A stretch of DNA of 64,000 nucleotides from Luteolibacter ambystomatis (GTDB taxonomy: Bacteria; Verrucomicrobiota; Verrucomicrobiia; Verrucomicrobiales; Akkermansiaceae): NCBI RefSeq assembly GCF_018137965.1, contig NZ_CP073100.1:1736001-1800000 (forward strand), given 5' to 3'. How positions within the stretch are numbered: position 1 is the stretch's first letter; each line of letters opens with the position of its first letter. This document shows, piece by piece, positions 1 through 64,000 of the stretch. Below the pieces are notes generated by a model. It ran no database searches, was not told the DNA's origin, and saw only the letters and a program-made list of their open reading frames with translations. The position numbers and the translations under genes were made by a program.

Positions 1-80
1 GTAGCCGTGGCAGCAGTTTCCAACCGCCTCATTGGATTTGAAGAAAAGAGGCCTGGCGGTTGGAAACCGCCGCCACGACA
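1..80. repeat. Inverted palindromic repeat pair with 5' GTAG
   Basis: The left arm starts with GTAG and reads GTGGCAGCAGTTTCCAACC. The right arm is close to its reverse complement (GGTTGGAAACCGCCGCCAC), with about 25 bases between them. A related single hairpin lies at 51016-51039. The paired layout with GTAG at the outer left end resembles REP/REPIN elements; that classification is inference. The element may extend left of the window. Confidence 0.6.
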
Positions 81-83
81 CCT

Positions 84-123
84 AACAAAAAAACCGCGGC
101 CTGCCTGAGCAGACCACGGTTTC
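84..123 (-). terminator. Intrinsic terminator of the EF-hand gene
   Basis: On the minus strand, about 25 bases after the stop codon, AAACCGTGG and CCGCGGTTT can pair, with an inner TGC/GCA pairing, and a run of T follows directly. This is a standard rho-independent terminator shape for the gene at 148-687. Confidence 0.7.
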
Positions 124-147
124 TCGCATCAAAAGGGATCCGTCGGA

Positions 148-687
148 TCACTTGCCTTCCGGCGGAGCGGGCGGCGGGCCGTCCGGACGACCGCCTTGGC
201 CTCCCGGGCCGCCGGGGCCACGGCCACCGCGACCACCTTCGCCGCCCGGACCTCCCGGACCACGGCCAAAGATGCCAACCTCGCCAGCTTCAATGGCAGC
301 CTTGCGTTCCTCGTCGCTAAGCTTGCCGTCCTTATCCTTGTCGTAGGTGGCGAGAATACGCTTCTGCTCTTCCGCGCGGGCGGTCTTGCGTTCCTCGTCG
401 CTGAGCTTGCCGTCCTTGTCGGCGTCATACTTTTCAAGGAGAGCCTTCTCGTGCGCTTCGCGCTTGGCTTTCTGATCTTCCTGGAAGGCCTTGCGCTCCT
501 CATCGCTGAGTTTGCCATCGCCGTCCTTGTCATACTTCTTGAGAAGCTCGGGCGGAAGCTGGCGCGGGCCGCCGCGCTCGGGGCGTGGTCCCTTGTCACC
601 GCCGGGGGCGGGAGCGTCCTGGGCCATGGCAACCGCACCGGCGCCGAGGAGGGCGGCCATCGCGAACAAAGATGTCTTCATTTTCAT
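148..687 (-). CDS. Secreted EF-hand calcium-binding protein
   Basis: A 179-residue protein starting at ATG 687 (MKMKTSLFAM), the first start followed by a signal peptide (hydrophobic core ALLGAGAVAMA, likely cut after AMA). It carries three EF-hand loops, each DxDxDG followed by the same stretch DGKLSDEERK. The last 50 or so residues are glycine- and proline-rich (GPGGPGG repeats) and probably disordered. Proteins of this build are common in Planctomycetes and Verrucomicrobia and are thought to bind calcium outside the cytoplasm; no partner or enzyme domain is visible. It is transcribed away from cdsA and ends in a clear terminator. The near-identity of the three loops suggests internal duplication. 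Specific role unknown. Confidence 0.85.
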   Translation of the reverse strand: MKMKTSLFAMAALLGAGAVAMAQDAPAPGGDKGPRPERGGPRQLPPELLKKYDKDGDGKLSDEERKAFQEDQKAKREAHEKALLEKYDADKDGKLSDEERKTARAEEQKRILATYDKDKDGKLSDEERKAAIEAGEVGIFGRGPGGPGGEGGRGGRGPGGPGGQGGRPDGPPPAPPEGK

Positions 688-826
688 CGTGGTTTCGTTT
701 TTTGGATTCTCGAAGCGGCGGGCGGAGCCGTTCACCATCTGGAACCCGGGGCCCGGTGAAAGGTTGCGCCGGAAAATCGTAATGAGTTGCCACCTACCCC
801 TCCGGGCGGTTTGGATGCCCCGGCAA

Positions 827-1744
827 ATGGCAGACTCCACGCCAACACCGGCATCCTCGAAAGGCCGCACCTTCGTGCGCCGCACCGCCAGCACCCTCGG
901 CCTGTGGGCCGTGGTCGGCGCGGCATTCGCCAGCCAGCGGGCCTGGGCCTACTTCGCCCTGATTGCGGTGCTCGCGATCCTCTCCACCATCGAGTATTTC
1001 AGCATGGTCCGCGCCGCCGGAGTGAAGTGCTTCCCGCGCTTCGGCATCCTGCTTGCAACGGTCTATTCCCTGGCCCTCGGCTGGTTTTTCATCTTCCACC
1101 ACCCGGCCGGTTCATTCGGCGGACGCGAGCTGCCGGACGGGTTGGACACGCTGGCCATTTTCATCGCCACCGCAGGAGCCTTCACCCTCCAACTCCGCTA
1201 TTCCATCAAGGGCATCGAGGCACTTCAGGCCGTGGCCTTGAACGTGCTCGGCTTCGTCTATGTCGCGGTGTTGTTCCACTTCTCCGCCCGGCTGGTGTTC
1301 GTGGTCCCGGGTGACAGCCAGGTGCCCGGCGCGGTGCTCCTGCTGTGGGTGATCGCCGTGACGAAATTCACCGATATGGGTGCCTATCTCACCGGCACGA
1401 TGATCGGCCGCCACAAGATGATCCCCCACGTCAGCCCGGGAAAAACCTGGGAGGGTTTCGCGGGTGCCCTGTTCTTCGCCCAGCTCGCCGGTTGCGGTCT
1501 CCATGCCCTCTGCCCGCAGGATCTCGCCATCCTCGGCGGCTGGCCGCATGTCATCGCGCTCGGATTCATCCTGGCGCTGCTGGCCGTTGTGGGTGATCTG
1601 GCGGAAAGCGTGCTGAAGCGCAGCCTGAACGCCAAGGACTCCGGTCACATGCTGCCGGGCATCGGAGGGGCTCTCGACCTCATCGACAGCATCTGCTTCA
1701 CCGCTCCGGCTCTGTATTTCTATCTGAAATGGGTGCTCCATTGA
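827..1744 (+). CDS. cdsA: Phosphatidate cytidylyltransferase
   Basis: Makes CDP-diacylglycerol from phosphatidate and CTP, the branch point to phosphatidylglycerol and phosphatidylethanolamine, in the inner membrane. About 305 residues with many hydrophobic segments. The C-terminal family signature is present: VLKRSLNAKDSGHMLPGIGG followed by ALDLIDS, with the K-R-x4-K-D core. The usual HGG..DR is IGG..DL here, a variation I believe occurs in this phylum. I chose ATG 827 (MADSTP); ATG 815 in the same frame is possible, and longer versions would run into the divergent EF-hand gene. dxr follows after five bases or overlaps, so the two are probably one operon. The pgsA gene at 38 kb would use this product. 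Confidence 0.92.
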   Translation: MADSTPTPASSKGRTFVRRTASTLGLWAVVGAAFASQRAWAYFALIAVLAILSTIEYFSMVRAAGVKCFPRFGILLATVYSLALGWFFIFHHPAGSFGGRELPDGLDTLAIFIATAGAFTLQLRYSIKGIEALQAVALNVLGFVYVAVLFHFSARLVFVVPGDSQVPGAVLLLWVIAVTKFTDMGAYLTGTMIGRHKMIPHVSPGKTWEGFAGALFFAQLAGCGLHALCPQDLAILGGWPHVIALGFILALLAVVGDLAESVLKRSLNAKDSGHMLPGIGGALDLIDSICFTAPALYFYLKWVLH

Positions 1745-1749
1745 CCTGC

Positions 1750-2928
1750 ATGTCCTCTCCCCGCAAACGCGTCGTCCTCCTCGGCTCCACCGGTTCGATC
1801 GGCACCTCCACTCTCAAGGTCGCACGGGAACTCCCGGAACGGATCGAAATCGTCGCCCTCGCCGCGGCAACGAACGTTTCCAAACTTGCCGAACAGGCGC
1901 TGGAAACCGGTGTCAAGGACGTGGCCCTTCACGATGCCTCCAAGGCTGATGAACTCCGGGCCCTCCTGCCGTCCGATGTCCGCATCCATACCGGCGATGA
2001 AGGTCTGATCGCGCTCGCCACACTCTCCGGGGCGGATATCGTGCTCATCGCCATCGTCGGCACCGCCGGTCTTCATCCCGCGCTCGCCGCCATCGAGGCG
2101 GGCAAGGATCTCGCCGTGGCCAGCAAGGAGATCCTCGTGATGGCCGGCGAGACGATCACGGAAGCCGCCACCAAGGCAGGTGTCCGCCTGCTGCCGGTCG
2201 ATAGCGAGCACAACGCCATCTTCCAGTGCCTCGACGGTCATCGCGGCGGCGAAAAGGAAGTGTCCCGCCTGATTCTAACAGCTTCGGGTGGTCCCTTCCG
2301 CACCTGGCCCTCCGAGCAACTCGCATCGGTCACACCTGCCCAGGCTCTCAAACATCCCACATGGGACATGGGGCCGAAGATCACCATCGACTCCGCAACG
2401 CTCTTCAACAAAGGCTTGGAAATGATCGAGGCCCGCTGGCTCTTCGGCATCGGGATGGAACGCATCGATGTGGTGGTTCATCCACAGAGCATCATCCACT
2501 CGATGGTGGAGTTCGTGGATGGTTCCGTGCTGGCGCAGCTCAGCCGCACCGACATGTGCTTCCCCATCCAATACGCGCTGACCTGGCCGGACCGGGTGCG
2601 CGGGGGCTTGAAACCAATCGATTTTCCCGCACTGGCAAAGCTCGAATTCGAGGCACCACGCGATGACGACTTCCCCGCCCTGACGCTCGCACGCCGCGCC
2701 GGACTCACCGGTGGCACCTTGCCCGCCGTTTACAACGCCGCCAATGAGGTGGCCGTGGATGCCTTCCGCGCCGGACGTCTCTCCTTCCCCGGCATTTGGG
2801 AAACCGTCCGCCGTGTGATGGACGATCACGCGGTGAACCATCACGCCACGCTCGATGCCGTCATTGCCGCCGACCGCTGGGCCCGTGAAGCCGCAGCCGA
2901 AGCTATCAGCGCCGTCGGCGCAGCATGA
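1750..2928 (+). CDS. dxr: 1-deoxy-D-xylulose 5-phosphate reductoisomerase
   Basis: Catalyses the NADPH-dependent conversion of DXP to MEP, the committed step of the MEP isoprenoid pathway. About 392 residues, like E. coli Dxr (398). Visible motifs are the nucleotide loop GSTGSIG near residue 10, ASKEILVMAGE, the metal/substrate motif PVDSEHNAIFQ, LTASGGPF, the HPTWDMGPKITIDSATLFNK block and HPQSIIHSMVEF. Start ATG 1750 gives the usual short N-terminus; ATG 1729 in the same frame overlaps cdsA by 16 bases. Its last 23 bases overlap the convergent protease gene. uppS at 17 kb uses the downstream product. Confidence 0.97.
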   Translation: MSSPRKRVVLLGSTGSIGTSTLKVARELPERIEIVALAAATNVSKLAEQALETGVKDVALHDASKADELRALLPSDVRIHTGDEGLIALATLSGADIVLIAIVGTAGLHPALAAIEAGKDLAVASKEILVMAGETITEAATKAGVRLLPVDSEHNAIFQCLDGHRGGEKEVSRLILTASGGPFRTWPSEQLASVTPAQALKHPTWDMGPKITIDSATLFNKGLEMIEARWLFGIGMERIDVVVHPQSIIHSMVEFVDGSVLAQLSRTDMCFPIQYALTWPDRVRGGLKPIDFPALAKLEFEAPRDDDFPALTLARRAGLTGGTLPAVYNAANEVAVDAFRAGRLSFPGIWETVRRVMDDHAVNHHATLDAVIAADRWAREAAAEAISAVGAA

Positions 2929-3820
2929 GGCCCGCGCCGATCAAGGCGAGACCGGTCGTGGCGGGCTCTGGAATCCCGGTGATGGTCAGGATGTCGTTCC
3001 GATAGAACGACAGATCCGCGATGTAAGTCGCATTTCCCAGAGCCGCCGTATTCCCCGGCTGTCCGCTGAAGGTGCCCACGGCATTGAACATTCCCGTTAG
3101 TTCCCAGTTGGAACCGTTCTTGTAAAAGATCGCTCCGCCGGAATCCCCCACCGCCGCCTGCGCCTCATGGGTCGTCCCCGGATCATTGAACACCGTCACC
3201 ATCGAACGCACGGTGCCGAATCCGGCATCCGCATTCACCCCCACGCTGTCGATCGCATTCGTCCCCCAGCGGATGGACTGGGAGCCCAGTTCCTTGAAAC
3301 CAGCCTCATTCGCTCCGGTGGAATCCGGAAGCTCCGTCCACGTCCACGGATCGGTGCCGGTGTTCACGTTCCAAAAAGTCGGCCCCGCCGCCCGGTCGCG
3401 GCCGTTGCCGATCATCACCACCGGGCTACCCACGGTGGGCGTTGAGGCGGAAATATTGAGAGTGGCCAGTCCGGGATCGGTGGCGAGACGGAACAGCACG
3501 ATGTCCGTGTCCACCGTCATGCCACCCGTGCCATGATTGTTCAGGCGGTTGAAAGTTCCCGATTGAGTGGAGTAGTTGGTGCCACCGAAGTTCACCGTGG
3601 CGGGCAGGGAGCCCGCAACGTGCGCCGCGGTCATCACCCAACCATTGCCGAGGTAAACCGCCGAGGCCCCGTTCAAGGTCCCGATGTTGGCGAAGCCGGG
3701 GTCGTCCGGCGGCGCGGTAATGTTTCCGGAGCCATCACCGCTGGCGATGACCACCGCGGAGGAGGTCACCGGCAGAAATCCGGCAAGAGCGATCAACAAG
3801 CGCAAAACGGGTGTTCTCAT
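2906..3820 (-). CDS. Secreted trypsin-like serine protease with PEP-CTERM tail
   Basis: A 304-residue protein with an N-terminal signal peptide (MRTPVLRLLIALAGFL) and a C-terminal PEP-CTERM sorting signal: a PEP motif (GIPEPATTG), a short hydrophobic helix and a terminal RRRR. The middle resembles the trypsin fold: His in TAAHV, a candidate Asp in DTDIVLFRL and Ser in GDSGGAIF. PEP-CTERM proteins are cleaved and released or anchored by exosortase, usually in exopolysaccharide producers; no exosortase lies in this window. Start ATG 3820 was chosen for the signal peptide. The 3' end overlaps the 3' end of dxr by 23 bases on the other strand. Substrate unknown. Confidence 0.87.
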   Translation of the reverse strand: MRTPVLRLLIALAGFLPVTSSAVVIASGDGSGNITAPPDDPGFANIGTLNGASAVYLGNGWVMTAAHVAGSLPATVNFGGTNYSTQSGTFNRLNNHGTGGMTVDTDIVLFRLATDPGLATLNISASTPTVGSPVVMIGNGRDRAAGPTFWNVNTGTDPWTWTELPDSTGANEAGFKELGSQSIRWGTNAIDSVGVNADAGFGTVRSMVTVFNDPGTTHEAQAAVGDSGGAIFYKNGSNWELTGMFNAVGTFSGQPGNTAALGNATYIADLSFYRNDILTITGIPEPATTGLALIGAGLMLRRRR

Positions 3821-3916
3821 AGGGGAAAGGCAGCGTCTTGCATAAGAATCCGCCGGAGGCCGCTCAAGATTTTTCCAACGGTTGACGGAAATGTTCCCAT
3901 CCGCTCCCATCCGCCC

Positions 3917-5686
3917 ATGCCGCAGCCGCGCTCCGGGTCCAATATCTCCTCATCCTTCCGCTGGATCTCCGGCTATCTGATGCGCCACAAGGCCGTTTTC
4001 CTGCCGTCCGTGGCCGCCCTGCTGATCACCGCCGTCCTTTCGCTGGCGTTCCCTTGGTTTCTCAAGGACCTGATCGGCGACCCCGCGGACGCTCTGCGCA
4101 AGGGCGTCGATCCCACCACCATCGTGGACAAGATCAACCACACGCTGAAATGGCTGATGCTCGCCCTCGGCGTCCAGGCGTTCATCGGCTTCTGGCGCGT
4201 GCAGGGGTTCATCCGTTCCGGAGAATCCGCGCTCAACGACCTGCGCCGCGACATCTTCCGCCATCTGGTCCGCCTTCCCCTCTCCTACTTCCAGGAACAA
4301 CGCGCCGGTGCCCTCAGCAACCGAGTCTCAAACGATCTCGGCGTGGTCCGCGATACCCTTCTGAACACCGTGCCACAGTTCGCACGGCAGACCGTGATCC
4401 TCATCGGCGGTCTGGTCGTGGTGTTCTATTCCTCGTGGAAACTATCGGTGGTGATGCTCGCGAGCCTGCCCATCGTGATCCTCGCTGTCGCCCTTTTTGG
4501 CCGCAAGGTGCGCCAGTACTCCCGCGATGCCCAGGACTCGCTCGCCGATGCCGGCACCGTGATCGAAGAAACCGTGCAGGGCATCGCCGATGTGAAGGCG
4601 TTCACCAATGAAGACTTCGAAAGCCGCCGCTATGATCGCGCTCTGGACCGCTTCCTCGATGTCACGCTGCGCGGCGCGAAAATCCGGGCGGCGTTCCTTT
4701 CGTTCATTATTTTCGTGCTCTTCGGCACCATCGCCGGAGTCGCATGGTACGGTGCCCAGTTGCTGGCTCAGGGACAGATCGATTCGCGCGGATTCACTTC
4801 GTTCATCCTGTTTTCGATCTTCGTCGGTGCATCGCTCGGTTCCTTTCCGGAAATCATCTCCCAATTCCAACTCACGGCCGGTGCCACCGACCGCCTCCGC
4901 GAACTCACCGGTACCGCCGCGGAGCGTGTGGACGGTTCCAGCATGGACCGGATGGAAGGCGCCGTGGCATTCCACCACGTTTCATTCCGCTACCCTTCGC
5001 GCCCGGATGTGAAGGTGCTCGATGACCTGAGCTTCTCAATCGAGTCCGGACAGCGCGTCGCGTTCGTCGGTCCGTCCGGCGCTGGCAAGTCCACCGTGTT
5101 CTCCCTGCTGCTGGGTCTCAACAATCCGGAATCCGGCCAAGTGCTCTTCGACGGCCGGGATTCCTCCACCATCTCGCTGGAGTCCCTGCGCGGCAATCTG
5201 GCCATCGTGCCGCAGGAAGTGCTGCTGTTCGGCGGCTCGATCCGTGAGAACATCGAATACGGCCGACCGGGTGCGACTCTCGAAGAAATCCACGAAGCCG
5301 CCCGCCAGGCCAACGCCCACGACTTCATTGCCAAGCTTCCCGAAGGCTATGATACCATCGTCGGTCCGCGTGGCACCAAGCTCTCCGGTGGCCAACGCCA
5401 GCGTCTCGCCATTGCCCGCGCCATCCTCGCCGATCCGAAGATCCTCCTTCTCGATGAAGCGACCTCCGCTCTCGATGCCGAGAGCGAACGCCTCGTCAAT
5501 GAAGCGCTGGAACGCCTCATGAGCGGCCGCACCAGTCTCGTCATCGCGCATCGTCTTTCCACCGTCCGCCACGCCGACCGCATCCTCGTCGTGAACCACG
5601 GCAAGATCGTCGAAAGCGGCACCCACGACGAACTCATCGCTCATGGCGGCACTTACAAGCTCCTGGCGGAGACACAACTGGCCTGA
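3917..5686 (+). CDS. MsbA-like ABC exporter, fused permease-ATPase
   Basis: A 589-residue half-transporter expected to act as a homodimer in the inner membrane. The first 330 or so residues hold the six-helix exporter domain, including the conserved segment QEQRAGALSNRVSNDLGVVR. The ATPase domain follows, with Walker A GPSGAGKST, Q-loop (VPQEV), signature LSGGQRQRLAIARAI, Walker B ILLLDEATSALD and switch histidine IAHRLSTV. This set matches lipid or multidrug exporters of the MsbA/BmrA type; the substrate cannot be read from sequence. Start ATG 3917 (MPQPRSGS) was chosen because upstream codons fall in the divergent protease promoter region. lnt lies convergently downstream. Confidence 0.92.
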   Translation: MPQPRSGSNISSSFRWISGYLMRHKAVFLPSVAALLITAVLSLAFPWFLKDLIGDPADALRKGVDPTTIVDKINHTLKWLMLALGVQAFIGFWRVQGFIRSGESALNDLRRDIFRHLVRLPLSYFQEQRAGALSNRVSNDLGVVRDTLLNTVPQFARQTVILIGGLVVVFYSSWKLSVVMLASLPIVILAVALFGRKVRQYSRDAQDSLADAGTVIEETVQGIADVKAFTNEDFESRRYDRALDRFLDVTLRGAKIRAAFLSFIIFVLFGTIAGVAWYGAQLLAQGQIDSRGFTSFILFSIFVGASLGSFPEIISQFQLTAGATDRLRELTGTAAERVDGSSMDRMEGAVAFHHVSFRYPSRPDVKVLDDLSFSIESGQRVAFVGPSGAGKSTVFSLLLGLNNPESGQVLFDGRDSSTISLESLRGNLAIVPQEVLLFGGSIRENIEYGRPGATLEEIHEAARQANAHDFIAKLPEGYDTIVGPRGTKLSGGQRQRLAIARAILADPKILLLDEATSALDAESERLVNEALERLMSGRTSLVIAHRLSTVRHADRILVVNHGKIVESGTHDELIAHGGTYKLLAETQLA

Positions 5687-5697
5687 ATTCACGTGGC

Positions 5698-5715
5698 TGA
5701 AGTCGTGAGACTTCA
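5698..5715. repeat. Palindromic repeat, GTCGTGAGACTTC family, copy 1
   Basis: A perfect 7-base stem, TGAAGTC-GTGA-GACTTCA, twelve bases after the ABC exporter stop. The 13-base core GTCGTGAGACTTC recurs at 5810-5822 (reverse orientation, inside the 3' end of lnt) and at 40900-40912. Confidence 0.7.
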
Positions 5716-5787
5716 GGTTGGTTGACCCCGCGCAGCCCCCCACACATCCAGTCCACTCTCGCTCACACCATAGCGGAGCATCGGACA

Positions 5788-7155
5788 TCAGGGGGGATCT
5801 TCCCCGCCCGAAGTCTCACGACTCCGGCTGCCTCCCACCAGCAATCCCACCGTCGCCACGACGGCTGTTCCCAACAGCACCCACGGGAACAACCACCCGG
5901 CGAGGTTGAAAAAGGTCCTGTCATCCCGCAGCCAGATGCTTCCGCGCAGCACGCCCTCATCCATCAGCGGCAGACTGCTCACGCGCCTTCCACGCGGGTC
6001 GATGAACTGGGTCGTCCCTGAACTGGAAGCCACCGCGAACCAGCGGGCGTTTTCCGCGGCACGATGGCGGAACAACTCCGCGTGCTGGAGATGTTCGCGC
6101 TCCGACCAGCCTTTCACATCCATGCTCGGCACCGTGAATGCCATCGCTCCATTCGCGACCATCCGCCGCGCCACTTCCGTATAGTCGCAATCGAAACAGA
6201 TCGGAGTACCAAGCGCGCCGTACTTCGTCTTCACTGGAACCGCCTGCTTGCCCGGCTCGCCGTCGTTCATGAAGGGCACCGGCCGGTTCTTGGCATGCGT
6301 CCCGAGCTGACCGCTGGCATCAAACATCCGGGCAACGTTGTAATGCTTCGCCTGCGGCAGTTCCTGAACCGATCCGAACACCACCAAGGCGTTGTGGGAG
6401 GAAGCCAGTTTGAGCGTTCCATCCCAATCGGCGTCCCCCGGCTTGATGTCATACGGCACCGCATACTCCGGCCACACGATCACCCCATCCCGGAAACCCG
6501 ATTTGACGGTCATGTCCCGGTAGGCTTCAAAGCCCACGTTCTCCCCTTGCACCGCCAGCACCGGCACTTCCTTCCCCGGTTCATAGGCAGAGTATGGAAA
6601 ACGCGCCATCAGCAGGGCCAGGATCGCCATGCCGGCAAAACGGCACTTCTTCCGGCCGAACACCAGCCAGGTCGCCACGAAGACGACCACGAAGCCAGCG
6701 CCATATACGCCGACAATCGGAGACAGCCAGGTGGGCCCCAGCGCCAGTCCCGGAGTCATCCATGGGAAGCGCAGCCAGAACCACTCGCAGCGATAGTATT
6801 CGATCCCGCTCCAGACCACCGCGGCATAGCCCGCCAACCACCACGCCCGCGGCCATCTCACGCTCGCCCATCCGGTGAGGCCGCCCGCCAATCCCGTGAA
6901 CAGTGCGAGCAGGAACCAAAGTCCGGCCGCCGCCGTGCCGAAGATATTCCAGAACCAGGACAATGAGATGCCATAGAGCAACGCCCCGTGTACCACTCCG
7001 AGCCGGAAGCCGTTCTTGAATCCGGCACCCCGGAAAGCCAGAAACAGCAGCGGCCAGATCACGAACACCAGCAACGACCAGCCGAAAGGCGGAAACGCGA
7101 AAACCGCGAGAATCCCGGAAACGATGGCCAACAGAAAGCGCGAAGCGAGATTCAT
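5788..7155 (-). CDS. lnt: Apolipoprotein N-acyltransferase
   Basis: Transfers the third acyl chain to the N-terminal cysteine of lipoproteins in the inner membrane. 455 residues: about six N-terminal membrane helices (residues 1-165), a nitrilase-like domain facing the periplasm and a final helix near 418-440. The catalytic triad matches E230 (VWPEYAVP), K289 (HAKNRPVP) and C320 (TPICFD), corresponding to E267/K335/C387 in E. coli. Start ATG 7155 (MNLASRFLL) gives the normal N-terminus. Its last residues (SRSRETSG, 443-450) are encoded by a copy of the GTCGTGAGACTTC intergenic repeat, so a repeat seems to have supplied the present C-terminus. Confidence 0.93.
   Translation of the reverse strand: MNLASRFLLAIVSGILAVFAFPPFGWSLLVFVIWPLLFLAFRGAGFKNGFRLGVVHGALLYGISLSWFWNIFGTAAAGLWFLLALFTGLAGGLTGWASVRWPRAWWLAGYAAVVWSGIEYYRCEWFWLRFPWMTPGLALGPTWLSPIVGVYGAGFVVVFVATWLVFGRKKCRFAGMAILALLMARFPYSAYEPGKEVPVLAVQGENVGFEAYRDMTVKSGFRDGVIVWPEYAVPYDIKPGDADWDGTLKLASSHNALVVFGSVQELPQAKHYNVARMFDASGQLGTHAKNRPVPFMNDGEPGKQAVPVKTKYGALGTPICFDCDYTEVARRMVANGAMAFTVPSMDVKGWSEREHLQHAELFRHRAAENARWFAVASSSGTTQFIDPRGRRVSSLPLMDEGVLRGSIWLRDDRTFFNLAGWLFPWVLLGTAVVATVGLLVGGSRSRETSGGEDPP
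5810..5822 (-). repeat. GTCGTGAGACTTC repeat, copy 2, inside lnt
   Basis: The 13-base core appears on the minus strand within the last 36 bases of lnt and encodes part of its charged C-terminal tail. Copy 1 lies about 100 bases away in opposite orientation, so the two could pair. Confidence 0.7.
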
Positions 7156-7208
7156 GGATGACGGAACATAACCCGTCCCCGCCTCGCTCCGCCAATTCTT
7201 TTCAACCG

Positions 7209-8615
7209 CTACGCCAAACCAGGCAATGGTGCCGAGGCGTCTCCGAAGGAATCGACCCTCGCACCCGCCTTCTCCAGCATGCCCATCCACAGTGCGCACA
7301 ACGGAGTGCCCGCCGGGCTGACCACATGGCGACCGGTCTTGAGTCCGCCATTGGCCTTGCCCGCCACCACGATCGGCACGTTCTTCGGATCATGGGCATT
7401 GCCATCACGGATTGGTGAACCGAAGGCCACCATCGAGTGATCGAGCAAGGTGCCATCGCCTTCCTTGATCGCGCTCATGCGGTCCAGCATGGAGGCGTAT
7501 TGCTCGACGTGCCAGCGGTTGATCCGTTCGTATTCGTCCAACTTGCCCGCATCGCCGCTGTGATGGGAAATCTCGTGATGTCCGCCATGGACCCCATCGA
7601 GGAACGAGAAGTTCCGGTTGGTCACGTCATTGCCGAACATGAAGGAAGACACACGCGTGGTGTCCGACCACAAGGCAAGCACCATCAACTCGGTCATGAT
7701 GCGGCAGTGCTCGGTGTGATCGAAGCGCGGCCGGGAGTTCATCTCTTCCTCGCGCGAGGCCTTGCCCATCGCGGCGGTGATCCGTTGGTCGAGCGCGTCC
7801 AGATTCTTGAAGAAATCCAGCGAAAGGTTCTCACGTGCGGCCAACACGCGGGCCTCCTGTTCGATCCGGCGCTCCACCTCGCGCACGGACTCCAGGTATT
7901 GGTCGAGCTTCTGCTTGTCCTCGCTGCCGAGCCTGCCTTGCAGGCGCTTCGCGTCGGCATTCACCAGATCGAGCACCGAACGGTCATCCGAGGCTTGCTT
8001 CTCCGCACCGGAAGAACGTTCACGGAAGAGGCGGTCGAAGGCCACGCGTGGATTGATCTCGCACGGCAGCGGCACATTCGAGGTTTTCCACGAGATGTGG
8101 GAGGCATAGAGGCGGGTGTAATTGACATTGGTATCGATGCCGTGGGCCACCGGCTCGGTGCCAAGTTCCAGCGATGGCAGCCGCGTGCCTTTCCCAATGC
8201 GGCTGGCGGCGAGCTGATCCATCGAGATGCCATTGGCGTTGATGTCGGAGCCGGTGGTCTTCGTGATCGTCGTGCCGGTGAGCCATCCACCGGTTTTCAC
8301 ATAGTGTCCATCTCCGGTGAAGGATGCCTTGTTTTGAAGGCCTGTGAGGACGAGCAGATCCTCGCGATGCCGTTGCAACGGCGCGAGTACCGGCGAAAGC
8401 TCGAAAGCCGCGCCCTCGCCCTGCGGGGTCCAACGATCCGCGCGCACGCCATTCGGCATGTAGAGCAGCGCCATCCGCACCGGGAACGAAGCCGCCGCAC
8501 CCTGTGCCAGCAATGGCCGCATGGCATCGAGAAACGGCAGCGCCAAAGTCGCCCCAGCACCACGGAGGAAACTGCGGCGGGGCATCAGCCAGCGCTGGGA
8601 TTGGATATGGGCCAT
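7209..8615 (-). CDS. DUF1552 protein, Tat-type signal
   Basis: A 468-residue protein of the DUF1552 family, which is abundant in Planctomycetes and Verrucomicrobia. The N-terminus carries a twin-arginine-like signal, PRRSFLRGAGATLALPFLDA, typical of folded export. Recognisable family segments include LLYMPNGVRADRWTP near residue 50, DVTNRNFSFLDGVHGGHHEISHH-type sequence and the late segment VAFGSPIRDGNAHDPKNVPI. The catalytic role is unknown. It is encoded 19 bases downstream of the DUF1592 cytochrome-type gene in the same direction, a pairing seen repeatedly in these phyla and suggesting a shared periplasmic job, possibly in polymer use. Start 8615 was chosen; 8585 (MPRRSF) is an alternative. 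Confidence 0.88.
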   Translation of the reverse strand: MAHIQSQRWLMPRRSFLRGAGATLALPFLDAMRPLLAQGAAASFPVRMALLYMPNGVRADRWTPQGEGAAFELSPVLAPLQRHREDLLVLTGLQNKASFTGDGHYVKTGGWLTGTTITKTTGSDINANGISMDQLAASRIGKGTRLPSLELGTEPVAHGIDTNVNYTRLYASHISWKTSNVPLPCEINPRVAFDRLFRERSSGAEKQASDDRSVLDLVNADAKRLQGRLGSEDKQKLDQYLESVREVERRIEQEARVLAARENLSLDFFKNLDALDQRITAAMGKASREEEMNSRPRFDHTEHCRIMTELMVLALWSDTTRVSSFMFGNDVTNRNFSFLDGVHGGHHEISHHSGDAGKLDEYERINRWHVEQYASMLDRMSAIKEGDGTLLDHSMVAFGSPIRDGNAHDPKNVPIVVAGKANGGLKTGRHVVSPAGTPLCALWMGMLEKAGARVDSFGDASAPLPGLA

Positions 8616-8634
8616 GGTTCGCGATTCGGGTGGG

Positions 8635-10494
8635 TCAGCGCGTGGCGGACCGGTTGAGAAATGGGGGCGATTGTACTATACCGAGGATGAGCGTCTGCAT
8701 TTTCAATCCATCGCCACGGAGCTGCCGGACCAGATCGACCACCACGGGTTCATCATAGTATTCGAGTGGTCGGCCAAGGCCATAGGCGAGCATCTTGCGT
8801 GCGAGATTGCGGAGAAAGAGATCGTTGTCGGAAAGCAGGTAGCTCTTCAGTCCGGCCGGTGAATCAAAGGTCGCACCACCCGGCAGCGTGGACTTCGAGT
8901 CGATCGGCTTGCCGTTCACATCCACCGTGCGCCAACGGCCGAGAAGATCGAAGTTCTCCAGACCGAAACCGAGCGGATCGATCTTCGCATGACAGGCGGC
9001 GCAGGAAGCACGCGAGCGATGCTTCTCCAGCCGCTCCCTCATCGAGACACCATTTTTCGAATGGTCGTCCGGTGGCAGCACGCCCGCATCCGGCGGCGGT
9101 GGTGGCGGCGGTGTGCCCAGCAGCGTATCGAGAATCCATTTCCCGCGCTTCACCGGACTGGTGCGCAGCGGCAGTGAAGTCACGGTCATCACCGAGGCCT
9201 GGCCGATGATACCACCGCGATTCGGATCCGTGAGCGCCACCCGCCGCATGTTCCCGCCCTTCACGTCCGGGATACCATAGTGCTTCGCCAGCTCTTCGTT
9301 GAGGAAGGTGTAGTCGGAGGAAATCAGATCGGTGGCCGGTCGGTTCTCGCGGATGATGTTGGCGACAAACTCGACGGATTCCCGATACATCGATTTCCGC
9401 AGCGACTGCGTGAACTCCGGGAACTTCTTCAAATCCGGCTCGGAGAACTCCAACAGTTCATCATACCCCAGCCACTCGCCGCCGAAGAACCGCGACAACG
9501 ACTCCGCCCGCGGGTCCTGGAGCATCCTCTTCACCTGCTCCGCGAGCACGGCGGGCTGTGCCAGTTTCCCCTCGCCCGCCAGACGGAATAGTTCCGCATC
9601 CGGCATTGAAGCCCACAGGAAATACGACAGCCGCGTCGCAAGTTCATAGCCGCTGACCTGCCATTCCTTTTTGCCCGCCTGATCCTGCTCCACCCGGAAC
9701 AGGAACACCGGATGCATCAGCAACGACTGCAACGGCGCTTTCATTGCCTCTTCAAAAGACATGCCCGCCGCGAGCCGCTTCGAGAAGAGCGCCATCAACG
9801 GTTCCAGTTCCGCAGCCGATGCCGGACGACGGAATGCCAGCGCCGACTGGATCTGAAATACCTCCTTCGCCGCCTGCTGCGGCGGCTTCTCCGGGGACGG
9901 CTTCACCGTCACCATGCGATTGAGCAGTTCCGGCTTCGCATACACGGCATCAATCACCCTTCGCGACGCCGCCAGATACTTCTCCATCAGCGATGGCTGG
10001 ATGAACAGCGCATCACCCACGTTGTCGAATCCCTCACCACCCGCTCCATCCGCAGGAAATTCACTGCCCGCATCGAAGTCCACACCCAGCCAATCCCGCA
10101 CGGTGCGGTTGTATTCGTTGCGGTTCAACCGCCGCACGGTGGGGCGACCCGGATTGCGGGGAAACTTCCCCTCTTCCAGCTTCGCCAGCGTGCCCCGGAT
10201 CTCCGCCACCAGCGCCTTGCGTTCGTCATCGCCGGGGATTTCGTCCGCATCGTCCTCCGGCGGCATCTTCCGGTTCTCCACTTGCTCGGCGATGGTCTTG
10301 AGAAAGCGGTGGTATTTGAAGGCCTCTTCGGTGGACGTGAGCTGGTTCACCTCGATCCCGCCCTTCTGCTTCCGTTCGCCGTGGCACTCGTAGCAATATT
10401 TGGACAACAGCGGCTTCGCGCGATCGGCGAATTCATCCGCCATCGCGATTCCCATGGCCATCACGGCCAAGCCGATTCCATACGTACGCAACAT
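8635..10494 (-). CDS. DUF1592-family multidomain protein with c-type heme motifs
   Basis: A 619-residue secreted protein (signal MLRTYGIGLAVMAMGIAMA). Two CxxCH heme sites are visible: CYECH near residue 34, in the planctomycete cytochrome c domain, and CAACH near residue 497, within the DUF1588 region. The order matches the usual PSCyt1-DUF1587-DUF1595-DUF1592-DUF1588-DUF1585 layout: RPTVRRLNRNEYNRTVRDWL is the DUF1587 start, YELATRLSYFLWASMPD the DUF1592 start, and the C-terminus ends in the DUF1585 segment. A proline run (PPPPPPPD) precedes the second heme site. It heads a two-gene operon with the DUF1552 gene. Function is not established; periplasmic redox chemistry on a substrate is a reasonable inference. 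Confidence 0.9.
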   Translation of the reverse strand: MLRTYGIGLAVMAMGIAMADEFADRAKPLLSKYCYECHGERKQKGGIEVNQLTSTEEAFKYHRFLKTIAEQVENRKMPPEDDADEIPGDDERKALVAEIRGTLAKLEEGKFPRNPGRPTVRRLNRNEYNRTVRDWLGVDFDAGSEFPADGAGGEGFDNVGDALFIQPSLMEKYLAASRRVIDAVYAKPELLNRMVTVKPSPEKPPQQAAKEVFQIQSALAFRRPASAAELEPLMALFSKRLAAGMSFEEAMKAPLQSLLMHPVFLFRVEQDQAGKKEWQVSGYELATRLSYFLWASMPDAELFRLAGEGKLAQPAVLAEQVKRMLQDPRAESLSRFFGGEWLGYDELLEFSEPDLKKFPEFTQSLRKSMYRESVEFVANIIRENRPATDLISSDYTFLNEELAKHYGIPDVKGGNMRRVALTDPNRGGIIGQASVMTVTSLPLRTSPVKRGKWILDTLLGTPPPPPPPDAGVLPPDDHSKNGVSMRERLEKHRSRASCAACHAKIDPLGFGLENFDLLGRWRTVDVNGKPIDSKSTLPGGATFDSPAGLKSYLLSDNDLFLRNLARKMLAYGLGRPLEYYDEPVVVDLVRQLRGDGLKMQTLILGIVQSPPFLNRSATR

Positions 10495-10571
10495 CTCCCG
10501 GTCTGCCGTGGGTAAGCAACCGGCCTGCCGGTTCTTTCACTCCAGCGAAGGAACGTGCGTGATGCCTCACC

Positions 10572-10937
10572 TCAAAACTCCCCCTTGAAGGAGCAACGCG
10601 CGGTCGGCGTCTCGTAGATCACGATTTCCGCCAGTCCCGGAAGATCCGGCTCCAGCTTCTTCCAGAACCATCCGGCCAACCGCTCGATGGTCGGGCTTTC
10701 CAAACCCTCGATGTCATTCAGATAGCCGTGATCCAGCAACTCCATGAGAGGCTTCATGGCTTTTGAAATGTGCTTGTGGTCGTAGACCCAGCCGATCGTT
10801 TCATCCACCTCGCCCTCGATCGAGATTTCCACCTTGAAGCTGTGGCCGTGCATGCGGCGGCACTTGTGGCCCTCCGGCAGACTCGGCAGCGTGTGGGCGG
10901 CTTCGAAACGGAACAGCTTGGTCAAACGGGCGCGCAT
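10572..10937 (-). CDS. queD: 6-carboxytetrahydropterin synthase / PTPS family protein
   Basis: A 121-residue member of the 6-pyruvoyl-tetrahydropterin synthase family, most likely QueD, which makes 6-carboxy-tetrahydropterin from dihydroneopterin triphosphate for queuosine/7-deazaguanine synthesis. Zinc-binding histidines appear in FEAAH and MHGHS, with the catalytic cysteine just before (KCRRMHGHS). LDHGYLND and PTIERLA are further family landmarks, and the Glu near the C-terminus lies in YETP. ATG 10937 (MRARLTKLF) was chosen because the fold begins there. No other queuosine gene is present, so the exact pterin substrate is inferred. Confidence 0.88.
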   Translation of the reverse strand: MRARLTKLFRFEAAHTLPSLPEGHKCRRMHGHSFKVEISIEGEVDETIGWVYDHKHISKAMKPLMELLDHGYLNDIEGLESPTIERLAGWFWKKLEPDLPGLAEIVIYETPTARCSFKGEF

Positions 10938-11082
10938 CGGGAGCCATCCTAGCGTGCCGCGCCCCCCTTCCAAGCGCCAATCCCGGGCTGCTCGCGCGCT
11001 GCTGGCGAAATAGGATCCATTTCTGCGAAGGAATCAGTTACACCCCGGGCGCTTCGTGACATTTTGTCAAAAAGCCTCCTTG

Positions 11083-12216
11083 ATGCACCCTGAAGATCCA
11101 CAAGAAGCCCCCGACTTCGAACCGGTCGAGCCGCCGCCAAATTCCGTCTGGCGGAAGCTCGGAGGAGGATCGCTTTCCATTTCCATCGTCGTCCACGCCA
11201 TCTTGCTCTCCATCGGCGTGGTGTGGATCTTCCAAGTCGTTCCCGAGAAACCACCCGCTGACATCGATTTCATCCCACGGGGCGGCGGAGGTGGCACTCC
11301 CGGTGTGAAAAGTGAGATCGCCCAACACAAGCGCGCCACGATGATGTCCGCTACTCCCCTGCGGATGGCTGCCAAAGGCGCGTCCAGCAGCTTCGTACTG
11401 CCGGAAATCGATCCGGCTTCTTCGATGGCCTCGGTGGGTTCCCTCACGCCGGGAGGCCTTTCCGGAGGGATCGGCGGCAGCGGTTCCGGAGGCGGCCGGG
11501 GTGATGGACATGGCCGCGGCATGGGATCGGGCAATGGAATGGGCGCGGGAATCGGCATGGCTCCTCCCGCGGCCCTGTTTTTCAACCAGAAGGTAGAGGC
11601 CCAGCGCGTCGCCTATGTGATCGACTACTCGGCCTCCATGACCGGCAAGCGTGAGAAACTCATGCGCAAGGAGCTTGCCGCATCAGTCAGCGGACTCTCG
11701 CCGCTGTCGAAGTTCCAACTCATCTTTTTCTCAGGTCCCGCCTGGGTGGCCGGGGATGCCGTCGTAGGCGACAACCAGAGTGGCAAGGTCGAGGTCCAGT
11801 CTCCAAAGGGCGAAAAGTTCAAGTGGGAGGCGGAGAAAAGCTGGACCGGTGAATGGAAAACCCTCGGCCGACGCCAGCGCCCGGAATGGGCGGATGCCAC
11901 CAATGAAATGAAAGAAACGGCGGCCCGCCGCATCCAGGAAACCAAGCTCAGCTACGGCACCTGTTGGGCGCCTTCATTGGAAATGGCGCTGGCGATGGAG
12001 CCGCCTCCGGACGTGATCTTCTTCATGACGGACGGTGTGGCGGAAAACACCGAGATGCGGACGATCATCGCCAAGGCCAAGACCAAGGGCACCGTGATCA
12101 ATACCATCGCCATGATGGAACCGGCTGCGGGCGAGGATATGAAGAAGCTCGCCCACGGCACCGGCGGAAAATTCACCATCGTTGAAGAGAATGGTCAGGC
12201 GAAAGTGGAACCATAG
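11083..12216 (+). CDS. VWA protein 1 with TonB-like membrane anchor
   Basis: A 377-residue protein, first of three tandem paralogues. A short cytoplasmic segment (WRKLGGGS) leads into one membrane helix, LSISIVVHAILLSIGVVWIF (31-50). That helix carries S34-x3-H38, the same SxxxH spacing TonB uses to work with ExbB/ExbD. After it come ADIDFIPRGGGGG, a low-complexity linker with a strongly glycine-rich part (124-160) and a VWA domain from about 170. The metal site looks complete: DYSAS (181-185), T293 in YGTCW and D317 in FMTDGV. It should sit in the inner membrane with the VWA domain in the periplasm. Start ATG 11083; GTG 11056 is possible. Its VWA half differs clearly from the next two. Function unknown. 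Confidence 0.82.
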   Translation: MHPEDPQEAPDFEPVEPPPNSVWRKLGGGSLSISIVVHAILLSIGVVWIFQVVPEKPPADIDFIPRGGGGGTPGVKSEIAQHKRATMMSATPLRMAAKGASSSFVLPEIDPASSMASVGSLTPGGLSGGIGGSGSGGGRGDGHGRGMGSGNGMGAGIGMAPPAALFFNQKVEAQRVAYVIDYSASMTGKREKLMRKELAASVSGLSPLSKFQLIFFSGPAWVAGDAVVGDNQSGKVEVQSPKGEKFKWEAEKSWTGEWKTLGRRQRPEWADATNEMKETAARRIQETKLSYGTCWAPSLEMALAMEPPPDVIFFMTDGVAENTEMRTIIAKAKTKGTVINTIAMMEPAAGEDMKKLAHGTGGKFTIVEENGQAKVEP

Positions 12217-12289
12217 TTCCGGCCCCATCCCGAAATTACGACATCCCGCACTTTGCATGTAACAAACCGGACCCTCCCGGTAATACGGA

Positions 12290-13417
12290 ATGAAACCCGT
12301 CTTTGTTCGCATGCAGTCTCCTTCCGACGATCCGTTACCCGAATTTACCCCCTCTCCCGCTCCCGCCCGCCAGTCCGTATGGAAAAAACTCGGCGGCGGC
12401 TCTCTCTCGATCTCGATCATCGTTCACGCGATCCTGCTTTCCATCGGCGTGATCTGGATCTTCCAGGTGATGCCGGCCCAAAAGGCTGCGGACATCGATT
12501 TTCTTCCAAAAGGCGGTGGTGGCGGTTCTCCGGGGGTGAAAGAAGTCAGCAACCGCAAGCAGCGCGCCACCATGACAGCGGCGAACATGCCCCGCATGGC
12601 GGCCAAGGGAGCCTCAAGCAGTTTCGTCCTTCCGGAGCCCGAGGCCACGTCCGCCATGACCTCGCTGGGCGCGCTCTCGTCCGGCAGTCTTTCCGGAGGG
12701 CTCGGCGGCTCCGGTTCCGGCGGCGGCCGGGGCGATGGGAATGGCACGGGTTTCGGCAGTGGCAGTGGCGCGGGTCTCGGTGGCGGCGCGGGAGGGATGA
12801 AGCCCTTCGCCGGAGTCATGTTCGGCAATCCGGTGAAAGCCCGCACCATCGGCGTGGTATTGGATGTTTCCGGTTCCATGACCCCACATCTGTCGAAAGT
12901 CATCAAGGAACTCGACCGTGTGGCGGAGGGCAGCCCGCTGATTCTCCACGTCGGCTGTGGAATCGGCCCCGGCCGGCCGGAAGGCCGCAGCTATTCGACC
13001 ACGGACATCGAGCAGAAGCGCTTCGAACGCTATTGGCGACTGAACCACAACGGCAAGAACATCACCATCTCCAAGGGCAGTTCGAAGGAAAAAATCGACT
13101 TCTCCACCCCGATTCCCGAAGAACCTCTTTTCCGCCAGCTCGCCACCCGTGGCAATACCTACTATGTGGAGTTCGACGGGGTGCAATACACATCGAGCGC
13201 ACTCCTGGCGAAGGAACTGAAGGACGTGGAAGCCGTCTATTGGTTCGCGGACTTCCAGGACAAGATCGACGAAAAGGAAGCGGAAGACGTGGCCCGCCGG
13301 TTGAAGGCGAAGAAACAGAAGCTCTATATCCACGCTTCGGTGGAGGGGAAATACTTCTCCCAAGCTCGGGATCTGCTGGTGAATCCCACCGGCGGGGCTG
13401 TGATCTCGACCAAATAA
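12290..13417 (+). CDS. VWA protein 2 with TonB-like membrane anchor
   Basis: A 375-residue paralogue of the preceding gene, 73 bases downstream. The anchor is LSISIIVHAILLSIGVIWIF with S42-x3-H46, followed by ADIDFLPKGGGGGSPGVK and a glycine-rich linker to about residue 168. The VWA domain has DVSGS (192-196), a candidate Thr near 301 and D321 in YWFADFQD, so metal binding is likely. Between about residues 147 and 196 its protein sequence is identical to VWA protein 3, while the DNA differs at many third positions. It likely forms part of an inner-membrane assembly with its neighbours. ATG 12290 was chosen; ATG 12311 is an alternative. No enzyme motif is visible. Confidence 0.82.
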   Translation: MKPVFVRMQSPSDDPLPEFTPSPAPARQSVWKKLGGGSLSISIIVHAILLSIGVIWIFQVMPAQKAADIDFLPKGGGGGSPGVKEVSNRKQRATMTAANMPRMAAKGASSSFVLPEPEATSAMTSLGALSSGSLSGGLGGSGSGGGRGDGNGTGFGSGSGAGLGGGAGGMKPFAGVMFGNPVKARTIGVVLDVSGSMTPHLSKVIKELDRVAEGSPLILHVGCGIGPGRPEGRSYSTTDIEQKRFERYWRLNHNGKNITISKGSSKEKIDFSTPIPEEPLFRQLATRGNTYYVEFDGVQYTSSALLAKELKDVEAVYWFADFQDKIDEKEAEDVARRLKAKKQKLYIHASVEGKYFSQARDLLVNPTGGAVISTK

Positions 13418-13529
13418 GCCGCCGGGCAGCACGTGACCCGCTTGTTGCGGAATAGCCAGAACGATTGGGGATTTTGCTCGTCACACGCAGCCCACAACGT
13501 CGCATGGTGAGGAGAACCCATTCTCGTCC

Positions 13530-14651
13530 ATGCATACCCTCGATGTCCCTGCTGTTTCCGCAGATAGCCCCTCGCCATTACCCGCTCCGACTCCGGCCGC
13601 GCGCCAATCGTTCTGGAAGAAGCTCGGAGGCGGGTCGCTTTCCATTTCCATCGTCGTCCATGCGATCCTCCTTTCCATCGGTGTCATCTGGATCTTCCAG
13701 GTGATGCCGGAGCAAAAGCCTGCGGACATCGATTTTCTGCCGAAAGGTGGTGGCGGCGGTTCTCCCGGAGTCAAGGAGATCAGCAACCGCAAGCAGCGTG
13801 CCACCATGACCCCCGCCAACGCCCCGCGAATGGCGGCAAAGGGAGCATCCAGCGGTTTCGTCCTGCCGGAACCGGAGCCTGCGTCCGCCATGACTTCGCT
13901 CGGCTCGCTTTCCTCCAGGTCTCTGTCCGGAGGATTGGGTGGCAGCGGTTCCGGAGGTGGCCGGGGTGATGGAAATGGCACGGGCTTCGGCAGCGGCAGT
14001 GGCGCGGGTCTCGGTGGCGGTGCTGGAGGCATGAAGCCCTTTGCCGGAGTCATGTTCGGCAACCCGGTGAAAGCCCGTACCATTGGCGTGGTGCTGGACG
14101 TTTCCGGCTCCATGAGCTCCCACCTCCCGAAGGTCATCAAGGAACTCGACCGGGTGGCGGAAGGCAGCCCGTTGGTACTCTACGTCGGCTGCGGCATCGG
14201 GCCGGGCCGGGCGGTCACCCGCACCTACTCCACCATGGATATCGAGGAAAAACGGTTCGAACGCTTCTGGCGGCTCAACCGCAATGGCAAGTATATGACA
14301 TTGGAACAGGGCAGTGCCAAGGAGAAGGTGGACTTCACCACACCGCTCCCAAATGAATCGCTCTTCCGGCAGTTGGCAGCCCGGGGAAACACGTCCTATG
14401 TGGACTACCAAGGCGACGAGTTTGCTTGGACCGCTCTCCTTGCAAAAGAACTTCGCGACGTGGAGGCAGTCTATTGGTTCGCCGATTTCCAGGATCCGGT
14501 GGACGAGAAGGAGGCCAAAGACGTCATGTACCGCCTGAAGGCCAAGCGCCAGAAACTCTACATCCACGCCTCCGTGGAGGGGAAATATTTCACCCAGGTC
14601 CGCGATCTGATCGTCACCCCCACCGGTGGTGCCGTGATCTCCACAAAATGA
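13530..14651 (+). CDS. VWA protein 3 with TonB-like membrane anchor
   Basis: A 373-residue paralogue, 112 bases after VWA protein 2. The anchor helix is LSISIVVHAILLSIGVIWIF with S40-x3-H44, followed by ADIDFLPKGGGGGSPGVK, a glycine-rich linker and a VWA domain with DVSGS (190-194) and a late Asp in YWFADFQD. It ends with the same PTGGAVISTK as VWA protein 2. A purine-rich AGGAG lies about 17 bases before ATG 13530. The three genes share one orientation and could be transcribed together, though gaps of 70-110 bases leave room for separate promoters. No ExbB/ExbD genes occur in the window. Function unknown. Confidence 0.82.
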   Translation: MHTLDVPAVSADSPSPLPAPTPAARQSFWKKLGGGSLSISIVVHAILLSIGVIWIFQVMPEQKPADIDFLPKGGGGGSPGVKEISNRKQRATMTPANAPRMAAKGASSGFVLPEPEPASAMTSLGSLSSRSLSGGLGGSGSGGGRGDGNGTGFGSGSGAGLGGGAGGMKPFAGVMFGNPVKARTIGVVLDVSGSMSSHLPKVIKELDRVAEGSPLVLYVGCGIGPGRAVTRTYSTMDIEEKRFERFWRLNRNGKYMTLEQGSAKEKVDFTTPLPNESLFRQLAARGNTSYVDYQGDEFAWTALLAKELRDVEAVYWFADFQDPVDEKEAKDVMYRLKAKRQKLYIHASVEGKYFTQVRDLIVTPTGGAVISTK

Positions 14652-14759
14652 GCGCCTTGCCGCGCCTCGGAGACCCATATACAGCGCGTTGCACGCGAAT
14701 TGCCGCATTCTCTTGCATCGTCCGGGCGCGGTACCTACTTTCCGCGCGCCGCGCACGAC

Positions 14760-15899
14760 ATGAAAGCCATTCTTGCTCTTGAAGACGGCCGGACCTTCGA
14801 AGGGGAAGCCTTCGGAGCCACCGGCACCACCACCGGGGAGATTTGTTTCAACACCTCGATGACTGGCTATCAGGAGGTTGTCACGGACCCCTCCTATCGT
14901 GGCCAGATCGTGGCGATGACCTACCCGCAGATCGGGAACTACGGCATCACCACCGAGGACAACGAGTCCGCCCAGCCGCACGTCCGCGGATTCGTCATCG
15001 GCGAGCTCTGCAACGTGCCCTCCAACTGGCGCTCGACCCAAAATCTCGACACCTATTTCAAGGAGCACGGCATCCTCGGCATCGAGGACATCGACACCCG
15101 GTCCCTGACCAAGCACCTGCGCTCGCTGGGTGCCATGCGCGCCTGCCTCACCACCGAGCTGGATGCCGCCGCTGCCATCGAAGCCGCGAAGAACTCTCCC
15201 TCCATGGAAGGCTCCGACTTCGTGAAGGAAGTCTCCACCGAGAAGGACTACGCCTGGGACCAGGAATCCCGCAACTGGATCATCCCGAACGCCTCCACCG
15301 GCGAGCCCGGTCCGTATCAGGAACTGCCACCGGCCCGCCACCGCATCGTGGCCTATGACTTCGGCATCAAGTACAACATCCTCCGCCGCCTGCGCCAGGC
15401 TGGCTTCGAGGTGGATGTGGTGAACTCCCGCGCCACCGCCGAGGAAGTGCTCGCCAAGAATCCGGACGGCATCTTCCTCTCGAACGGTCCCGGAGATCCG
15501 GCCGCGCTCGATTACATCCATGAGGAACTCAAGAAGCTCATCGGCAAGAAGCCGATCTTCGGCATCTGCCTCGGCAACCAGCTCCTCGCCCACGCCTTCG
15601 GCGGCACCACCTTCAAGCTGAAGTTCGGCCACCGCGGCGGCAACCAGCCGGTGAAGGACCTCCGCACCGGCAAGGTGACCATTACCTCGCAGAATCACGG
15701 CTTCGCCGTCGATCCGGACTCGCTGCCGGACAATGTCGAGGTGACCCACATCAATCTCAACGACGGCACCGTCGAGGGCATGCGCCACAAGGAGCATCCC
15801 GTCTTCTCCGTCCAGTATCATCCGGAAGCCGCCCCCGGCCCGAACGACGCCACCTACTTCTTCGAGGAGTTCGCGGCGATGATTGATGCAACCAAGTAA
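14760..15899 (+). CDS. carA: Carbamoyl-phosphate synthase small subunit
   Basis: The glutaminase subunit that hydrolyses glutamine and channels ammonia to CarB for arginine and pyrimidine synthesis. 379 residues (E. coli 382). The N-terminal CPSase domain shows GEICFNTSMTGYQEVVTDPS. The class I amidotransferase domain has the nucleophile Cys in GICLGNQLLAHAFGG and the His in QYHPEAAPGP. ATG 14760 (MKAILALEDG) is the standard start. carB is not adjacent and is not in this window. purA follows 85 bases later with the same orientation, but the gap holds a repeat-like sequence, so co-transcription is uncertain. Confidence 0.97.
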   Translation: MKAILALEDGRTFEGEAFGATGTTTGEICFNTSMTGYQEVVTDPSYRGQIVAMTYPQIGNYGITTEDNESAQPHVRGFVIGELCNVPSNWRSTQNLDTYFKEHGILGIEDIDTRSLTKHLRSLGAMRACLTTELDAAAAIEAAKNSPSMEGSDFVKEVSTEKDYAWDQESRNWIIPNASTGEPGPYQELPPARHRIVAYDFGIKYNILRRLRQAGFEVDVVNSRATAEEVLAKNPDGIFLSNGPGDPAALDYIHEELKKLIGKKPIFGICLGNQLLAHAFGGTTFKLKFGHRGGNQPVKDLRTGKVTITSQNHGFAVDPDSLPDNVEVTHINLNDGTVEGMRHKEHPVFSVQYHPEAAPGPNDATYFFEEFAAMIDATK

Positions 15900-15938
15900 A
15901 GAAACCGCGGCTGGGTGCGGATCTTCCCTTCATGGGTG

Positions 15939-15980
15939 ATCCGTGGCCATTCGCCTCACTTCGCGTTCATTCGCGGTTAG
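15939..15980. repeat. Short degenerate repeat between carA and purA
   Basis: The segment contains three near-direct copies of a TTCGC(G) unit (CATTCGCC, ACTTCGCG, CATTCGCG) just before purA. The wording looks like dispersed intergenic sequence I associate with Planctomycetes and Verrucomicrobia, but copy number cannot be judged here. Confidence 0.35.
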
Positions 15981-15984
15981 AAAC

Positions 15985-17253
15985 ATGAACACAATCGTCA
16001 CAGGTCTCCAATGGGGAGACGAAGGCAAGGGCAAGATCGTTGACTATCTCACCGAGGAGGCCGATGTGGTCGTCCGCGGCCAAGGCGGCAACAACGCCGG
16101 CCATACGGTCATCGCCAAGGGGACGAAGTACATTCTCAACCTGCTGCCCTCCGGCATCCTGTGGGATGACAAGCTCAACGTGATCGGCAACGGCGTGGTC
16201 GTCGATCCCGTCGGCCTCGTCGCCGAGATCGGCCGCATCGAAGCGCAGGGCGTTTCGATCACTCCGGACAAGCTCCTCATTTCCGACCGCGCCCATGTCG
16301 TGCTCCCCTTCCACAAGGAACTCGATGCCGCCCGCGAACTCGCGCTCGGCGACCAGAAGATCGGCACCACCAAGCGCGGCATCGGTCCGACCTATGCGGA
16401 CAAGATCAACCGCTGTGGCCTCCGCATGGCGGACCTCCTCAACAAGGAGTTCACCACCGCGCAGATCGCCCGCCGCCTCGTCGACGCCAATGAAGTGCTC
16501 GCGAAGCACGATCTGCCGACCTTCACCGCCGAGCAGGTGATCGCCGAGGTTTACGAAGCCTTCGAGCGCCTCCGCCCGCACGTCACCAACACCATCCCGG
16601 CCCTTCACAAGGCCTGGAAGGATGACAAGGTCCTCCTCTTCGAGGGTGCTCAGGGCACCTTGCTCGACATCGACTTCGGTACCTATCCGTTCGTCACTTC
16701 TTCGAACACCACCGCCGGCGGCTCCTGCACCGGCACCGGCATGCCGCCGACCGCCATCGACCGCGTGATCGGCGTGTGCAAAGCCTACACCACCCGCGTC
16801 GGCTCCGGTCCCTTCCCGACCGGTGATGAAGGACTGTCCCAGTATCTCCACGATCTCGGCCGTGAGTTCGGTGCCGTCACCGGCCGCCCGCGCGGCTGCG
16901 GCTGGCTCGATACCGTGCTGCTCCGCTTCGCCTGCATGGTCAATGGCGTGACGGACCTCGCGGTGACAAACGTCGATGGACTGGACGCTTACGACACCCT
17001 CCAGATCTGCACCCACTACGATGTGGATGGCGAGCGCCACGATCTGCCGCCCGCCTGCCGCGCCGCTTGGGACAAGGCCGTGCCCGTCTATGAAACCCTG
17101 CCGGGTTGGAAGACGGACACCACCGGCTGCACCGAATACGACCAGCTTCCGGACAACGCGAAAGCCTACCTCAAGCGCTTCGCCGAACTCTGCGGCGCTC
17201 CAGTCAGCTTCGTGGGTGTCGGCCCCGACCGGGACCAGACCCTGGTGGCCTGA
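15985..17253 (+). CDS. purA: Adenylosuccinate synthetase
   Basis: Joins IMP and aspartate with GTP to form adenylosuccinate, the first step from IMP to AMP. 422 residues, close to the usual 430. Diagnostic motifs are GLQWGDEGKGK at the N-terminus, RGQGGNNAGHTV with the catalytic His, GTTKRGIGPTYADK, FEGAQGTLLDIDFGTYPFVT, SSNTTAGG and VTGRPRGCGWLD. ATG 15985 (MNTIVTGLQW) is the usual start, since the catalytic Asp in GDEGKGK sits about twelve residues in. A hairpin followed by T residues ends the unit at about 17305. Confidence 0.98.
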   Translation: MNTIVTGLQWGDEGKGKIVDYLTEEADVVVRGQGGNNAGHTVIAKGTKYILNLLPSGILWDDKLNVIGNGVVVDPVGLVAEIGRIEAQGVSITPDKLLISDRAHVVLPFHKELDAARELALGDQKIGTTKRGIGPTYADKINRCGLRMADLLNKEFTTAQIARRLVDANEVLAKHDLPTFTAEQVIAEVYEAFERLRPHVTNTIPALHKAWKDDKVLLFEGAQGTLLDIDFGTYPFVTSSNTTAGGSCTGTGMPPTAIDRVIGVCKAYTTRVGSGPFPTGDEGLSQYLHDLGREFGAVTGRPRGCGWLDTVLLRFACMVNGVTDLAVTNVDGLDAYDTLQICTHYDVDGERHDLPPACRAAWDKAVPVYETLPGWKTDTTGCTEYDQLPDNAKAYLKRFAELCGAPVSFVGVGPDRDQTLVA

Positions 17254-17272
17254 GATCAACCGATTCCCGAGA

Positions 17273-17305
17273 GGGGGAAGTTCCGCGCGGACTTCCTCCT
17301 TTTTC
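17273..17305 (+). terminator. Intrinsic terminator after purA
   Basis: GGAAGT and ACTTCC flank a GC-rich loop region (TCCGCGCGG), followed by TCC and five T residues, about 20 bases after the purA stop. The hairpin plus T-run indicates a rho-independent terminator. Confidence 0.7.
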
Positions 17306-17446
17306 GTGTCCGCTCCGCGTGGCTGGGATTTCACCGGAATTTCATCCTTCTCCCGTCCCTTTCCAGCTATCCTGTCATTCGTGCCTGCTTCCGAAAGTTC
17401 CACTGTGCAATCCGCCTCTTCCATGGTTCAACCGGGCCGCGCTCCC

Positions 17447-18157
17447 ATGGCTGCCTCGTCCGACAATCCCCGCCACATCGCCATCATCATGGATGGCAAT
17501 GGCCGTTGGGCGAAGGAACGCGGTCTGCCACGCCGGGAAGGACATCGCGCGGGAGCCGAGTCGGTCCGTGAGGTCGTGGACGCCTGCAAGGAACTCGGCG
17601 TCGAATACCTCACGCTCTACGCTTTCTCCTCGGAGAACTGGAATCGCCCGGAAGCCGAGGTGAAAGCCCTGATGGCCCTGCTCGACCGCTTCCTCGATGA
17701 ACGCGCCAAGGATCTGATGCGCCAGGATGTGCGACTGCAAGCCATCGGCCAGATCGAACGCCTGCCCGCCTCCACCCGCAAGCGGCTCGACAAACTGATC
17801 TCCAAGACCGCGGACAACAAATCCGTCACGCTCGTCCTCGCACTCTCCTACGGCTCCCGGGAGGAGATCGTCTCGGCCGCACGTTCGCTGGCCGCCGATG
17901 CTGCCGCCGGAAAAATCCGGCCGGAGGAGATCGATTGCTCCGTGTTCGCCTCCCGCTTGAACACGGCGGGCATTCCCGACCCCGACCTGCTCGTCCGCAC
18001 CTCCGGCGAGCTCCGTGTTTCCAACTTCCTGCTGTGGCAGATCAGCTACTCGGAGATCGTGATCGTGAAGAAATTCTGGCCGGAGTTCCGCCAGGGCGAT
18101 CTCTTCGAGGCGGTGGACGAATACCGCCGCCGCCACCGCCGCTTCGGCGCGCTCTGA
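17447..18157 (+). CDS. uppS: Undecaprenyl diphosphate synthase (cis-prenyltransferase)
   Basis: Elongates farnesyl diphosphate with isopentenyl units to the C55 carrier lipid used for peptidoglycan and surface glycans. 236 residues from ATG 17447 (MAASSDNPRH); ATG 17423 would add eight residues. Family signatures are all present: HIAIIMDGNGRWAKERG with the catalytic Asp, GHRAG, SSENWNRP, and RTSGELRVSNFLLWQISYSE near the C-terminus. It lies after the purA terminator, so it probably has its own promoter in 17306-17446. Together with dxr it places the isoprenoid pathway partly in this window. Confidence 0.96.
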   Translation: MAASSDNPRHIAIIMDGNGRWAKERGLPRREGHRAGAESVREVVDACKELGVEYLTLYAFSSENWNRPEAEVKALMALLDRFLDERAKDLMRQDVRLQAIGQIERLPASTRKRLDKLISKTADNKSVTLVLALSYGSREEIVSAARSLAADAAAGKIRPEEIDCSVFASRLNTAGIPDPDLLVRTSGELRVSNFLLWQISYSEIVIVKKFWPEFRQGDLFEAVDEYRRRHRRFGAL

Positions 18158-18161
18158 AAAA

Positions 18162-18185
18162 GTAGCACAAGCATTCCTGCTTGTG
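18162..18185. repeat. GTAG-hairpin repeat after uppS
   Basis: GTAG is followed by the perfect stem CACAAGC-ATTCCT-GCTTGTG, five bases after the uppS stop. The GTAG-plus-hairpin design matches the elements at 37905-37928 and 40983-41093, although the stem sequence differs. Confidence 0.55.
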
Positions 18186-18293
18186 AGTCCTCGCGGTAAA
18201 CCGCTTGGAATCCCGACCTCTTTTCCCAAGAGCGCACGACCAGCCTTCCTGATAGACGTTCCTCCGTGCCCTTGCTAACCACGGGCACCCCCG

Positions 18294-21200
18294 ATGGATA
18301 CCGAAGCCAACGTGCGCCGCTACTGGGCGTTCATCAGCTACAGCCACACCGACAAGGCGTGGGCGGATTGGCTTCACAAATCCCTGGAACGTTACCCGTT
18401 GCCCAAGGATCTGGTTGGTCGCAAGACCCCGTCGGAAGACCCCGCACCGAAACGCTTCGTGCCCGTGTTCCGGGATCGCGAGGAACTGCCCACGGCCACC
18501 GATCTCGGTGCGGTCATCGCCAAGGCGCTGAAGCACGCCCGCTTCCTCGTCGTCATCTGTTCCCCACGCAGCGCGAAGTCGCAATGGGTCGAGCAGGAGA
18601 TCATTTCCTACAAGCGACTCTATGGCGAAAACCGCGTCCTGTGCCTGATTGTCGAAGGTGAACCATGGGCCAGCGATGGCAAACCCGGCAGCTCTCCGGA
18701 TCAGGAATGCTTTCCCAAAGCCGTGCGCTATCGCCTGGGTGCGAATGGCAATCTATCGGACCAACGCACCGAACCCATCGCCGCGGATGCGCGCGAAACC
18801 GGTGATGGCAAGCAGAACGCCTTCATCAAACTCATGGCCGGGCTCCTCGGCGTGGGATTCGATGATCTCCGCCGCCGCGATCAGGAATACCAGCGCCGCC
18901 GCGTGCGGATCTTCCGCGCACTAACAGGTCTCTTCGCCCTGCTCTTCCTGGCCGCCATCTCCGCCGCCACCTATGCGGCGATCCAGAAGCACAAGGTCCA
19001 GCAGACCCTCAGCCAGGCCGATCTCCAGCTCGCCCTGGTCGCACGGGACAAGGACGAGGTTTCCCAAAGCGCGGCCTATCTCGCGCGCTCGCTGCGATCC
19101 GATCCGGCCAATCGCGAGGCCGCCGTCGCCGCATGGTCATTGCTCGCCCATCGTCAACACCATGCACCAGTCGGTCCCGCTCTGCGTCATCCCAATGCCG
19201 TCGTGGCGGCCGTCGGCTCTGCTGATGAAAAGTGGATCGCCACCGGCAGCGGCAGCGAGGTCTATCTCTGGTCGCGACCGGATCACAAGCTGGTCACGAA
19301 GCAATCGCCCGATGGCTCACCCGTGACCGCCTTCTCGTTGGACACGGATAGGAAGGGCTTCGTCGTCTCCACCCGTTCGGGAAAGATCCATCACCTGTCC
19401 TTCGATTCACTCAAGCCATTTTCCGAACCGATCGCCACCGGTTCCGTGCCCGCGATCCAGGTGACATGGAGTCCGAAGGGCGATCAACTGGCCGTGGCTC
19501 TCGCGGGCGATGACGCCGGCAGCAATGGCGGCACCTTGGTGCGGTTCGCTGCGGATGGTCGCGAACTTGAGCGCATCCCCGCCACACATTTGGTTCCGAA
19601 GGTGATCGCTTGGTCGCCGGATGGTACGCGTCTCGCTGTCGCCGGAGATTCACCCAATGTGCTGCTCGCCACCATCGGTGAAAAGTCGTCCGCCACCCAG
19701 ACACTCAAGTCCAAGCTGGCCGTAACCGGGCTGCACTTCATCACAGCCGATCAACTGACGACCATCGATGTCTTCACCGGTCTGCAAACATGGGATCTGG
19801 TGAAGGGCATCCCATCGGAAGCCAAGCAACTCGCGCCCAGCGTATCCGGTGCGGCCTTTTCTCCGGATGGCCGTTCGTTCCTCGGCACGCGCCGTGGCCC
19901 GGCCGCCTACGTGTACGATAGTAGCACGGGAAAGATCGCGACCGAACCCATCTCTCCCGGCTTCACGATTTCAAACGCCCGCTGGCTGGACAACCGGCAT
20001 GTCCTCCTGACCTCGGAAAACGGACTCGCCCAGGTCCGGCGCATCCGGAATGCGATTCCCGCCGCCGCAGCGGTCTGCGTGCCGGACGGCTATCCGGAAG
20101 CCGTCGCCTTGCATGCCGATGGATTCACACTGGCGGTCGCCTACACGGAGGACTCGCTTGTTCGGTTCTATGATACCCGCACGATGACAGCGACCGGCCA
20201 TCCGGTGCGTTTTCCATCCAAAGTGTTGTCGCTGGGCTTCTCCGACGATGGAAAGACACTCGCTGTCTTGGGATGGGACGGTCATCTCCATACCACCCGA
20301 TGGGAACACGCGTTGAAGATTGAAACCGGCAAGGATCTCATCGCACCGCCCACGACTTCATCCTACAGCAAGGCGACGCTTGGCCAGTTCGCGCCGAAAG
20401 GCAATGTGCTCGCCATTCCCGATGGCCGGGAACTGATCTTCGCCGACCTCCTCACCGGCACCATCAAGACACGCAAGCAATTCGACCGCAAGGTGGCCTC
20501 CCTTGCCTGGACGGATGATGGATCGACTCTGCTGGTCGCCCGCGAGGATCAACTGCTCTCGTTCCAGCGCCCCGATGGTTCCCCCGCCCCCAACCGGCCG
20601 GTGATCCGTCTCAATGCCCCGGCTATCGAACTGGCGGATGGCGGAGAGCGCGTGGCCGTGCTGTCGAATGCGGACCGCATCGATTGTTTCGACAGTCACA
20701 GCGGGGCTCCCAGCGGCACCAGTTTCCAAGCTGGCGCCAATATCACCGGGCTGAAGTGGGATGCCGCTCATGAATGGGTCATCGCGGGTGACATGGATGG
20801 CCGCGCCAGCCTGTGGGATCCCACCGCCGGCCAGGCCCTCGGCCACCTGCCGCGATCCGGCAACATCTGGCACGGCGGTGTGACCTTGCCGGGACGTTCC
20901 GCCGAACTGCTGCGCTTGGATGAATCCATGACGGTCGTACCACTGCTTCCACCCGGTCGCGTTCCGGATTGGCTGCCATCCTTCCTGGAAGGATTCTGTG
21001 GCAACCGCCTCGCGGAGAAGAAGGACGACACGTTGATCGACGTGGACGCGTGGCGTTCCTCCGATGCTGCACCTTCGCCCGGCGAGAAAGGACCTTGGGT
21101 AGACCTCTACTATTGGCTGATGAATGATGCAGCCGATCGCCCTGCCGCACCAGGCTCGACCTTCAACGAATCGCAAACGCGCGACAATCTCATGCTGCAG

Positions 21201-21584
21201 GAGAAATCCGAGCAACTCATCCGCCTGCAGAAGACCATCCAGGAGGAATGGAACTCGAATGAAACGCCGCGCATGCAGAAGGCCGCGGATCTTCTCGACA
21301 ACGCCATCGCACTCCTGCCGGGCAATACCGCCAATCACAAGGTGAAGGTGCTGATGGCCACCACCGTCGGAAACGCCGGACTCATCCGGAATGCGAACCT
21401 TGGTCTCGCCGCCGCCAGCGATGCCACGCTCATCGAGATCCTCGATGCGAAAGCGGAAGCCGCGAAGCAATGCCTTGCCATGACTCCGCCGCAAACGGAC
21501 CAAGCCCGTGCGTTGATCGATGAGATCTTGAAGGAGAATCCGGAGCACGCCGCCACGCTCGAACTGCGGAAGCAGCTGAAGTAA
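18294..21584 (+). CDS. TIR-transmembrane-WD40-like repeat protein
   Basis: A 1096-residue single-gene unit. Residues 8-120 form a TIR domain: FISYSHTDKAWADWLH (13-28), RDREELP, and SPRSAKSQWVEQEI with E102, which aligns with the catalytic Glu of NAD-cleaving TIRs such as SARM1. A membrane helix follows at about 209-230 (ALTGLFALLFLAAISAATYA). The rest, 270-900, is full of short WD40-like units (AWSPDGTRLAVAGD, AFSPDGRSFLGTR, GFSDDGKTLAVLGW), then a helical tail. The TIR part should lie in the cytoplasm and the propeller probably in the periplasm, although topology is not certain. No effector or sensor partner gene adjoins it. Signalling or NAD-based defence are both possible; neither is shown. 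Confidence 0.85.
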   Translation: MDTEANVRRYWAFISYSHTDKAWADWLHKSLERYPLPKDLVGRKTPSEDPAPKRFVPVFRDREELPTATDLGAVIAKALKHARFLVVICSPRSAKSQWVEQEIISYKRLYGENRVLCLIVEGEPWASDGKPGSSPDQECFPKAVRYRLGANGNLSDQRTEPIAADARETGDGKQNAFIKLMAGLLGVGFDDLRRRDQEYQRRRVRIFRALTGLFALLFLAAISAATYAAIQKHKVQQTLSQADLQLALVARDKDEVSQSAAYLARSLRSDPANREAAVAAWSLLAHRQHHAPVGPALRHPNAVVAAVGSADEKWIATGSGSEVYLWSRPDHKLVTKQSPDGSPVTAFSLDTDRKGFVVSTRSGKIHHLSFDSLKPFSEPIATGSVPAIQVTWSPKGDQLAVALAGDDAGSNGGTLVRFAADGRELERIPATHLVPKVIAWSPDGTRLAVAGDSPNVLLATIGEKSSATQTLKSKLAVTGLHFITADQLTTIDVFTGLQTWDLVKGIPSEAKQLAPSVSGAAFSPDGRSFLGTRRGPAAYVYDSSTGKIATEPISPGFTISNARWLDNRHVLLTSENGLAQVRRIRNAIPAAAAVCVPDGYPEAVALHADGFTLAVAYTEDSLVRFYDTRTMTATGHPVRFPSKVLSLGFSDDGKTLAVLGWDGHLHTTRWEHALKIETGKDLIAPPTTSSYSKATLGQFAPKGNVLAIPDGRELIFADLLTGTIKTRKQFDRKVASLAWTDDGSTLLVAREDQLLSFQRPDGSPAPNRPVIRLNAPAIELADGGERVAVLSNADRIDCFDSHSGAPSGTSFQAGANITGLKWDAAHEWVIAGDMDGRASLWDPTAGQALGHLPRSGNIWHGGVTLPGRSAELLRLDESMTVVPLLPPGRVPDWLPSFLEGFCGNRLAEKKDDTLIDVDAWRSSDAAPSPGEKGPWVDLYYWLMNDAADRPAAPGSTFNESQTRDNLMLQEKSEQLIRLQKTIQEEWNSNETPRMQKAADLLDNAIALLPGNTANHKVKVLMATTVGNAGLIRNANLGLAAASDATLIEILDAKAEAAKQCLAMTPPQTDQARALIDEILKENPEHAATLELRKQLK

Positions 21585-21671
21585 TCGACATAGCAACGGC
21601 CAACGTCCCGGCGGAGTCTGGATGACGGGACACCGCTCGCCCGGTGACGCCGATGAGGAGGCGAAATACCT

Positions 21672-22187
21672 TCACGAACTCTCATAAAAAAGAGCACCGG
21701 CTTGTTCGACATCGAGCATCAGAATGACTCCCGCTTCCGTGTGTTTTGAGACTTCCCCGGACCGGACGAAACCATACCTTTCGTAAAATCGAAGTGCCCG
21801 CAGGTTGTCCGGCATGACCTCGGCGCGAATCGTCCGGTAGCCGTTGGCCTGTGCCCAGTTCACCGCGAAGGAGAGGAGCTTCCGCGACAGTCCGCGTGAG
21901 CGCTGCTCCGGAGACACCCACATTTGGATAAGCTCCGTCGTGTGTTCGAATCGCTCATCGCGATACAACGCGGCCAGTCCCACCGGCCGTTCGTCGGTCG
22001 CAAGGAACGTCGCCCTATCGGAACCTCGGGCGCTTTGATCCGCCTGTGCATGCCAGCTATCGTCCGACCGGAGCATGGCGTCCACGAGCGTGGAGGAAAA
22101 TGCCTCCGGCGAATCGCGCAGCGAGGCCAGACGAACCTCCTTGTAGAGCAGGCCTTCTCCAAGATTGATCCTTCGAAACGTAATCAT
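21672..22187 (-). CDS. GNAT-family N-acetyltransferase
   Basis: A 171-residue acetyltransferase starting at ATG 22187 (MITFRRINLG). The acetyl-CoA binding region is visible as MWVSPEQRSRGLSRKLLSF, followed by AEVMPDNLRALRFYERYGF, the typical beta5-alpha4 segment. The N-terminal part (KEVRLASLRDSPEAF) resembles stand-alone GNATs annotated as acting on small molecules or proteins, but no substrate can be assigned. It lies downstream of smc on the same strand, separated by a strong terminator, so it is probably its own unit. Confidence 0.85.
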   Translation of the reverse strand: MITFRRINLGEGLLYKEVRLASLRDSPEAFSSTLVDAMLRSDDSWHAQADQSARGSDRATFLATDERPVGLAALYRDERFEHTTELIQMWVSPEQRSRGLSRKLLSFAVNWAQANGYRTIRAEVMPDNLRALRFYERYGFVRSGEVSKHTEAGVILMLDVEQAGALFYESS

Positions 22188-22290
22188 CTTTCGGGTCGAA
22201 TGTTCCAAGTGGACACGAAGCGCGGCCAACTTTGTGCAAACCTGCATTCCCGGGCAATCCGCAAACCGCAGCCGTGCCACGTCCGCCCCG

Positions 22291-22342
22291 GAAAAAATGA
22301 GGGGCGCGGTATCGGGCTCACTCGAGTCCGAACCGCGCCCCC
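22291..22342 (-). terminator. Strong intrinsic terminator of smc
   Basis: On the minus strand GGGGCGCGG pairs with CCGCGCCCC, with a further inner pairing of CTC and GAG, and the reverse complement of GAAAAAA supplies the T-run. It begins about 20 bases after the smc stop codon. Confidence 0.8.
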
Positions 22343-22363
22343 CTCCCTCTCCTGTCGGAAAAA

Positions 22364-25300
22364 TCAGGCGTCCAATCGCAGCGCCGCTTTCTGCGCGGCG
22401 GTCTTCCCTTCGTTCTTGCCGACGTTGTCGGCGCTGGTGAGACGCATGCCCACCGGCTTCGACACGCCGAACTCTTCCATCGTCACGCCATACATCACGT
22501 CCGCGCGGGCCATGGTGCGCTTCGAGTGGGTCACGATGATGAACTGGCTGTTGTCAATGAAGCGGTCCAGCACCTTGACGAAGCGGTTGATATTCGACTC
22601 GTCCAGCGGCGCGTCCAGCTCGTCGAGCACGCAGAACGGACTCGGCTTGATCATATAAATCGAGAACAGCAGCGCCACGGCGGTCATCGAGCGCTCGCCA
22701 CCGGACAGCAGCGAGATCGACTGGAGCTTCTTGCCCGGCGGCTTGGCGATGACCTCGATGCCGGACTCAAGCGGATCATTTTCATCGATGAGCATGAGGT
22801 CGGCCTTGCCCTGCTCGCCGAAGAGTTCCTTGAACATGTCGCGGAAGTTGATGCGCACCTGGGCAAAGGTTTCGGAGAAGCGGCGCTTGGTTTCCTCGTT
22901 GATGCGCTCGATCACCTCCATGAGTTCGTTCTTCGAACGCATCAGGTCTTCGTGCTGGTTGCGGAGGAAGGTGTTCCGCTCTTCGAGTTCCTCGTATTCC
23001 TCGATGGCATCGAGGTTCACGGGCCCCATCGAATCAAGACGGCGCTTGAGATCACCGACGACCGATTCGACGAACGACCAATCAGGCTCGCCGGTCATCT
23101 CACCGGGGATCTCAATTTTCTCTCCGACAGCGGCATTGACCACCATCGTCTCCATTTCGTCCTCATCGCCATCCTCGGAGCTAACCACCGTCTGGCGACC
23201 GCCGCGGGCCTGCTGCGATTTCTGAGAAGCGATGCAGGAAAGCAGCGCATGGGCATCCGGTTCGAACGAGAGAAGCTCGACCTGATGGCGCTCGAGAATC
23301 GTCTGGACGAGACTTTCCAAGCGCAGCTCCAGCTTGGTCGCGGCGACTTCCTCGCGCCCCTTCTGCTCGGTGATGCGCGAGTGCTGGCGGCGCAGGTCGC
23401 CGAGCACGGACTCGGCCTGTTCGATGGCTTCCAACAGGCCGGTGCGGCTGGCAGAGCGCGAATCGATCTCTACCTGGAGATCCTCCGCTTCATAGCGGTG
23501 GGTCTCGCTTTGTTCGGCAAGTGCCGCGCTTTCGGCGGTGGCGGCCTCGATGCGTTGCTCGAAGGAAGAGATCTCCGACTCACGGCGCATGCTCACCTCG
23601 CGCAATTCGGCGAGGCGGGCTTCCATCGGACGCTGTTGTTCCTCGGCGGCCTGCTTGGCGCGACGCTCAACGGCGAGTGAGGTGCGGAGTTCGTTGAGGC
23701 CTTCGGCAAACTCGGCTTCGCGGCGTGCAGCCGAATCGGCCTCGGTCTGAAGACGGCGCTGGTCGCTATCGAGGCCTTCAAGGCGCTCACGTGCGGAAGC
23801 GAGTTCGTTCTCCAGCGACTCGCGGGCCTCGGCGGCGGCGCGTTCGCGCTGGTCGAGTTCACCACGTTCCCAGCGGACGTTCTCCAGCTTGGTCTCGTAG
23901 TTTTCCACCTCGCGGGTGGCGAGCGTAAGCTGGCCTTGCAGGGTGGAAACCTCCACCTTCTGGCGCTGCAGTCGCTCGCGGGAGACTTCCACCTCCTCCT
24001 GCGTTTCGGTCAGTCGGTGTTCGAGTTCTTCCACGCGGGCGCGGGCTTCTTCCTCAGAGCGTGTGAGCTCGGCGACTTCGGTTTCGAGCGAACGAACCTC
24101 ATTCTGACGCTCCAGCACGGAGGCCGAGCCATCACCGGCGGCACCGCCGCGGATCACACCTTCGGCACCGAGCAGCTCACCATTCAACGTGGCGAACGTG
24201 GTGCCCGGCAGTGAGCCGCGCAGCTTTACGGCGGTCGCGAGATCCGGAACAATGAGCACGTGATCGAGCAGGCGTTCCAGCACGGCGGTCACGCGGCTGT
24301 CCGACTTCACGCGATCCAAAGCCCAGGCCACCGCACCTTCCGGCAGCGATTGCATCTGGGTGCCAGATGCATGGCCGATGAACTCCGTCGGCAGCACCGC
24401 AGCCACGCCGAGCTTCTTCTCGGCAAGGCGGCCGATGATCTCTTCCGCCAGCTTGGCCTCGGTGACGAGCACGGCTTGGAGATGACCGCCGAGCGCGGCT
24501 TCGATCGCACGGGCGCAACTGTTGTCCGCCTCGATCAGACCAGCGAGCACGCCGAGCAGACCCGGCTTGAAATGATCCGGTTGGTCCAGACCACCCAGCA
24601 CGCTGCGTGTGCCCTTTTCAAAGCCTTCGCCGCTGGCCACGAGCTGGCGCACCACATCGAGACGCGATGAACGCTGGGCCAGCACCTTGTGCACCTCCGC
24701 GGCGGCGGTGCGTGCGGCATCGAGATCGCCACGGGTGTGTTGGAACGTGCGCTCCGCCTTCTGGAACGCTTCCTCGAACTCGGTGATGCGCGCGGCGTTC
24801 TCCGAGACTTCATCCTGGAAACGCATCTGCTCGGCGCGGAACTCCTCCAATTCCAGCATCAGGCGCTCTTCTTCTTCGCCGAGCTGACGGGCACGTTCAC
24901 GGGTGCCTTCGAGCTGCGACAGCGCGGCCTCGATGCGGGCCTGATGCGACGCCACCAGCGCCTGCGTGCGGTTCGCCTCGCCGCGGGCCTCACGCAGGTT
25001 GTTCTCGATCGACTCACGTTCGGCTTTCGAAAAACGGCTGCGCTCCTCGTGTTCGGCGAGCTGGTTTTCCTGCTCGATGATGCGGCGGGTCAGCGACTCC
25101 AGCTCTTCATTGGCGGAAATGAATTCGAACTCCTGGCGGGCAAGCTTCTCGCGGGTGTCCTCGATGTCCTCATGGTTCTGGCGGATGCGGCTCTCCAGCT
25201 CGGCCTTGCGCTCTTCGTTAAAGGCGATGCGGCCTTCGGCGGCGGACAAGGCATTGCGATGCTCATTGAGCTGCTGGCGGAGTTCGGCCAACTCGCCTTC

Positions 25301-26137
25301 GAACGCACGGGCGGCGGCGCGGGCTTCGCTAACGGTCTCTTCCTTCGCCGGAAGCTGCTGCTCGATCTCGGCCTCACGCACCTCAAGGCCTCGCACAGAG
25401 GTCTTCAGCTCTCCGAGTTCCGCGGTGATTTCCACGAACTTCTTGTGCCCGAGATGGGTATCGAGAATGCGGACATCACCGGCGAGTGCCTGGTAACGGC
25501 GTGCCTTCGCCACCTGGCGCTTGAGCGAGTTCATGCGGCGGTCCTGCTCCGCGAGCACGTCGGACACACGCAGCAGATTGGCTTCGGTGTATTCCAGCTT
25601 GCGAAGCGCTTCCTTTTTCTCGCGCTTGTACTTGGTGATGCCCGCGGCCTCTTCGAACACCATGCGGCGCTCTTCCGGCTTCGAGGAAAGGATCTGGTCG
25701 ATCTGGCCCTGCGCCATGATCGAGTAGGCGGTGCGGCCGATGCCCGTGTCCATGAGCATGTCATGGATGTCCTTCAGGCGGCACAGCGTGTTGTTGATGC
25801 GATACTCGGAGCGACCGTCACGATACACGCGGCGGGTGATCGAGACCTCATTGTAGTCCACCTTCAGGGCCTCTTCGCAGTCGGCCATGGTCAGGGTCAC
25901 CTCGGCCATGCCCAGCGGCTTGCGGCGCTCGGTGCCATTGAAGATGACGTCCGCCATTTCACCGCCGCGCAGCGCCTTGGCGGAGGTTTCCCCCAGCACC
26001 CAGCGGATCGCGTCCACCACGTTCGATTTGCCACAGCCGTTTGGACCGACAATGCCGGTCACGCCGCGGTCGAACTCGATCAGGGTCTTGTCGGCGAACG
26101 ACTTGAAGCCGTGGATTTCGAGAGTCTTTAGATACAT
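22364..26137 (-). CDS. smc: Chromosome segregation protein SMC
   Basis: A 1257-residue ATPase of the condensin type that organises and segregates the chromosome as a homodimer with ScpA/ScpB. Walker A GPNGCGKS is at 31-38. Long coiled-coil arms fill about 170-500 and 670-1020, rich in Glu, Arg, Ala and Leu. The hinge lies between (about 500-670, starting near EGFEKGTRSVLGG). The C-terminal head has the signature LSGGERSMTAVALLFSIYMI and Walker B PFCVLDELDAPLDE. Start ATG 26137 (MYLKTLEIHGFKSF) is the standard SMC N-terminus. ScpA/ScpB are not nearby. Confidence 0.97.
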   Translation of the reverse strand: MYLKTLEIHGFKSFADKTLIEFDRGVTGIVGPNGCGKSNVVDAIRWVLGETSAKALRGGEMADVIFNGTERRKPLGMAEVTLTMADCEEALKVDYNEVSITRRVYRDGRSEYRINNTLCRLKDIHDMLMDTGIGRTAYSIMAQGQIDQILSSKPEERRMVFEEAAGITKYKREKKEALRKLEYTEANLLRVSDVLAEQDRRMNSLKRQVAKARRYQALAGDVRILDTHLGHKKFVEITAELGELKTSVRGLEVREAEIEQQLPAKEETVSEARAAARAFEGELAELRQQLNEHRNALSAAEGRIAFNEERKAELESRIRQNHEDIEDTREKLARQEFEFISANEELESLTRRIIEQENQLAEHEERSRFSKAERESIENNLREARGEANRTQALVASHQARIEAALSQLEGTRERARQLGEEEERLMLELEEFRAEQMRFQDEVSENAARITEFEEAFQKAERTFQHTRGDLDAARTAAAEVHKVLAQRSSRLDVVRQLVASGEGFEKGTRSVLGGLDQPDHFKPGLLGVLAGLIEADNSCARAIEAALGGHLQAVLVTEAKLAEEIIGRLAEKKLGVAAVLPTEFIGHASGTQMQSLPEGAVAWALDRVKSDSRVTAVLERLLDHVLIVPDLATAVKLRGSLPGTTFATLNGELLGAEGVIRGGAAGDGSASVLERQNEVRSLETEVAELTRSEEEARARVEELEHRLTETQEEVEVSRERLQRQKVEVSTLQGQLTLATREVENYETKLENVRWERGELDQRERAAAEARESLENELASARERLEGLDSDQRRLQTEADSAARREAEFAEGLNELRTSLAVERRAKQAAEEQQRPMEARLAELREVSMRRESEISSFEQRIEAATAESAALAEQSETHRYEAEDLQVEIDSRSASRTGLLEAIEQAESVLGDLRRQHSRITEQKGREEVAATKLELRLESLVQTILERHQVELLSFEPDAHALLSCIASQKSQQARGGRQTVVSSEDGDEDEMETMVVNAAVGEKIEIPGEMTGEPDWSFVESVVGDLKRRLDSMGPVNLDAIEEYEELEERNTFLRNQHEDLMRSKNELMEVIERINEETKRRFSETFAQVRINFRDMFKELFGEQGKADLMLIDENDPLESGIEVIAKPPGKKLQSISLLSGGERSMTAVALLFSIYMIKPSPFCVLDELDAPLDESNINRFVKVLDRFIDNSQFIIVTHSKRTMARADVMYGVTMEEFGVSKPVGMRLTSADNVGKNEGKTAAQKAALRLDA

Positions 26138-26328
26138 CCGGACAGGAGGGTTGGAGGTTGCCCCGAGAGGGATGGGGTGAGGTCAGAATAACCGCCTTTT
26201 CCACCCCTGCAATCCAACAGCCGAAAACCACACTGCATCTTGTGTTGTTTTCCTGACAAAATACCCACCTGTTGAGAATTGTGAAATTAAGGATTTCCGT
26301 AATAAATCGCACATTCCACCGGAAAAGC

Positions 26329-26363
26329 AAAACCCCATCCGCCGCGGAGAGCGACGAATGGGG
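26329..26363 (-). terminator. Intrinsic terminator of the DapA-like/LacI operon
   Basis: On the minus strand CCCCAT and ATGGGG pair around an inner GC-rich stem, followed by TTTTGCTTTT. It lies 25 bases after the stop of the dehydrogenase gene. The rest of 26138-26387 is relatively AT-rich and should also hold the smc promoter. Confidence 0.65.
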
Positions 26364-26387
26364 CGGAAATCGGGAATTCAATGACGC

Positions 26388-27539
26388 TCAAACCAGTTCC
26401 GGCACGTCGATCCAGCGGCCTTCGTGGTGGGACTTCCAGCTCAGTTCGGCAAGCTGGACGCCCTTGGCGCCATCGAGCAGCGACCAGCGGAACGGCTCAT
26501 CGGCGACAACGTGCTTGAGGAACAGCTCCCACTGGATCTTGAAGGCGTTTTCGAAATTCACCTGGTCCGGCACTTCGGTCCAGCGGTCGTAGTAGTTGAT
26601 CGGGCTGTCGATGTCCGGGTTCCACACCGGGCGCGGCGTGACGCTCTGGTGCTGGACCCAGCACTTGCGGAGGCCGACGATGGCGGAGCCTTCGGTGCCG
26701 TCCACCTGCATGGTGAAGAGGTCATCGCGGCGGACACGGACGTTCCATGAGGAATTGAACTGGCAGGTGATGCCGGTTTCGGTCTCGAAGATGGCGTAGG
26801 CGGAATCGTCCGCGGTGCAGTCGAAGGCCTTGCCGCTTTCGTCGTAACGCACCGGGATGTGGGTGGCGGCCTTGCAGAAGACACGGTTCACATTGCCGAA
26901 AAGATTGTCGATCACGTAGCGCCAGTGGCAGTGCATGTCGATGATCATGCCGCCGCCGTCTTCCTCGCGGTAGTTCCAGCTCGGACGTTGGATCGGCTGG
27001 CCTTCGTGCTCGCCGGTGAAGACCCAGTAGCCGAACTCACCGCGGACGGAAAGGATCTTGCCGAAGAAACCCTGCTCCTTGAGAAGCTGGAATTTCCGCA
27101 GGCCGGGCAGCCACAGCTTGTCCTGCACCACGCCATTCTTCACTCCGGCGGCCTCGGCCACACGGGCGATGCGGACGGCTTCATCGAGCGAAACCGCGGT
27201 CGGCTTCTCGCAGTAAATGTGCTTGCCCGCGGCGATGGCCTTCTCAAGGAAGCCGACACGATAGGGCGTGCCGGAGGCATCGAAGAAAATTTCATTGTAG
27301 GAATCCGCCAGCACGGCATCGAGGTCCGTGGACCAACGCTCGACGTTGTATTTCTTTGCAAGACCCTGGAGCTTGTCGGCATTGCGGCCGGTGAGAATCG
27401 GGTCCGGGATCACGCGGGTGTCACCACAAACCACGCCGCCCTGGTCACGGATGGCGAGGATCGAGCGCACGAGGTGCTGGTTGGTGCCCATGCGTCCGGT
27501 GACGCCGTTCAGAATGATGCCGATGGTGCGGGTGTTCAT
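26388..27539 (-). CDS. Gfo/Idh/MocA-family dehydrogenase
   Basis: A 383-residue NAD(P)-dependent oxidoreductase. The Rossmann nucleotide site is GIILNGVTGRMG at residues 7-18, and the family's active-site motif is CEKPTA with the conserved Lys. A long C-terminal alpha/beta domain (HCHWRYVIDNLFG, EDGGGMIIDMHC) matches Gfo/Idh/MocA enzymes that oxidise sugars, inositols or sugar acids. It is the last gene of a minus-strand cluster with an isomerase/epimerase, a LacI regulator and a DapA-like aldolase, 72 bases after the isomerase. The set suggests breakdown of one sugar or sugar acid, but the substrate is not visible. Confidence 0.88.
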   Translation of the reverse strand: MNTRTIGIILNGVTGRMGTNQHLVRSILAIRDQGGVVCGDTRVIPDPILTGRNADKLQGLAKKYNVERWSTDLDAVLADSYNEIFFDASGTPYRVGFLEKAIAAGKHIYCEKPTAVSLDEAVRIARVAEAAGVKNGVVQDKLWLPGLRKFQLLKEQGFFGKILSVRGEFGYWVFTGEHEGQPIQRPSWNYREEDGGGMIIDMHCHWRYVIDNLFGNVNRVFCKAATHIPVRYDESGKAFDCTADDSAYAIFETETGITCQFNSSWNVRVRRDDLFTMQVDGTEGSAIVGLRKCWVQHQSVTPRPVWNPDIDSPINYYDRWTEVPDQVNFENAFKIQWELFLKHVVADEPFRWSLLDGAKGVQLAELSWKSHHEGRWIDVPELV

Positions 27540-27611
27540 GAGTGGTGGGTATATTTGAAAATTGGCAGCAATTTTTGAGAGCGGATGATTTGGCGGAGAG
27601 TCACATGGTTT

Positions 27612-28424
27612 TCATAGGTCCGCGCAGGAGGCGGCGATCTTGTCGAGGAAGACGTGCTGGTTCTCGGCCCAGTATTTGCGGGAGAAAATCTCGACCTCGG
27701 TGAGGCCGTTGAAACCGGCGGCCTTCACCATTTTCGCGATGCGGGCGGAGGCATTCACGCCCTCACCGGGCAGGCCGCGATCAAGGAGGACATGATCGAA
27801 GTCCGGCTTGAACTCGCAGACGTGGAAAGCGAACAGCCGCCCCTTGTCCGCGCAAGTTTGGATCTGCTGTTCCAGATCACGCTCCCACCAGATGTGGAAA
27901 ACATCCGCCGCCACGCCGACGAGCGGATGATCGAGCTGGTCGCACAGCCAGTTCGCATCGCGCATGGAGGCCACGGCACACCGATCACCGGCATACATCG
28001 GATGCAGCGGCTCGATGGCCAGCTTGATCCCGGCGGCCTCGGCGGCTGGCAGGATGGCGGCGATACCCTCGGCGATCTGTTCGAAATTCTCGACCGGCCC
28101 CTGCCCCACCGTCGCGCCACTGACCAACACGATCATGGGCAGACCCAGTGCCTCGCATTCCCTGATCACCGCGAGATTGTCATCAATCCCGCGTTGGCGC
28201 GCACCAGCATCCAATCCCGTGAAGAAACCGCCGCGGACGTACGACACCCCTCGTAGCCCGCTGTCCGCGATCTTCCTGCGGACGCGGCCGAGATCCTCGC
28301 CCGCAACCGTTTCCCGCCAGACAGACAGCCCGCCGAATCCCCGCCGTGAGTAGTGTTCGACGCATTCGTCGATGGACCACGGCTTGTTGGTGAAGGTATG
28401 GATCGCGAGCTGGTCTGGAGTCAT
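27612..28424 (-). CDS. Sugar phosphate isomerase/epimerase-like TIM barrel protein
   Basis: A 270-residue member of the xylose-isomerase-like TIM-barrel superfamily (AP endonuclease 2 fold). Useful landmarks are IKLAIEPLHPMYAGDR (metal-binding Glu region), VGVAADVFHIWWE and the C-terminal TEVEIFSRKYW with a metal-binding Glu. Its ATG at 28424 shares one base with the stop codon of the LacI gene (TGATG), so the two are translationally coupled. That overlap is the main reason for choosing this start over the longer frame, which would run 57 bases into lacI. It probably interconverts the substrate handled by the neighbouring dehydrogenase and aldolase. Confidence 0.85.
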   Translation of the reverse strand: MTPDQLAIHTFTNKPWSIDECVEHYSRRGFGGLSVWRETVAGEDLGRVRRKIADSGLRGVSYVRGGFFTGLDAGARQRGIDDNLAVIRECEALGLPMIVLVSGATVGQGPVENFEQIAEGIAAILPAAEAAGIKLAIEPLHPMYAGDRCAVASMRDANWLCDQLDHPLVGVAADVFHIWWERDLEQQIQTCADKGRLFAFHVCEFKPDFDHVLLDRGLPGEGVNASARIAKMVKAAGFNGLTEVEIFSRKYWAENQHVFLDKIAASCADL

Positions 28425-29425
28425 CAGGAGGTGGGAAAGGTCGATTGCCCCGGCAGCAGCAATCCGGTGATGCGGATGCACTGCGGCATGGGCGTGGATT
28501 CAATGATGCGGTTGGCGAGTTCGCGTCCCGCCTGGAAGGCGAACTCATGCACCGGCATCTTCACGGTGGTGAGGAGCGGACGGGCGAGGCCGCGGACCGG
28601 CGAGTCATCGAAGCCGGTCACCTGGCACTGTTCCGGCACGGAGATGCCCGCGCGGGCCAGCTCGGCGAGCACGGCGGTGGCGACGAGGTCGTTCACGCAG
28701 AACAGCACGTTGAACTGCGCCGCCAGCTTCTTCACCGAGGCGGTGTCGATGGATTTGAAGTTCTCGAAGTAGGCGACCTGCTTCTCGTGATCCGGAGCGA
28801 GGCCGCGGGCGGCGAGCGCCTTGGTCCAACCTTCGAGGCGTTCGCGAAAGACCACGTTGGCGCTCTCGATGCCGATGAAGGCGGCCTTGATCTCCTTGCC
28901 CTTGGCACCGGTGATCACGTGTTCGACCAGATCCCCCATGCCGCTGGCATAGTCGGAGGTCACGCACGGCACCCCGGTGAGATTGCGGTTCAGCACCACC
29001 ACGGGAATCGAGCGCTTCTTGAGCGTGGCCAGCACCGAGGCATCCGGCTCGTGGAAGGCGAAGATGAAAGCGTCCGTGTCCCCGCCCTTCTTGTGCGGGA
29101 AGGGATCGTAGTTCTCACCGCCGGTGTCGCAGATCAGGTTGCAGCTCGAGGGAGCGAGGCCCTCGCGCAGACCAATGATGAGCTGTTCGAAATCATAGAA
29201 CAGCGCGCGCTCCGGATTGTCGTGATGCGGCAGCACCAGGCGCACGCTGAGGATCGCCCGGCCACGGTGGCGGCGGACGGTACGACGCTCGAAGCCAAGC
29301 TCGCGCGCCACCTTCTCCACCCGTTCCCTCACGTCATCACTGACGAGCCGCGACCCCTTCAGGGCGCGTGAAACGGTGGAAGCGGAAACGCCGGCTTCGG
29401 CTGCGATGTCGTAAATGGTGGCCAT
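28424..29425 (-). CDS. LacI-family transcriptional regulator
   Basis: A 333-residue repressor. The N-terminal helix-turn-helix is ATIYDIAAEAGVSASTVSRA (residues 2-21), continuing into the hinge helix, then a periplasmic-binding-like effector domain (VTSDYASGMGDLVEHVI, VTGFDDSPVRGLARPLLTTV). Start ATG 29425 is fixed by the HTH position. The gene sits inside the operon it probably controls: the DapA-like stop is two bases upstream and the isomerase start overlaps its stop. Likely effector is the pathway's sugar or an intermediate. I saw no clear LacI operator before 30375; an imperfect GCA-TTAAT-TGC element lies about 35-45 bases upstream of that start. Confidence 0.92.
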   Translation of the reverse strand: MATIYDIAAEAGVSASTVSRALKGSRLVSDDVRERVEKVARELGFERRTVRRHRGRAILSVRLVLPHHDNPERALFYDFEQLIIGLREGLAPSSCNLICDTGGENYDPFPHKKGGDTDAFIFAFHEPDASVLATLKKRSIPVVVLNRNLTGVPCVTSDYASGMGDLVEHVITGAKGKEIKAAFIGIESANVVFRERLEGWTKALAARGLAPDHEKQVAYFENFKSIDTASVKKLAAQFNVLFCVNDLVATAVLAELARAGISVPEQCQVTGFDDSPVRGLARPLLTTVKMPVHEFAFQAGRELANRIIESTPMPQCIRITGLLLPGQSTFPTS

Positions 29426-29427
29426 GT

Positions 29428-30375
29428 TTAGAACGAGTACCCGAGACGCGAGGCACAGTCCATAATGATCCCTGCCTCCCACTCGGGACGGCGCGGGCAC
29501 TGCGGGTGCGGCTCGGAAGACGGGATCCGGCCTATCAGATGCTGGAAAACCGCGCAACTGTGCTTGTAGGCCGGGACGGGCGCCCGGAAGCCCACATTGC
29601 CAAGGTATTGCAGCGCGTCATTGAGCGCGAAGTAGCGGTCGTCGCCCGCTTCCCAGTAAGCATCGCGTTCGGCGAACTTCTCCGGACAGAACGCCGCGAG
29701 GCCGAGCAGGTAATCCGAGCCGTATTCGACCATGTCGATGCCGAGGTCGTTGCCGGTGAAGATCATGAACTCCGGGCGGATCTCGTCGCGGATCTCCAGA
29801 CGGCGCAGCTCCATGCCGCGATCCAGGGAGGAATGTTTCATGCCCTTCAGCTCCGGAATCTGGATCAGTCCACGGACCGTCTCCTCGTCATAAATCATGC
29901 CATTCGGCGCGAACATCCGGCCAAGTTCGAAGCCGAAGACCGAATCGTAGCCCTTGCAGACCTTCGCGTAGAGATCAACGATCCCGGATGGCGACCAATC
30001 GTGGAAACGCGTGGTCTGGAACAGGATCGGCGTGCCCCCGAAGGACACGATCTCATCCATCTGGCGGCGGTAGAGATCGACGAGATCCCCTTCCAAGCCC
30101 TCCACGAAGACTCCGGCCACGAAGTCGCGGCGGCCCTGGATGACGCCCTTCGTCCAGCCGAGCACCATGGTGCGCTCTTCCGCGGTGAGATAGTTCGCAT
30201 AGCCGGTGTCCATGTTCACCGCACAGCCGAGGCCGGCATCGGTGGTGCGGGCGACGGCTTGCTCGAAAGCCTCACGGGCGATGGTGCCATCCGCATTGAA
30301 CGGAAGCAGGCAGGCGGCGTAACCGGTGATCTTGCGGCGGAGCCGGCGGGCGGCGTGGCGGGATTCAATGGACAT
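29428..30375 (-). CDS. DapA/DHDPS-family aldolase
   Basis: A 315-residue protein of the dihydrodipicolinate synthase/N-acetylneuraminate lyase family, class I aldolases that form a Schiff base with pyruvate or a keto-acid. The probable Schiff-base Lys is K180 in ELKGMKHSSLDRG. The N-terminal segment TGYAACLLPFNADGTI corresponds to the substrate-binding loop of the family, and VNMDTGYANYLTAEER is a variant of the usual G.GE...L..eEr. As first gene of the cluster it probably cleaves or forms a keto-sugar acid. Dedicated lysine synthesis seems unlikely because the neighbours are catabolic. Two bases separate it from the LacI gene. Confidence 0.85.
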   Translation of the reverse strand: MSIESRHAARRLRRKITGYAACLLPFNADGTIAREAFEQAVARTTDAGLGCAVNMDTGYANYLTAEERTMVLGWTKGVIQGRRDFVAGVFVEGLEGDLVDLYRRQMDEIVSFGGTPILFQTTRFHDWSPSGIVDLYAKVCKGYDSVFGFELGRMFAPNGMIYDEETVRGLIQIPELKGMKHSSLDRGMELRRLEIRDEIRPEFMIFTGNDLGIDMVEYGSDYLLGLAAFCPEKFAERDAYWEAGDDRYFALNDALQYLGNVGFRAPVPAYKHSCAVFQHLIGRIPSSEPHPQCPRRPEWEAGIIMDCASRLGYSF

Positions 30376-30488
30376 GGAGAATGGGAGGCGGTTTTGTTGC
30401 GTGCAATTAATGCGTGTGCTTGAGAGTAGTTACGGGGAAGACGGATGTGGATGTCAAGGATGAACCAATCGTGACTGGGAAAGACGGT

Positions 30489-30506
30489 TCGGCAAATGCT
30501 TGCCGA
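30489..30506. terminator. Perfect palindrome after the polysaccharide lyase-like gene
   Basis: TCGGCAA-ATGC-TTGCCGA forms a perfect 7-base stem nine bases beyond the stop of the gene at 30515-31369. Only a weak T tract (CTTT) follows on the minus strand, so it could be a terminator or a protein-binding site. Confidence 0.45.
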
Positions 30507-30514
30507 GCGTATTC

Positions 30515-31369
30515 TCACTTGGGCGCAACCTCCTCGTAAGTGGCGGCACCGCTCGCCACGCGGTAGTCGGTACCGTAGATGGTCTTGGAGAGCGCGTCGG
30601 GTTTGTCAGCTTCGAAGGCCGCGCGCTTGCGATCCTTGTCGAGATGCCACTCCGGATGATAGATGCCGCTCTTGAGGTAGGGCGTGTATTCCACGCCGAT
30701 GTCGCCATAGACATTCGGGCCGGTTTTTTCATAGACCACCTTGCCATCCTTCCAAATCCGGATGAGGCCGTCTTCCTTGGGCGACCATTTGGCATGGAGC
30801 ACCCATGAAACCCACGTTCCGGGCTGGATCGGATCCGCCAGTTTGTCGTTGGAGCGGGTGGGGTTTTCCAAAGCCGTGCCGAAACTGCGACGGATATACC
30901 AAGAGTCCCCGCCCACGGAGATTTCGAGGTTGGGAAAGGTGGCCTTTCCTTTTCCCGGGATGGCATGCCACTGCATCACGATGTCATTGCCCTTCGAGTG
31001 TCGCTCGATCACCCAGTCCTTCGGAATGAGGATGCGTCCCGCATACCAGCGTTCCTGAAAGCCCTGTTCGTGAGGGAGGGAGATTTCCGCACGGAAGGAA
31101 TCCGGCGCACGCGGGACGAAGAAGCGTACGGCTTTTTTCCCCGCCAAGCCGGGAGCATCCACCACATCGAGCCGGGCCGGGGTATTCGCGGCAAGATTGT
31201 AGCGATCATCCTCGGAAATGCCCCAGCGCGTGACGGAGCCGGATTGAAAGTCATCTTGAAACAGAATCTTCTGATCGAGCTTGAAAACATCCTTGGCCTT
31301 CGGCGCGGCGTAGAGCGGGAGGCAGATACAGGGCAGGGTCAGAACAAGCCGTTTGATCACAGATTTCAC
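30515..31369 (-). CDS. Secreted polysaccharide lyase-like protein (heparin-lyase fold)
   Basis: A 284-residue protein with a signal peptide (KRLVLTLPCICLPLYA, cut before APKA). The remainder resembles the jelly-roll family typified by heparin lyase I (Polysacc_lyase): ILFQDDFQSGS near residue 35, SFRAEISLPHEQGF, NDIVMQWHAIPGKG, WVSWVLHAKWSPKEDGLIRIWKDG-type segments and GIYHPEWH at the end. These pieces line the substrate groove in that family. The polysaccharide is not known. The start is GTG 31369 or GTG 31360; both fall within a CACAGATTT repeat (31357-31385), so the exact start is unsure. It stands alone between two oppositely tasked units. Confidence 0.75.
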   Translation of the reverse strand: MKSVIKRLVLTLPCICLPLYAAPKAKDVFKLDQKILFQDDFQSGSVTRWGISEDDRYNLAANTPARLDVVDAPGLAGKKAVRFFVPRAPDSFRAEISLPHEQGFQERWYAGRILIPKDWVIERHSKGNDIVMQWHAIPGKGKATFPNLEISVGGDSWYIRRSFGTALENPTRSNDKLADPIQPGTWVSWVLHAKWSPKEDGLIRIWKDGKVVYEKTGPNVYGDIGVEYTPYLKSGIYHPEWHLDKDRKRAAFEADKPDALSKTIYGTDYRVASGAATYEEVAPK

Positions 31370-31385
31370 AGATTTACGGGATTAA
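31357..31385. repeat. CACAGATTT tandem unit over the lyase start
   Basis: Two direct copies of CACAGATTT, followed by ACGGGATTAAA, cover the start codon of the lyase-like gene. The sequence looks like a dispersed repeat used as a 5' leader; genome copy number is not visible from this window. Confidence 0.45.
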
Positions 31386-31485
31386 ATATGAGCAAGAATC
31401 GTCATCCACACTACGAAGCCAATTCCAGCTTTCGTTCATCGCGCGTACCCGGGAGTTAAATCTCAATCTGCGGCGAGACTTTCCT

Positions 31486-33189
31486 TCAACGACCTGTCAG
31501 CGCGATAAGTTGCTCCAGTTTCACGGAAGCCGCATCCAACTCCGCTGAAGCGAGATCGCCTTTCGGCGCCCATGGCAAACGAAGCCGCCAGTTGTCGCCA
31601 CCCACCGTTCCAGGACGATTGAAGCGCTCGGTCATGGCGGTGAGATCCGTGATCATGATCGCGGCATAGCGGGAAGTGGAGGCAAAGAGGCTCTTGATGA
31701 GCCGCCACTGGATGGCATCCGAATACGGTGCCCACACCTCACCAATACGCGGGATGCCAGAGAATTCCGACATGCGGGTGAGATACCCCGTGGCCGCGGC
31801 GACGTCATCCGGGTCGCTGCCAGGCGCCATGACATCTCGGCGGAGCGACTCCCACATGCCTGCCAGCGTATCGTGATCGTGGGTGGCATAGGTGGCGAAA
31901 CTGCACTCAGGCAGCTTTTCCTTCGGCACTACATGCCCGTCTTCATCGAAGTCCCAATGCGGGATCCGGAACCCAGCGATGCCGAGCGAGGCAAGATGCG
32001 GGCGCACGTATTCCGGCACACAGCCGAGGTCCTCTCCCACCACCTCCCCCGCCCCAGCGGCCTCAAGCACCATGCGCAAGCGCAGATCCCCATCCATTCG
32101 GTTGGCGGCCTGGTTCTCCGGGGTATCATCGGGACGCGGTGCCCAACCGGGCAACGGGCCGCCGGTTTTCAGTTCCGCCTCTTCTTCCGTGAGATCTAGG
32201 AACTCGGCATTCCGCTGCGGACGCCAGGGGAAGGAATAGATGCGATAGAAACCGAGGACGTGATCGATGCGGAAGATATGGAAGATGGAGGTGAGTTTCG
32301 CCACCCGCTGCCGCCACCACGGGAAACCCTCATCCGCCATCTTGTCCCAGTGATAGAGAGGGATGCCCCAGTTCTGGCCCCACTTGCGGATGAAACGATC
32401 GTGCTTGAACACCCTCTCCGGCGGAGCACCACCACACCAGCAGAGATCAAAGTCCTCCTGGCCGAAAAACACGTCCGCAGAATACCAGCTCACGCCGATG
32501 GGAATATCCCCCATCAGTTTCACCCCGCGGGCATCCGCATGAGCACGGACGGCCCGCCATTGGCGGAAACACAGCCACTGGACCCACTTGAAAAACGAGA
32601 GGCGCTCGACCACGGCGTCGTGATCCGCATCAAAAGCCCCAGCCAAGGTGGCAAGCGCCCGTTTTGGATCATTGCAGTCTTCCGGCCACAGGTCCCACGT
32701 CTCGGTGCCGTGGTTCCGTTCCATCAGCCAGCGGAAATTCGCGTATGGTAGCAGCCAGCCAGCCTCAACCGCGGAAAAGTCTCCGAATTCCTCCCAGTCG
32801 TCCTGTTCCTGGAAGCGGACCCATGCTTTTTCCAACAGCGCGCGTTTGGCCCTGCGGACGACACGATAGTCGACCAGCGGGGCCTCCGCAGCCTCTCCCA
32901 TTTCCGCACGAACGGCGGCCACCTCCTGCGGGCTGATCCACGGACAATCCTCTGGCTCGAAACTGAGATAGGCGGGTTCCAAGGCCACGGAGGAGATGGC
33001 GTTGTAGGGACTGTCATCGGCCCCGGTTTCCTGGATCGGCAGGAGTTGGAGAAAGCCCACGCCGTGATCGGCGGCCCAGTCGATCCATTCCCGTAGGGCG
33101 CGGGTATCGCCGATGCCGAGATCACGCGGGCGACGGGGGGAAAACGCAGGCAGCAGGATGCCGGCCGAGCGCCGGAGAGCGGTGGTCAT
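31486..33189 (-). CDS. malQ: 4-alpha-glucanotransferase (amylomaltase)
   Basis: Transfers alpha-1,4-glucan segments between maltooligosaccharides and glucose in the cytoplasm (GH77). 567 residues. Conserved motifs: GFLQLLPIQETGADDSPYN near residue 45, the nucleophile Asp in FRIDHVLGFYRIY, the acid/base Glu in GEDLGCVPEYVR, and ATHDHDTLAGMW for substrate binding. Start ATG 33189 (MTTALRRSAGILL) was chosen because the domain begins immediately; longer frames enter the divergent mlaE region. No glycogen or maltose genes adjoin it. Confidence 0.94.
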   Translation of the reverse strand: MTTALRRSAGILLPAFSPRRPRDLGIGDTRALREWIDWAADHGVGFLQLLPIQETGADDSPYNAISSVALEPAYLSFEPEDCPWISPQEVAAVRAEMGEAAEAPLVDYRVVRRAKRALLEKAWVRFQEQDDWEEFGDFSAVEAGWLLPYANFRWLMERNHGTETWDLWPEDCNDPKRALATLAGAFDADHDAVVERLSFFKWVQWLCFRQWRAVRAHADARGVKLMGDIPIGVSWYSADVFFGQEDFDLCWCGGAPPERVFKHDRFIRKWGQNWGIPLYHWDKMADEGFPWWRQRVAKLTSIFHIFRIDHVLGFYRIYSFPWRPQRNAEFLDLTEEEAELKTGGPLPGWAPRPDDTPENQAANRMDGDLRLRMVLEAAGAGEVVGEDLGCVPEYVRPHLASLGIAGFRIPHWDFDEDGHVVPKEKLPECSFATYATHDHDTLAGMWESLRRDVMAPGSDPDDVAAATGYLTRMSEFSGIPRIGEVWAPYSDAIQWRLIKSLFASTSRYAAIMITDLTAMTERFNRPGTVGGDNWRLRLPWAPKGDLASAELDAASVKLEQLIALTGR

Positions 33190-33310
33190 GGTCGTCGGGG
33201 AGTTTCGGGCAAGAGCGGAAACTGGCAAGTCGTTAGGAAGAGAGCACGCCCCGGGCCGGAAAGAGCAAGATGGCGCATACGGAGGCTTGGCGGGCGGCTT
33301 CGGGCGCTCC

Positions 33311-34120
33311 ATGTTCCGCGGCGTGACCCTGTTCCGTCTCATCGGCCGCCTGATACTCGATCTGATCGAGTATCTCGGGGAGATTGCCATGCTCGTCGCC
33401 GAGACCTTTGTCTCGCTGACTCGCGGCAAAATCCGGCCGCGGCTGGTGCTGCATCAGATCGTGGAAACAGGCTACCGTTCGCAGCCGGTGGTGATCGTCA
33501 CCGGAGCCTTCACCGGTGCGGTACTGGCGGCGCAAGCGATGTTCCAGTTCAAGCCCTTGGGCATGGAAACCGGTGGTGGCGCGCTGGTGAGCGTGGCCAT
33601 GCTCCGCGAACTCGGGCCGTCCGTGACGGCGCTCATGCTGGCGGGCCGTGTCGGCGCGGCGATGGCCGCGGAAATCGGCACGATGAAGGTGACGGAACAG
33701 GTGGATGCCTTGCGCTCCATGGACGTGCATCCGATCGACTATCTGGTGACGCCGCGCCTGCTGGCGATGGTGATGGCCATGCCGCTGCTGATCGCAGAGT
33801 CGGCTGGCTTCGGCATCATCGCTTCGGTGATCGTGGGTGTGGGTCCGTTCGGCGTGAATCCCGCTTACTGGCTGCATCAGATGGGCCGCTACACGGACAT
33901 CACGGACATCCTGATCGCCCTGACCAAGGGCTCGGTCTTCGGCCTGCTGATCGTCATCATCTCCTGCCATCAAGGCCTGAAGGCCAACCAAGGTGCCGTG
34001 GGTGTCGGCCGCGGCACCACACGGGCGATGGTGTATTCCGCGCTGGCGATCCTCATCGTGAACTTCTTCCTGACGCTGTTCCTGAACATCATCTTCCCGG
34101 CCGGTGCGGCGATGAAGTGA
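33311..34120 (+). CDS. mlaE: MlaE-family lipid ABC transporter permease
   Basis: A 269-residue inner-membrane permease of the MlaE/DUF140 family, which moves phospholipids between membranes with an MlaF ATPase and an MCE-domain MlaD. The conserved core is visible: VLAAQAMFQFKPLG, LRELGPSVTALMLAGRVGAA with MAAEIGTMKVTEQVDAL, and MDVHPIDYLVTPRLLAMVMA. Five or six membrane segments are predicted. Start ATG 33311 (MFRGVTLFRL) has no close alternative. No MlaF or MlaD gene follows; a large inverted repeat occupies the next 240 bases. The partners must be elsewhere or the permease is orphaned. Confidence 0.93.
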   Translation: MFRGVTLFRLIGRLILDLIEYLGEIAMLVAETFVSLTRGKIRPRLVLHQIVETGYRSQPVVIVTGAFTGAVLAAQAMFQFKPLGMETGGGALVSVAMLRELGPSVTALMLAGRVGAAMAAEIGTMKVTEQVDALRSMDVHPIDYLVTPRLLAMVMAMPLLIAESAGFGIIASVIVGVGPFGVNPAYWLHQMGRYTDITDILIALTKGSVFGLLIVIISCHQGLKANQGAVGVGRGTTRAMVYSALAILIVNFFLTLFLNIIFPAGAAMK

Positions 34121-34150
34121 GAGCAGAAGAGCTCTCCAATCTTCAGGAGC

Positions 34151-34359
34151 AAAGGCCCGTCCCATACCAGCCCAGGCCGCAAGGCCTGGGTGGTAGTTTG
34201 ACCTACGGTTGGAGGGCTGAAAGCCCGATCCATTCTTCGGACGCAGTTGAGAGCTTCGAAGTCCACCCACCATGGATCGGGCTTTCAGCCCTCGATTCAC
34301 TTCATATGCATACCTAGGCCTTGCGGCCCAGGCTGGTATGGGACGGGCCGTTGGCCCTT
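34151..34359. repeat. Large imperfect inverted repeat with nested hairpins
   Basis: The left arm (34151-34233) and right arm (34272-34359) are near reverse complements, sharing CGTCCCATACCAGCC, AGGCCGCAAGGCCT and GGGCTGAAAGCCCGATCCAT. Each arm also holds its own small palindromes (GGCC-GCAA-GGCC, GGGC-TGAAA-GCCC). It fills most of the gap between mlaE and the AraC gene; a further AGGCTAAAGCCT lies at 34382-34393. Confidence 0.7.
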
Positions 34360-34391
34360 AAAAGAGAGACACGGAACATGCAGGCTAAAGC

Positions 34392-35186
34392 CTACCTCCC
34401 CCGGATCTGCTGGCGGAACGCTCCCGGCGGCATGCCGGTGAAGCGGTGGAAATGCCGCGTGAAAGCGCTCTGGTCGCAAAAACCGGTCGCCAGAGCGATC
34501 TCGGAAAGCGGCTGATCCCCCGTGGCCAGCAAATGGAGCGCCTCATCGATGCGAGCCTTCATCACCAACTGCTTCGGCGTGAGGTGGAAAAGCCGCTCCG
34601 TCCACTGGGCGAACTGGCTCGGCGAAAGCCCGCTGGCATCCGCCAGTTCCGTCAGCGACGGCGGTTCCGCGATCCGCTGCTGGATGAGCTGGAGCGCCTT
34701 GGACAGCTCCGGGAAACCGCGGTTCTTGGCGCCACGCGACGAAGTCTCCACATCGCGGGAAATCCCCAGCAAACCGGTGGCCTGGGTGGAGCCGGGCGCG
34801 AAGACGGGATACTTGCTGGTCAGACACCAGCCACGGCGGCGGCCCGGATAGAAATGCAGCTCAAGCTGGTCGATCAGCGGCTTGCCGAGGCGGATGACGC
34901 GCTCGTCCTGGCGCTCATAGAACGGCGCCAGCGTCTCCGGGAAAAGATCCGACGGGCGCTTGCCAAGAAGCGGTCCTTTTTCAAACAGACCGCACCGATC
35001 CACCAGCGTCCGGTTTACCCAAAGGTAACGGCCCTCGCGGTCCTTGATGAAAAACACCAGTCCGGACAGGTCATCAAGGAGGCGCTCCAAGGGCAGCGGC
35101 ACCACGCCGCCCGGACCGGAAAAGGTCGCGGACAGCATTCCGACCCATGGGGCATTTTCCACACCCTTGTTTGGAGCTGAACTCAT
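34392..35186 (-). CDS. PAS-AraC family transcriptional regulator
   Basis: A 264-residue regulator. Residues 35-140 form a PAS-like sensor (LSGLVFFIKDREGRYLWVNR, GLLGISRDVE), and residues 155-260 the AraC double helix-turn-helix (SLTELADASGLSPSQFAQW, LSEIALATGFCDQSAFTRHF, RFTGMPPGAFR). PAS-AraC fusions of this shape are frequent in Verrucomicrobia. Start ATG 35186 gives a complete PAS domain. It is flanked by a large repeat on one side and a methyltransferase on the other, so no target is obvious. The ligand is unknown. Confidence 0.9.
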   Translation of the reverse strand: MSSAPNKGVENAPWVGMLSATFSGPGGVVPLPLERLLDDLSGLVFFIKDREGRYLWVNRTLVDRCGLFEKGPLLGKRPSDLFPETLAPFYERQDERVIRLGKPLIDQLELHFYPGRRRGWCLTSKYPVFAPGSTQATGLLGISRDVETSSRGAKNRGFPELSKALQLIQQRIAEPPSLTELADASGLSPSQFAQWTERLFHLTPKQLVMKARIDEALHLLATGDQPLSEIALATGFCDQSAFTRHFHRFTGMPPGAFRQQIRGR

Positions 35187-35237
35187 TTTCTTCCGGTAAG
35201 TTGGGCCTATTTTACCTGAAACCTCGTAGTCAACCTT

Positions 35238-36053
35238 TCACCCCAGACGTAGTGCCTTGAGCGCGATGAACATCGGGAATTCCTTGGCCGCCCGGTGCTC
35301 ACCCCGGCTGCGTGGTCCGGGCTGGGAGCGGCGATGGCTGTAAAGCTCTTCGCATGCCACCACACCCAGCCCACCCTGCCCCAGCGCGCTCAGGAGATCG
35401 GACAACGGACGGTGATGAAACATCGTCAGCTCCCCGGATTTCCGGCCCGGATGGGTGGTGATCGGGATATCGAGCTGGGAGCCGTAGCGGTCGAGACGGC
35501 GGTACTGGATCTTGTGCTCGGCGTCCCAGCCCCAGTGGGACTGGCGCGGGATGCGGAAACACGGGTGCATGAACACCATCACCGCCCGGCCGCCGGGTTT
35601 GAGGGACTGGGCGACATTCCGGAACATCGCCACCGGATCGGGCACGTCATGGACGGCCATCAGGCAGGTCGCGGCATCGTGCGAACCATCGGCCCAGGCT
35701 CCGGGCTTGCAGGCGTCCGCGGTGAGGAGTTTCACCCGAGGATTGTTGCCATGGCGGCTCTTGGCAGCCTCGATGAGCTTCGGGCTGGCATCGACTCCGG
35801 TGAAACGGGCGATGCCGGTTTCCAGCAAAGGCCGGACGAGGACACCCTGGCCGCAGCAGACGTCGATCACCGACTCGCCTTCCTTGGGATCGAGCAGCTT
35901 CAAGGTCGCGGGCAGGATGACGTGCTTGTGATAGTCCGAGCCATCCTCGCCGACGAGCTTGTCATACCACGCGGCCACAGGATCCCAGCCCTTGTCCTTT
36001 GGAGGTGGGGGCGGGCCTTGACGGCGAAAGGGGCGGCGGGGCGGTCCGGGCAT
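35238..36053 (-). CDS. Class I SAM-dependent methyltransferase
   Basis: A 271-residue methyltransferase. Motif I is VIDVCCGQGVLVRPLL, motif II/post-I TGVDASPKLIEAAK, and motif IV LMAVHDVPDP followed by LKPGGRAVMVFMHPCFRIP. The N-terminal 20 residues are proline- and arginine-rich (PGPPRRPFRRQGPPPPPK). The overall type is a UbiE/MerR-like small-molecule methyltransferase; the acceptor is not identifiable. Start ATG 36053 is used. The recR operon begins 71 bases beyond the 5' side on the same strand, so it may be transcribed with it. Confidence 0.85.
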   Translation of the reverse strand: MPGPPRRPFRRQGPPPPPKDKGWDPVAAWYDKLVGEDGSDYHKHVILPATLKLLDPKEGESVIDVCCGQGVLVRPLLETGIARFTGVDASPKLIEAAKSRHGNNPRVKLLTADACKPGAWADGSHDAATCLMAVHDVPDPVAMFRNVAQSLKPGGRAVMVFMHPCFRIPRQSHWGWDAEHKIQYRRLDRYGSQLDIPITTHPGRKSGELTMFHHRPLSDLLSALGQGGLGVVACEELYSHRRSQPGPRSRGEHRAAKEFPMFIALKALRLG

Positions 36054-36124
36054 GGGGAAAACGTAAGGAGTAGGTAGTGAATGGTAAATGGCGGAAGAGA
36101 CTTTGTCTCTCCCTCCCAATCGCT

Positions 36125-36730
36125 TCAGAACGCGCGGCGGCCTTCCAAGGCGCGCATCAGGGTAAGCTCGTCGGCATGATCCAGACCGCCACCCGCAGGC
36201 AGGCCTTGGGCGATGCGGGTGATGCGGCAGTCTTTCCCGCGAAGCAAATCGGCGAGGTAGTTCGAAGTCGCCTCACCCTCGACATCCGCCCCGAGTGCGA
36301 GGATCACCTCAATGTCCCGCGCGGCATCAATGCGGCTGATGAGCGCGGGAATTCGCAAGTCCTCCGGAGAAACGCGGTCGAGCGGCGAAAGCTTCCCCCC
36401 GAGACAGTGGTAGCGGCCCTTGAAGGCCCCGGAACGCTCCAGCGGCAGCACATCGGTGGCCTGCTCGACCACACAGAGCACCGCAGCATCGCGTTTCGGA
36501 TCATCGCAGATGCCGCAGGATTCACGGGTGGCGAAGAAGCCGCAGACCTCGCAGGAGATCACGGTTTCCTTGGCAGCGTGGAGGGCCTCCGCAAGGGCCA
36601 GCGGCTCGGCCCGGGGATGCTGAAGCAGCCAGATCGCGATGCGCTCGGCGCTACGCGGCCCCACACCCGGCAGGCGCTTCAGCTCGCCGACCAAGGCTCC
36701 CACCGCTTCTGGATATTCCGCGCGGGCCAT
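36125..36730 (-). CDS. recR: Recombination mediator RecR
   Basis: A 201-residue protein, the same length as E. coli RecR, acting with RecO/RecF to load RecA at gaps. Start ATG 36730 (MARAEYPEAV). Landmarks: the helix-hairpin-helix LKRLPGVGPRSAERIA, the four-cysteine zinc finger CEVCGFFATRESCGIC and the Toprim domain (LCVVEQATDV, ALGADVEGEATSNYLAD). It starts five bases after the small membrane protein gene and is third in the run bcp, membrane protein, recR. Confidence 0.96.
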   Translation of the reverse strand: MARAEYPEAVGALVGELKRLPGVGPRSAERIAIWLLQHPRAEPLALAEALHAAKETVISCEVCGFFATRESCGICDDPKRDAAVLCVVEQATDVLPLERSGAFKGRYHCLGGKLSPLDRVSPEDLRIPALISRIDAARDIEVILALGADVEGEATSNYLADLLRGKDCRITRIAQGLPAGGGLDHADELTLMRALEGRRAF

Positions 36731-36735
36731 GAGGA

Positions 36736-37215
36736 TTATTTGGCGTGGCCGCGCTTCAGGCGACGGCCAGCATCGCCACCCTCGCACGGCATGTGGTGAC
36801 GGGATGCGTAAATTTTCGCACACAGGCCGCTCCAGACCACCGCCACAAGGGACGGGGTGACCGGCCACCATTTCGCGGACACCGCCAGCACCGGCCAAAC
36901 CGCCGCGACCACGGCGATGGCCGCGATCCAGACCACGGTGCGCCGCCAATGGGTGGGCGTTTCAAGAATTGCCATCGGCAGACCGAAAGCAACGACGAGG
37001 GCAACCAACCAGCCGAGCCACGCGGAGAGCATCACGGGAGCGCCTTCGATCCCGGCGGCCTTGATCCATCCCAGCATCGCTGTATCCGCGCGATCCAACA
37101 AACCAACGGACTGGAATCCCACGGCCAGCACCAGCGTCATCACGCCAATGGACGCCGCCGGAACGGCGACCGTGCCACGGGGAAGCTTTTCGACGGGATC
37201 GGAGTGGTGGGTCAT
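36736..37215 (-). CDS. Small four-helix membrane protein, unknown
   Basis: A 159-residue protein not recognised as a known family. It has about four hydrophobic segments (VPAASIGVMTLVLAVGF; APVMLSAWLGWLVALVVAFG; VVWIAAIAVVAAVWPVLAVS; PVTPSLVAVVWSGLCAKIYA) and a charged C-terminus (GGDAGRRLKRGHAK). It lies between bcp (51 bases upstream) and recR (5 bases downstream), so it is probably co-transcribed with recR, but no functional link is visible. Confidence 0.7.
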   Translation of the reverse strand: MTHHSDPVEKLPRGTVAVPAASIGVMTLVLAVGFQSVGLLDRADTAMLGWIKAAGIEGAPVMLSAWLGWLVALVVAFGLPMAILETPTHWRRTVVWIAAIAVVAAVWPVLAVSAKWWPVTPSLVAVVWSGLCAKIYASRHHMPCEGGDAGRRLKRGHAK

Positions 37216-37266
37216 GGGGTGCGTCGGGCCGCGAACCTAGGAGAGCGTCCGCGATTCCACAAGCGT

Positions 37267-37737
37267 TCAAGCGAGCACCGCGGAAAGCTTCGCCAGATGC
37301 TCCTTCGGAGAGACTTTTTCCAGCACCTGCTCGATCCGGCCATCCGTCCCGATCACGAACGTGGTCCGCTCCGTGCCCATGAAGGTCTTGCCATACATCG
37401 ACTTCTCCACCCACACGCCGTAGGCCTCCACGATGGCCTTGTCCGGATCGGAGATCAGAGGATACGGCAGCGAGTGCTTGCGGATGAATTTGCCGTGGCT
37501 CTTCACGTCATCGATGCTGACGCCATAGATCCGGGCACGGTCCTTGAGGTCCGCCCAGCCATCGCGCAGTTCACAGGCCTGGGTCGTGCAGCCGGGAGTA
37601 TCATCCTTCGGGTAAAACACCAGTACCACACTCCGGCCACGGAGTGCTGACAGCGTGATGGTTTCGCCTTCGCCAATCCCCTCTCCCACGACCGGAGCGG
37701 TGAAGTCCGGTGCTGTTTCTCCGACCTGCGGTTTCAT
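37267..37737 (-). CDS. bcp: Thioredoxin-dependent thiol peroxidase (Bcp-type peroxiredoxin)
   Basis: A 156-residue peroxiredoxin of the Bcp/PrxQ group, reducing hydrogen and organic peroxides with thioredoxin. The peroxidatic C50 and resolving C55 appear in DDTPGCTTQACELRD, the PrxQ spacing of five residues. FYPKDDTPG and GTERTTFVIGTDG also fit. ATG 37737 is the standard start. It leads the minus-strand run to recR; the gap 37738-37984 on the other side separates it from the divergent pgsA gene and contains GTAG-hairpin repeats. Confidence 0.95.
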   Translation of the reverse strand: MKPQVGETAPDFTAPVVGEGIGEGETITLSALRGRSVVLVFYPKDDTPGCTTQACELRDGWADLKDRARIYGVSIDDVKSHGKFIRKHSLPYPLISDPDKAIVEAYGVWVEKSMYGKTFMGTERTTFVIGTDGRIEQVLEKVSPKEHLAKLSAVLA

Positions 37738-37823
37738 GCGCTACGATCTCGGCGCGGAGACGGATCATGGCAATGAGTAAATCCGCAATGGTTAGATCCC
37801 TTTGTGAAGAAGCGAAGCAGCCA

Positions 37824-37838
37824 CCAAGCTCCGCTTGG
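37824..37838. repeat. Short hairpin in the bcp-pgsA gap
   Basis: CCAAGC-TCC-GCTTGG is a perfect stem in the divergent gap. It shares the AAGC-TCC-GCTT centre with the right-hand arm of the 40983-41093 element. Confidence 0.5.
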
Positions 37839-37904
37839 CAGGCTGTGGGCGGATGTTTTCTGTCAAAGCGATGTCCCAACAGGAGAAAGTCACTCCTCCC
37901 CGCA

Positions 37905-37928
37905 CGCAAGGCAGGAGCCTCGCGCTAC
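37905..37928. repeat. GTAG-hairpin repeat, minus orientation
   Basis: Read on the minus strand this is GTAG followed by CGCGAGGC-TCCT-GCCTTGCG, a stem with one mismatch. It is the same design as the two arms at 40983-41093 (GTAG plus CGCGAAGC/GCTTCGCG). Confidence 0.6.
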
Positions 37929-37984
37929 CATGATTCACTCTTTTCAATTTTCTTTCCGCCCGATCCGCGCTTCAATATCGGAGC

Positions 37985-38611
37985 ATGACCCTCGCCAGCA
38001 AGATCACCCTCGGGAGGCTCTGCCTCGTCCCGGTGTTCGCGGTGCTGGCAGTGCGTTACGGCCACACGGTGGCCGCCGGGCAACCGGTCGAGTCACTGCG
38101 CTGGTGGGCGTTGGCCACCTTCATTATCGCCGCATCGAGCGATGGGATCGACGGCTGGATCGCGCGACGATTCAACCAGCGCTCGCGCTTCGGAGAGATC
38201 ATCGACCCCATCGCGGACAAGTCGCTGCTGCTCACCGGCATCATCACCCTGAGCGTGGTGGACTGGGGACCGGATGGCTGGCGCATCCCGTGGTGGTTCT
38301 GCGCGCTGGCGATCCTGCGGGACCTCATCATCCTCGGCGGGATCACGATCCTGTTTTTTACAAGGAAGATGCGCCACATCGGCCCGCGCTGGATCGGAAA
38401 AGTGTGCACGGTGTCACAAATGTTCGTGCTCGGCTGGATCATGCTGAAATGGGTGCCCTTCAGCCCGCTCTATCCGTGCCTGGTGGCGGCGTTTTTCACC
38501 GCATGGTCGGGCTATGACTATCTGATGAAGGGTATTCGCCAATTACGGCAACCGGCCTTGGACAAGGAGGCATTCCGGGAACTGGCGGCGAAACCGACAC
38601 ACGTGAGGTGA
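37985..38611 (+). CDS. pgsA: CDP-alcohol phosphatidyltransferase, probably PgsA
   Basis: A 208-residue inner-membrane enzyme that most likely condenses CDP-diacylglycerol with glycerol-3-phosphate to phosphatidylglycerophosphate. The family signature D-x2-D-G-x2-A-R-x8-G-x3-D-x3-D is intact: SDGIDGWIARRF, then RSRFGEIIDPIADK. Several membrane helices follow. ATG 37985 (MTLASKITLGRL) is the standard start. A different CDP-alcohol substrate cannot be excluded from sequence. pyk begins 64 bases downstream in the same direction. Confidence 0.9.
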   Translation: MTLASKITLGRLCLVPVFAVLAVRYGHTVAAGQPVESLRWWALATFIIAASSDGIDGWIARRFNQRSRFGEIIDPIADKSLLLTGIITLSVVDWGPDGWRIPWWFCALAILRDLIILGGITILFFTRKMRHIGPRWIGKVCTVSQMFVLGWIMLKWVPFSPLYPCLVAAFFTAWSGYDYLMKGIRQLRQPALDKEAFRELAAKPTHVR

Positions 38612-38675
38612 GAGGCACGGGGTGTTCCCCCTCGACGGCGGCGAAATCGGCCAGCAAACTGCTGGCACCTCTCCC

Positions 38676-40079
38676 ATGCCCCGCAAAACGAAGCTTATCT
38701 GCACCCTCGGCCCCGCCACGGAGGCGGAGGAAATCATCGGCCAGCTCATCGACCTCGGCACCAACGTCTTCCGGCTCAACATGAGCCACGCGAAACACGA
38801 GTGGGCCCGCGAGATGGCCGCCCGGGTCCGCCGCCAGTCCGACAAGCGGGGCATCCACGTGCCGGTCCTCTTCGACCTCACCGGCCCCTCGATCCGCACC
38901 GGCGATCTGCCGGAGCCACTTGAGCTCAAGGAGGGTGACCTGGTCGAATTCCGTGTCGAAGGCACCGAGCCGAGCATTCCCTACAGCACCACCGTCAACT
39001 ACGGCGGCCTGATGGCCGATGTCAGCGAGGGCAAGACGCTGGTAGTGGACAATGGAACGATGCTAATGCTGATCCGCTCGAAGCAGGACGACCGCATCGT
39101 CTGCGAGGTGAAGACTCCCGGCAAACTCGGTTCCCGCCGCCACATCAATCTCCCCGGCACCCGCCTCAATCTCCCTGCCCTCACCGACAAGGACCGCGTC
39201 GATCTCGCGCTGGCTGTCGAGTGCGATGCCGACTACATCGCAGGCTCCTTCGTCCGCGATGCCGCGCACGTCCGCGAGCTTCGCGAAGCGATGGAGGCCC
39301 TGGAAGGCAACGCTCAGATCGTTGCCAAAGTCGAGGACCAGGAAGCCGTCCGCAACATCGATGCCATCATCCACGCCGCGGACGTCATCATGGTCGCGCG
39401 CGGCGACCTCGGCATCGAGGTCGAGTTTGAAGAACTGCCGATCCTCCAACGCCGCATCGTTCGCCGCTGCCACGAACTGGGCACCCGTGTAATCGTGGCC
39501 ACCCAGTTGCTGGAGTCGATGATCGTCAATCCGACCCCGACCCGCGCGGAGGTGACGGATGTGATGAACGCTGCTTACGAAGAAGCGGACTCGCTGATGC
39601 TTTCCGGTGAAACCTCCGTGGGCCGTTACCCGGACCGCTGCGTGGAAGCCATCGTCCGCATCGCCAACCGCATCGAGCGCTCCGGCGGCCTGGGTTTCGG
39701 TGCCCAGGTGCTGCTGCGCGACGAGCGCCAGAAGAGCGCCCGCGCCGCGGTGACGCTGGCCGATTCGCTGCCGGATGCCCTGCTGGTGGTGCTCACCCGC
39801 CGCGGTGTGCTGGCGAACCAGACGGCGATGCTGCGTCCGCGCACCTCCGGTTTCTTCGCCTTCACGCCGAAGGAGAAAGTCTGCCGCCAGCTCGGCCTCA
39901 CCCGTGGTGTGCAGGCCTTCAAGCTGGCCTTCGCCGCCACCATCGAGGAAACCATCCAGCGGGCCACGGAGCATCTCCGCTCACTGGATCTCGTCCGTCC
40001 CGGCACTCCCTTGGTGATTGTGTCGGACATTCTTTCCGATCATTTTGCGGCGAACTCCATTCTGCTGCACCACGCTTGA
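38676..40079 (+). CDS. pyk: Pyruvate kinase
   Basis: Last step of glycolysis, phosphoenolpyruvate plus ADP to pyruvate and ATP. 467 residues. Motifs: MPRKTKLICTLGPAT at the start, FRLNMSHAKH, the active-site stretch IVAKVEDQEAVRNID with its Lys and Glu, and the metal site MVARGDLGIEVEFEELPI followed by VATQLLESMI. The C-terminal domain is present but short of an obvious allosteric loop. ATG 38676 was chosen. Its TGA stop overlaps the TTG start of the DNA methyltransferase by four bases, so the two are translated from one message. Confidence 0.96.
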   Translation: MPRKTKLICTLGPATEAEEIIGQLIDLGTNVFRLNMSHAKHEWAREMAARVRRQSDKRGIHVPVLFDLTGPSIRTGDLPEPLELKEGDLVEFRVEGTEPSIPYSTTVNYGGLMADVSEGKTLVVDNGTMLMLIRSKQDDRIVCEVKTPGKLGSRRHINLPGTRLNLPALTDKDRVDLALAVECDADYIAGSFVRDAAHVRELREAMEALEGNAQIVAKVEDQEAVRNIDAIIHAADVIMVARGDLGIEVEFEELPILQRRIVRRCHELGTRVIVATQLLESMIVNPTPTRAEVTDVMNAAYEEADSLMLSGETSVGRYPDRCVEAIVRIANRIERSGGLGFGAQVLLRDERQKSARAAVTLADSLPDALLVVLTRRGVLANQTAMLRPRTSGFFAFTPKEKVCRQLGLTRGVQAFKLAFAATIEETIQRATEHLRSLDLVRPGTPLVIVSDILSDHFAANSILLHHA

Positions 40080-40894
40080 TCGAACTGCTCCACGGCGACT
40101 GCCTCGATGTCCTGCCCACCCTTCCGGATGGCGGCTTCGATGCAGTCGTCACCTCGCCGCCCTACAATCTGGGCATCGGCTACCGCACCTTCGAGGACAC
40201 CGCCCCGCGCGCGGAGTTCCTCGGCTGGTGCGTGCGGTGGGCCTTGGAGTTGAAGCGCGTGCTCGCGGATGATGGATCGTTTTTCCTGAATGTGGGGGCC
40301 GCACCGAAAAATCCGCTGATGCCGCACCAGCTCCTGCTGGCTCTGACGGATGGCCCAGAGCCGCTGTTCACGCTCCAGAACACCTTCCACTGGGTGAAGT
40401 CGATCACGGTGGAAACCCGCAAGGGCGAGCAGATCAGCGCGGGCCATTTCAAGCCCATCAACTCGAAGCGGTTCGTGAACGACTGCCATGAGTATGTCTT
40501 CCATCTCACCAAGCGCGGTGACATTCCGGTGGACCGCCGCGCCGCGGGCGTGCCCTATCAGGACAAGTCGAACATCGCGCGCTGGGGGCATACCGGCGGG
40601 CAGGACCTGCGCTGCCGGGGGAACACCTGGTTCATTCCCTACGACACGATCCAGTCACGCGACAGCGATCGGCCCCATCCAGCGACCTTTCCGGTGGCGT
40701 TAGTGGAGCAATGCGTGAGGCTCCATGGCAAAGGCGGTGAAACGCGGTTGATCGATCCATTTCTCGGCATCGGCAGCTCGGCGGTGGCCTCCATACGCAT
40801 GAAGCTGGAGCGGTTCACCGGCATCGAGTTGGATGATGAGTATCTGGCGTTCGCGAGAGAGCGATGCGCGGAAGAAGAAGTTCCCTCTGCGTAG
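40076..40894 (+). CDS. Orphan DNA methyltransferase, beta-class, TTG start
   Basis: A 272-residue site-specific DNA methyltransferase. The catalytic motif IV is TSPPYN (26-31) near the N-terminus and motif I, DPFLGIGSSAVAS, lies near the C-terminus, the beta-class order. Serine in SPPY is typical of N4-cytosine enzymes, though N6-adenine cannot be excluded. The only start that keeps the N-terminal strand (IELLHGDCLDVLP) is TTG at 40076, which overlaps the pyk stop (TTGA). No restriction endonuclease is adjacent, so it looks like an orphan, possibly a regulatory, methylase. A GTCGTGAGACTTC repeat follows five bases after the stop. Confidence 0.88.
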   Translation: MIELLHGDCLDVLPTLPDGGFDAVVTSPPYNLGIGYRTFEDTAPRAEFLGWCVRWALELKRVLADDGSFFLNVGAAPKNPLMPHQLLLALTDGPEPLFTLQNTFHWVKSITVETRKGEQISAGHFKPINSKRFVNDCHEYVFHLTKRGDIPVDRRAAGVPYQDKSNIARWGHTGGQDLRCRGNTWFIPYDTIQSRDSDRPHPATFPVALVEQCVRLHGKGGETRLIDPFLGIGSSAVASIRMKLERFTGIELDDEYLAFARERCAEEEVPSA

Positions 40895-40899
40895 CCGAT

Positions 40900-40912
40900 G
40901 TCGTGAGACTTC
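40900..40912 (+). repeat. GTCGTGAGACTTC repeat, copy 3
   Basis: The 13-base core begins five bases after the DNA methyltransferase stop. The flanking GG and CTGGGAGG differ from copy 1, so only the core is shared. Confidence 0.7.
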
Positions 40913-40982
40913 GGACTGGGAGGATTCCCGCCTTCGCCAAGACGAACTTCTCCCACCAGCATCCATCCGGAGCGCCGCAGGC

Positions 40983-41093
40983 GTAGTAGCGCGAAGCTAC
41001 GCTTCGCGTTTGTGATGGGCGCTTGTTTCTTTTGCCATCTCTATTCCCAAAACATTTGTTAGAAACACGCGAAGCGGAGCTTCGCGCTACTAC
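40983..41093. repeat. REPIN-like inverted pair of GTAG hairpins
   Basis: The left arm starts GTAGTAG then CGCGAAGC-TAC-GCTTCGCG. The right arm is CGCGAAGC-GGA-GCTTCGCG followed by CTACTAC, so reversed it reads almost the same; only one base of 26 differs. Two inward-facing hairpins with GTAG at the outer ends is the published shape of REPINs, which RAYT transposases recognise. No RAYT gene is in the window. The element fills much of 40895-41119. Confidence 0.7.
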
Positions 41094-41119
41094 GGCTTCG
41101 CCGCGAGCAACCGAAGGCC

Positions 41120-43663
41120 TCACTTCCCCAGCACCACGTACGGCTTCACCGGTTGTGAAACGCCTTTCACATGCACTTCCGGACGCGGCTCCATCTGGAA
41201 CTCTCCATCGACCGCATCGTGCACTTCCTTGCTGACGATTACCTCGCCACCGCCGGTCAACGTTTGCAAACGCGCAGCCACCACGACCACATGTCCCAGC
41301 GCCGTGAAATTGATCTGTCGCTCGGCATTGCCCACCAATCCGACAACAGCCTCCCCGGCGTGAACCGAGATCCCCACACGCAGGGACTTCTCCCCTTCCG
41401 CCTTCAGCTCACGTGAGAGTTCCAGCGCGGCATCGCGCATGGCGAGTGCCGCGTCCACCGCTCCGGCCACCGAGCCCTGGCGTTCGAGGCGGAACATCGC
41501 CATCAATCCATCACCGGTGTACTTGTCGAGCAGGCCACCGCGGGCATGCAGCGCGTCCGTCATGACGCCGAGATAGGCATTCACCACCCGCATCACCTCC
41601 TCCGGCGGATGATTCTCGGCGAAGCGTGAGAAACCACGAACATCGGCGAAGAGGATGACCACGTTCTCGCGGTCACCGCCGAGGCCAAGGCGCGACTGCT
41701 GCGAATCGAGAAGCTCGCGGGCGATCGAGGGATCGACAAAGCGGTGCAACAGCATGCGGTTCCGCTCCTTCGCGGCCCGCTCCAAACTGAAACTGAGCTG
41801 CGTCACCAACAAGAACGATGCCAGCGCGGAGATCGCGGGAAACACCGGGTCCAACCACACATCCGCCACCGCGAACATCACCAGTCCCAATCCCAGGATC
41901 AACCCGATCACCACCAGCAGACGCCAGCCCGCCTTGAGCGGTTCGCGCCGCATCGCCAGACGACCGATCGCCAATGCACACGCAAACGCGAAGAAATCCT
42001 CCGCATGCCCCGCAGGCGGGTGGAGGAAATGGCTGCCAGACAAGGTCCGGGTGGCCTGGGCGAGAAGCTCGGTGGATTCCAAGGAACCCAATGGCCCCGG
42101 CACCACGCTGCTCCGCAAGGGAGGCAGGAAGACGATCTTGTCCTTGAAGTACTCCTCCGGCGGCACCCATTTGCCACTGGTCATGGCATTGCCTGGGGAA
42201 AACTGCCATTCGCCCCGCAGCACTTCACTGTAGCTCACGTGGGCGAAATCCCGTCCCTCATGACTGCCTGTGAGATCAACCAACAAATCACCCTCACGGT
42301 TCATCAATGGGAAAACCTTCCCGTCAAACTCGGCATGCCCATCCGGTCTTACCACCGGGGGCATGGGCCGGTCATGTCCCGCTTGCGCCGCGTGAAGCAG
42401 CAGAGGAGCGGGCGGCAGTTCATCCTGCGGCCATCGGAACTGGATGGCGGGCAGCGCGACGGTCTTGAACGGCTTGAGTCGCGAACTCGCGACATCGCGG
42501 GCCGCACCCGCCAGCCGCCTGAATGCGGGTTGGCGTCCGGCGGAAGGAGGTGGCTCCAGCAGCACTACGTTGCCTGCCGCACGCATGGCGGTTTCCAACG
42601 TGGTCAGATCGCGTTCGGAGCGGCTCAATTCCGATTCCTGCGGGCCGGGGAGAAAGAGTTCGTTCTCCTGATTGATCTCCTGCGATACCCGCTCAGCGGG
42701 AACCGGAAGCACCACACGACGAGCCCGCAGCTCGGCGAGGCGCAGGATCATCGCCGCTTGGATCGATGACTCCGATTCCCGCGTGGTCGCCGCCCGGAGC
42801 TGGGAGGAATCCCATTCCAACAAGACAATCTGGCCGGGTTTCGGCATCTCGCGCAGGCCCGTGGCATTGACCACCTGGATGCCGGAAAGCAGCGCGGAAC
42901 CTTGGAGCGGTTGGAATACCTTCAATGACACCAAGGCCCACGCCAGCAGGAATCCGGCGGTAGCGAACACTTCCGCCCGGAGGTCCAGCGTCCGCCCCGC
43001 GATCTGCCAGCGCAGTCGTTTCGCCAGCCAGAGATCGAAGCGTCCGATCAAAGCCACCCGGGTTCCCCGTCCGATCAGGGGCCGCAGGCACAGGAGCCAC
43101 CACGGAATCCCACCATAGATCAGGCGCCGGCCTTCCATCCCGGGAATCAAATCGATGAGATACACGCCGATGAGCAGGAGCCAGATCCAGCGTACACCGG
43201 AGCGGACCGCGCCCACACGGTCCATCTCCACCCCCGTGCTCATCACCCCTCCTCCGGCCCCGATCACTCCCAACAGGATGCCGGCACTCAACAGGATCGG
43301 GAAAATTCCCAGCAGGGTGATCAAATACGACGGGCCGGCTGGCAGCCAGTTGGCATTGTTCCCACCGAACAATTCCGCACCCGGGATGGCTTCGGAAAAC
43401 GCCATCAGCAAGGTGGGCCAGAACGCCCATCGCACGATGGTGCCACGTGCGGTGAAGACCGTCCGCAGGAAGCCCACGGCCCACACCAGCATGGTCGCCG
43501 CGAGCACGGCATTCGCGAGCAGCCAGCCATTGACCACCATGGGATTTCCCCTGCTGTTCCAGAGGAAAAGGATCAGCAGCACCGTCGCCCCCCACAACCA
43601 GCAGGCCCCTTTCCAATCGATCGCGGAAAAGGGCTTGGGAGCGGGTGATTTGCGATCGGACAT
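41120..43663 (-). CDS. CHASE2-type membrane cyclase with altered catalytic site
   Basis: An 847-residue protein with N-terminal membrane helices (residues 15-270), a CHASE2-like extracytoplasmic sensor (about 285-560, QIVLLEWDSSQL), three more helices (about 570-640) and a class III nucleotide cyclase domain (about 650-847). Metal-binding residues look present: FADVRGFSRFAE and DKYTGDGLMAMF, the latter with the usual adenine-specifying Lys. The next motif, normally GDTVNLAARL, reads GHVVVVAARL (790-799): the base-specifying Asp/Thr is His791 and the transition-state Asn is Val794, while Arg798 is kept. Activity may be lost or shifted to another product. The neighbours give no pathway. Confidence 0.88.
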   Translation of the reverse strand: MSDRKSPAPKPFSAIDWKGACWLWGATVLLILFLWNSRGNPMVVNGWLLANAVLAATMLVWAVGFLRTVFTARGTIVRWAFWPTLLMAFSEAIPGAELFGGNNANWLPAGPSYLITLLGIFPILLSAGILLGVIGAGGGVMSTGVEMDRVGAVRSGVRWIWLLLIGVYLIDLIPGMEGRRLIYGGIPWWLLCLRPLIGRGTRVALIGRFDLWLAKRLRWQIAGRTLDLRAEVFATAGFLLAWALVSLKVFQPLQGSALLSGIQVVNATGLREMPKPGQIVLLEWDSSQLRAATTRESESSIQAAMILRLAELRARRVVLPVPAERVSQEINQENELFLPGPQESELSRSERDLTTLETAMRAAGNVVLLEPPPSAGRQPAFRRLAGAARDVASSRLKPFKTVALPAIQFRWPQDELPPAPLLLHAAQAGHDRPMPPVVRPDGHAEFDGKVFPLMNREGDLLVDLTGSHEGRDFAHVSYSEVLRGEWQFSPGNAMTSGKWVPPEEYFKDKIVFLPPLRSSVVPGPLGSLESTELLAQATRTLSGSHFLHPPAGHAEDFFAFACALAIGRLAMRREPLKAGWRLLVVIGLILGLGLVMFAVADVWLDPVFPAISALASFLLVTQLSFSLERAAKERNRMLLHRFVDPSIARELLDSQQSRLGLGGDRENVVILFADVRGFSRFAENHPPEEVMRVVNAYLGVMTDALHARGGLLDKYTGDGLMAMFRLERQGSVAGAVDAALAMRDAALELSRELKAEGEKSLRVGISVHAGEAVVGLVGNAERQINFTALGHVVVVAARLQTLTGGGEVIVSKEVHDAVDGEFQMEPRPEVHVKGVSQPVKPYVVLGK

Positions 43664-43744
43664 GCTGTTGGAACCACGATGATCAAGCCCCGGCTGGCAG
43701 CCATCGGCAAGCTTTCAGCGACACCCGGCAGGTATTTCGTCCCT

Positions 43745-44593
43745 TCAAGCGTCCAGTTTCGTCACCTCGACCGTCACCTCCATGTGGCAGTGCCCGTGGC
43801 CGTGATAGGTGCCCTTGACCGGAGCCACGTCATCGTAGTCCCGGCCGACGGCGATCTTCACATAACGCGCGTCCGCGAGCGTGCCATTGGTGGGATCGAA
43901 TCCGATCCAACCCGCTCCCGGCAGATACACCTCGCACCAGGCATGGGATGCCTGGGCTCCCACCAACCGATCGCGTGGACCGTTGTAGAGATAGCCCGAG
44001 GCATAACGCGCGCCGATGCCAACCGAGCGGCACAAGCCGATCATCACATGCGCGTAGTCCTGGCAAACCCCGCGGCGCAATTCAAAGGCCTCCGCCATGT
44101 GGGTATGCACGTGGGTACTACCCGCATCGTACACAAAGGCCTCATGGATCCAATGCAGGATGGCCAGGGCCTGCGCGAAAATGGATGGGTGGCCGCGGGT
44201 GAGGTCCACCGCCTGGCGCCAGACCTCCGGAGTCTTCGAGATCAGGTGGCTCTCCTGGAGAAACGGCCAGATGCGCTCGCGGATCGAACTGTCCTTGCAG
44301 TCCTCCAGCGTCGCTTCCCGGGCTTCCGTGGTGATATCCAGCGGAAGGTTCCGCACCTTGATGCGGCTCTCGATCTCCAGCTTCGCATGCGGCTGCGGTA
44401 GTTCGAAATGATGGGTGATGTTCTGGAACAAGTCGGTGAACCGCCGCACCCGCGTGGCGGGCAGCACCTTCACCAGACCGCCGAGCGTCTGTTGGAATGG
44501 AAACGTGCGCGGTTCCAAATGCAGCGTGTTGACACTGTCCGTCACCGGACCGCCGTAGTAGAAGACCGTGCGGTGGGTGACGGCCAGTTTCAT
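43745..44593 (-). CDS. Transglutaminase-like cysteine protease family protein
   Basis: A 282-residue protein of the bacterial transglutaminase-like family with an N-terminal Transglut_N beta-domain. Catalytic residues are all present: C177 in RRGVCQDYAH, H217 in QASHAWCEVY and D233 in GWIGFDPTNG. It is third in a three-gene minus-strand operon after the circularly permuted ATP-grasp and alpha-E genes, a conserved trio proposed to make and process peptides (Iyer and Aravind's amidoligase analysis). ATG 44593 is used. ATG 44680 would add 29 residues and overlap the alpha-E gene by 37 bases; both are possible. Confidence 0.9.
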   Translation of the reverse strand: MKLAVTHRTVFYYGGPVTDSVNTLHLEPRTFPFQQTLGGLVKVLPATRVRRFTDLFQNITHHFELPQPHAKLEIESRIKVRNLPLDITTEAREATLEDCKDSSIRERIWPFLQESHLISKTPEVWRQAVDLTRGHPSIFAQALAILHWIHEAFVYDAGSTHVHTHMAEAFELRRGVCQDYAHVMIGLCRSVGIGARYASGYLYNGPRDRLVGAQASHAWCEVYLPGAGWIGFDPTNGTLADARYVKIAVGRDYDDVAPVKGTYHGHGHCHMEVTVEVTKLDA

Positions 44594-44643
44594 GCCGCAG
44601 GCCAGGGTCTCCGGCGTGGGAGCCTGGGCCGGATCGTCCACGC

Positions 44644-45693
44644 TCACTGCTGCTGTTGCTGTTGTTGTTCCAACTGCCATGCCAGCACCGTGGACGTCGG
44701 AGTGAACGACTCGACGGGCCGCGATTGCACGCGTTCCGGCATCAGCACATAGGTTTCGAAAATTTCGGCACCGATGGTATTGAAACGCTCCTGGAGGTGA
44801 TCGAGATATTCATGGAGGCCCATGTCGAAGACCTCTCCGGCGGAGGCGAAGCTGAGATCGGAAAACAGCTTCCCGGCCTCCCGCTCCGCTTCGCACGAAT
44901 AGGTGCCACGAGGCGTGTTGGAAATGCGGTGCAGGCTCTGGTCGATGCGGTTCAGGCAGAAACGCACGGAACGCGGGAAATCGTGGGAGAAAATCAGGAA
45001 CTTCACCACGTTCTCCGGGGTGATCTCGCCTTGGTATTCCTCGCGGAAGGCGCCCATCGCTCCGCAGGAGCGGAGAATGGCGCTCCAATGGAGTACTCCC
45101 GGCGAACCGGTTTCGGTGGCGTCCACTCCGGATGGCAGATAGTTCGCAATGTCCAGGAAGCGGGTCGTCTTGTCCGCGCGCTCCAGATAACGTCCCAGAT
45201 CCATGAACTCCCATGCTTCGGTGCGGGCGGTGGTCGATGCGGCGATGCCGTGGAAAGCCAGCGCCGCGCGACGGATCTGCGAATAGAACTTGGTGGGGTC
45301 GTGCTGCGCGACGAACGCGGCCTCGTCGGACTGGAGGTAGAGGTGGACGGAATTCAACTCCTCCCACAGTTCGTCCGAGAGCTGGTCGCGCACGGTGCGG
45401 GCGTTTTCGCGGGCCAGCGCGATGCACGAAACGATGCTGTTGGGATTGCGGCGGTCATCTGTTAGAAAGCGGACCACCTCGGCGCTGCCGGCTTTTTCGT
45501 AGAGCTTGTCGAAAGTCTCCTCGTCCCCGGTGCTGAGGATGATCGGCCGCCAGAAGGCGCGCAGGCGTTCGCTGTCGAGGCTTTCGAAATCGAGAAGGAG
45601 CTGCTGGTTGACGTCGATGAGGCGCGCGAGGTTGTCGGCGCGTTCGACGTTGCGAACCATCCAGTAGAGCGTGTTTGCGACTCGGGAGAGCAT
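44644..45693 (-). CDS. Alpha-E domain protein (DUF403)
   Basis: A 349-residue, mostly helical protein of the alpha-E family (MLSRVANTLYWMVRNVERAD, NLARLIDVNQQLLLD). It is always found beside CP-ATP-grasp genes; its own catalytic role is unknown. It lies 7 bases after the ATP-grasp stop, so the pair is translationally close. The C-terminus ends in seven glutamines encoded by a CAA/CAG run, directly before the stop, where the +1 frame gives an alternative start for the next gene. ATG 45693 is the standard start; the longer frame overlaps the upstream gene. Confidence 0.9.
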   Translation of the reverse strand: MLSRVANTLYWMVRNVERADNLARLIDVNQQLLLDFESLDSERLRAFWRPIILSTGDEETFDKLYEKAGSAEVVRFLTDDRRNPNSIVSCIALARENARTVRDQLSDELWEELNSVHLYLQSDEAAFVAQHDPTKFYSQIRRAALAFHGIAASTTARTEAWEFMDLGRYLERADKTTRFLDIANYLPSGVDATETGSPGVLHWSAILRSCGAMGAFREEYQGEITPENVVKFLIFSHDFPRSVRFCLNRIDQSLHRISNTPRGTYSCEAEREAGKLFSDLSFASAGEVFDMGLHEYLDHLQERFNTIGAEIFETYVLMPERVQSRPVESFTPTSTVLAWQLEQQQQQQQ

Positions 45694-45700
45694 GGGAAAA

Positions 45701-47131
45701 TCAGTGGCGGAGGACCCAGGTGTCTTTGCTGCCTCCACCTTGCGAGGAGTTGACCACCAGCGAGCCTTTGGTCAAGGCCACACGGGTCAGTCCGCCGGGG
45801 ACGATCTTGATGTCACGTCCGTAGATGATGTACGGCCGCAGGTCGAGGTGGCGCCCTTCCATCGCGCCCTCGCACCACGTGGGGCTGCGGGAAAGCGAAA
45901 CCACCGGCTGGGCGATGTAGTTCCGCGGATCGGCGATGATGCGTTCGCGGAAAGCCGCGATCTCCTCCTTGGTCGCCTGTGGTCCCATCAGCATGCCGTA
46001 GCCGCCGGACTCGTTCGCCGCCTTCACCACCAGCTCCGGGAGGTGGTCGAGGATGTATTTCAGATCCTCCTCCTCGGACGCGAGGTAGGTCGGGACATTC
46101 GGAAGGATCGGTTCCTGGCCGAGGTAGTACTCGATGATCTTCGGGACGAAGTAGTAGATCACCTTGTCATCCGCCACGCCCGTGCCGACCGCATTGGCGA
46201 GCGAGACGTTGCCGGCCCGGTAGGCCGCCATCAGGCCCGGCACGCCGAGCACCGAGTCCTTCCGGAAAACCGTGGGATCGAGGAAATCGTCATCAATGCG
46301 GCGGTAGATCGTATCCACCCGGACGAGGCCGCGGGTGGTGCGCATGTAGACGATGTTGTCGATCACAACAAGGTCGCGGCCCTCGACGATCTCAATGCCC
46401 ATCTCGCGGGCGAGATAGCAGTGCTCGAAGTAGGCGCTGTTGTAGCAGCCGGGGGTGAGCAACACGCACACCGGATCATCGGTCCGGCGCGGCGCGATGT
46501 GGTGGAGCATGTCCAGCAGGTCGCGAGGATAGGAACTCACCGAGCGCACGCCGAGGCTGTCGAAAAGCCCCGGGAAGGCGCGCTTCAAGGCATTCCGGTT
46601 TTCCAGGAGGTAGGAAGCCCCGGAAGGGCAGCGGCCATTGTCCTCGAGCACGTAGTAGACTCCATCGTGGCCGCGGATCAGGTCGCTGCCGCAAATGTGG
46701 ATGTAAATGTCTCCAGGGACGTTCACTCCGCGGAATTCCGGGCGGTAGTGCTTCGCGTTCTCGATGTAGTGGCGCGGGATCACCCCATCCCGGAGGATGT
46801 TCTGTTCGTGATAGATGTCGTGGAGGAACAGGTTCAGCGCCAGCAGCCGCTGCGTCAGTCCGGACTCCAGATGCTCCCACTCGTCCGCAGGGATCACCCG
46901 CGGCACGGGATCGAACGGAAAGATCCGCTCGGTGCCACGGTTGTCATGATAGACGTTGAAGGTGATGCCCTGGCGCAGGAAATAGAGCTCGCAGGTCGCC
47001 TTGCGGGACAGGAAATCGCGTTCGGAAAGGCCGTTGAACCGCTCGTAAAGGGGGGCGCAATGATCCCGGACGGATCCGGGGGCGGAGAACATTTCGTCGT
47101 AGAATTTTTCGGGTTCGTAGCCCTCGAACAT
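45701..47131 (-). CDS. Circularly permuted ATP-grasp protein (DUF404/DUF407)
   Basis: A 476-residue ATP-grasp enzyme of the circularly permuted type ([15 protein letters not shown] start). Family landmarks are [74 protein letters not shown] and [17 protein letters not shown], the latter holding the nucleotide-binding Lys. The family is predicted to join amino acids or amines to carboxylates. It starts the operon with alpha-E and transglutaminase genes; the product is presumably a peptide whose processing uses the transglutaminase. ATG 47131 was chosen; the extra 18 residues upstream are not family-like. Confidence 0.92.
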
Positions 47132-47459
47132 AAGAAAAGGGGTTTCATCCGCCCAAATAGCAGCCCGTGGGCCAAGTTTCAACATCCGTCGATCAACACC
47201 CCGAATGCGGATACCCCAAACGCATTCGGCGGGGTCATGAAGCAGGCAATTTCAGCGAATTATTGCGACTCATTCGCAATACCTATTTTGTGTTTTTTGG
47301 GCTTCATGGAAAGCCTCCGGCAATGCCATGGATGCCCGGTCCGCGCGCGCATACGTTCGGTCGCCATTACAATTTTCAAAGCACCGAGTCTCCCCTTGTC
47401 ACGGAGGAGGCAGCTACCTATCAAACCCGTCGTCCGCTTACTTCGTCTTCCCGCCACCC
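47132..47459. promoter_or_regulatory. Divergent regulatory gap between ATP-grasp and sdh operons
   Basis: This 328-base stretch has no gene. It contains an inverted repeat at 47198-47235 (ACCCCGAATGCG with CGCATTCGGCGGGGT), a second perfect one at 47262-47280 (ATTGCG-N7-CGCAAT) and a sigma-70-like promoter at 47396-47424 pointing at sdhC. The middle is relatively AT-rich (about 47255-47305). The inverted repeats are placed to control the ATP-grasp operon, but no binding protein can be named. Confidence 0.55.
47396..47424 (+). promoter_or_regulatory. Candidate sigma-70 promoter of sdhCAB
   Basis: TTGTCA (one mismatch to TTGACA) and TATCAA (two mismatches to TATAAT) are spaced by 17 bases and end 35 bases before the sdhC start codon. 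The match is by eye only. Confidence 0.5.
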
Positions 47460-48173
47460 ATGAACGTCCTCTCCCGCAGCTTGTGTTCATTCTGGAGCTC
47501 TTCGATCGGCAAGAAGCTCATCGTCGCCATCACCGGCCTGGTTCTGGTCCTTTTCCTCGCGGGGCACCTGGCGGGCAACCTGGTGGTCTTTCTGGGACGC
47601 GGGCCGTTCAATGATTACGCGCAATTCCTGCACCATTTCCTCCACGGTGCGGGCGTGTGGATCGCCCGCATCGGGTTGCTGGTCTGCCTGGTGCTGCACG
47701 TCTGGGCCACGATCCTGCTGACGAAGGAAAACAAGGCCGCCCGTGAACCCTATGCCTATGAGGCGACCGTGCAGGCCTCGAAGTCCTCGCGGATCATGAT
47801 CTGGAGCGGTCTCACGATCCTCGCCTTCGTGGTCTATCACCTGATGCATTTCACCGCCCACATCGGCAACAGCTACGGTACCTATGTCGATGCCGACTAC
47901 CTCGCCAAGCACGGCGAGGTCCGCATGGATGCCTGGAAAATGGTGATCGACGGCTTCTCGGTCTGGTATGTCGTCCTCTTCTACCTCATCGCGATGACGA
48001 TGCTGTGCTCGCACCTTTCCCACGGTGTGGCCTCCATCTTCCAGACGCTGGGCCTGCGCTCGCGCAAGTCGAAGGGCCTCATCTGCGCGATCAGCAAGGG
48101 CTACGCCGCGCTGATCTGGTTCGGCTTCATCTCCATCCCGCTCGCGATCCTCATCTTCCGCTTCGGTCGCTGA
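47460..48173 (+). CDS. sdhC: Succinate dehydrogenase cytochrome b558 subunit
   Basis: The 237-residue membrane anchor of complex II, of the single-subunit b558 type (Bacteroidetes/Bacillus style). Five membrane helices are visible, with heme-ligand candidates in [26 protein letters not shown] and LSHG. It binds two hemes and feeds electrons from the iron-sulfur subunit to quinone. ATG 47460 (MNVLSRSL) is used. sdhA begins 31 bases downstream, forming the usual C-A-B operon. Confidence 0.93.
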
Positions 48174-48204
48174 ATCATCCCCGCAACCCATACTTTCCAC
48201 CGAC

Positions 48205-50175
<1,971 letters not shown>

Positions 50176-50194
50176 ACCTTCCGCCGACCATACC

Positions 50195-50959
50195 ATGTCC
50201 AAGAAGCTCAATCTCACTCTCAAGGTCTGGCGTCAGAAGAACGCCGACGCCACCGGCAAGATCGAAACCTACGCGGCGAAGGATATCCCCGAGGAAGCTT
50301 CCTTCCTCGAGATGCTCGACATCGTCAACGAGGAGCTCGTGAACTCCGGTGACGAGCCGATCCACTTCGACCACGACTGCCGCGAAGGCATCTGCGGCAT
50401 GTGCTCGCTGACCATCAACGGCATCCCGCACGGCAAGGACCGCGGCGTGACCACCTGCCAGCTCCACATGCGCAAGTTCTCGGATGGCGACACCATCTGG
50501 ATCGAACCGTTCCGCGCCAAGGCCTTCCCGGTCATCCGCGACCTGATCACGGACCGCTCGGCCTTCGACCGCATCATTGCCTCCGGTGGTTACATCGACG
50601 TCCGCACCGGCTCCGCCGTGGATGCGAACGCCCTGCCGATCCCGAAGGCGGATGCCGACTCGGCTTTCGACGCCGCCGCCTGCATCGGCTGCGGTGCCTG
50701 CGTGGCCGCGTGCAAGAACGCCTCCGCGATGCTCTTCGTCTCCGCGAAGGTGAGCCACCTCGGCCACCTGCCGCAGGGCCAGCCGGAGCGCGACAAGCGC
50801 GTGCTTGCGATGGTCCGCCAGATGGATTCCGAAGGCTTCGGCAACTGCACCAACCAGTACGAGTGCGAGGCCGTCTGCCCGAAGGAAATCAGCGCCGACC
50901 ACATCGCCCGCATGAACCGCGACTACGCCAAGGCCGCTGCCAGCGAGGCACTGGTCTGA
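50195..50959 (+). CDS. sdhB: Succinate dehydrogenase iron-sulfur subunit
   Basis: A 254-residue electron-transfer subunit. The [2Fe-2S] ligands are C62, C67, C70 and C88 ([15 protein letters not shown]). The [4Fe-4S] motif is [15 protein letters not shown], and the [3Fe-4S] motif is [14 protein letters not shown]. It carries electrons from SdhA to the heme subunit SdhC. ATG 50195 (MSKKLNLTL) was chosen because the first beta strand starts there. A strong terminator follows, closing the sdh operon. Confidence 0.97.
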
Positions 50960-50976
50960 TCGTTGCCCTCGTTTTC

Positions 50977-51012
50977 AAAAGCTAGGATCGGTTCTCCGAT
51001 CCTGGCTTTTTG
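50977..51012 (+). terminator. Intrinsic terminator of sdhCAB
   Basis: GCTAGGATCGG pairs with CCGATCCTGGC around TTCT, preceded by A residues and followed by TTTTTG. The stem is about eleven bases, beginning some twenty bases after sdhB. Confidence 0.85.
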
Positions 51013-51015
51013 TTC

Positions 51016-51039
51016 GTGGCGGCGGTTTCCAACCGCCAC
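51016..51039. repeat. GTGGCGG hairpin repeat, related to 1-80
   Basis: GTGGCGG and CCGCCAC flank CGGTTTCCAA, a 7-base perfect stem. The GGTTTCCAACC core matches the arms of the element at 1-80. It lies between the sdh terminator and the mutase 3' end. Confidence 0.6.
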
Positions 51040-51041
51040 CA

Positions 51042-52790
51042 TCACACCAGCGGCCTGAACCGTCCCACCGTCTCCTGCAAGGCCTTCGTAATCTGCCCCA
51101 GCGAACAATACTCCACCGTCTCAATCAATTCGCTGAACACATTCCCACCGTCCCTCACCACGCGGGTCAATCGCGCCAGCGCAACCAGCGCACGCTCCGC
51201 ATTCCTCAGTTTGAAATCTTGGAGCCGATCGATCTGAAACTGCTTCCGTTCATCGGGAATCCTCACCAGCACCGGAACCGGCCGCGGCTCGTCACTCCAA
51301 TACCGGTTCACCCCGATCACCGGTCGCGTGCCATCGGCAATCTGCCGTTCATACCGATACCCCGCCGCTTGGATCGCGGACCGTTGGTAACGCTGTTCCA
51401 TCGCCTCCAATACGCCACCCAGACGGTCCAACGTCTCGAATTCTGTTAGAATCGCCGCTTCCACCGCGCGTTCCACCTGCGTCATCCCCGATGAACCGGC
51501 GAGCAGGTTCATCGTGTGGCGGAACAAACCGCTTTCCTCCAGCAGGATCGACTGCGCATGCGATGCCAGCCGCGCGTATTCCTCCGTGGGCGTGGTGAAG
51601 GGTTCATCCGCGCTGTTGCTGTGGCACGAATTCGTTCCATTGAGGCAGGCCAGCAACAACTCCAGAGCCGTGCGGGTAAGGTTATTCTTGAACTCCGCCG
51701 ATACCAGCGAGCGCCCGCTGGTCTGGGTGTGCAGCTTGAACGACTGCCCGCGCTCCGTCGCACCGAACACATCGCGCATCCCGATCGCCCACAGCTTCCG
51801 GCAGACACGCGCCAACGCCACGAATTCCACATCCAGCGAGCAATCGAGGAAGAACGAAAGCCGCGGCGCAAACTCATCCACCGGCAATCCGCGCTGCCGC
51901 AGCATCTCCACATACGCGAATCCGTTCGATAGCGTGAACGCCGCCTGTTGCACCGGCGTCGCTCCGGCCTGCGAGATGTGATAGCCGCTGATCGATACCG
52001 GATACCACCGTGGCATCTTCCGCACGCAGTGCTCGCACATGTCCAACAGGAACCGCAGCGAATCCTCCACCGGGAACAGCACCTCGTTCTGCGCCTGCAC
52101 TTCCTTGAGAATATCCGCCTGCACCGTGCCGCGCAGCTTCTCCGCGGCATCCTTACCAAACCGCCGTTTCGCCGCCGCCACGAACATCGCGAGGATCGTC
52201 GGAGCCGGTCCATTGATCGTCATCGAGACGGACGTGGAAGCCGCCGTGAGATCAAAGCCCGCATAAAGCTTCTCCATGTCCTCCACCGTATCGATGGCCA
52301 CCCCGCCCTCTCCGATCTTGCCGAAGACTCCGGGCTCATCGCTGTCCATGCCATAGAGCGTCGGTCCATCGAAGGCCGTGCTCATGCGGTGCGAGCGCTG
52401 GTTCTTCGTCAGCAGATGGAAGCGCTCGTTGGTATCTTCCGCCAGGCCGAGTCCCGCGAACAATCGCGTCGGCTCCTCCGTGCGCGGGCCTTCAATGGGA
52501 TCGAGATACAGCTCCGGGTACGCCGATGAAATGTATGGAAATTTCCCCGGCAATCCCTCGCCCTGGAGAAACTTCACCACCGCCCCCGGCTCATCGAGCT
52601 CCGGCAGCGCCAGCCTTGGAAGGCGCAGGCCGGTCGGTGTCTCCACCTCGGGAACCTTGGCTCGAAGCACACGCCACTCTTCCATCACGGCCTGTCCTTT
52701 CGCCGGGTCGGATCGGACCTCCGCCACGCGCTCTTCCACCGCCGCATTGAAACGGCGTATGGCCTCCACGATGTCCCCCAGTGTTTTCAT
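51042..52790 (-). CDS. Acyl-CoA mutase large domain, split IcmF type
   Basis: A 582-residue protein matching the C-terminal mutase part of IcmF, the fused isobutyryl-CoA mutase. Matching segments include FAGLGLAEDTNERFHLL, MSTAFDGPTLYG, STSVSMTINGPAPTILAMF, GTVQADILKEVQAQN and SISGYHISQAGATPVQ. The specificity pair looks ICM-like: F111 at the Tyr89 position of methylmalonyl-CoA mutase and Q234 at its Arg207. So isobutyryl-/n-butyryl-CoA isomerisation is more likely than methylmalonyl-CoA. The cobalamin and GTPase domains are on the overlapping upstream gene (ATGA). ATG 52790 was chosen for that overlap. Confidence 0.88.
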   Translation of the reverse strand: MKTLGDIVEAIRRFNAAVEERVAEVRSDPAKGQAVMEEWRVLRAKVPEVETPTGLRLPRLALPELDEPGAVVKFLQGEGLPGKFPYISSAYPELYLDPIEGPRTEEPTRLFAGLGLAEDTNERFHLLTKNQRSHRMSTAFDGPTLYGMDSDEPGVFGKIGEGGVAIDTVEDMEKLYAGFDLTAASTSVSMTINGPAPTILAMFVAAAKRRFGKDAAEKLRGTVQADILKEVQAQNEVLFPVEDSLRFLLDMCEHCVRKMPRWYPVSISGYHISQAGATPVQQAAFTLSNGFAYVEMLRQRGLPVDEFAPRLSFFLDCSLDVEFVALARVCRKLWAIGMRDVFGATERGQSFKLHTQTSGRSLVSAEFKNNLTRTALELLLACLNGTNSCHSNSADEPFTTPTEEYARLASHAQSILLEESGLFRHTMNLLAGSSGMTQVERAVEAAILTEFETLDRLGGVLEAMEQRYQRSAIQAAGYRYERQIADGTRPVIGVNRYWSDEPRPVPVLVRIPDERKQFQIDRLQDFKLRNAERALVALARLTRVVRDGGNVFSELIETVEYCSLGQITKALQETVGRFRPLV

Positions 52791-53890
52791 AGCAGCTTCA
52801 AGAGTTCGGCAACTCCCGCGTCCCCATGCCGGCTGGCCACGCTCCGCACCAGCGGCTTGCCCGGGGCGATGGCGTCGAGATGGCGGCGAATCTCCAGTGC
52901 CGCTGCATCGCTGCCCGGCCGATCCTGCTTGTTCGCCACCACGATGTCCGCCACTTCCAGCATCAGGATCTTCTGAAGCTGCAGGCGCGCGCCGTAGTCG
53001 GTGTTCATCACCAGAATCCGGCGATCCACCATCCGATCCGGAAACGGCAGCGCTTCCTGGCCGATGCCGACCGTCTCCACCATCACCAGGTCGAATCCGG
53101 CCTCGGCCGAGGACAGCCATGCCAAGGCGGGCCCCGTCGCGGGTGACAATCCACCCTGCCGCCCCCGCGTCGCCATGCTGCGCAGGAACACACGGTCATC
53201 CTGTGCATACACCATCGTCGCCCGGTCTCCCAGCAACGCTCCCTGATGCAGCGTGCTGGGATCGTGGGACAAGATCGCCACCCGATGGGCCGGATGCTCC
53301 ACCAGATACTGGCGCGTGAGTTCATCGATGAGGGTCGTCTTCCCAGCTCCTCCTGGCCCCGTGATGCCCACTACCTTCGCAGATCCGCGGGATGGAGCAT
53401 CCAGAATCATCCCCTCCTCCAGACACGTGATCATCCTCGCGAGGCAAAGGGGGGCGCCTGCCTCAAGGTGCTCCGGCTTCTCCACTGTGCGCTCATAACG
53501 CTCCCGGACATAGCCCACCATGTCATCGAACGATGCACCGGCCAAAAAGATCCGGTCCGTCCCCTCCACATGCATCCGCTCCGCGTCCGCCGGAGTGATG
53601 GTTCCCCCGCCCCCGCCGAACAATCCGATCTCCCGACGCCCGGCTTTCCCCAATCCGTCCGCAACCTCGCGGAAAAACTCAATGTGGCCGCCATTGTAGC
53701 TGGAGATACCCACCGCCGCCACATCCTCCTGCACCGCCGCCCGGACAATATCCGCCACCGACCGGTGGAAACCCAGATAGACCACCTCGATCCCGTGGCG
53801 GATCAACTCCAGATTGACCGCCGTGATCGCGCTGTCGTGACCGTCGCACAGCGGGACGGCGGTGAGCACGCGAACGGGAAACCCGGCCAT
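52787..53890 (-). CDS. B12-binding plus MeaB-type GTPase domains, split IcmF type
   Basis: A 367-residue protein fusing two domains in IcmF order. Residues 1-135 are a cobalamin-binding domain: DGHDSA (16-21) with the cobalt-ligand H18, SSYNGGH and FGGGGGTI. From about 170 comes a MeaB/ArgK-type GTPase chaperone: Walker A GPGGAGKT (178-185), GALLGDR, SMATRG, ETVGIGQ and NKQDRPGSDAA. Its stop overlaps the start of the mutase gene by four bases (ATGA). Together the two genes reconstruct a complete IcmF, normally a single chain of over 1000 residues. The G-domain likely guards cofactor loading. Confidence 0.9.
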   Translation of the reverse strand: MAGFPVRVLTAVPLCDGHDSAITAVNLELIRHGIEVVYLGFHRSVADIVRAAVQEDVAAVGISSYNGGHIEFFREVADGLGKAGRREIGLFGGGGGTITPADAERMHVEGTDRIFLAGASFDDMVGYVRERYERTVEKPEHLEAGAPLCLARMITCLEEGMILDAPSRGSAKVVGITGPGGAGKTTLIDELTRQYLVEHPAHRVAILSHDPSTLHQGALLGDRATMVYAQDDRVFLRSMATRGRQGGLSPATGPALAWLSSAEAGFDLVMVETVGIGQEALPFPDRMVDRRILVMNTDYGARLQLQKILMLEVADIVVANKQDRPGSDAAALEIRRHLDAIAPGKPLVRSVASRHGDAGVAELLKLL

Positions 53891-53953
53891 GCTTCACCAT
53901 AGCAGAGTCCGCCGCGTCACGCGATCATTTCCAGGAGGCGCTACAACATTCCA

Positions 53954-55063
53954 TCAAGACAGGTCCTCGTTGAAGTAGACCTTGATGAACTTCATCTTCT
54001 TGTCCTCGTCGAAGCCACGTTCCAACACCGAATCCGCCTCACCGGAAAGCGTGGGCTTCAAATGAATCTCCACGCCGGTGTCCAGCTTCACTACCGCAGC
54101 GATCTTCTTCTTCGCCTTGTTCACGTCCTTCTTGGAAATTTGGAAGGAATCATCGAATGTGTGACCTTGATCCCGCTCCACCTCGGCGCGGTGGCGCTTG
54201 AATTTTTCCACCGCCTCCGGAGTCTTGAGCACCTGCTCCTCGAATTCCTGGAGACTGAAGTTCTCCTTTTCCTCGAAATAGGAGATCGCATCCCGGGCCG
54301 CGCTGTGGGTGCCCCATGGCGGCGTGTCATCGCCCGGCTCGGTTTCCTCCGGAGCCTGTTCCTTGCGCGCTTCCTTCTTTGCCTTCTCTTCCTTCTTCAC
54401 GAAGGCCACCGCCATGTCCGCGTATTTGTTGGTCAGGAATGAAGGATCGGTCACCGGCACCACGCCGAGGAAGTCACGCACCCAGAAGCGCGACTCCGCA
54501 CCGGAGCGGTCGAAGGTCAGGACATGGTAGCCCTTTTGCGCATGGTGGTTCAGGATCAGGCAACCCTTGTCGATCTTCTCCGGATTGATGCCCTGCTCGG
54601 TGTGGAGTTCGAGGTCGCCGTCCTTCGTGGAGATGCTCAGGAACGGCACCACGCTCTCCGATTTGAGAATGCAGATACCCTGCACCAGCTCGCCATTCAC
54701 CTCGATATCCCTGATGAAGGAGATGCAGAGATCGCCGGACTTGATGTTCGGATGGTTCGACTTCGAGTAGAGGCGCTTCGCGATGTCGCAGCCGCGCTCC
54801 AGCAACCCATCCTCCGAATTGAAAATCGCCGTCGCCAGCGAGTTCATCTCGTGCTGATCGAGCGAGGAATGATGGCTGAAGCGATGACCGGAGAGGTTCT
54901 TGAACGGCTTCAGGAAGATCGCCGTCAGCACCTCCTGATCCGCCTCATCCACATGGAAGACCTGCTTGGAGGTCTGCAAGGGTTCCTCGCGCTGCGGGTG
55001 GCCCACTTTGGCGAGGACGAGACGGGTGGCGGATGCGGAGGTGAAGCGGATCTTGGCAGCCAT
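53954..55063 (-). CDS. Nucleoid-associated protein, NA37/YejK-like
   Basis: A 369-residue protein resembling the NA37 nucleoid-associated family. Supporting segments are SGDLCISFIRDIEVNGELVQ, ILKSESVVPFLSI, ILNHHAQKGYHVLTFDRSGA and FWVRDFLGVVPVTDPSFLTN. A charged Lys/Glu-rich insert (KKEEKAKKEARKEQAPEETE) lies near 230-250 and the C-terminus is rich in charge. In related bacteria such proteins bind DNA, but this family's function is only partly known. It is a single gene, upstream of the pectin locus and not clearly part of any operon. Confidence 0.75.
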   Translation of the reverse strand: MAAKIRFTSASATRLVLAKVGHPQREEPLQTSKQVFHVDEADQEVLTAIFLKPFKNLSGHRFSHHSSLDQHEMNSLATAIFNSEDGLLERGCDIAKRLYSKSNHPNIKSGDLCISFIRDIEVNGELVQGICILKSESVVPFLSISTKDGDLELHTEQGINPEKIDKGCLILNHHAQKGYHVLTFDRSGAESRFWVRDFLGVVPVTDPSFLTNKYADMAVAFVKKEEKAKKEARKEQAPEETEPGDDTPPWGTHSAARDAISYFEEKENFSLQEFEEQVLKTPEAVEKFKRHRAEVERDQGHTFDDSFQISKKDVNKAKKKIAAVVKLDTGVEIHLKPTLSGEADSVLERGFDEDKKMKFIKVYFNEDLS

Positions 55064-55176
55064 GGCGACGGGAGGCGGAACCTAGGCGGATCCCCGGTTT
55101 TGAAAATCAAAAATCGGGGCCGTATTCACCACCGGTTCGCTCCCCGTTCACACTCAGGCAGTCGCACGTTTGCGTT

Positions 55177-58100
55177 TCACGGAACCACTTTCACCCGGTA
55201 AAACCGCTTCGGCAGTCCGCTGGCATCCGTGTAGTCGGTGGTCGTCGCCGTCGCGGTTTTTGTCGCAATCACGGCCCACCCGGAGGACAACATCGTAGCG
55301 GCCTCCACCTGATAGGATTTCCCGGCCACCGAATTCCAGGACACTTTGAAGCCAGCACCCTCCTTGGCCACGGATGCGCTGAAACGCGAGGCGGGGTTCT
55401 TCGGCAAGGTGCCCGCGAGAAATTCCACCTGATTGCTCTGCCCGTCACTGTCCGGATCGGCATTGGGGTCGGACTCCAATGACGAGTAACTCCCGAACTT
55501 GGAAAAGCGCCACTGCTCGTACGGTCCCGCCAGCACGACCGCCACCTGTCCAGCCACGGTGGTATCCAGCACTGCTGTCAAACCCGATGGAGCTCCCGTG
55601 AGGGACACCGCTCCCACCTGCACACTGCCGGACACCGTGAACAACGGATAGCGCCCCGCGGCGGTTCCCGCTGGTACGGACAGATTGAGAATCCCTCCCA
55701 TCGACAGATCACCAGCCACCGACACCGAGTCCGCCGAGGCTCCGATACGTGCCTGAAGCAATCCTCCATCCGGCAGCGTCAGGCTGCCCCCGACCACCAA
55801 CGGCCCGCCCGTCCCGGTGCCGTAGCCCCGGAGGGATAGCGCACCTCCACCCACCAGATCACCGGTCACGGTCCCGTAGGCACTCATGATCGCACCGGCT
55901 CCGGCGGTCACCGTATCGAGTGCCAGCGTGCCGCCTTCCAGTTGCAGCGCGGCCCCGTTCGCCACTTCCAGCGTGTTCAGGCTGGTGAGCGAGCCTGTGA
56001 CCTTGAGCACCCCCTGCTCCACCGTGGTGCGACCGCCATAGGTGGAATTCCCGGAAAGAGTCCATGTGCCGCTGCCCGTCTTCACGACCGAGGTCGGACA
56101 ATAGACGTTCTGGTCCGCGATCACACCCGCGAAGGTGGCGTTCGTGCCAATGCCGCCGATGCGATAAGTGAGAAAGCGTCCACCGGTGGCACCGCCCATC
56201 AGATAGGCGCTCGCGTCACCGGATACCTCTCCGATGGAAACGGTCGTTCCATCGCCACCGGAAAGCGTGCCGACGTAATACGCCGTGGTATTGGCGGTCA
56301 GCTCGACCGCCGCGTTCGGAAAGCCGGGATAACCGTACGATGGGCCGAACCGGAGATCGCCACCATTGTTGGTGGAGTCGATCACCCGCAGCTTGCCGGT
56401 GAAGCCCGACCAATCGCCATAGAGGGTCGTGCGGACGTAGGGGATGCGGAAATCCAACGTTCCGCCACCGGTCAGGGTGCCATAGAGATCGCAGCGGTCG
56501 TCCGCATTGAACGTGCCGGTTTGTCCGGCGGGCACGACGAAGTTGTAGGTCGCGCTGTTGTAGGTGGCGGAATTCCGGTACATCGACAAGGTCCCGCCCT
56601 TGAAGGTGATGGGACCCGGTCCGAGTCCATACGCATTACCATCATCATTCGTGAACTGGATGGTGCCGCCTTCGATGTCGGTGCCGCCCGTCCACGAGTT
56701 CATCGCCACATAACGCAATGCAACCGGAGACGCGGTGGCCGTGGCATTCTGTGAAAGCGTCAGCGTACCACCATCAACGATGGCGGCGATCACCGTGCCC
56801 GCCGGAATGCCTGGGCCGGTCACACTCATGCCTGCGGCGAGGTTGGTGGTGACCACTGTCACAGTGGCGCTTGAAGCCGTCGTTCCCGAATCGAGGGTCA
56901 CACCCACCGGGGAGAGCGTGAGCGTGTTCGTGCCGCGTTTGGTGAGCTTGCCAGTGCCCGAAATCGCGTGACCGGCCAAAGTGTAGGCCTTGCTGCTATT
57001 GTCCACGATCATCGAACGCGGAGCCACCGGACTGGCCAGCGTGAGCATGGCTGTGGTGGCGGTGTCATCGAAGGTCAGCGCATCAAAGTTATAGTAGGTG
57101 GAAGCCACGCCACCGTTGGTCCAGTTCGAGGTCGTATTGAGATCCCAGTTGCCGTTGGTATTCCCCTTCCATACCAGCGAGGCGGCATTGCCGGTCACGG
57201 TCAGCCAGATCGAGGAAGGATTGCTGCCCGAGGCGGAGCGTCCGAGCGCGAAAGTCTGGCGGGTGCCGGTGGTGGGAAGATTGTGGGTCAGACTGAGGCC
57301 GGAGATCGCACTGCCGGTGGCTCCATCGATCAGCGGATAGGTCCCCGGTCCGAGCAATCCATCGGTGAGGCGGAATTTGAAATTGAGCGTGCCGGAAGCC
57401 GTCAATGTACCACCTTGCATGGCGACACGGTCGTTGCCGCCGGAGGACGACGACGAGAGATCGAAAGGCAGCACGGAGCCATTCGGCAGAGTGACGCCGC
57501 CTGCCACCTGGAGCACTCCCGCCGGAGTGGCGGCGGTCCCGGGGGACAAGATGCCCCCGCTCTGGAGCGTGACCGGACCGGTGACCGAGCCGGTGCCCGC
57601 AAGGGTGCCGCCATTGGCTACGGTGATTGCCGTACTTCCAAGCGCGCCTGTGATCGAAAGAGTCCCGGCGTTCACCGTGGTGGTGCCGGTATGCGTGCTG
57701 GTTCCCGCCAGCGTGAGGCTGCCCGCGCCGGTCTTGATGATGTTCGTCGCCGCGTTTCCCGTGCCATTGACGATCGCACCGGAGAAAATCGTGCTCTCCC
57801 CCTTTGCCCCGATGCTGTAGGTGCTGGCCGCCACCACGCTCTGCGCTCCGCTCAAGGTGCTGCCCGATGCGCCGGACAACGAACCGATGTCGTAGCTGGT
57901 CGCGCTGCCATTGCGATTCATCAGCTGGCCGTTCGTCCCGAGATCCACCGCCACGGCGGGACTGCCGAAGCCGCCATTGAGCCGGATGCGCGGTCCACCC
58001 GCTCCCAAGGTCAGCCGTCCGGTGTAGCCGGTCCACGTCCCGCCCACCGTCCACAGGTAGTTGCCATTCACCGTGACATTGCCCGCGCCGGTCCAGTTGC

Positions 58101-60234
58101 CGGTTTCATTGTGCTGGGACTGGACGGTGATCGTGGTGTCGGTGTCGAATTGCAGCGCATTGGAAATCGTCCCGTTCGAGGCGGCATTCAGCGTGAGAGC
58201 CCCGCCGTTCATGCGGATGGGAGCCGTGCCCGCCGCTCCCGCGGAATTGAGAGCCAGCGTTCCTTCCTCCACCGTTACCGCGGAGAAGCCATTGGTGGCC
58301 GAGTTCGACAGAGACAGAGTCCCGGTTCCCCGCTTGAGCAGAGGCCCCGTACTCCCGATCGAACCCGCACCGGTGAAAGTGTAGTTCGCCGAAGCAATGA
58401 CATCCATGGAGCCGGGCGAGACCGTGGAAGGAATGGAAACCGATGGTGACGTGGACCCTGTGTCATCGAACACCAGCCGGTCGCCATTGCCGAACGCGGT
58501 GACCGTGCTGCCCTGCTGGAAATTCAGCGAGGAAGTGTCCCATAGATTGCTGGTGCCATCGCCCTTCCATTTGAGATCACGCGGCAAGGCACTGGAACTG
58601 ACAAGAATGCCGCAGGTCTGTGTCCAGGTGCTGCCATCCGCATCCGTTACCGTGAACTCAAAACGCGCGCGCCCTGACGTGTTGACCGTCGGATTGAAAG
58701 TCACGATCGCGCCACCGGTCCCGGATTGCACGGCGGCGCCACCGGTGACTCCGGAAAGCGTGAAAACCGGAGTGTTTGGAAAACCGAGCGTGAACTTGCG
58801 CAGATCGATGCTGATCGAAGTCGGCGCGGACCCGGTGCTCTTCGCCACCACTCCATGCGGGATGGCGAGGAAATGGAGATACTCCTCCAGCCGGGTGTAG
58901 CCCAGCGGAGTGGATGCGGGGAAGAAGGTCGTTCCGGTGATCACACCACCCGATCCGGTGAAGGCGGTATTGTGGTCATCGACAGCGGGATTGAATCCCA
59001 GCGCCTGCTCCCAGTAGTCCGGCATCCCATCCTGATCGCTGTCGATGGGCGAGCTCGCGGACGCCAGCGTGCCAAAACCGGCATTCGAGGCACCGGTTTC
59101 CGATTCACGGGTCACATGCTTGTGAACCTGCCCGGTCAGGGCGGCGAAGAGGATCGTATCAACCTCATCGCGCAGCGTCTGCGAGGCATCCACGGAGAGC
59201 CGCAGCGCGCCACCCTGCGACACCACCTTTTTGTAAGCCGTCAGGGCATTGTCCATGGTCACCGCCACGGCACTGGAGGGGAATGGCGTGGCGGAAGTGT
59301 TGTAGGAGCCGGAGGCGATGCCGTAGCCCTTGTCGGTGCCATTGAGAATGCCATCTCCATCGGCATCATGCAGGCAGCCGTTCAGGTAGAGGCTGAAGTT
59401 CGGCACGCCATTGCGGTCGAGGCTGGCTTTCTCCAGCGCCTTGGAGCGCAGGTTGCCCGGCGGGCTGAGGAAATAGTTGTTGCGGACGTTCGCCTTCCAG
59501 CTCGCAGGAGTCTCGGAGTCCCCCATGATGAAACCGATGTCCCAATCGAAGGTGACGTTGTTGATCCAGTCGAGCGTGCCGGGTCTGGCCTTCGGGTTGC
59601 GGGTGTGGTTGTGCGCCCACAGTGTGTGATGGGCGGTGGCGTGGTTCTGGTCCCACAAGCCGCCGCAGGAATGGGATTCCAAGCCCCAGGCATTGACCGC
59701 CCACTGGAGCGTCAGATCCTCCGGCGGACTGCTGAAGCTGGACATGTTTTCGTCCGTGCTGAACTGCATCGAGATGTGATCCAGCACCGAGCGCGTCGAG
59801 TTGCTGTCCAAGTCGATGCAGTCTCCGCCGGAGCCATACTTGCCATGGCGGAAGCGCAGATGGCGGATCACCACGTCATCCGCTGAGATGCGGAAGGTGC
59901 CGTCCTTCAGACCGATGCCATCCCCCGGTGCCGTCTGGCCCGCGATGGTGACCTTGTTCTGGGTCATCCGCAGGTTGGACCCCGGCACATGAATGTAGCC
60001 GCTGACATCGAAGACGATCGTGCGCCCGGCCGCGGGCGCATTGGCGATGCCATAGGCCAGCGAACCCGCACCGCTCGAATTGAGATTCGTCACATGATAC
60101 ACGTCACCCCCACGTCCGCCGACGGCGAGCGCGCCAAAGCCCTCCGCTCCGGGGAAGGCGGGAATGGAGGCCTGGGCATGGAAGGTTTGATTGCCGAGCA
60201 GCAGCGCTGCCGCGACGAGGGGCTTTCGTGGCAT
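55177..60234 (-). CDS. Giant secreted pectate lyase with autotransporter-associated beta-strand repeats
   Basis: A 1685-residue secreted protein (signal MPRKPLVAAALLLGNQTFHA, cut near AQA). Residues 25-400 form a PL1-type pectate lyase: FPGAEGFGALAVGGRGG, TIAGQTAPGDGIGLKDG, VIRHLRFRHG and SVLDHISMQFSTDEN. Then follow a calcium-binding DSDQDGMPDYWEQALGF, a Big-like segment and about 1000 residues of PATR repeats (GTGTLSLSNS, GAGSLTLAGTSTHTGTTTV, GSGTWTLSGNSTYGGRTTV). A short C-terminal module (SYQVEAATMLSSGW) closes it; no outer-membrane barrel is visible. TTG 60246 precedes ATG 60234; the ATG was chosen. It probably degrades pectin outside the cell, with the pectinesterase next door. Confidence 0.9.
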   Translation of the reverse strand: MPRKPLVAAALLLGNQTFHAQASIPAFPGAEGFGALAVGGRGGDVYHVTNLNSSGAGSLAYGIANAPAAGRTIVFDVSGYIHVPGSNLRMTQNKVTIAGQTAPGDGIGLKDGTFRISADDVVIRHLRFRHGKYGSGGDCIDLDSNSTRSVLDHISMQFSTDENMSSFSSPPEDLTLQWAVNAWGLESHSCGGLWDQNHATAHHTLWAHNHTRNPKARPGTLDWINNVTFDWDIGFIMGDSETPASWKANVRNNYFLSPPGNLRSKALEKASLDRNGVPNFSLYLNGCLHDADGDGILNGTDKGYGIASGSYNTSATPFPSSAVAVTMDNALTAYKKVVSQGGALRLSVDASQTLRDEVDTILFAALTGQVHKHVTRESETGASNAGFGTLASASSPIDSDQDGMPDYWEQALGFNPAVDDHNTAFTGSGGVITGTTFFPASTPLGYTRLEEYLHFLAIPHGVVAKSTGSAPTSISIDLRKFTLGFPNTPVFTLSGVTGGAAVQSGTGGAIVTFNPTVNTSGRARFEFTVTDADGSTWTQTCGILVSSSALPRDLKWKGDGTSNLWDTSSLNFQQGSTVTAFGNGDRLVFDDTGSTSPSVSIPSTVSPGSMDVIASANYTFTGAGSIGSTGPLLKRGTGTLSLSNSATNGFSAVTVEEGTLALNSAGAAGTAPIRMNGGALTLNAASNGTISNALQFDTDTTITVQSQHNETGNWTGAGNVTVNGNYLWTVGGTWTGYTGRLTLGAGGPRIRLNGGFGSPAVAVDLGTNGQLMNRNGSATSYDIGSLSGASGSTLSGAQSVVAASTYSIGAKGESTIFSGAIVNGTGNAATNIIKTGAGSLTLAGTSTHTGTTTVNAGTLSITGALGSTAITVANGGTLAGTGSVTGPVTLQSGGILSPGTAATPAGVLQVAGGVTLPNGSVLPFDLSSSSSGGNDRVAMQGGTLTASGTLNFKFRLTDGLLGPGTYPLIDGATGSAISGLSLTHNLPTTGTRQTFALGRSASGSNPSSIWLTVTGNAASLVWKGNTNGNWDLNTTSNWTNGGVASTYYNFDALTFDDTATTAMLTLASPVAPRSMIVDNSSKAYTLAGHAISGTGKLTKRGTNTLTLSPVGVTLDSGTTASSATVTVVTTNLAAGMSVTGPGIPAGTVIAAIVDGGTLTLSQNATATASPVALRYVAMNSWTGGTDIEGGTIQFTNDDGNAYGLGPGPITFKGGTLSMYRNSATYNSATYNFVVPAGQTGTFNADDRCDLYGTLTGGGTLDFRIPYVRTTLYGDWSGFTGKLRVIDSTNNGGDLRFGPSYGYPGFPNAAVELTANTTAYYVGTLSGGDGTTVSIGEVSGDASAYLMGGATGGRFLTYRIGGIGTNATFAGVIADQNVYCPTSVVKTGSGTWTLSGNSTYGGRTTVEQGVLKVTGSLTSLNTLEVANGAALQLEGGTLALDTVTAGAGAIMSAYGTVTGDLVGGGALSLRGYGTGTGGPLVVGGSLTLPDGGLLQARIGASADSVSVAGDLSMGGILNLSVPAGTAAGRYPLFTVSGSVQVGAVSLTGAPSGLTAVLDTTVAGQVAVVLAGPYEQWRFSKFGSYSSLESDPNADPDSDGQSNQVEFLAGTLPKNPASRFSASVAKEGAGFKVSWNSVAGKSYQVEAATMLSSGWAVIATKTATATTTDYTDASGLPKRFYRVKVVP

Positions 60235-60315
60235 GCAACTTTTCAAGACCGAAAGTTACCACGCTCCGCTTGTAGCATTCCGGAGAAGCGTCGGAAAACT
60301 ACAGATGATCCCCTT

Positions 60316-61263
60316 TCACCATTTCGGTTCCCAGCCGAGCACGGCTCTCATGGTGCAAGCGGCCGCTTCTTCGGCCGCCAACTGCCGCGACCAAGCCACG
60401 CGCCGGATGATGGAAGCTCCCTCGCCTGTATTCTGGAATTCGGCATATCGGGCCGTCTTCTCGTTTTCAGGATTCCGCCAGTTGTCCCATCCCTCCGGAG
60501 CGATTCCCTTGCCCAGCGTGCAATTCAGGTAGGCAACCGCCGAGTACGGGCGCCAGGGACGCCCGAGATAGACGCGCTTCGCCGCAGGCGCGACTGAAAT
60601 GGCACAATGATCGAACACGAAGCCATATGCCTGATTCTCCGGAGTCGAGGCGGCAGTGATGTAGCCATTGTCCTTCACATGGATCTCGCACGCATGAAAG
60701 TAACCGATGCCCGCCCCAAAGATGAAATCCACATCACCCTCGATCCGGCAGCGATCGAAAAGATGCGCCCCGGACTGGATCAGCAGCGTGTCCTGGCTGC
60801 CCAGCAGCCGGCAGTTCCGGAACTCGCCCCGCTCGCATGCCAGCGATACCGCCACGGCCTGGCTGCCCTTGCCGCGGGAGTTCTCAAACGTGAGGTGGCT
60901 CGCCCGGATCTTCGGACAGCGGAAGGTCACCGTGGCGCTGTCAAAGGTGCCGACCGTCCCGCCTTCCGGTCGCGGTGTGTCCGCGCCATCGCCGAAGACA
61001 ATCACGGTCTTGCTCTCATCCTCTCCTTCCAGGGAGATCTCGCCCGCTTCCTTCGGAACCACCAGTTTCTCGCGATAGATTCCCGGCTTGATGACAATCC
61101 GGCATTCGCCGGCATGCTTCGCCGCGCGCGCCACCGCGGCATCGATCGCCAGCTTCACGGTCGGGAATGCCTTGCCGTCCGTAGGATCGACCACAAGAGT
61201 CTGCGAAGCCGCGAGAACGGTTGCCGTTCCCGCGAAAAGCCAGGCGATGAAGCCGCGTATCAT
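60316..61263 (-). CDS. Secreted pectinesterase
   Basis: A 315-residue CE8 pectin methylesterase that removes methyl groups from homogalacturonan, making it accessible to the pectate lyase. It has a signal peptide (FIAWLFAGTATVLAAS). Catalytic residues are D158 in GSQDTL, D179 in GDVDFIFG and R235 in YLGRPWRP. The conserved GIYREKL and AYGFVFDHC also fit. ATG 61263 is used; ATG 61275 in the same frame adds four residues. It lies 81 bases before the lyase gene on the same strand, and only 21 bases from the divergent methyltransferase start, so promoters must overlap coding DNA. Confidence 0.92.
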   Translation of the reverse strand: MIRGFIAWLFAGTATVLAASQTLVVDPTDGKAFPTVKLAIDAAVARAAKHAGECRIVIKPGIYREKLVVPKEAGEISLEGEDESKTVIVFGDGADTPRPEGGTVGTFDSATVTFRCPKIRASHLTFENSRGKGSQAVAVSLACERGEFRNCRLLGSQDTLLIQSGAHLFDRCRIEGDVDFIFGAGIGYFHACEIHVKDNGYITAASTPENQAYGFVFDHCAISVAPAAKRVYLGRPWRPYSAVAYLNCTLGKGIAPEGWDNWRNPENEKTARYAEFQNTGEGASIIRRVAWSRQLAAEEAAACTMRAVLGWEPKW

Positions 61264-61284
61264 GTCCCGATCCATTCTTGTCCG

Positions 61285-62064
61285 ATGACGGTTTGTCCAT
61301 CCCGAATCCCTGCAACCGCAATCCTGCTGGCGATGACCATCCTCTCCGGAGGATGTCGCAAAACGGGCACATCCGCGGCCGTAGCGGCCCCTCCTCCAGC
61401 GGTCACCGCACCTGCACCACCACCTCCTACGGCATACACCTTCGCGACGGGAAGTCCTGATGGCATCGGCAAGTTCTTCCATGGCCGGGAGATCGCCAAG
61501 GTCATGGGCCATCCCGCCATCGGCTGGCTGGAACGCGACGAGCGCGAGAAGGAAGAGGCCCCCACGAAGGCCATCGCCGCCCTCTCCCTGAAGCCGGATG
61601 CGGTGATCGCGGACATCGGCGCGGGCTCCGGCTACTACAGTTTCCGTATTTCCCCGCAGGTCCCGCAGGGCAGGGTCGTGGCCGTGGACATCCAGCCGGA
61701 GATGCTCGATTTCCTCCGCAACAAATCCCGCGAACTGGGCATCACCAATGTCGAGCCTCACCTCGGAGCCGTCGATGGCGTCCAACTCCCCGCCGCATCC
61801 CTGGACGCGGCCTTGATGGTGGATGCCTATCACGAATTCTCCCAGCCCGCGGAAATGCTGGCCTCCCTCCGTCACGCACTGAAGTCCGGAGGAAAGGTCT
61901 ATCTGCTGGAGTTCCGTGGTGAGGATCCGGAGGTGCCGATCAAGATCCTCCACAAGATGACCGAGGCCCAGGCCCGGCTGGAATTCGAAGCCGCGGGCTT
62001 CCGCTTTGTCTCGAATTCCACCGCCCTTCCATGGCAGCATCTGCTCGTCTTCGAGAATCCATGA
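61285..62064 (+). CDS. Class I methyltransferase with lipoprotein-like signal
   Basis: A 259-residue SAM-dependent methyltransferase: motif I IADIGAGSGYYSFRI, motif II VVAVDIQPEMLDFL and motif IV MVDAYHEFSQPAEM followed by LKSGGKVYLLEF. Unusually, the N-terminus is a secretion signal ending in a cysteine (ATAILLAMTILSGGC), followed by an alanine/proline-rich linker (VAAPPPAVTAPAPPPPTA). The lipobox is imperfect (-3 Ser), so it may be a lipoprotein or just exported. SAM is not expected outside the cytoplasm. ATG 61285 is the only start giving this layout. Its TGA overlaps the next gene's ATG (ATGA). Confidence 0.85.
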   Translation: MTVCPSRIPATAILLAMTILSGGCRKTGTSAAVAAPPPAVTAPAPPPPTAYTFATGSPDGIGKFFHGREIAKVMGHPAIGWLERDEREKEEAPTKAIAALSLKPDAVIADIGAGSGYYSFRISPQVPQGRVVAVDIQPEMLDFLRNKSRELGITNVEPHLGAVDGVQLPAASLDAALMVDAYHEFSQPAEMLASLRHALKSGGKVYLLEFRGEDPEVPIKILHKMTEAQARLEFEAAGFRFVSNSTALPWQHLLVFENP

Positions 62065-62924
62065 TCCGCGCGTTGCTCTTCCTTCTCTGTCTCGCCTGTC
62101 CGCTTTCAGCGCGGGAAGTGGATGTCTACCTCCTTGGCGGGCAGTCGAACATGCAGGGCATCGCGAAGCTCACCGATCTGCCGCAACATCAGCTCACTCC
62201 TGCCCCGGGGGTTCTATTCTGGAATGGCAGGGAATTCGAACCGCTTGTGCCCGGCAAAACGAAGTCTTCGAAACATGAAGGCGAATTCGGCCCTGAGCTC
62301 GCCTTCGCCCACGCGATCCCCACTCCGGGCCGCCCGGTGTTTCTAGTGAAATACTCCGCCAGCGGCATGCCCCTCGATCCCGGCTGGAATGCCGACAAGT
62401 GGCTCGGCGGCGAAAAGCCCGGACGCGTGAATTTTTATCCGGGTGCCAACCGCACCGATCCCAACCGCGGCCGCCTCTACTCGGCGATGATCACCTGCTT
62501 CGGTGAGGCGATCGGTGCGCTCTATAAGCACGGCGATACACCGGTGATCCGCGGCTTTCTCTGGATGCAGGGCGAGCAGGATGCCAAGCACCCCCTCTCC
62601 GCAGAGCACTATCCGGCAAACCTCAAGCTGCTGCGGCACCGGATCTCCGAGGACCTGCGTGTGGAGAATCTGCCGATAGCCTTCGGCCAGGTGCTGCCCC
62701 ATGATCCGCCTCTGCCACGCTTCATCGCCCGCGACCAGATCCGGCGCCAGATGGCCGCCTGTGACATGGACTCCGGAAGTCCGCTCGCCATTCCCCGCTG
62801 CCGCATGATCTCCACCAACGGTTTTCCGATCGGCACCGACACCGTCCACTACAACGCCAAGGGGCAGTTGCTGCTGGGAGCCGCCCTGGCCAAAGGAGTC
62901 GGCGAGGCGATGCTCTCCAAATAA
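62061..62924 (+). CDS. Secreted SGNH/SASA-family acetylesterase
   Basis: A 287-residue secreted esterase (signal MIRALLFLLCLACPLSA). It matches the sialate O-acetylesterase/acetylxylan-esterase-like SASA family: nucleophile S29 in GGQSNMQG, the WMQGEQDA block, and the DTVHYN site that supplies Asp and His. In this locus it probably removes acetyl groups from pectin or another plant or algal polysaccharide; the substrate is inferred from context. It overlaps the methyltransferase stop by four bases (ATGA), so the two are coupled. Confidence 0.88.
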   Translation: MIRALLFLLCLACPLSAREVDVYLLGGQSNMQGIAKLTDLPQHQLTPAPGVLFWNGREFEPLVPGKTKSSKHEGEFGPELAFAHAIPTPGRPVFLVKYSASGMPLDPGWNADKWLGGEKPGRVNFYPGANRTDPNRGRLYSAMITCFGEAIGALYKHGDTPVIRGFLWMQGEQDAKHPLSAEHYPANLKLLRHRISEDLRVENLPIAFGQVLPHDPPLPRFIARDQIRRQMAACDMDSGSPLAIPRCRMISTNGFPIGTDTVHYNAKGQLLLGAALAKGVGEAMLSK

Positions 62925-63000
62925 GGGGCAACATTTTCAGCCACACAACCTTTCGGATTCGCTTCCGTGAAAAACTGTTGTTAGGTTCGCGGTTGATCTC

Positions 63001-64000
63001 ATGAAGCCGCCCCATCTCGCCGACTACCGTGAACGGCTCGCCGCCGGACGCACCCTGCGTTTGAAACTCCCCCGCAAGGAACTCGGTACCTGGCAACCGG
63101 CGGAGCGGGATGTGGTGGAACTGATCCGCCATTCCAATCAGGACCGCGTGCACAAACTGGTGCCCCTGAAGATGGCGCGTATGGCGGCCTCGCCGTTTTC
63201 GTTTTATCGCGGCACCGCCTTCCTGATGGCGGGTGATCTCTCGTCCTCTCCCATCACTGGTATTCACACGCAGATCTGTGGGGATGCCCATGTCCGCAAC
63301 CTCGGCGCCTATGCCACGCAGGACGATCTGTTCCTCTTCGACGTGAATGATTTCGACGAGACCACACCCGGGCCATGGGAATGGGATCTCAAGCGGTTGG
63401 CCGCGTCCATCATCCTGGTCGGACGGGAAGCCGGACAGAGTGAAGATGCCTGCGCCGATGCGGTGCATCAGATGGCCGAACGCTACCGGAAGTCCATGCG
63501 GGCCTTCGCCCGGATGCCCGTTCTCGACCTCACCCGCTATGCCGTGATGCGCTCGGTGGGGCACGGGCCGGTGCAGCGCATTCTTCGCAAGGCCGAGCGC
63601 AAGACTCCCGCGCAGGAGATGGAAAAGCGCACCGCACCGGACGGGAACGGCCTGCCACGCTTCCGCGAGCTTCCCTTGCAAACACCGGTGCCGGAAGCCG
63701 TCGCAAGCCGGGTGATCGGTTCGCTCAAACACTATCGCGAGACTTTGACCGCCAACCGCCAGTCGATCTTCGATGCCTATCATCCATCCGATGTCGCCTT
63801 CAAGATCGCCGGCACCGGCAGCGTTGGCTCGCGGGACTACGTGGTCCTGTTGTTTGGAAACGGCCCGGACGATCCGCTGTTCCTCCAAGTGAAGGAAGCC
63901 TTCGCCTCCTGCTACACCCCCTACCTCCCGGAAGTCGGAGTGCCTGCTCATCACGGGCAGCGCGTGGCACAGGGCCAACAGCGCATGCAAACCGTGAGCG
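63001..64000 (+). CDS. DUF2252 protein, partial at right edge
   Basis: The reading frame is open from ATG 63001 to the window end (333 residues), so the C-terminus is missing. It matches the DUF2252 family: SPFSFYRGTAFLMAGDLSS, TGIHTQICGDAHVRNLGAYA, LFDVNDFDET and WEWDLKRLAASIILVGRE. The pattern of His/Asp clusters resembles protein-kinase-like or aminoglycoside-phosphotransferase-like folds, but the biochemical role of DUF2252 is not established. The typical family length is about 450 residues, so roughly a quarter is beyond the window. It starts 76 bases after the SASA gene. Confidence 0.85.
   Translation, partial: MKPPHLADYRERLAAGRTLRLKLPRKELGTWQPAERDVVELIRHSNQDRVHKLVPLKMARMAASPFSFYRGTAFLMAGDLSSSPITGIHTQICGDAHVRNLGAYATQDDLFLFDVNDFDETTPGPWEWDLKRLAASIILVGREAGQSEDACADAVHQMAERYRKSMRAFARMPVLDLTRYAVMRSVGHGPVQRILRKAERKTPAQEMEKRTAPDGNGLPRFRELPLQTPVPEAVASRVIGSLKHYRETLTANRQSIFDAYHPSDVAFKIAGTGSVGSRDYVVLLFGNGPDDPLFLQVKEAFASCYTPYLPEVGVPAHHGQRVAQGQQRMQTVS

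Follow-up and report, generated by a model that had tools for sequence, protein, structure and literature searches.

VWA proteins of Luteolibacter ambystomatis with a TonB-like Ser/His anchor as candidate force transducers of an ExbBD-type motor

Three tandem genes of Luteolibacter ambystomatis, located in the 64,000-nucleotide stretch analysed here (the window), encode proteins that are probably inner-membrane-anchored, vWA-type force transducers. The operon at C1:1075392-1081949 most likely encodes their motor, which 13 orphan transducers would share. Among proteins that transmit force from an ExbBD-type motor, only TonB and TolA are, to our knowledge, well studied. The 13-copy N-terminal module (N-module), its toroid head, the operon linkage of three head types and the co-occurrence with one motor type are new.

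The window genes, their heads and their anchor

The three open reading frames (11083-12216, 12290-13417 and 13530-14651, + strand) encode paralogues; proteins 2 and 3 are 42 and 44% identical to protein 1, and 80-81% identical to each other. The preliminary description of this DNA had placed S34/H38, S42/H46 and S40/H44 in their N-terminal helices, and both frames and residues are exact, all pairs lying within a single long N-terminal hydrophobic helix. A promoter scan gave nothing useful. The features are as follows.

11083..12216, +, VWA force-transducer-like protein 1, 377 aa; S34/H38; DxSxS...T...TDG metal motif
11140..11544, +, protein 1 N-module (anchor, D-box-like segment, Gly-rich linker)
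11164..11238, +, protein 1 membrane helix, by alignment with protein 3
11254..11280, +, protein 1 D-box/motor-box-like segment, the same segment as in protein 3
11578..12213, +, protein 1 VWA domain, divergent sequence
12290..13417, +, VWA force-transducer-like protein 2, 375 aa; S42/H46
12374..12775, +, protein 2 N-module
12395..12469, +, protein 2 membrane helix, by alignment with protein 3
12485..12511, +, protein 2 D-box/motor-box-like segment, the same segment as in protein 3
12818..13414, +, protein 2 VWA domain, by alignment
13530..14651, +, VWA force-transducer-like protein 3, 373 aa; S40/H44
13605..14009, +, protein 3 N-module
13629..13703, +, protein 3 membrane helix (AF2 helix 34-58), containing S40 and H44
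13719..13745, +, protein 3 D-box/motor-box-like segment, residues 64-72; conserved V/I-D-F-L/M-P columns, putative function
14052..14648, +, protein 3 VWA domain, by AF2 model and structural alignment

The proposed VWA domains were borne out, each by its own route. Roughly residues 166-373 of the AF2 model of protein 3 aligned with chains of VWA fold (VIA-align; best Z 9.8, 123 aligned, rmsd 3.1); with this method, even queries lacking a clear match usually reach a best Z of 7-8. A Foldseek search with the same model gave no match below E 1e-3, and most of its top rows were VWA and I domains. Protein 2 has the fold by its identity to protein 3, and protein 1 by weak Pfam matches (VWA, 23.6 bits, just below the cut-off of 23.8); a Pfam search at E 1 gave no VWA match for proteins 2 and 3. 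The metal site of protein 1 comprises, by eye, DxSxS, a Thr and TDG. A 38-row alignment shows the DxSxS residues of proteins 2 and 3 and a later Asp to be invariant (D190, S192, S194 and D319). Because the Thr of their site is not assignable by sequence, the term 'apparently complete' used in the preliminary description is safe for protein 1 only.

The pair exceeds chance expectation: in the own genome, S-x3-H occurs in 13 of 107 ORFs with an N-terminal hydrophobic helix, all 13 being members of this N-module family and none coming from the 94 others; these were drawn from 315 ORFs picked around N-module and motor genes, not at random. Homologues lacking the Ser-His pair, which had been named as evidence against motor coupling, are found to some extent among 84 non-redundant N-module proteins: the Ser position holds Ser in 54 and Ala in 30, and four have no His in the aligned column. 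The other 80 keep it (81 with L137, where it is shifted one place). Relatives were not found with two anchor-region peptide patterns from the window proteins; a wider alignment succeeded. The suggested search for homologues combining this helix with a VWA domain was made with VWA-core peptides. Among the best 80 of 131 relatives confirmed by whole-protein tblastn, 74 had a readable helix, and x-x3-H was present in all 74 (67 with Ser, four with Thr and three with Ala), the remainder being five ORFs without a full N-terminus and one match without an ORF.

Conservation along the helix points to the Ser/His/Gly face (permutation p 0.011; 81 of the 84 rows, L062, L119 and L137 being left out for divergent or shifted helices). 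In the same 81 rows the Leu position of the SHLS motif holds G in 47, A in 27 and L in four, and the last Ser position I in 38 and V in 38; the full motif S-x3-H-x6-L-x3-S is absent, and only its S and H are present. A VDFLP-like segment follows 23-27 residues past the His (F in 73, D in 65 and P in 67 of 81). It is unstructured and without a strand in the AF2 monomer model of protein 3, and its strand nature is presumed. Asp is absent from the anchor helix of the window proteins, and Pfam at E 1 gave no TonB/TolA C-terminal domain in any of the three. By eye, the TonB-like genes beside other own motors (L039, L042, L043 and L044) have no S-x3-H in their helix, L043 having S-x3-N.

One N-module on three head types

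The N-module, comprising anchor and linker, occurs 13 times in the own genome, on four VWA heads and nine PA14-like heads (one frame-broken). In relatives, one of which has nine N-module genes, it is also found on an alpha/alpha-toroid (squalene-cyclase-like) head. The sharing of the anchor with other heads lay beyond the view of the window in the preliminary description. N-modules cluster mostly by lineage and not by head (18 head changes against a minimum of two, in a tree of 83 of the 84 proteins, the headless fragment L028 being left out). The own copies keep their amino acids while 4-fold sites diverge; recent copying of the N-module between genes of this genome was discarded as the general cause, 4-fold-site identity being 0.33-0.82 and mostly 0.35-0.6 (outlier L029 left out). 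A 14th match (C1:3558062, E 1.49) was also rejected, as the helix that it covers is internal to a membrane protein that looks unrelated. Own toroid-type proteins were likewise discarded as N-module bearers: the three inspected all begin with an apparent signal peptide and have no anchor (a weak match in a 2102-aa frame was outside this inspection). Since the same anchor is borne by three head types in relatives, one motor probably drives interchangeable arms. We lean, by a modest degree, towards a modular system in which one ExbBD-type motor serves several envelope partners through genome-wide arms with a common anchor and linker and exchangeable VWA, PA14-like or alpha/alpha-toroid heads.

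Motor operons and their association with the N-module

No ExbB or ExbD gene lies in the window, as had been stated, for none of the genome's Pfam matches falls within these 64 kb. The genome itself contains eight ExbB and 12 ExbD matches, which removes the objection, raised in advance, that both might be missing from it. Unpaired ExbB or ExbD genes, for which a search had been suggested, were not found, all seven strong ExbB genes adjoining ExbD. None of the 13 own N-module genes adjoins a motor. The likely cognate operon (G000:C1:1075392-1081949) encodes a TPR protein beginning with a signal peptide (by eye), a 276-aa protein, ExbB (at 1079233) and four ExbD-like proteins; it is orthologous to the linked motors of relatives, lies about 0.67 Mb from the window genes and contains no transducer gene.

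In relatives, genes with each of the three heads sit in TPR-ExbB-ExbD-ExbD operons. Among 79 N-module genes (10 own) in larger loci hand-chosen from the matches, not at random, 17 of 28 toroid genes (counting L134, where only one ExbD is in view, and the second gene of L092, behind another toroid gene) and three of 30 VWA genes are preceded on their own strand by ExbB/ExbD genes no more than 5 kb away, the other 27 VWA genes showing no motor beside them; three of 20 PA14 genes immediately precede the TPR gene of this motor operon type. The best 80 of the 131 VWA-core relatives gave such upstream genes in none of 79 ORFs, some on short contigs. Elsewhere in the phylum, a VWA or PA14 gene lies about 450 bases or less from ExbD, in some cases with ExbB too, in five of 11 loci (nine genomes, flanks of about 1.5 kb; L271 left out, its genome being already included), the ExbD-adjacent VWA genes being those of L264, L266, L268 and L269. 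VWA relatives in L128 and L130 show the gene order TPR, tolQ-like and two tolR-like. Of the 17 linked ExbBs, 16 share 51-76% identity with the ExbB of the own motor, versus about 30% for other own ExbBs, and the TPR and 276-aa genes are common to the own and linked operons. Ser and Trp in TM1 of the motor-linked ExbBs are spaced by five residues, compared with four in the solved complex.

The arms may work as follows. The single N-terminal helix would dock through its Ser/His face on the ExbB-type channel, and the VDFLP-like segment, 23-27 residues after the His, may be captured by an ExbD dimer. With its roughly 100 residues, the Gly-rich linker would extend into the periplasm, where the VWA head would hold a partner that proton flow pulls or releases; the TPR protein of the motor operon is a candidate for this partner. 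A TPR protein also fits an unlikely alternative, in which the N-module merely docks or localises periplasmic heads at a TPR scaffold or motor without force transfer: one is present in 16 of the 17 linked loci whose upstream part is intact (L125 is truncated; L137 is without it), joined by the 276-aa protein in linked loci of the own genus. Further, tension transfer is not obvious from the sequence because the linker is Gly-rich and has no rigid Pro-rich or helical segment as in TonB/TolA. However, Gly-rich linkers can still transmit tension, and a His at the ExbB-contact position together with a D-box-like segment at TonB spacing are features of motor contact.

The N-module and the proposed motor type co-occur. 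Of 58 relatives, 33 have both, two the N-module only, one the motor only and 22 neither (Fisher p 1e-12, kinship ignored); the respective numbers are 14/0/0/8 in the same genus at no less than 90% completeness. A control motor shows no such pattern (34/1/19/4, p 0.07). Counting divergent N-modules too gives 33/8/1/16 (p 1e-7). Six genomes (G004, G044, G049, G051, G054 and G057) have divergent N-module proteins without this motor type, three of them showing an A-x3-H helix (by eye); thus, either other motors are used there or the link is looser than it appears. Such genomes would suit plain membrane-anchored VWA/PA14 adhesins or chaperones, whose Ser-x3-His serves helix packing and whose motor linkage is incidental, as would the orphan position of all 13 own copies, away from motors, and fold matches that include solved structures of bacterial VWA proteins with BatB or aerotolerance-related annotations. 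We consider this improbable, as the His is near-invariant across divergent heads, operons are shared for all three heads and the co-occurrence is with one motor type and not the control. Least probable is another own ExbB-ExbD pair as partner, such as the C1:2208339 motor: a second pair, its ExbB 43-47% identical to own L041 ExbB, directly follows the toroid transducer in five loci (L084, L114, L120, L122 and L123), but 54 of 59 genomes, counting the own one, have this motor type whether or not they have N-modules, and this motor, being the control above, has no clear association with them. The idea of a periplasmic VWA domain driven by proton-motive force is partly supported by the His, the conserved face, the D-box-like segment, operon linkage and co-occurrence. 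Against it stand the frequent Ala at the Ser position, the replaced Leu and last Ser of SHLS, the five-residue spacing in ExbB TM1, the unstructured state of the D-box-like segment in the model, the genomes with divergent N-modules but not this motor type, and the lack of a motor beside any own gene and, in the loci covered, beside most VWA genes.

Relation to known systems and implications

The preliminary description knew of no system of this form, but one has been described: SHLS-anchored vWA proteins of Verrucomicrobia and other phyla were proposed in 2025 as motor-driven force transducers (Mol Biol Evol, PMC12204202). The kind is therefore already known, although the vWA transducers were added there by prediction, with function unknown. 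In the parts of that paper used here, the Tichowtungia-type vWA transducers resemble the window proteins in three respects: a conserved His in the N-terminal helix, some 100 residues of disordered linker and a vWA head. A strand (motor box or D-box) is also predicted for them in the disordered region past the helix; the VDFLP-like segment at this place in the window proteins is conserved but shows no strand in the monomer model. In the PVC group their genes often follow a TPR gene, a tolQ-like gene and two tolR-like genes, whereas the window genes are multi-copy orphans outside such a neighbourhood; since the paper says only 'often', this does not exclude them. A further difference is that the N-module here also bears PA14-like and toroid heads; PA14, squalene, toroid or prenyl had no match in the main text of PMC12204202, vWA and PA14 are absent from the review PMC12905483, and among the publications listed for PA14 or squalene-cyclase heads combined with ExbD only the former paper looked relevant. 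The second family of PMC12204202, TPH-vWA, as far as described in the same parts, also has a vWA head on one helix, but with a pentamer-entering helix Asp in place of Ser/His, and its partner operons differ from those here, which have ExbD genes.

According to parts of PMC12215075 and PMC10907165, TonB and TolA likewise have Ser-x3-His in their sole membrane helix and a proline-flanked segment soon after. The E. coli TonB D-box peptide (the D-box is described in PMC10907165) spans 43-54, i.e. 23-34 after His20, and in Ton the conservation of the SHLS Leu and Ser is weaker (PMC12215075). The window proteins differ from TonB/TolA in having no TonB_C match, in not keeping the SHLS Leu and last Ser, and in their Gly-rich linker and other heads.

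If the anchor is a common coupling for unrelated heads, more envelope processes in Verrucomicrobia would be driven by proton-motive force than has been thought. In that case, deletion of the single motor should affect every arm, and each head should lead to a partner of its own.

The three window proteins and the helix family

Three paralogous genes, read as open reading frames and separated by gaps of 73 and 112 bases, are flanked by carA and, on the minus strand, by a queD-like gene (gene names by eye):

Window 11083-14651, plus strand: three paralogous genes, encoding proteins 1 to 3

All three proteins consist of a short start, a single membrane helix with Ser-x3-His, a conserved ADIDF(L/I)P segment and, beyond a Gly-rich linker, a C-terminal domain. 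Sequence reading bears out the preliminary description, which had reported the Ser-x3-His helix and the linker in each of them. An AF2 model of protein 3, built from a 38-row alignment (mean pLDDT 72.7), is confident for the helix (34-58) and the C-terminal domain and leaves the linker disordered; in structural comparison, VWA folds align with the C-terminal domain of this model at a best Z of 9.8. Judged by sequence, the VWA domain of protein 1 is of another subtype than those of proteins 2 and 3. Elsewhere in the window, a 1096-aa ORF (18294-21584) appears by eye to open with a TIR-like domain, followed by WD40-like repeats.

With the three proteins as queries, 13 family genes were found in the Luteolibacter ambystomatis genome (5.32 Mb, one contig). 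The part common to all 13 (approximately residues 28-160 of protein 3) was defined as the N-module, and a search with its model returned the same 13 genes and one spurious match. Four carry a VWA head and nine another domain, read by Pfam as PA14; among the eight of these scanned, one match lies above the cut-off (26.1 vs 24 bits), six lie below it and one protein has none. In the ninth (C1:2821515), the N-module and the PA14 part are in different frames:

L038:6653-7962 (G000:C1:2814000-2830000), minus strand: split PA14-type N-module gene; the N-module lies in a 153-aa ORF, the PA14 part in a 295-aa ORF that overlaps it

Within a set of 59 genomes (58 relatives and L. ambystomatis), the three-protein model matches 43. 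An iterative HMM search of fetched loci yielded a non-redundant set of 84 N-module proteins, including 13 from L. ambystomatis, with C-terminal clusters of VWA (33), toroid (30) and PA14-like (20) type and one headless fragment. All four toroid members scanned exceed the cut-off for Pfam squalene-hopene cyclase domains, one of them barely; from sequence, this head is taken as an alpha/alpha-toroid fold and not as a cyclase. Farther out in the phylum, the N-module was detected at E 1e-10 in 11 of 144 genomes (L. ambystomatis included). One locus holds a tandem of three N-module genes with PA14, VWA and PA14 heads (L090:6358-10709), and two others hold adjoining toroid and VWA transducer genes, with no ExbB/ExbD detected within the locus (L131:3956-7776 and L138:2706-7031).

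Conservation of the helix and the following segment

Homologues keep the His of the Ser-x3-His pair in 80 of the 84 N-module proteins (exceptions L077, L062, L119 and L137, the last with His shifted by one place); the Ser is kept less strictly, with Ser in 54 and Ala in 30. A second set comprised the best 80 of 131 relatives found via VWA-core peptides and confirmed by tblastn, most of them Verrucomicrobiaceae, Prosthecobacter, Verrucomicrobium, Brevifollis or other Verrucomicrobiota. The helix was readable in 74 of these 80, all 74 having x-x3-H with Ser (67), Thr (4) or Ala (3) as first residue; the remaining six were five ORFs without a full N-terminus and one match without an ORF. Within the helix, the conservation moment is directed at the face of Ser, His and the Gly/Ala seven residues past His (permutation p 0.011).

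Ser16 and His20 of Escherichia coli TonB are reported to contact Ser34 and Trp38 of ExbB, and the Leu and last Ser of the S-x3-H-x6-L-x3-S (SHLS) motif to be less conserved in Ton (PMC12215075). N-module helices do not keep this Leu and last Ser. The TonB D-box is described in another report as a proline-flanked segment past the helix, captured as a strand by ExbD; the peptide used there comprised residues 43-54, i.e. 23-34 after His20 (PMC10907165). N-modules have V/I-D-F-L/M-P at 23-27 residues past His, and we infer that this segment may be the functional match of the D-box.

A candidate motor and its association with the N-module

The L. ambystomatis genome has eight ExbB and 12 ExbD Pfam matches. 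The preliminary description had suggested a search for unpaired ExbB/ExbD genes; all seven strong ExbB genes adjoin ExbD. One operon is the candidate motor:

C1:1075392-1081949: candidate motor operon, a 977-aa TPR protein (with, by eye, a signal peptide) and a 276-aa protein besides ExbB and four ExbD-like proteins

Within this operon no N-module gene turned up; in relatives, its orthologues are joined by one. Linkage was counted for 79 N-module genes in larger loci (10 from L. ambystomatis), a non-random sample picked from matches. ExbB/ExbD lies upstream, on the same strand and within 5 kb, in 17/28 toroid and 3/30 VWA genes (including L137, with a 2.7 kb gap, and L134, where a single ExbD is in view), and 3/20 PA14 genes directly precede the TPR gene of such a motor operon; overall, 23/79 are motor-linked, and 0/10 in L. 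ambystomatis. Among more distant phylum members, 11 loci from nine genomes were read, and in five of them a VWA or PA14 gene is about 450 bases or less from ExbD. Compared with the linked ExbBs, the candidate ExbB reaches 51-76% identity for 16 of the 17 (34% for L137), and the other L. ambystomatis ExbBs reach about 30%; the candidate ExbB retains the pore Thr residues and the TM3 Pro. The TM1 Ser and Trp of the linked ExbBs are five apart, whereas those of E. coli ExbB (Ser34/Trp38) are four apart.

In the candidate operon, the fourth ExbD-like gene (L045:9516-9950; G000:C1 about 1081515-1081949) encodes, by eye, an N-terminal helix without Asp, and sits about where relatives carry the transducer gene. 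In five loci (L084, L114, L120, L122 and L123), the toroid transducer gene is immediately followed by another ExbB-ExbD pair, a relative of the L. ambystomatis C1:2208339 motor. L. ambystomatis also has, about 265 kb apart, two near-copies of one operon containing ExbB, ExbD, a TonB-like gene and further genes (L039 and L040; G000:C1:341000-357000 and 606000-621000), and their aligned ExbB parts look identical.

Co-occurrence was called across the 58 relatives, at E 1e-8 for the N-module and 1e-40 for the candidate motor type.

Co-occurrence of motor types with the N-module (number of genomes)
Comparison: both; N-module only; motor only; neither; Fisher p (kinship ignored)
Candidate motor: 33; 2; 1; 22; 1e-12
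Control motor (C1:2208339 type): 34; 1; 19; 4; 0.07
Candidate motor, own genus, completeness at least 90%: 14; 0; 0; 8; not given
Candidate motor, six genomes with divergent N-modules added: 33; 8; 1; 16; 1e-7

The discordant genomes are G025 (57% complete) and G042, with the N-module only, and G034 (70% complete), with the motor only. Six further genomes contain divergent N-module proteins, below the 1e-8 cut, without the candidate motor type, and these count against the link.

Head exchange and the proposed role

A tree of 83 N-modules implies 18 head-type changes (minimum 2), heads being nonetheless clustered on it (shuffle mean 38.2). VWA- and PA14-headed copies of L. ambystomatis form a single clade (11/12 rows, support 100/99), and other lineages also mix heads; single forks are unsure, the tree having few columns for its row number and long branches that meet. 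The tree indicates that heads are exchanged on the N-module. With the outlier L029 excluded, identity among L. ambystomatis N-modules is 0.64-0.98 for amino acids and 0.33-0.82 (mostly 0.35-0.6) at 4-fold sites. Because amino acids are alike while 4-fold sites diverge, selection and not recent copying keeps this likeness, except perhaps in the closest pair (L021/L025).

The preliminary description knew of no described system of this form; vWA force transducers with an SHLS helix have, in fact, been proposed in several phyla including Verrucomicrobia (PMC12204202). According to that report, those of the PVC group often adjoin TPR, tolQ-like and two tolR-like genes, with no function assigned; the window proteins, apart from not adjoining motor genes, fit this vWA family. 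Its main text has no match for the terms PA14, squalene, toroid or prenyl, and among the open-licence PMC papers listed no other appeared to treat PA14- or toroid-headed proteins of this type. The best reading of the N-module is that of a putative coupling fitted to the motor, on which the heads would be interchangeable tools, with docking, force and partners all likewise putative.
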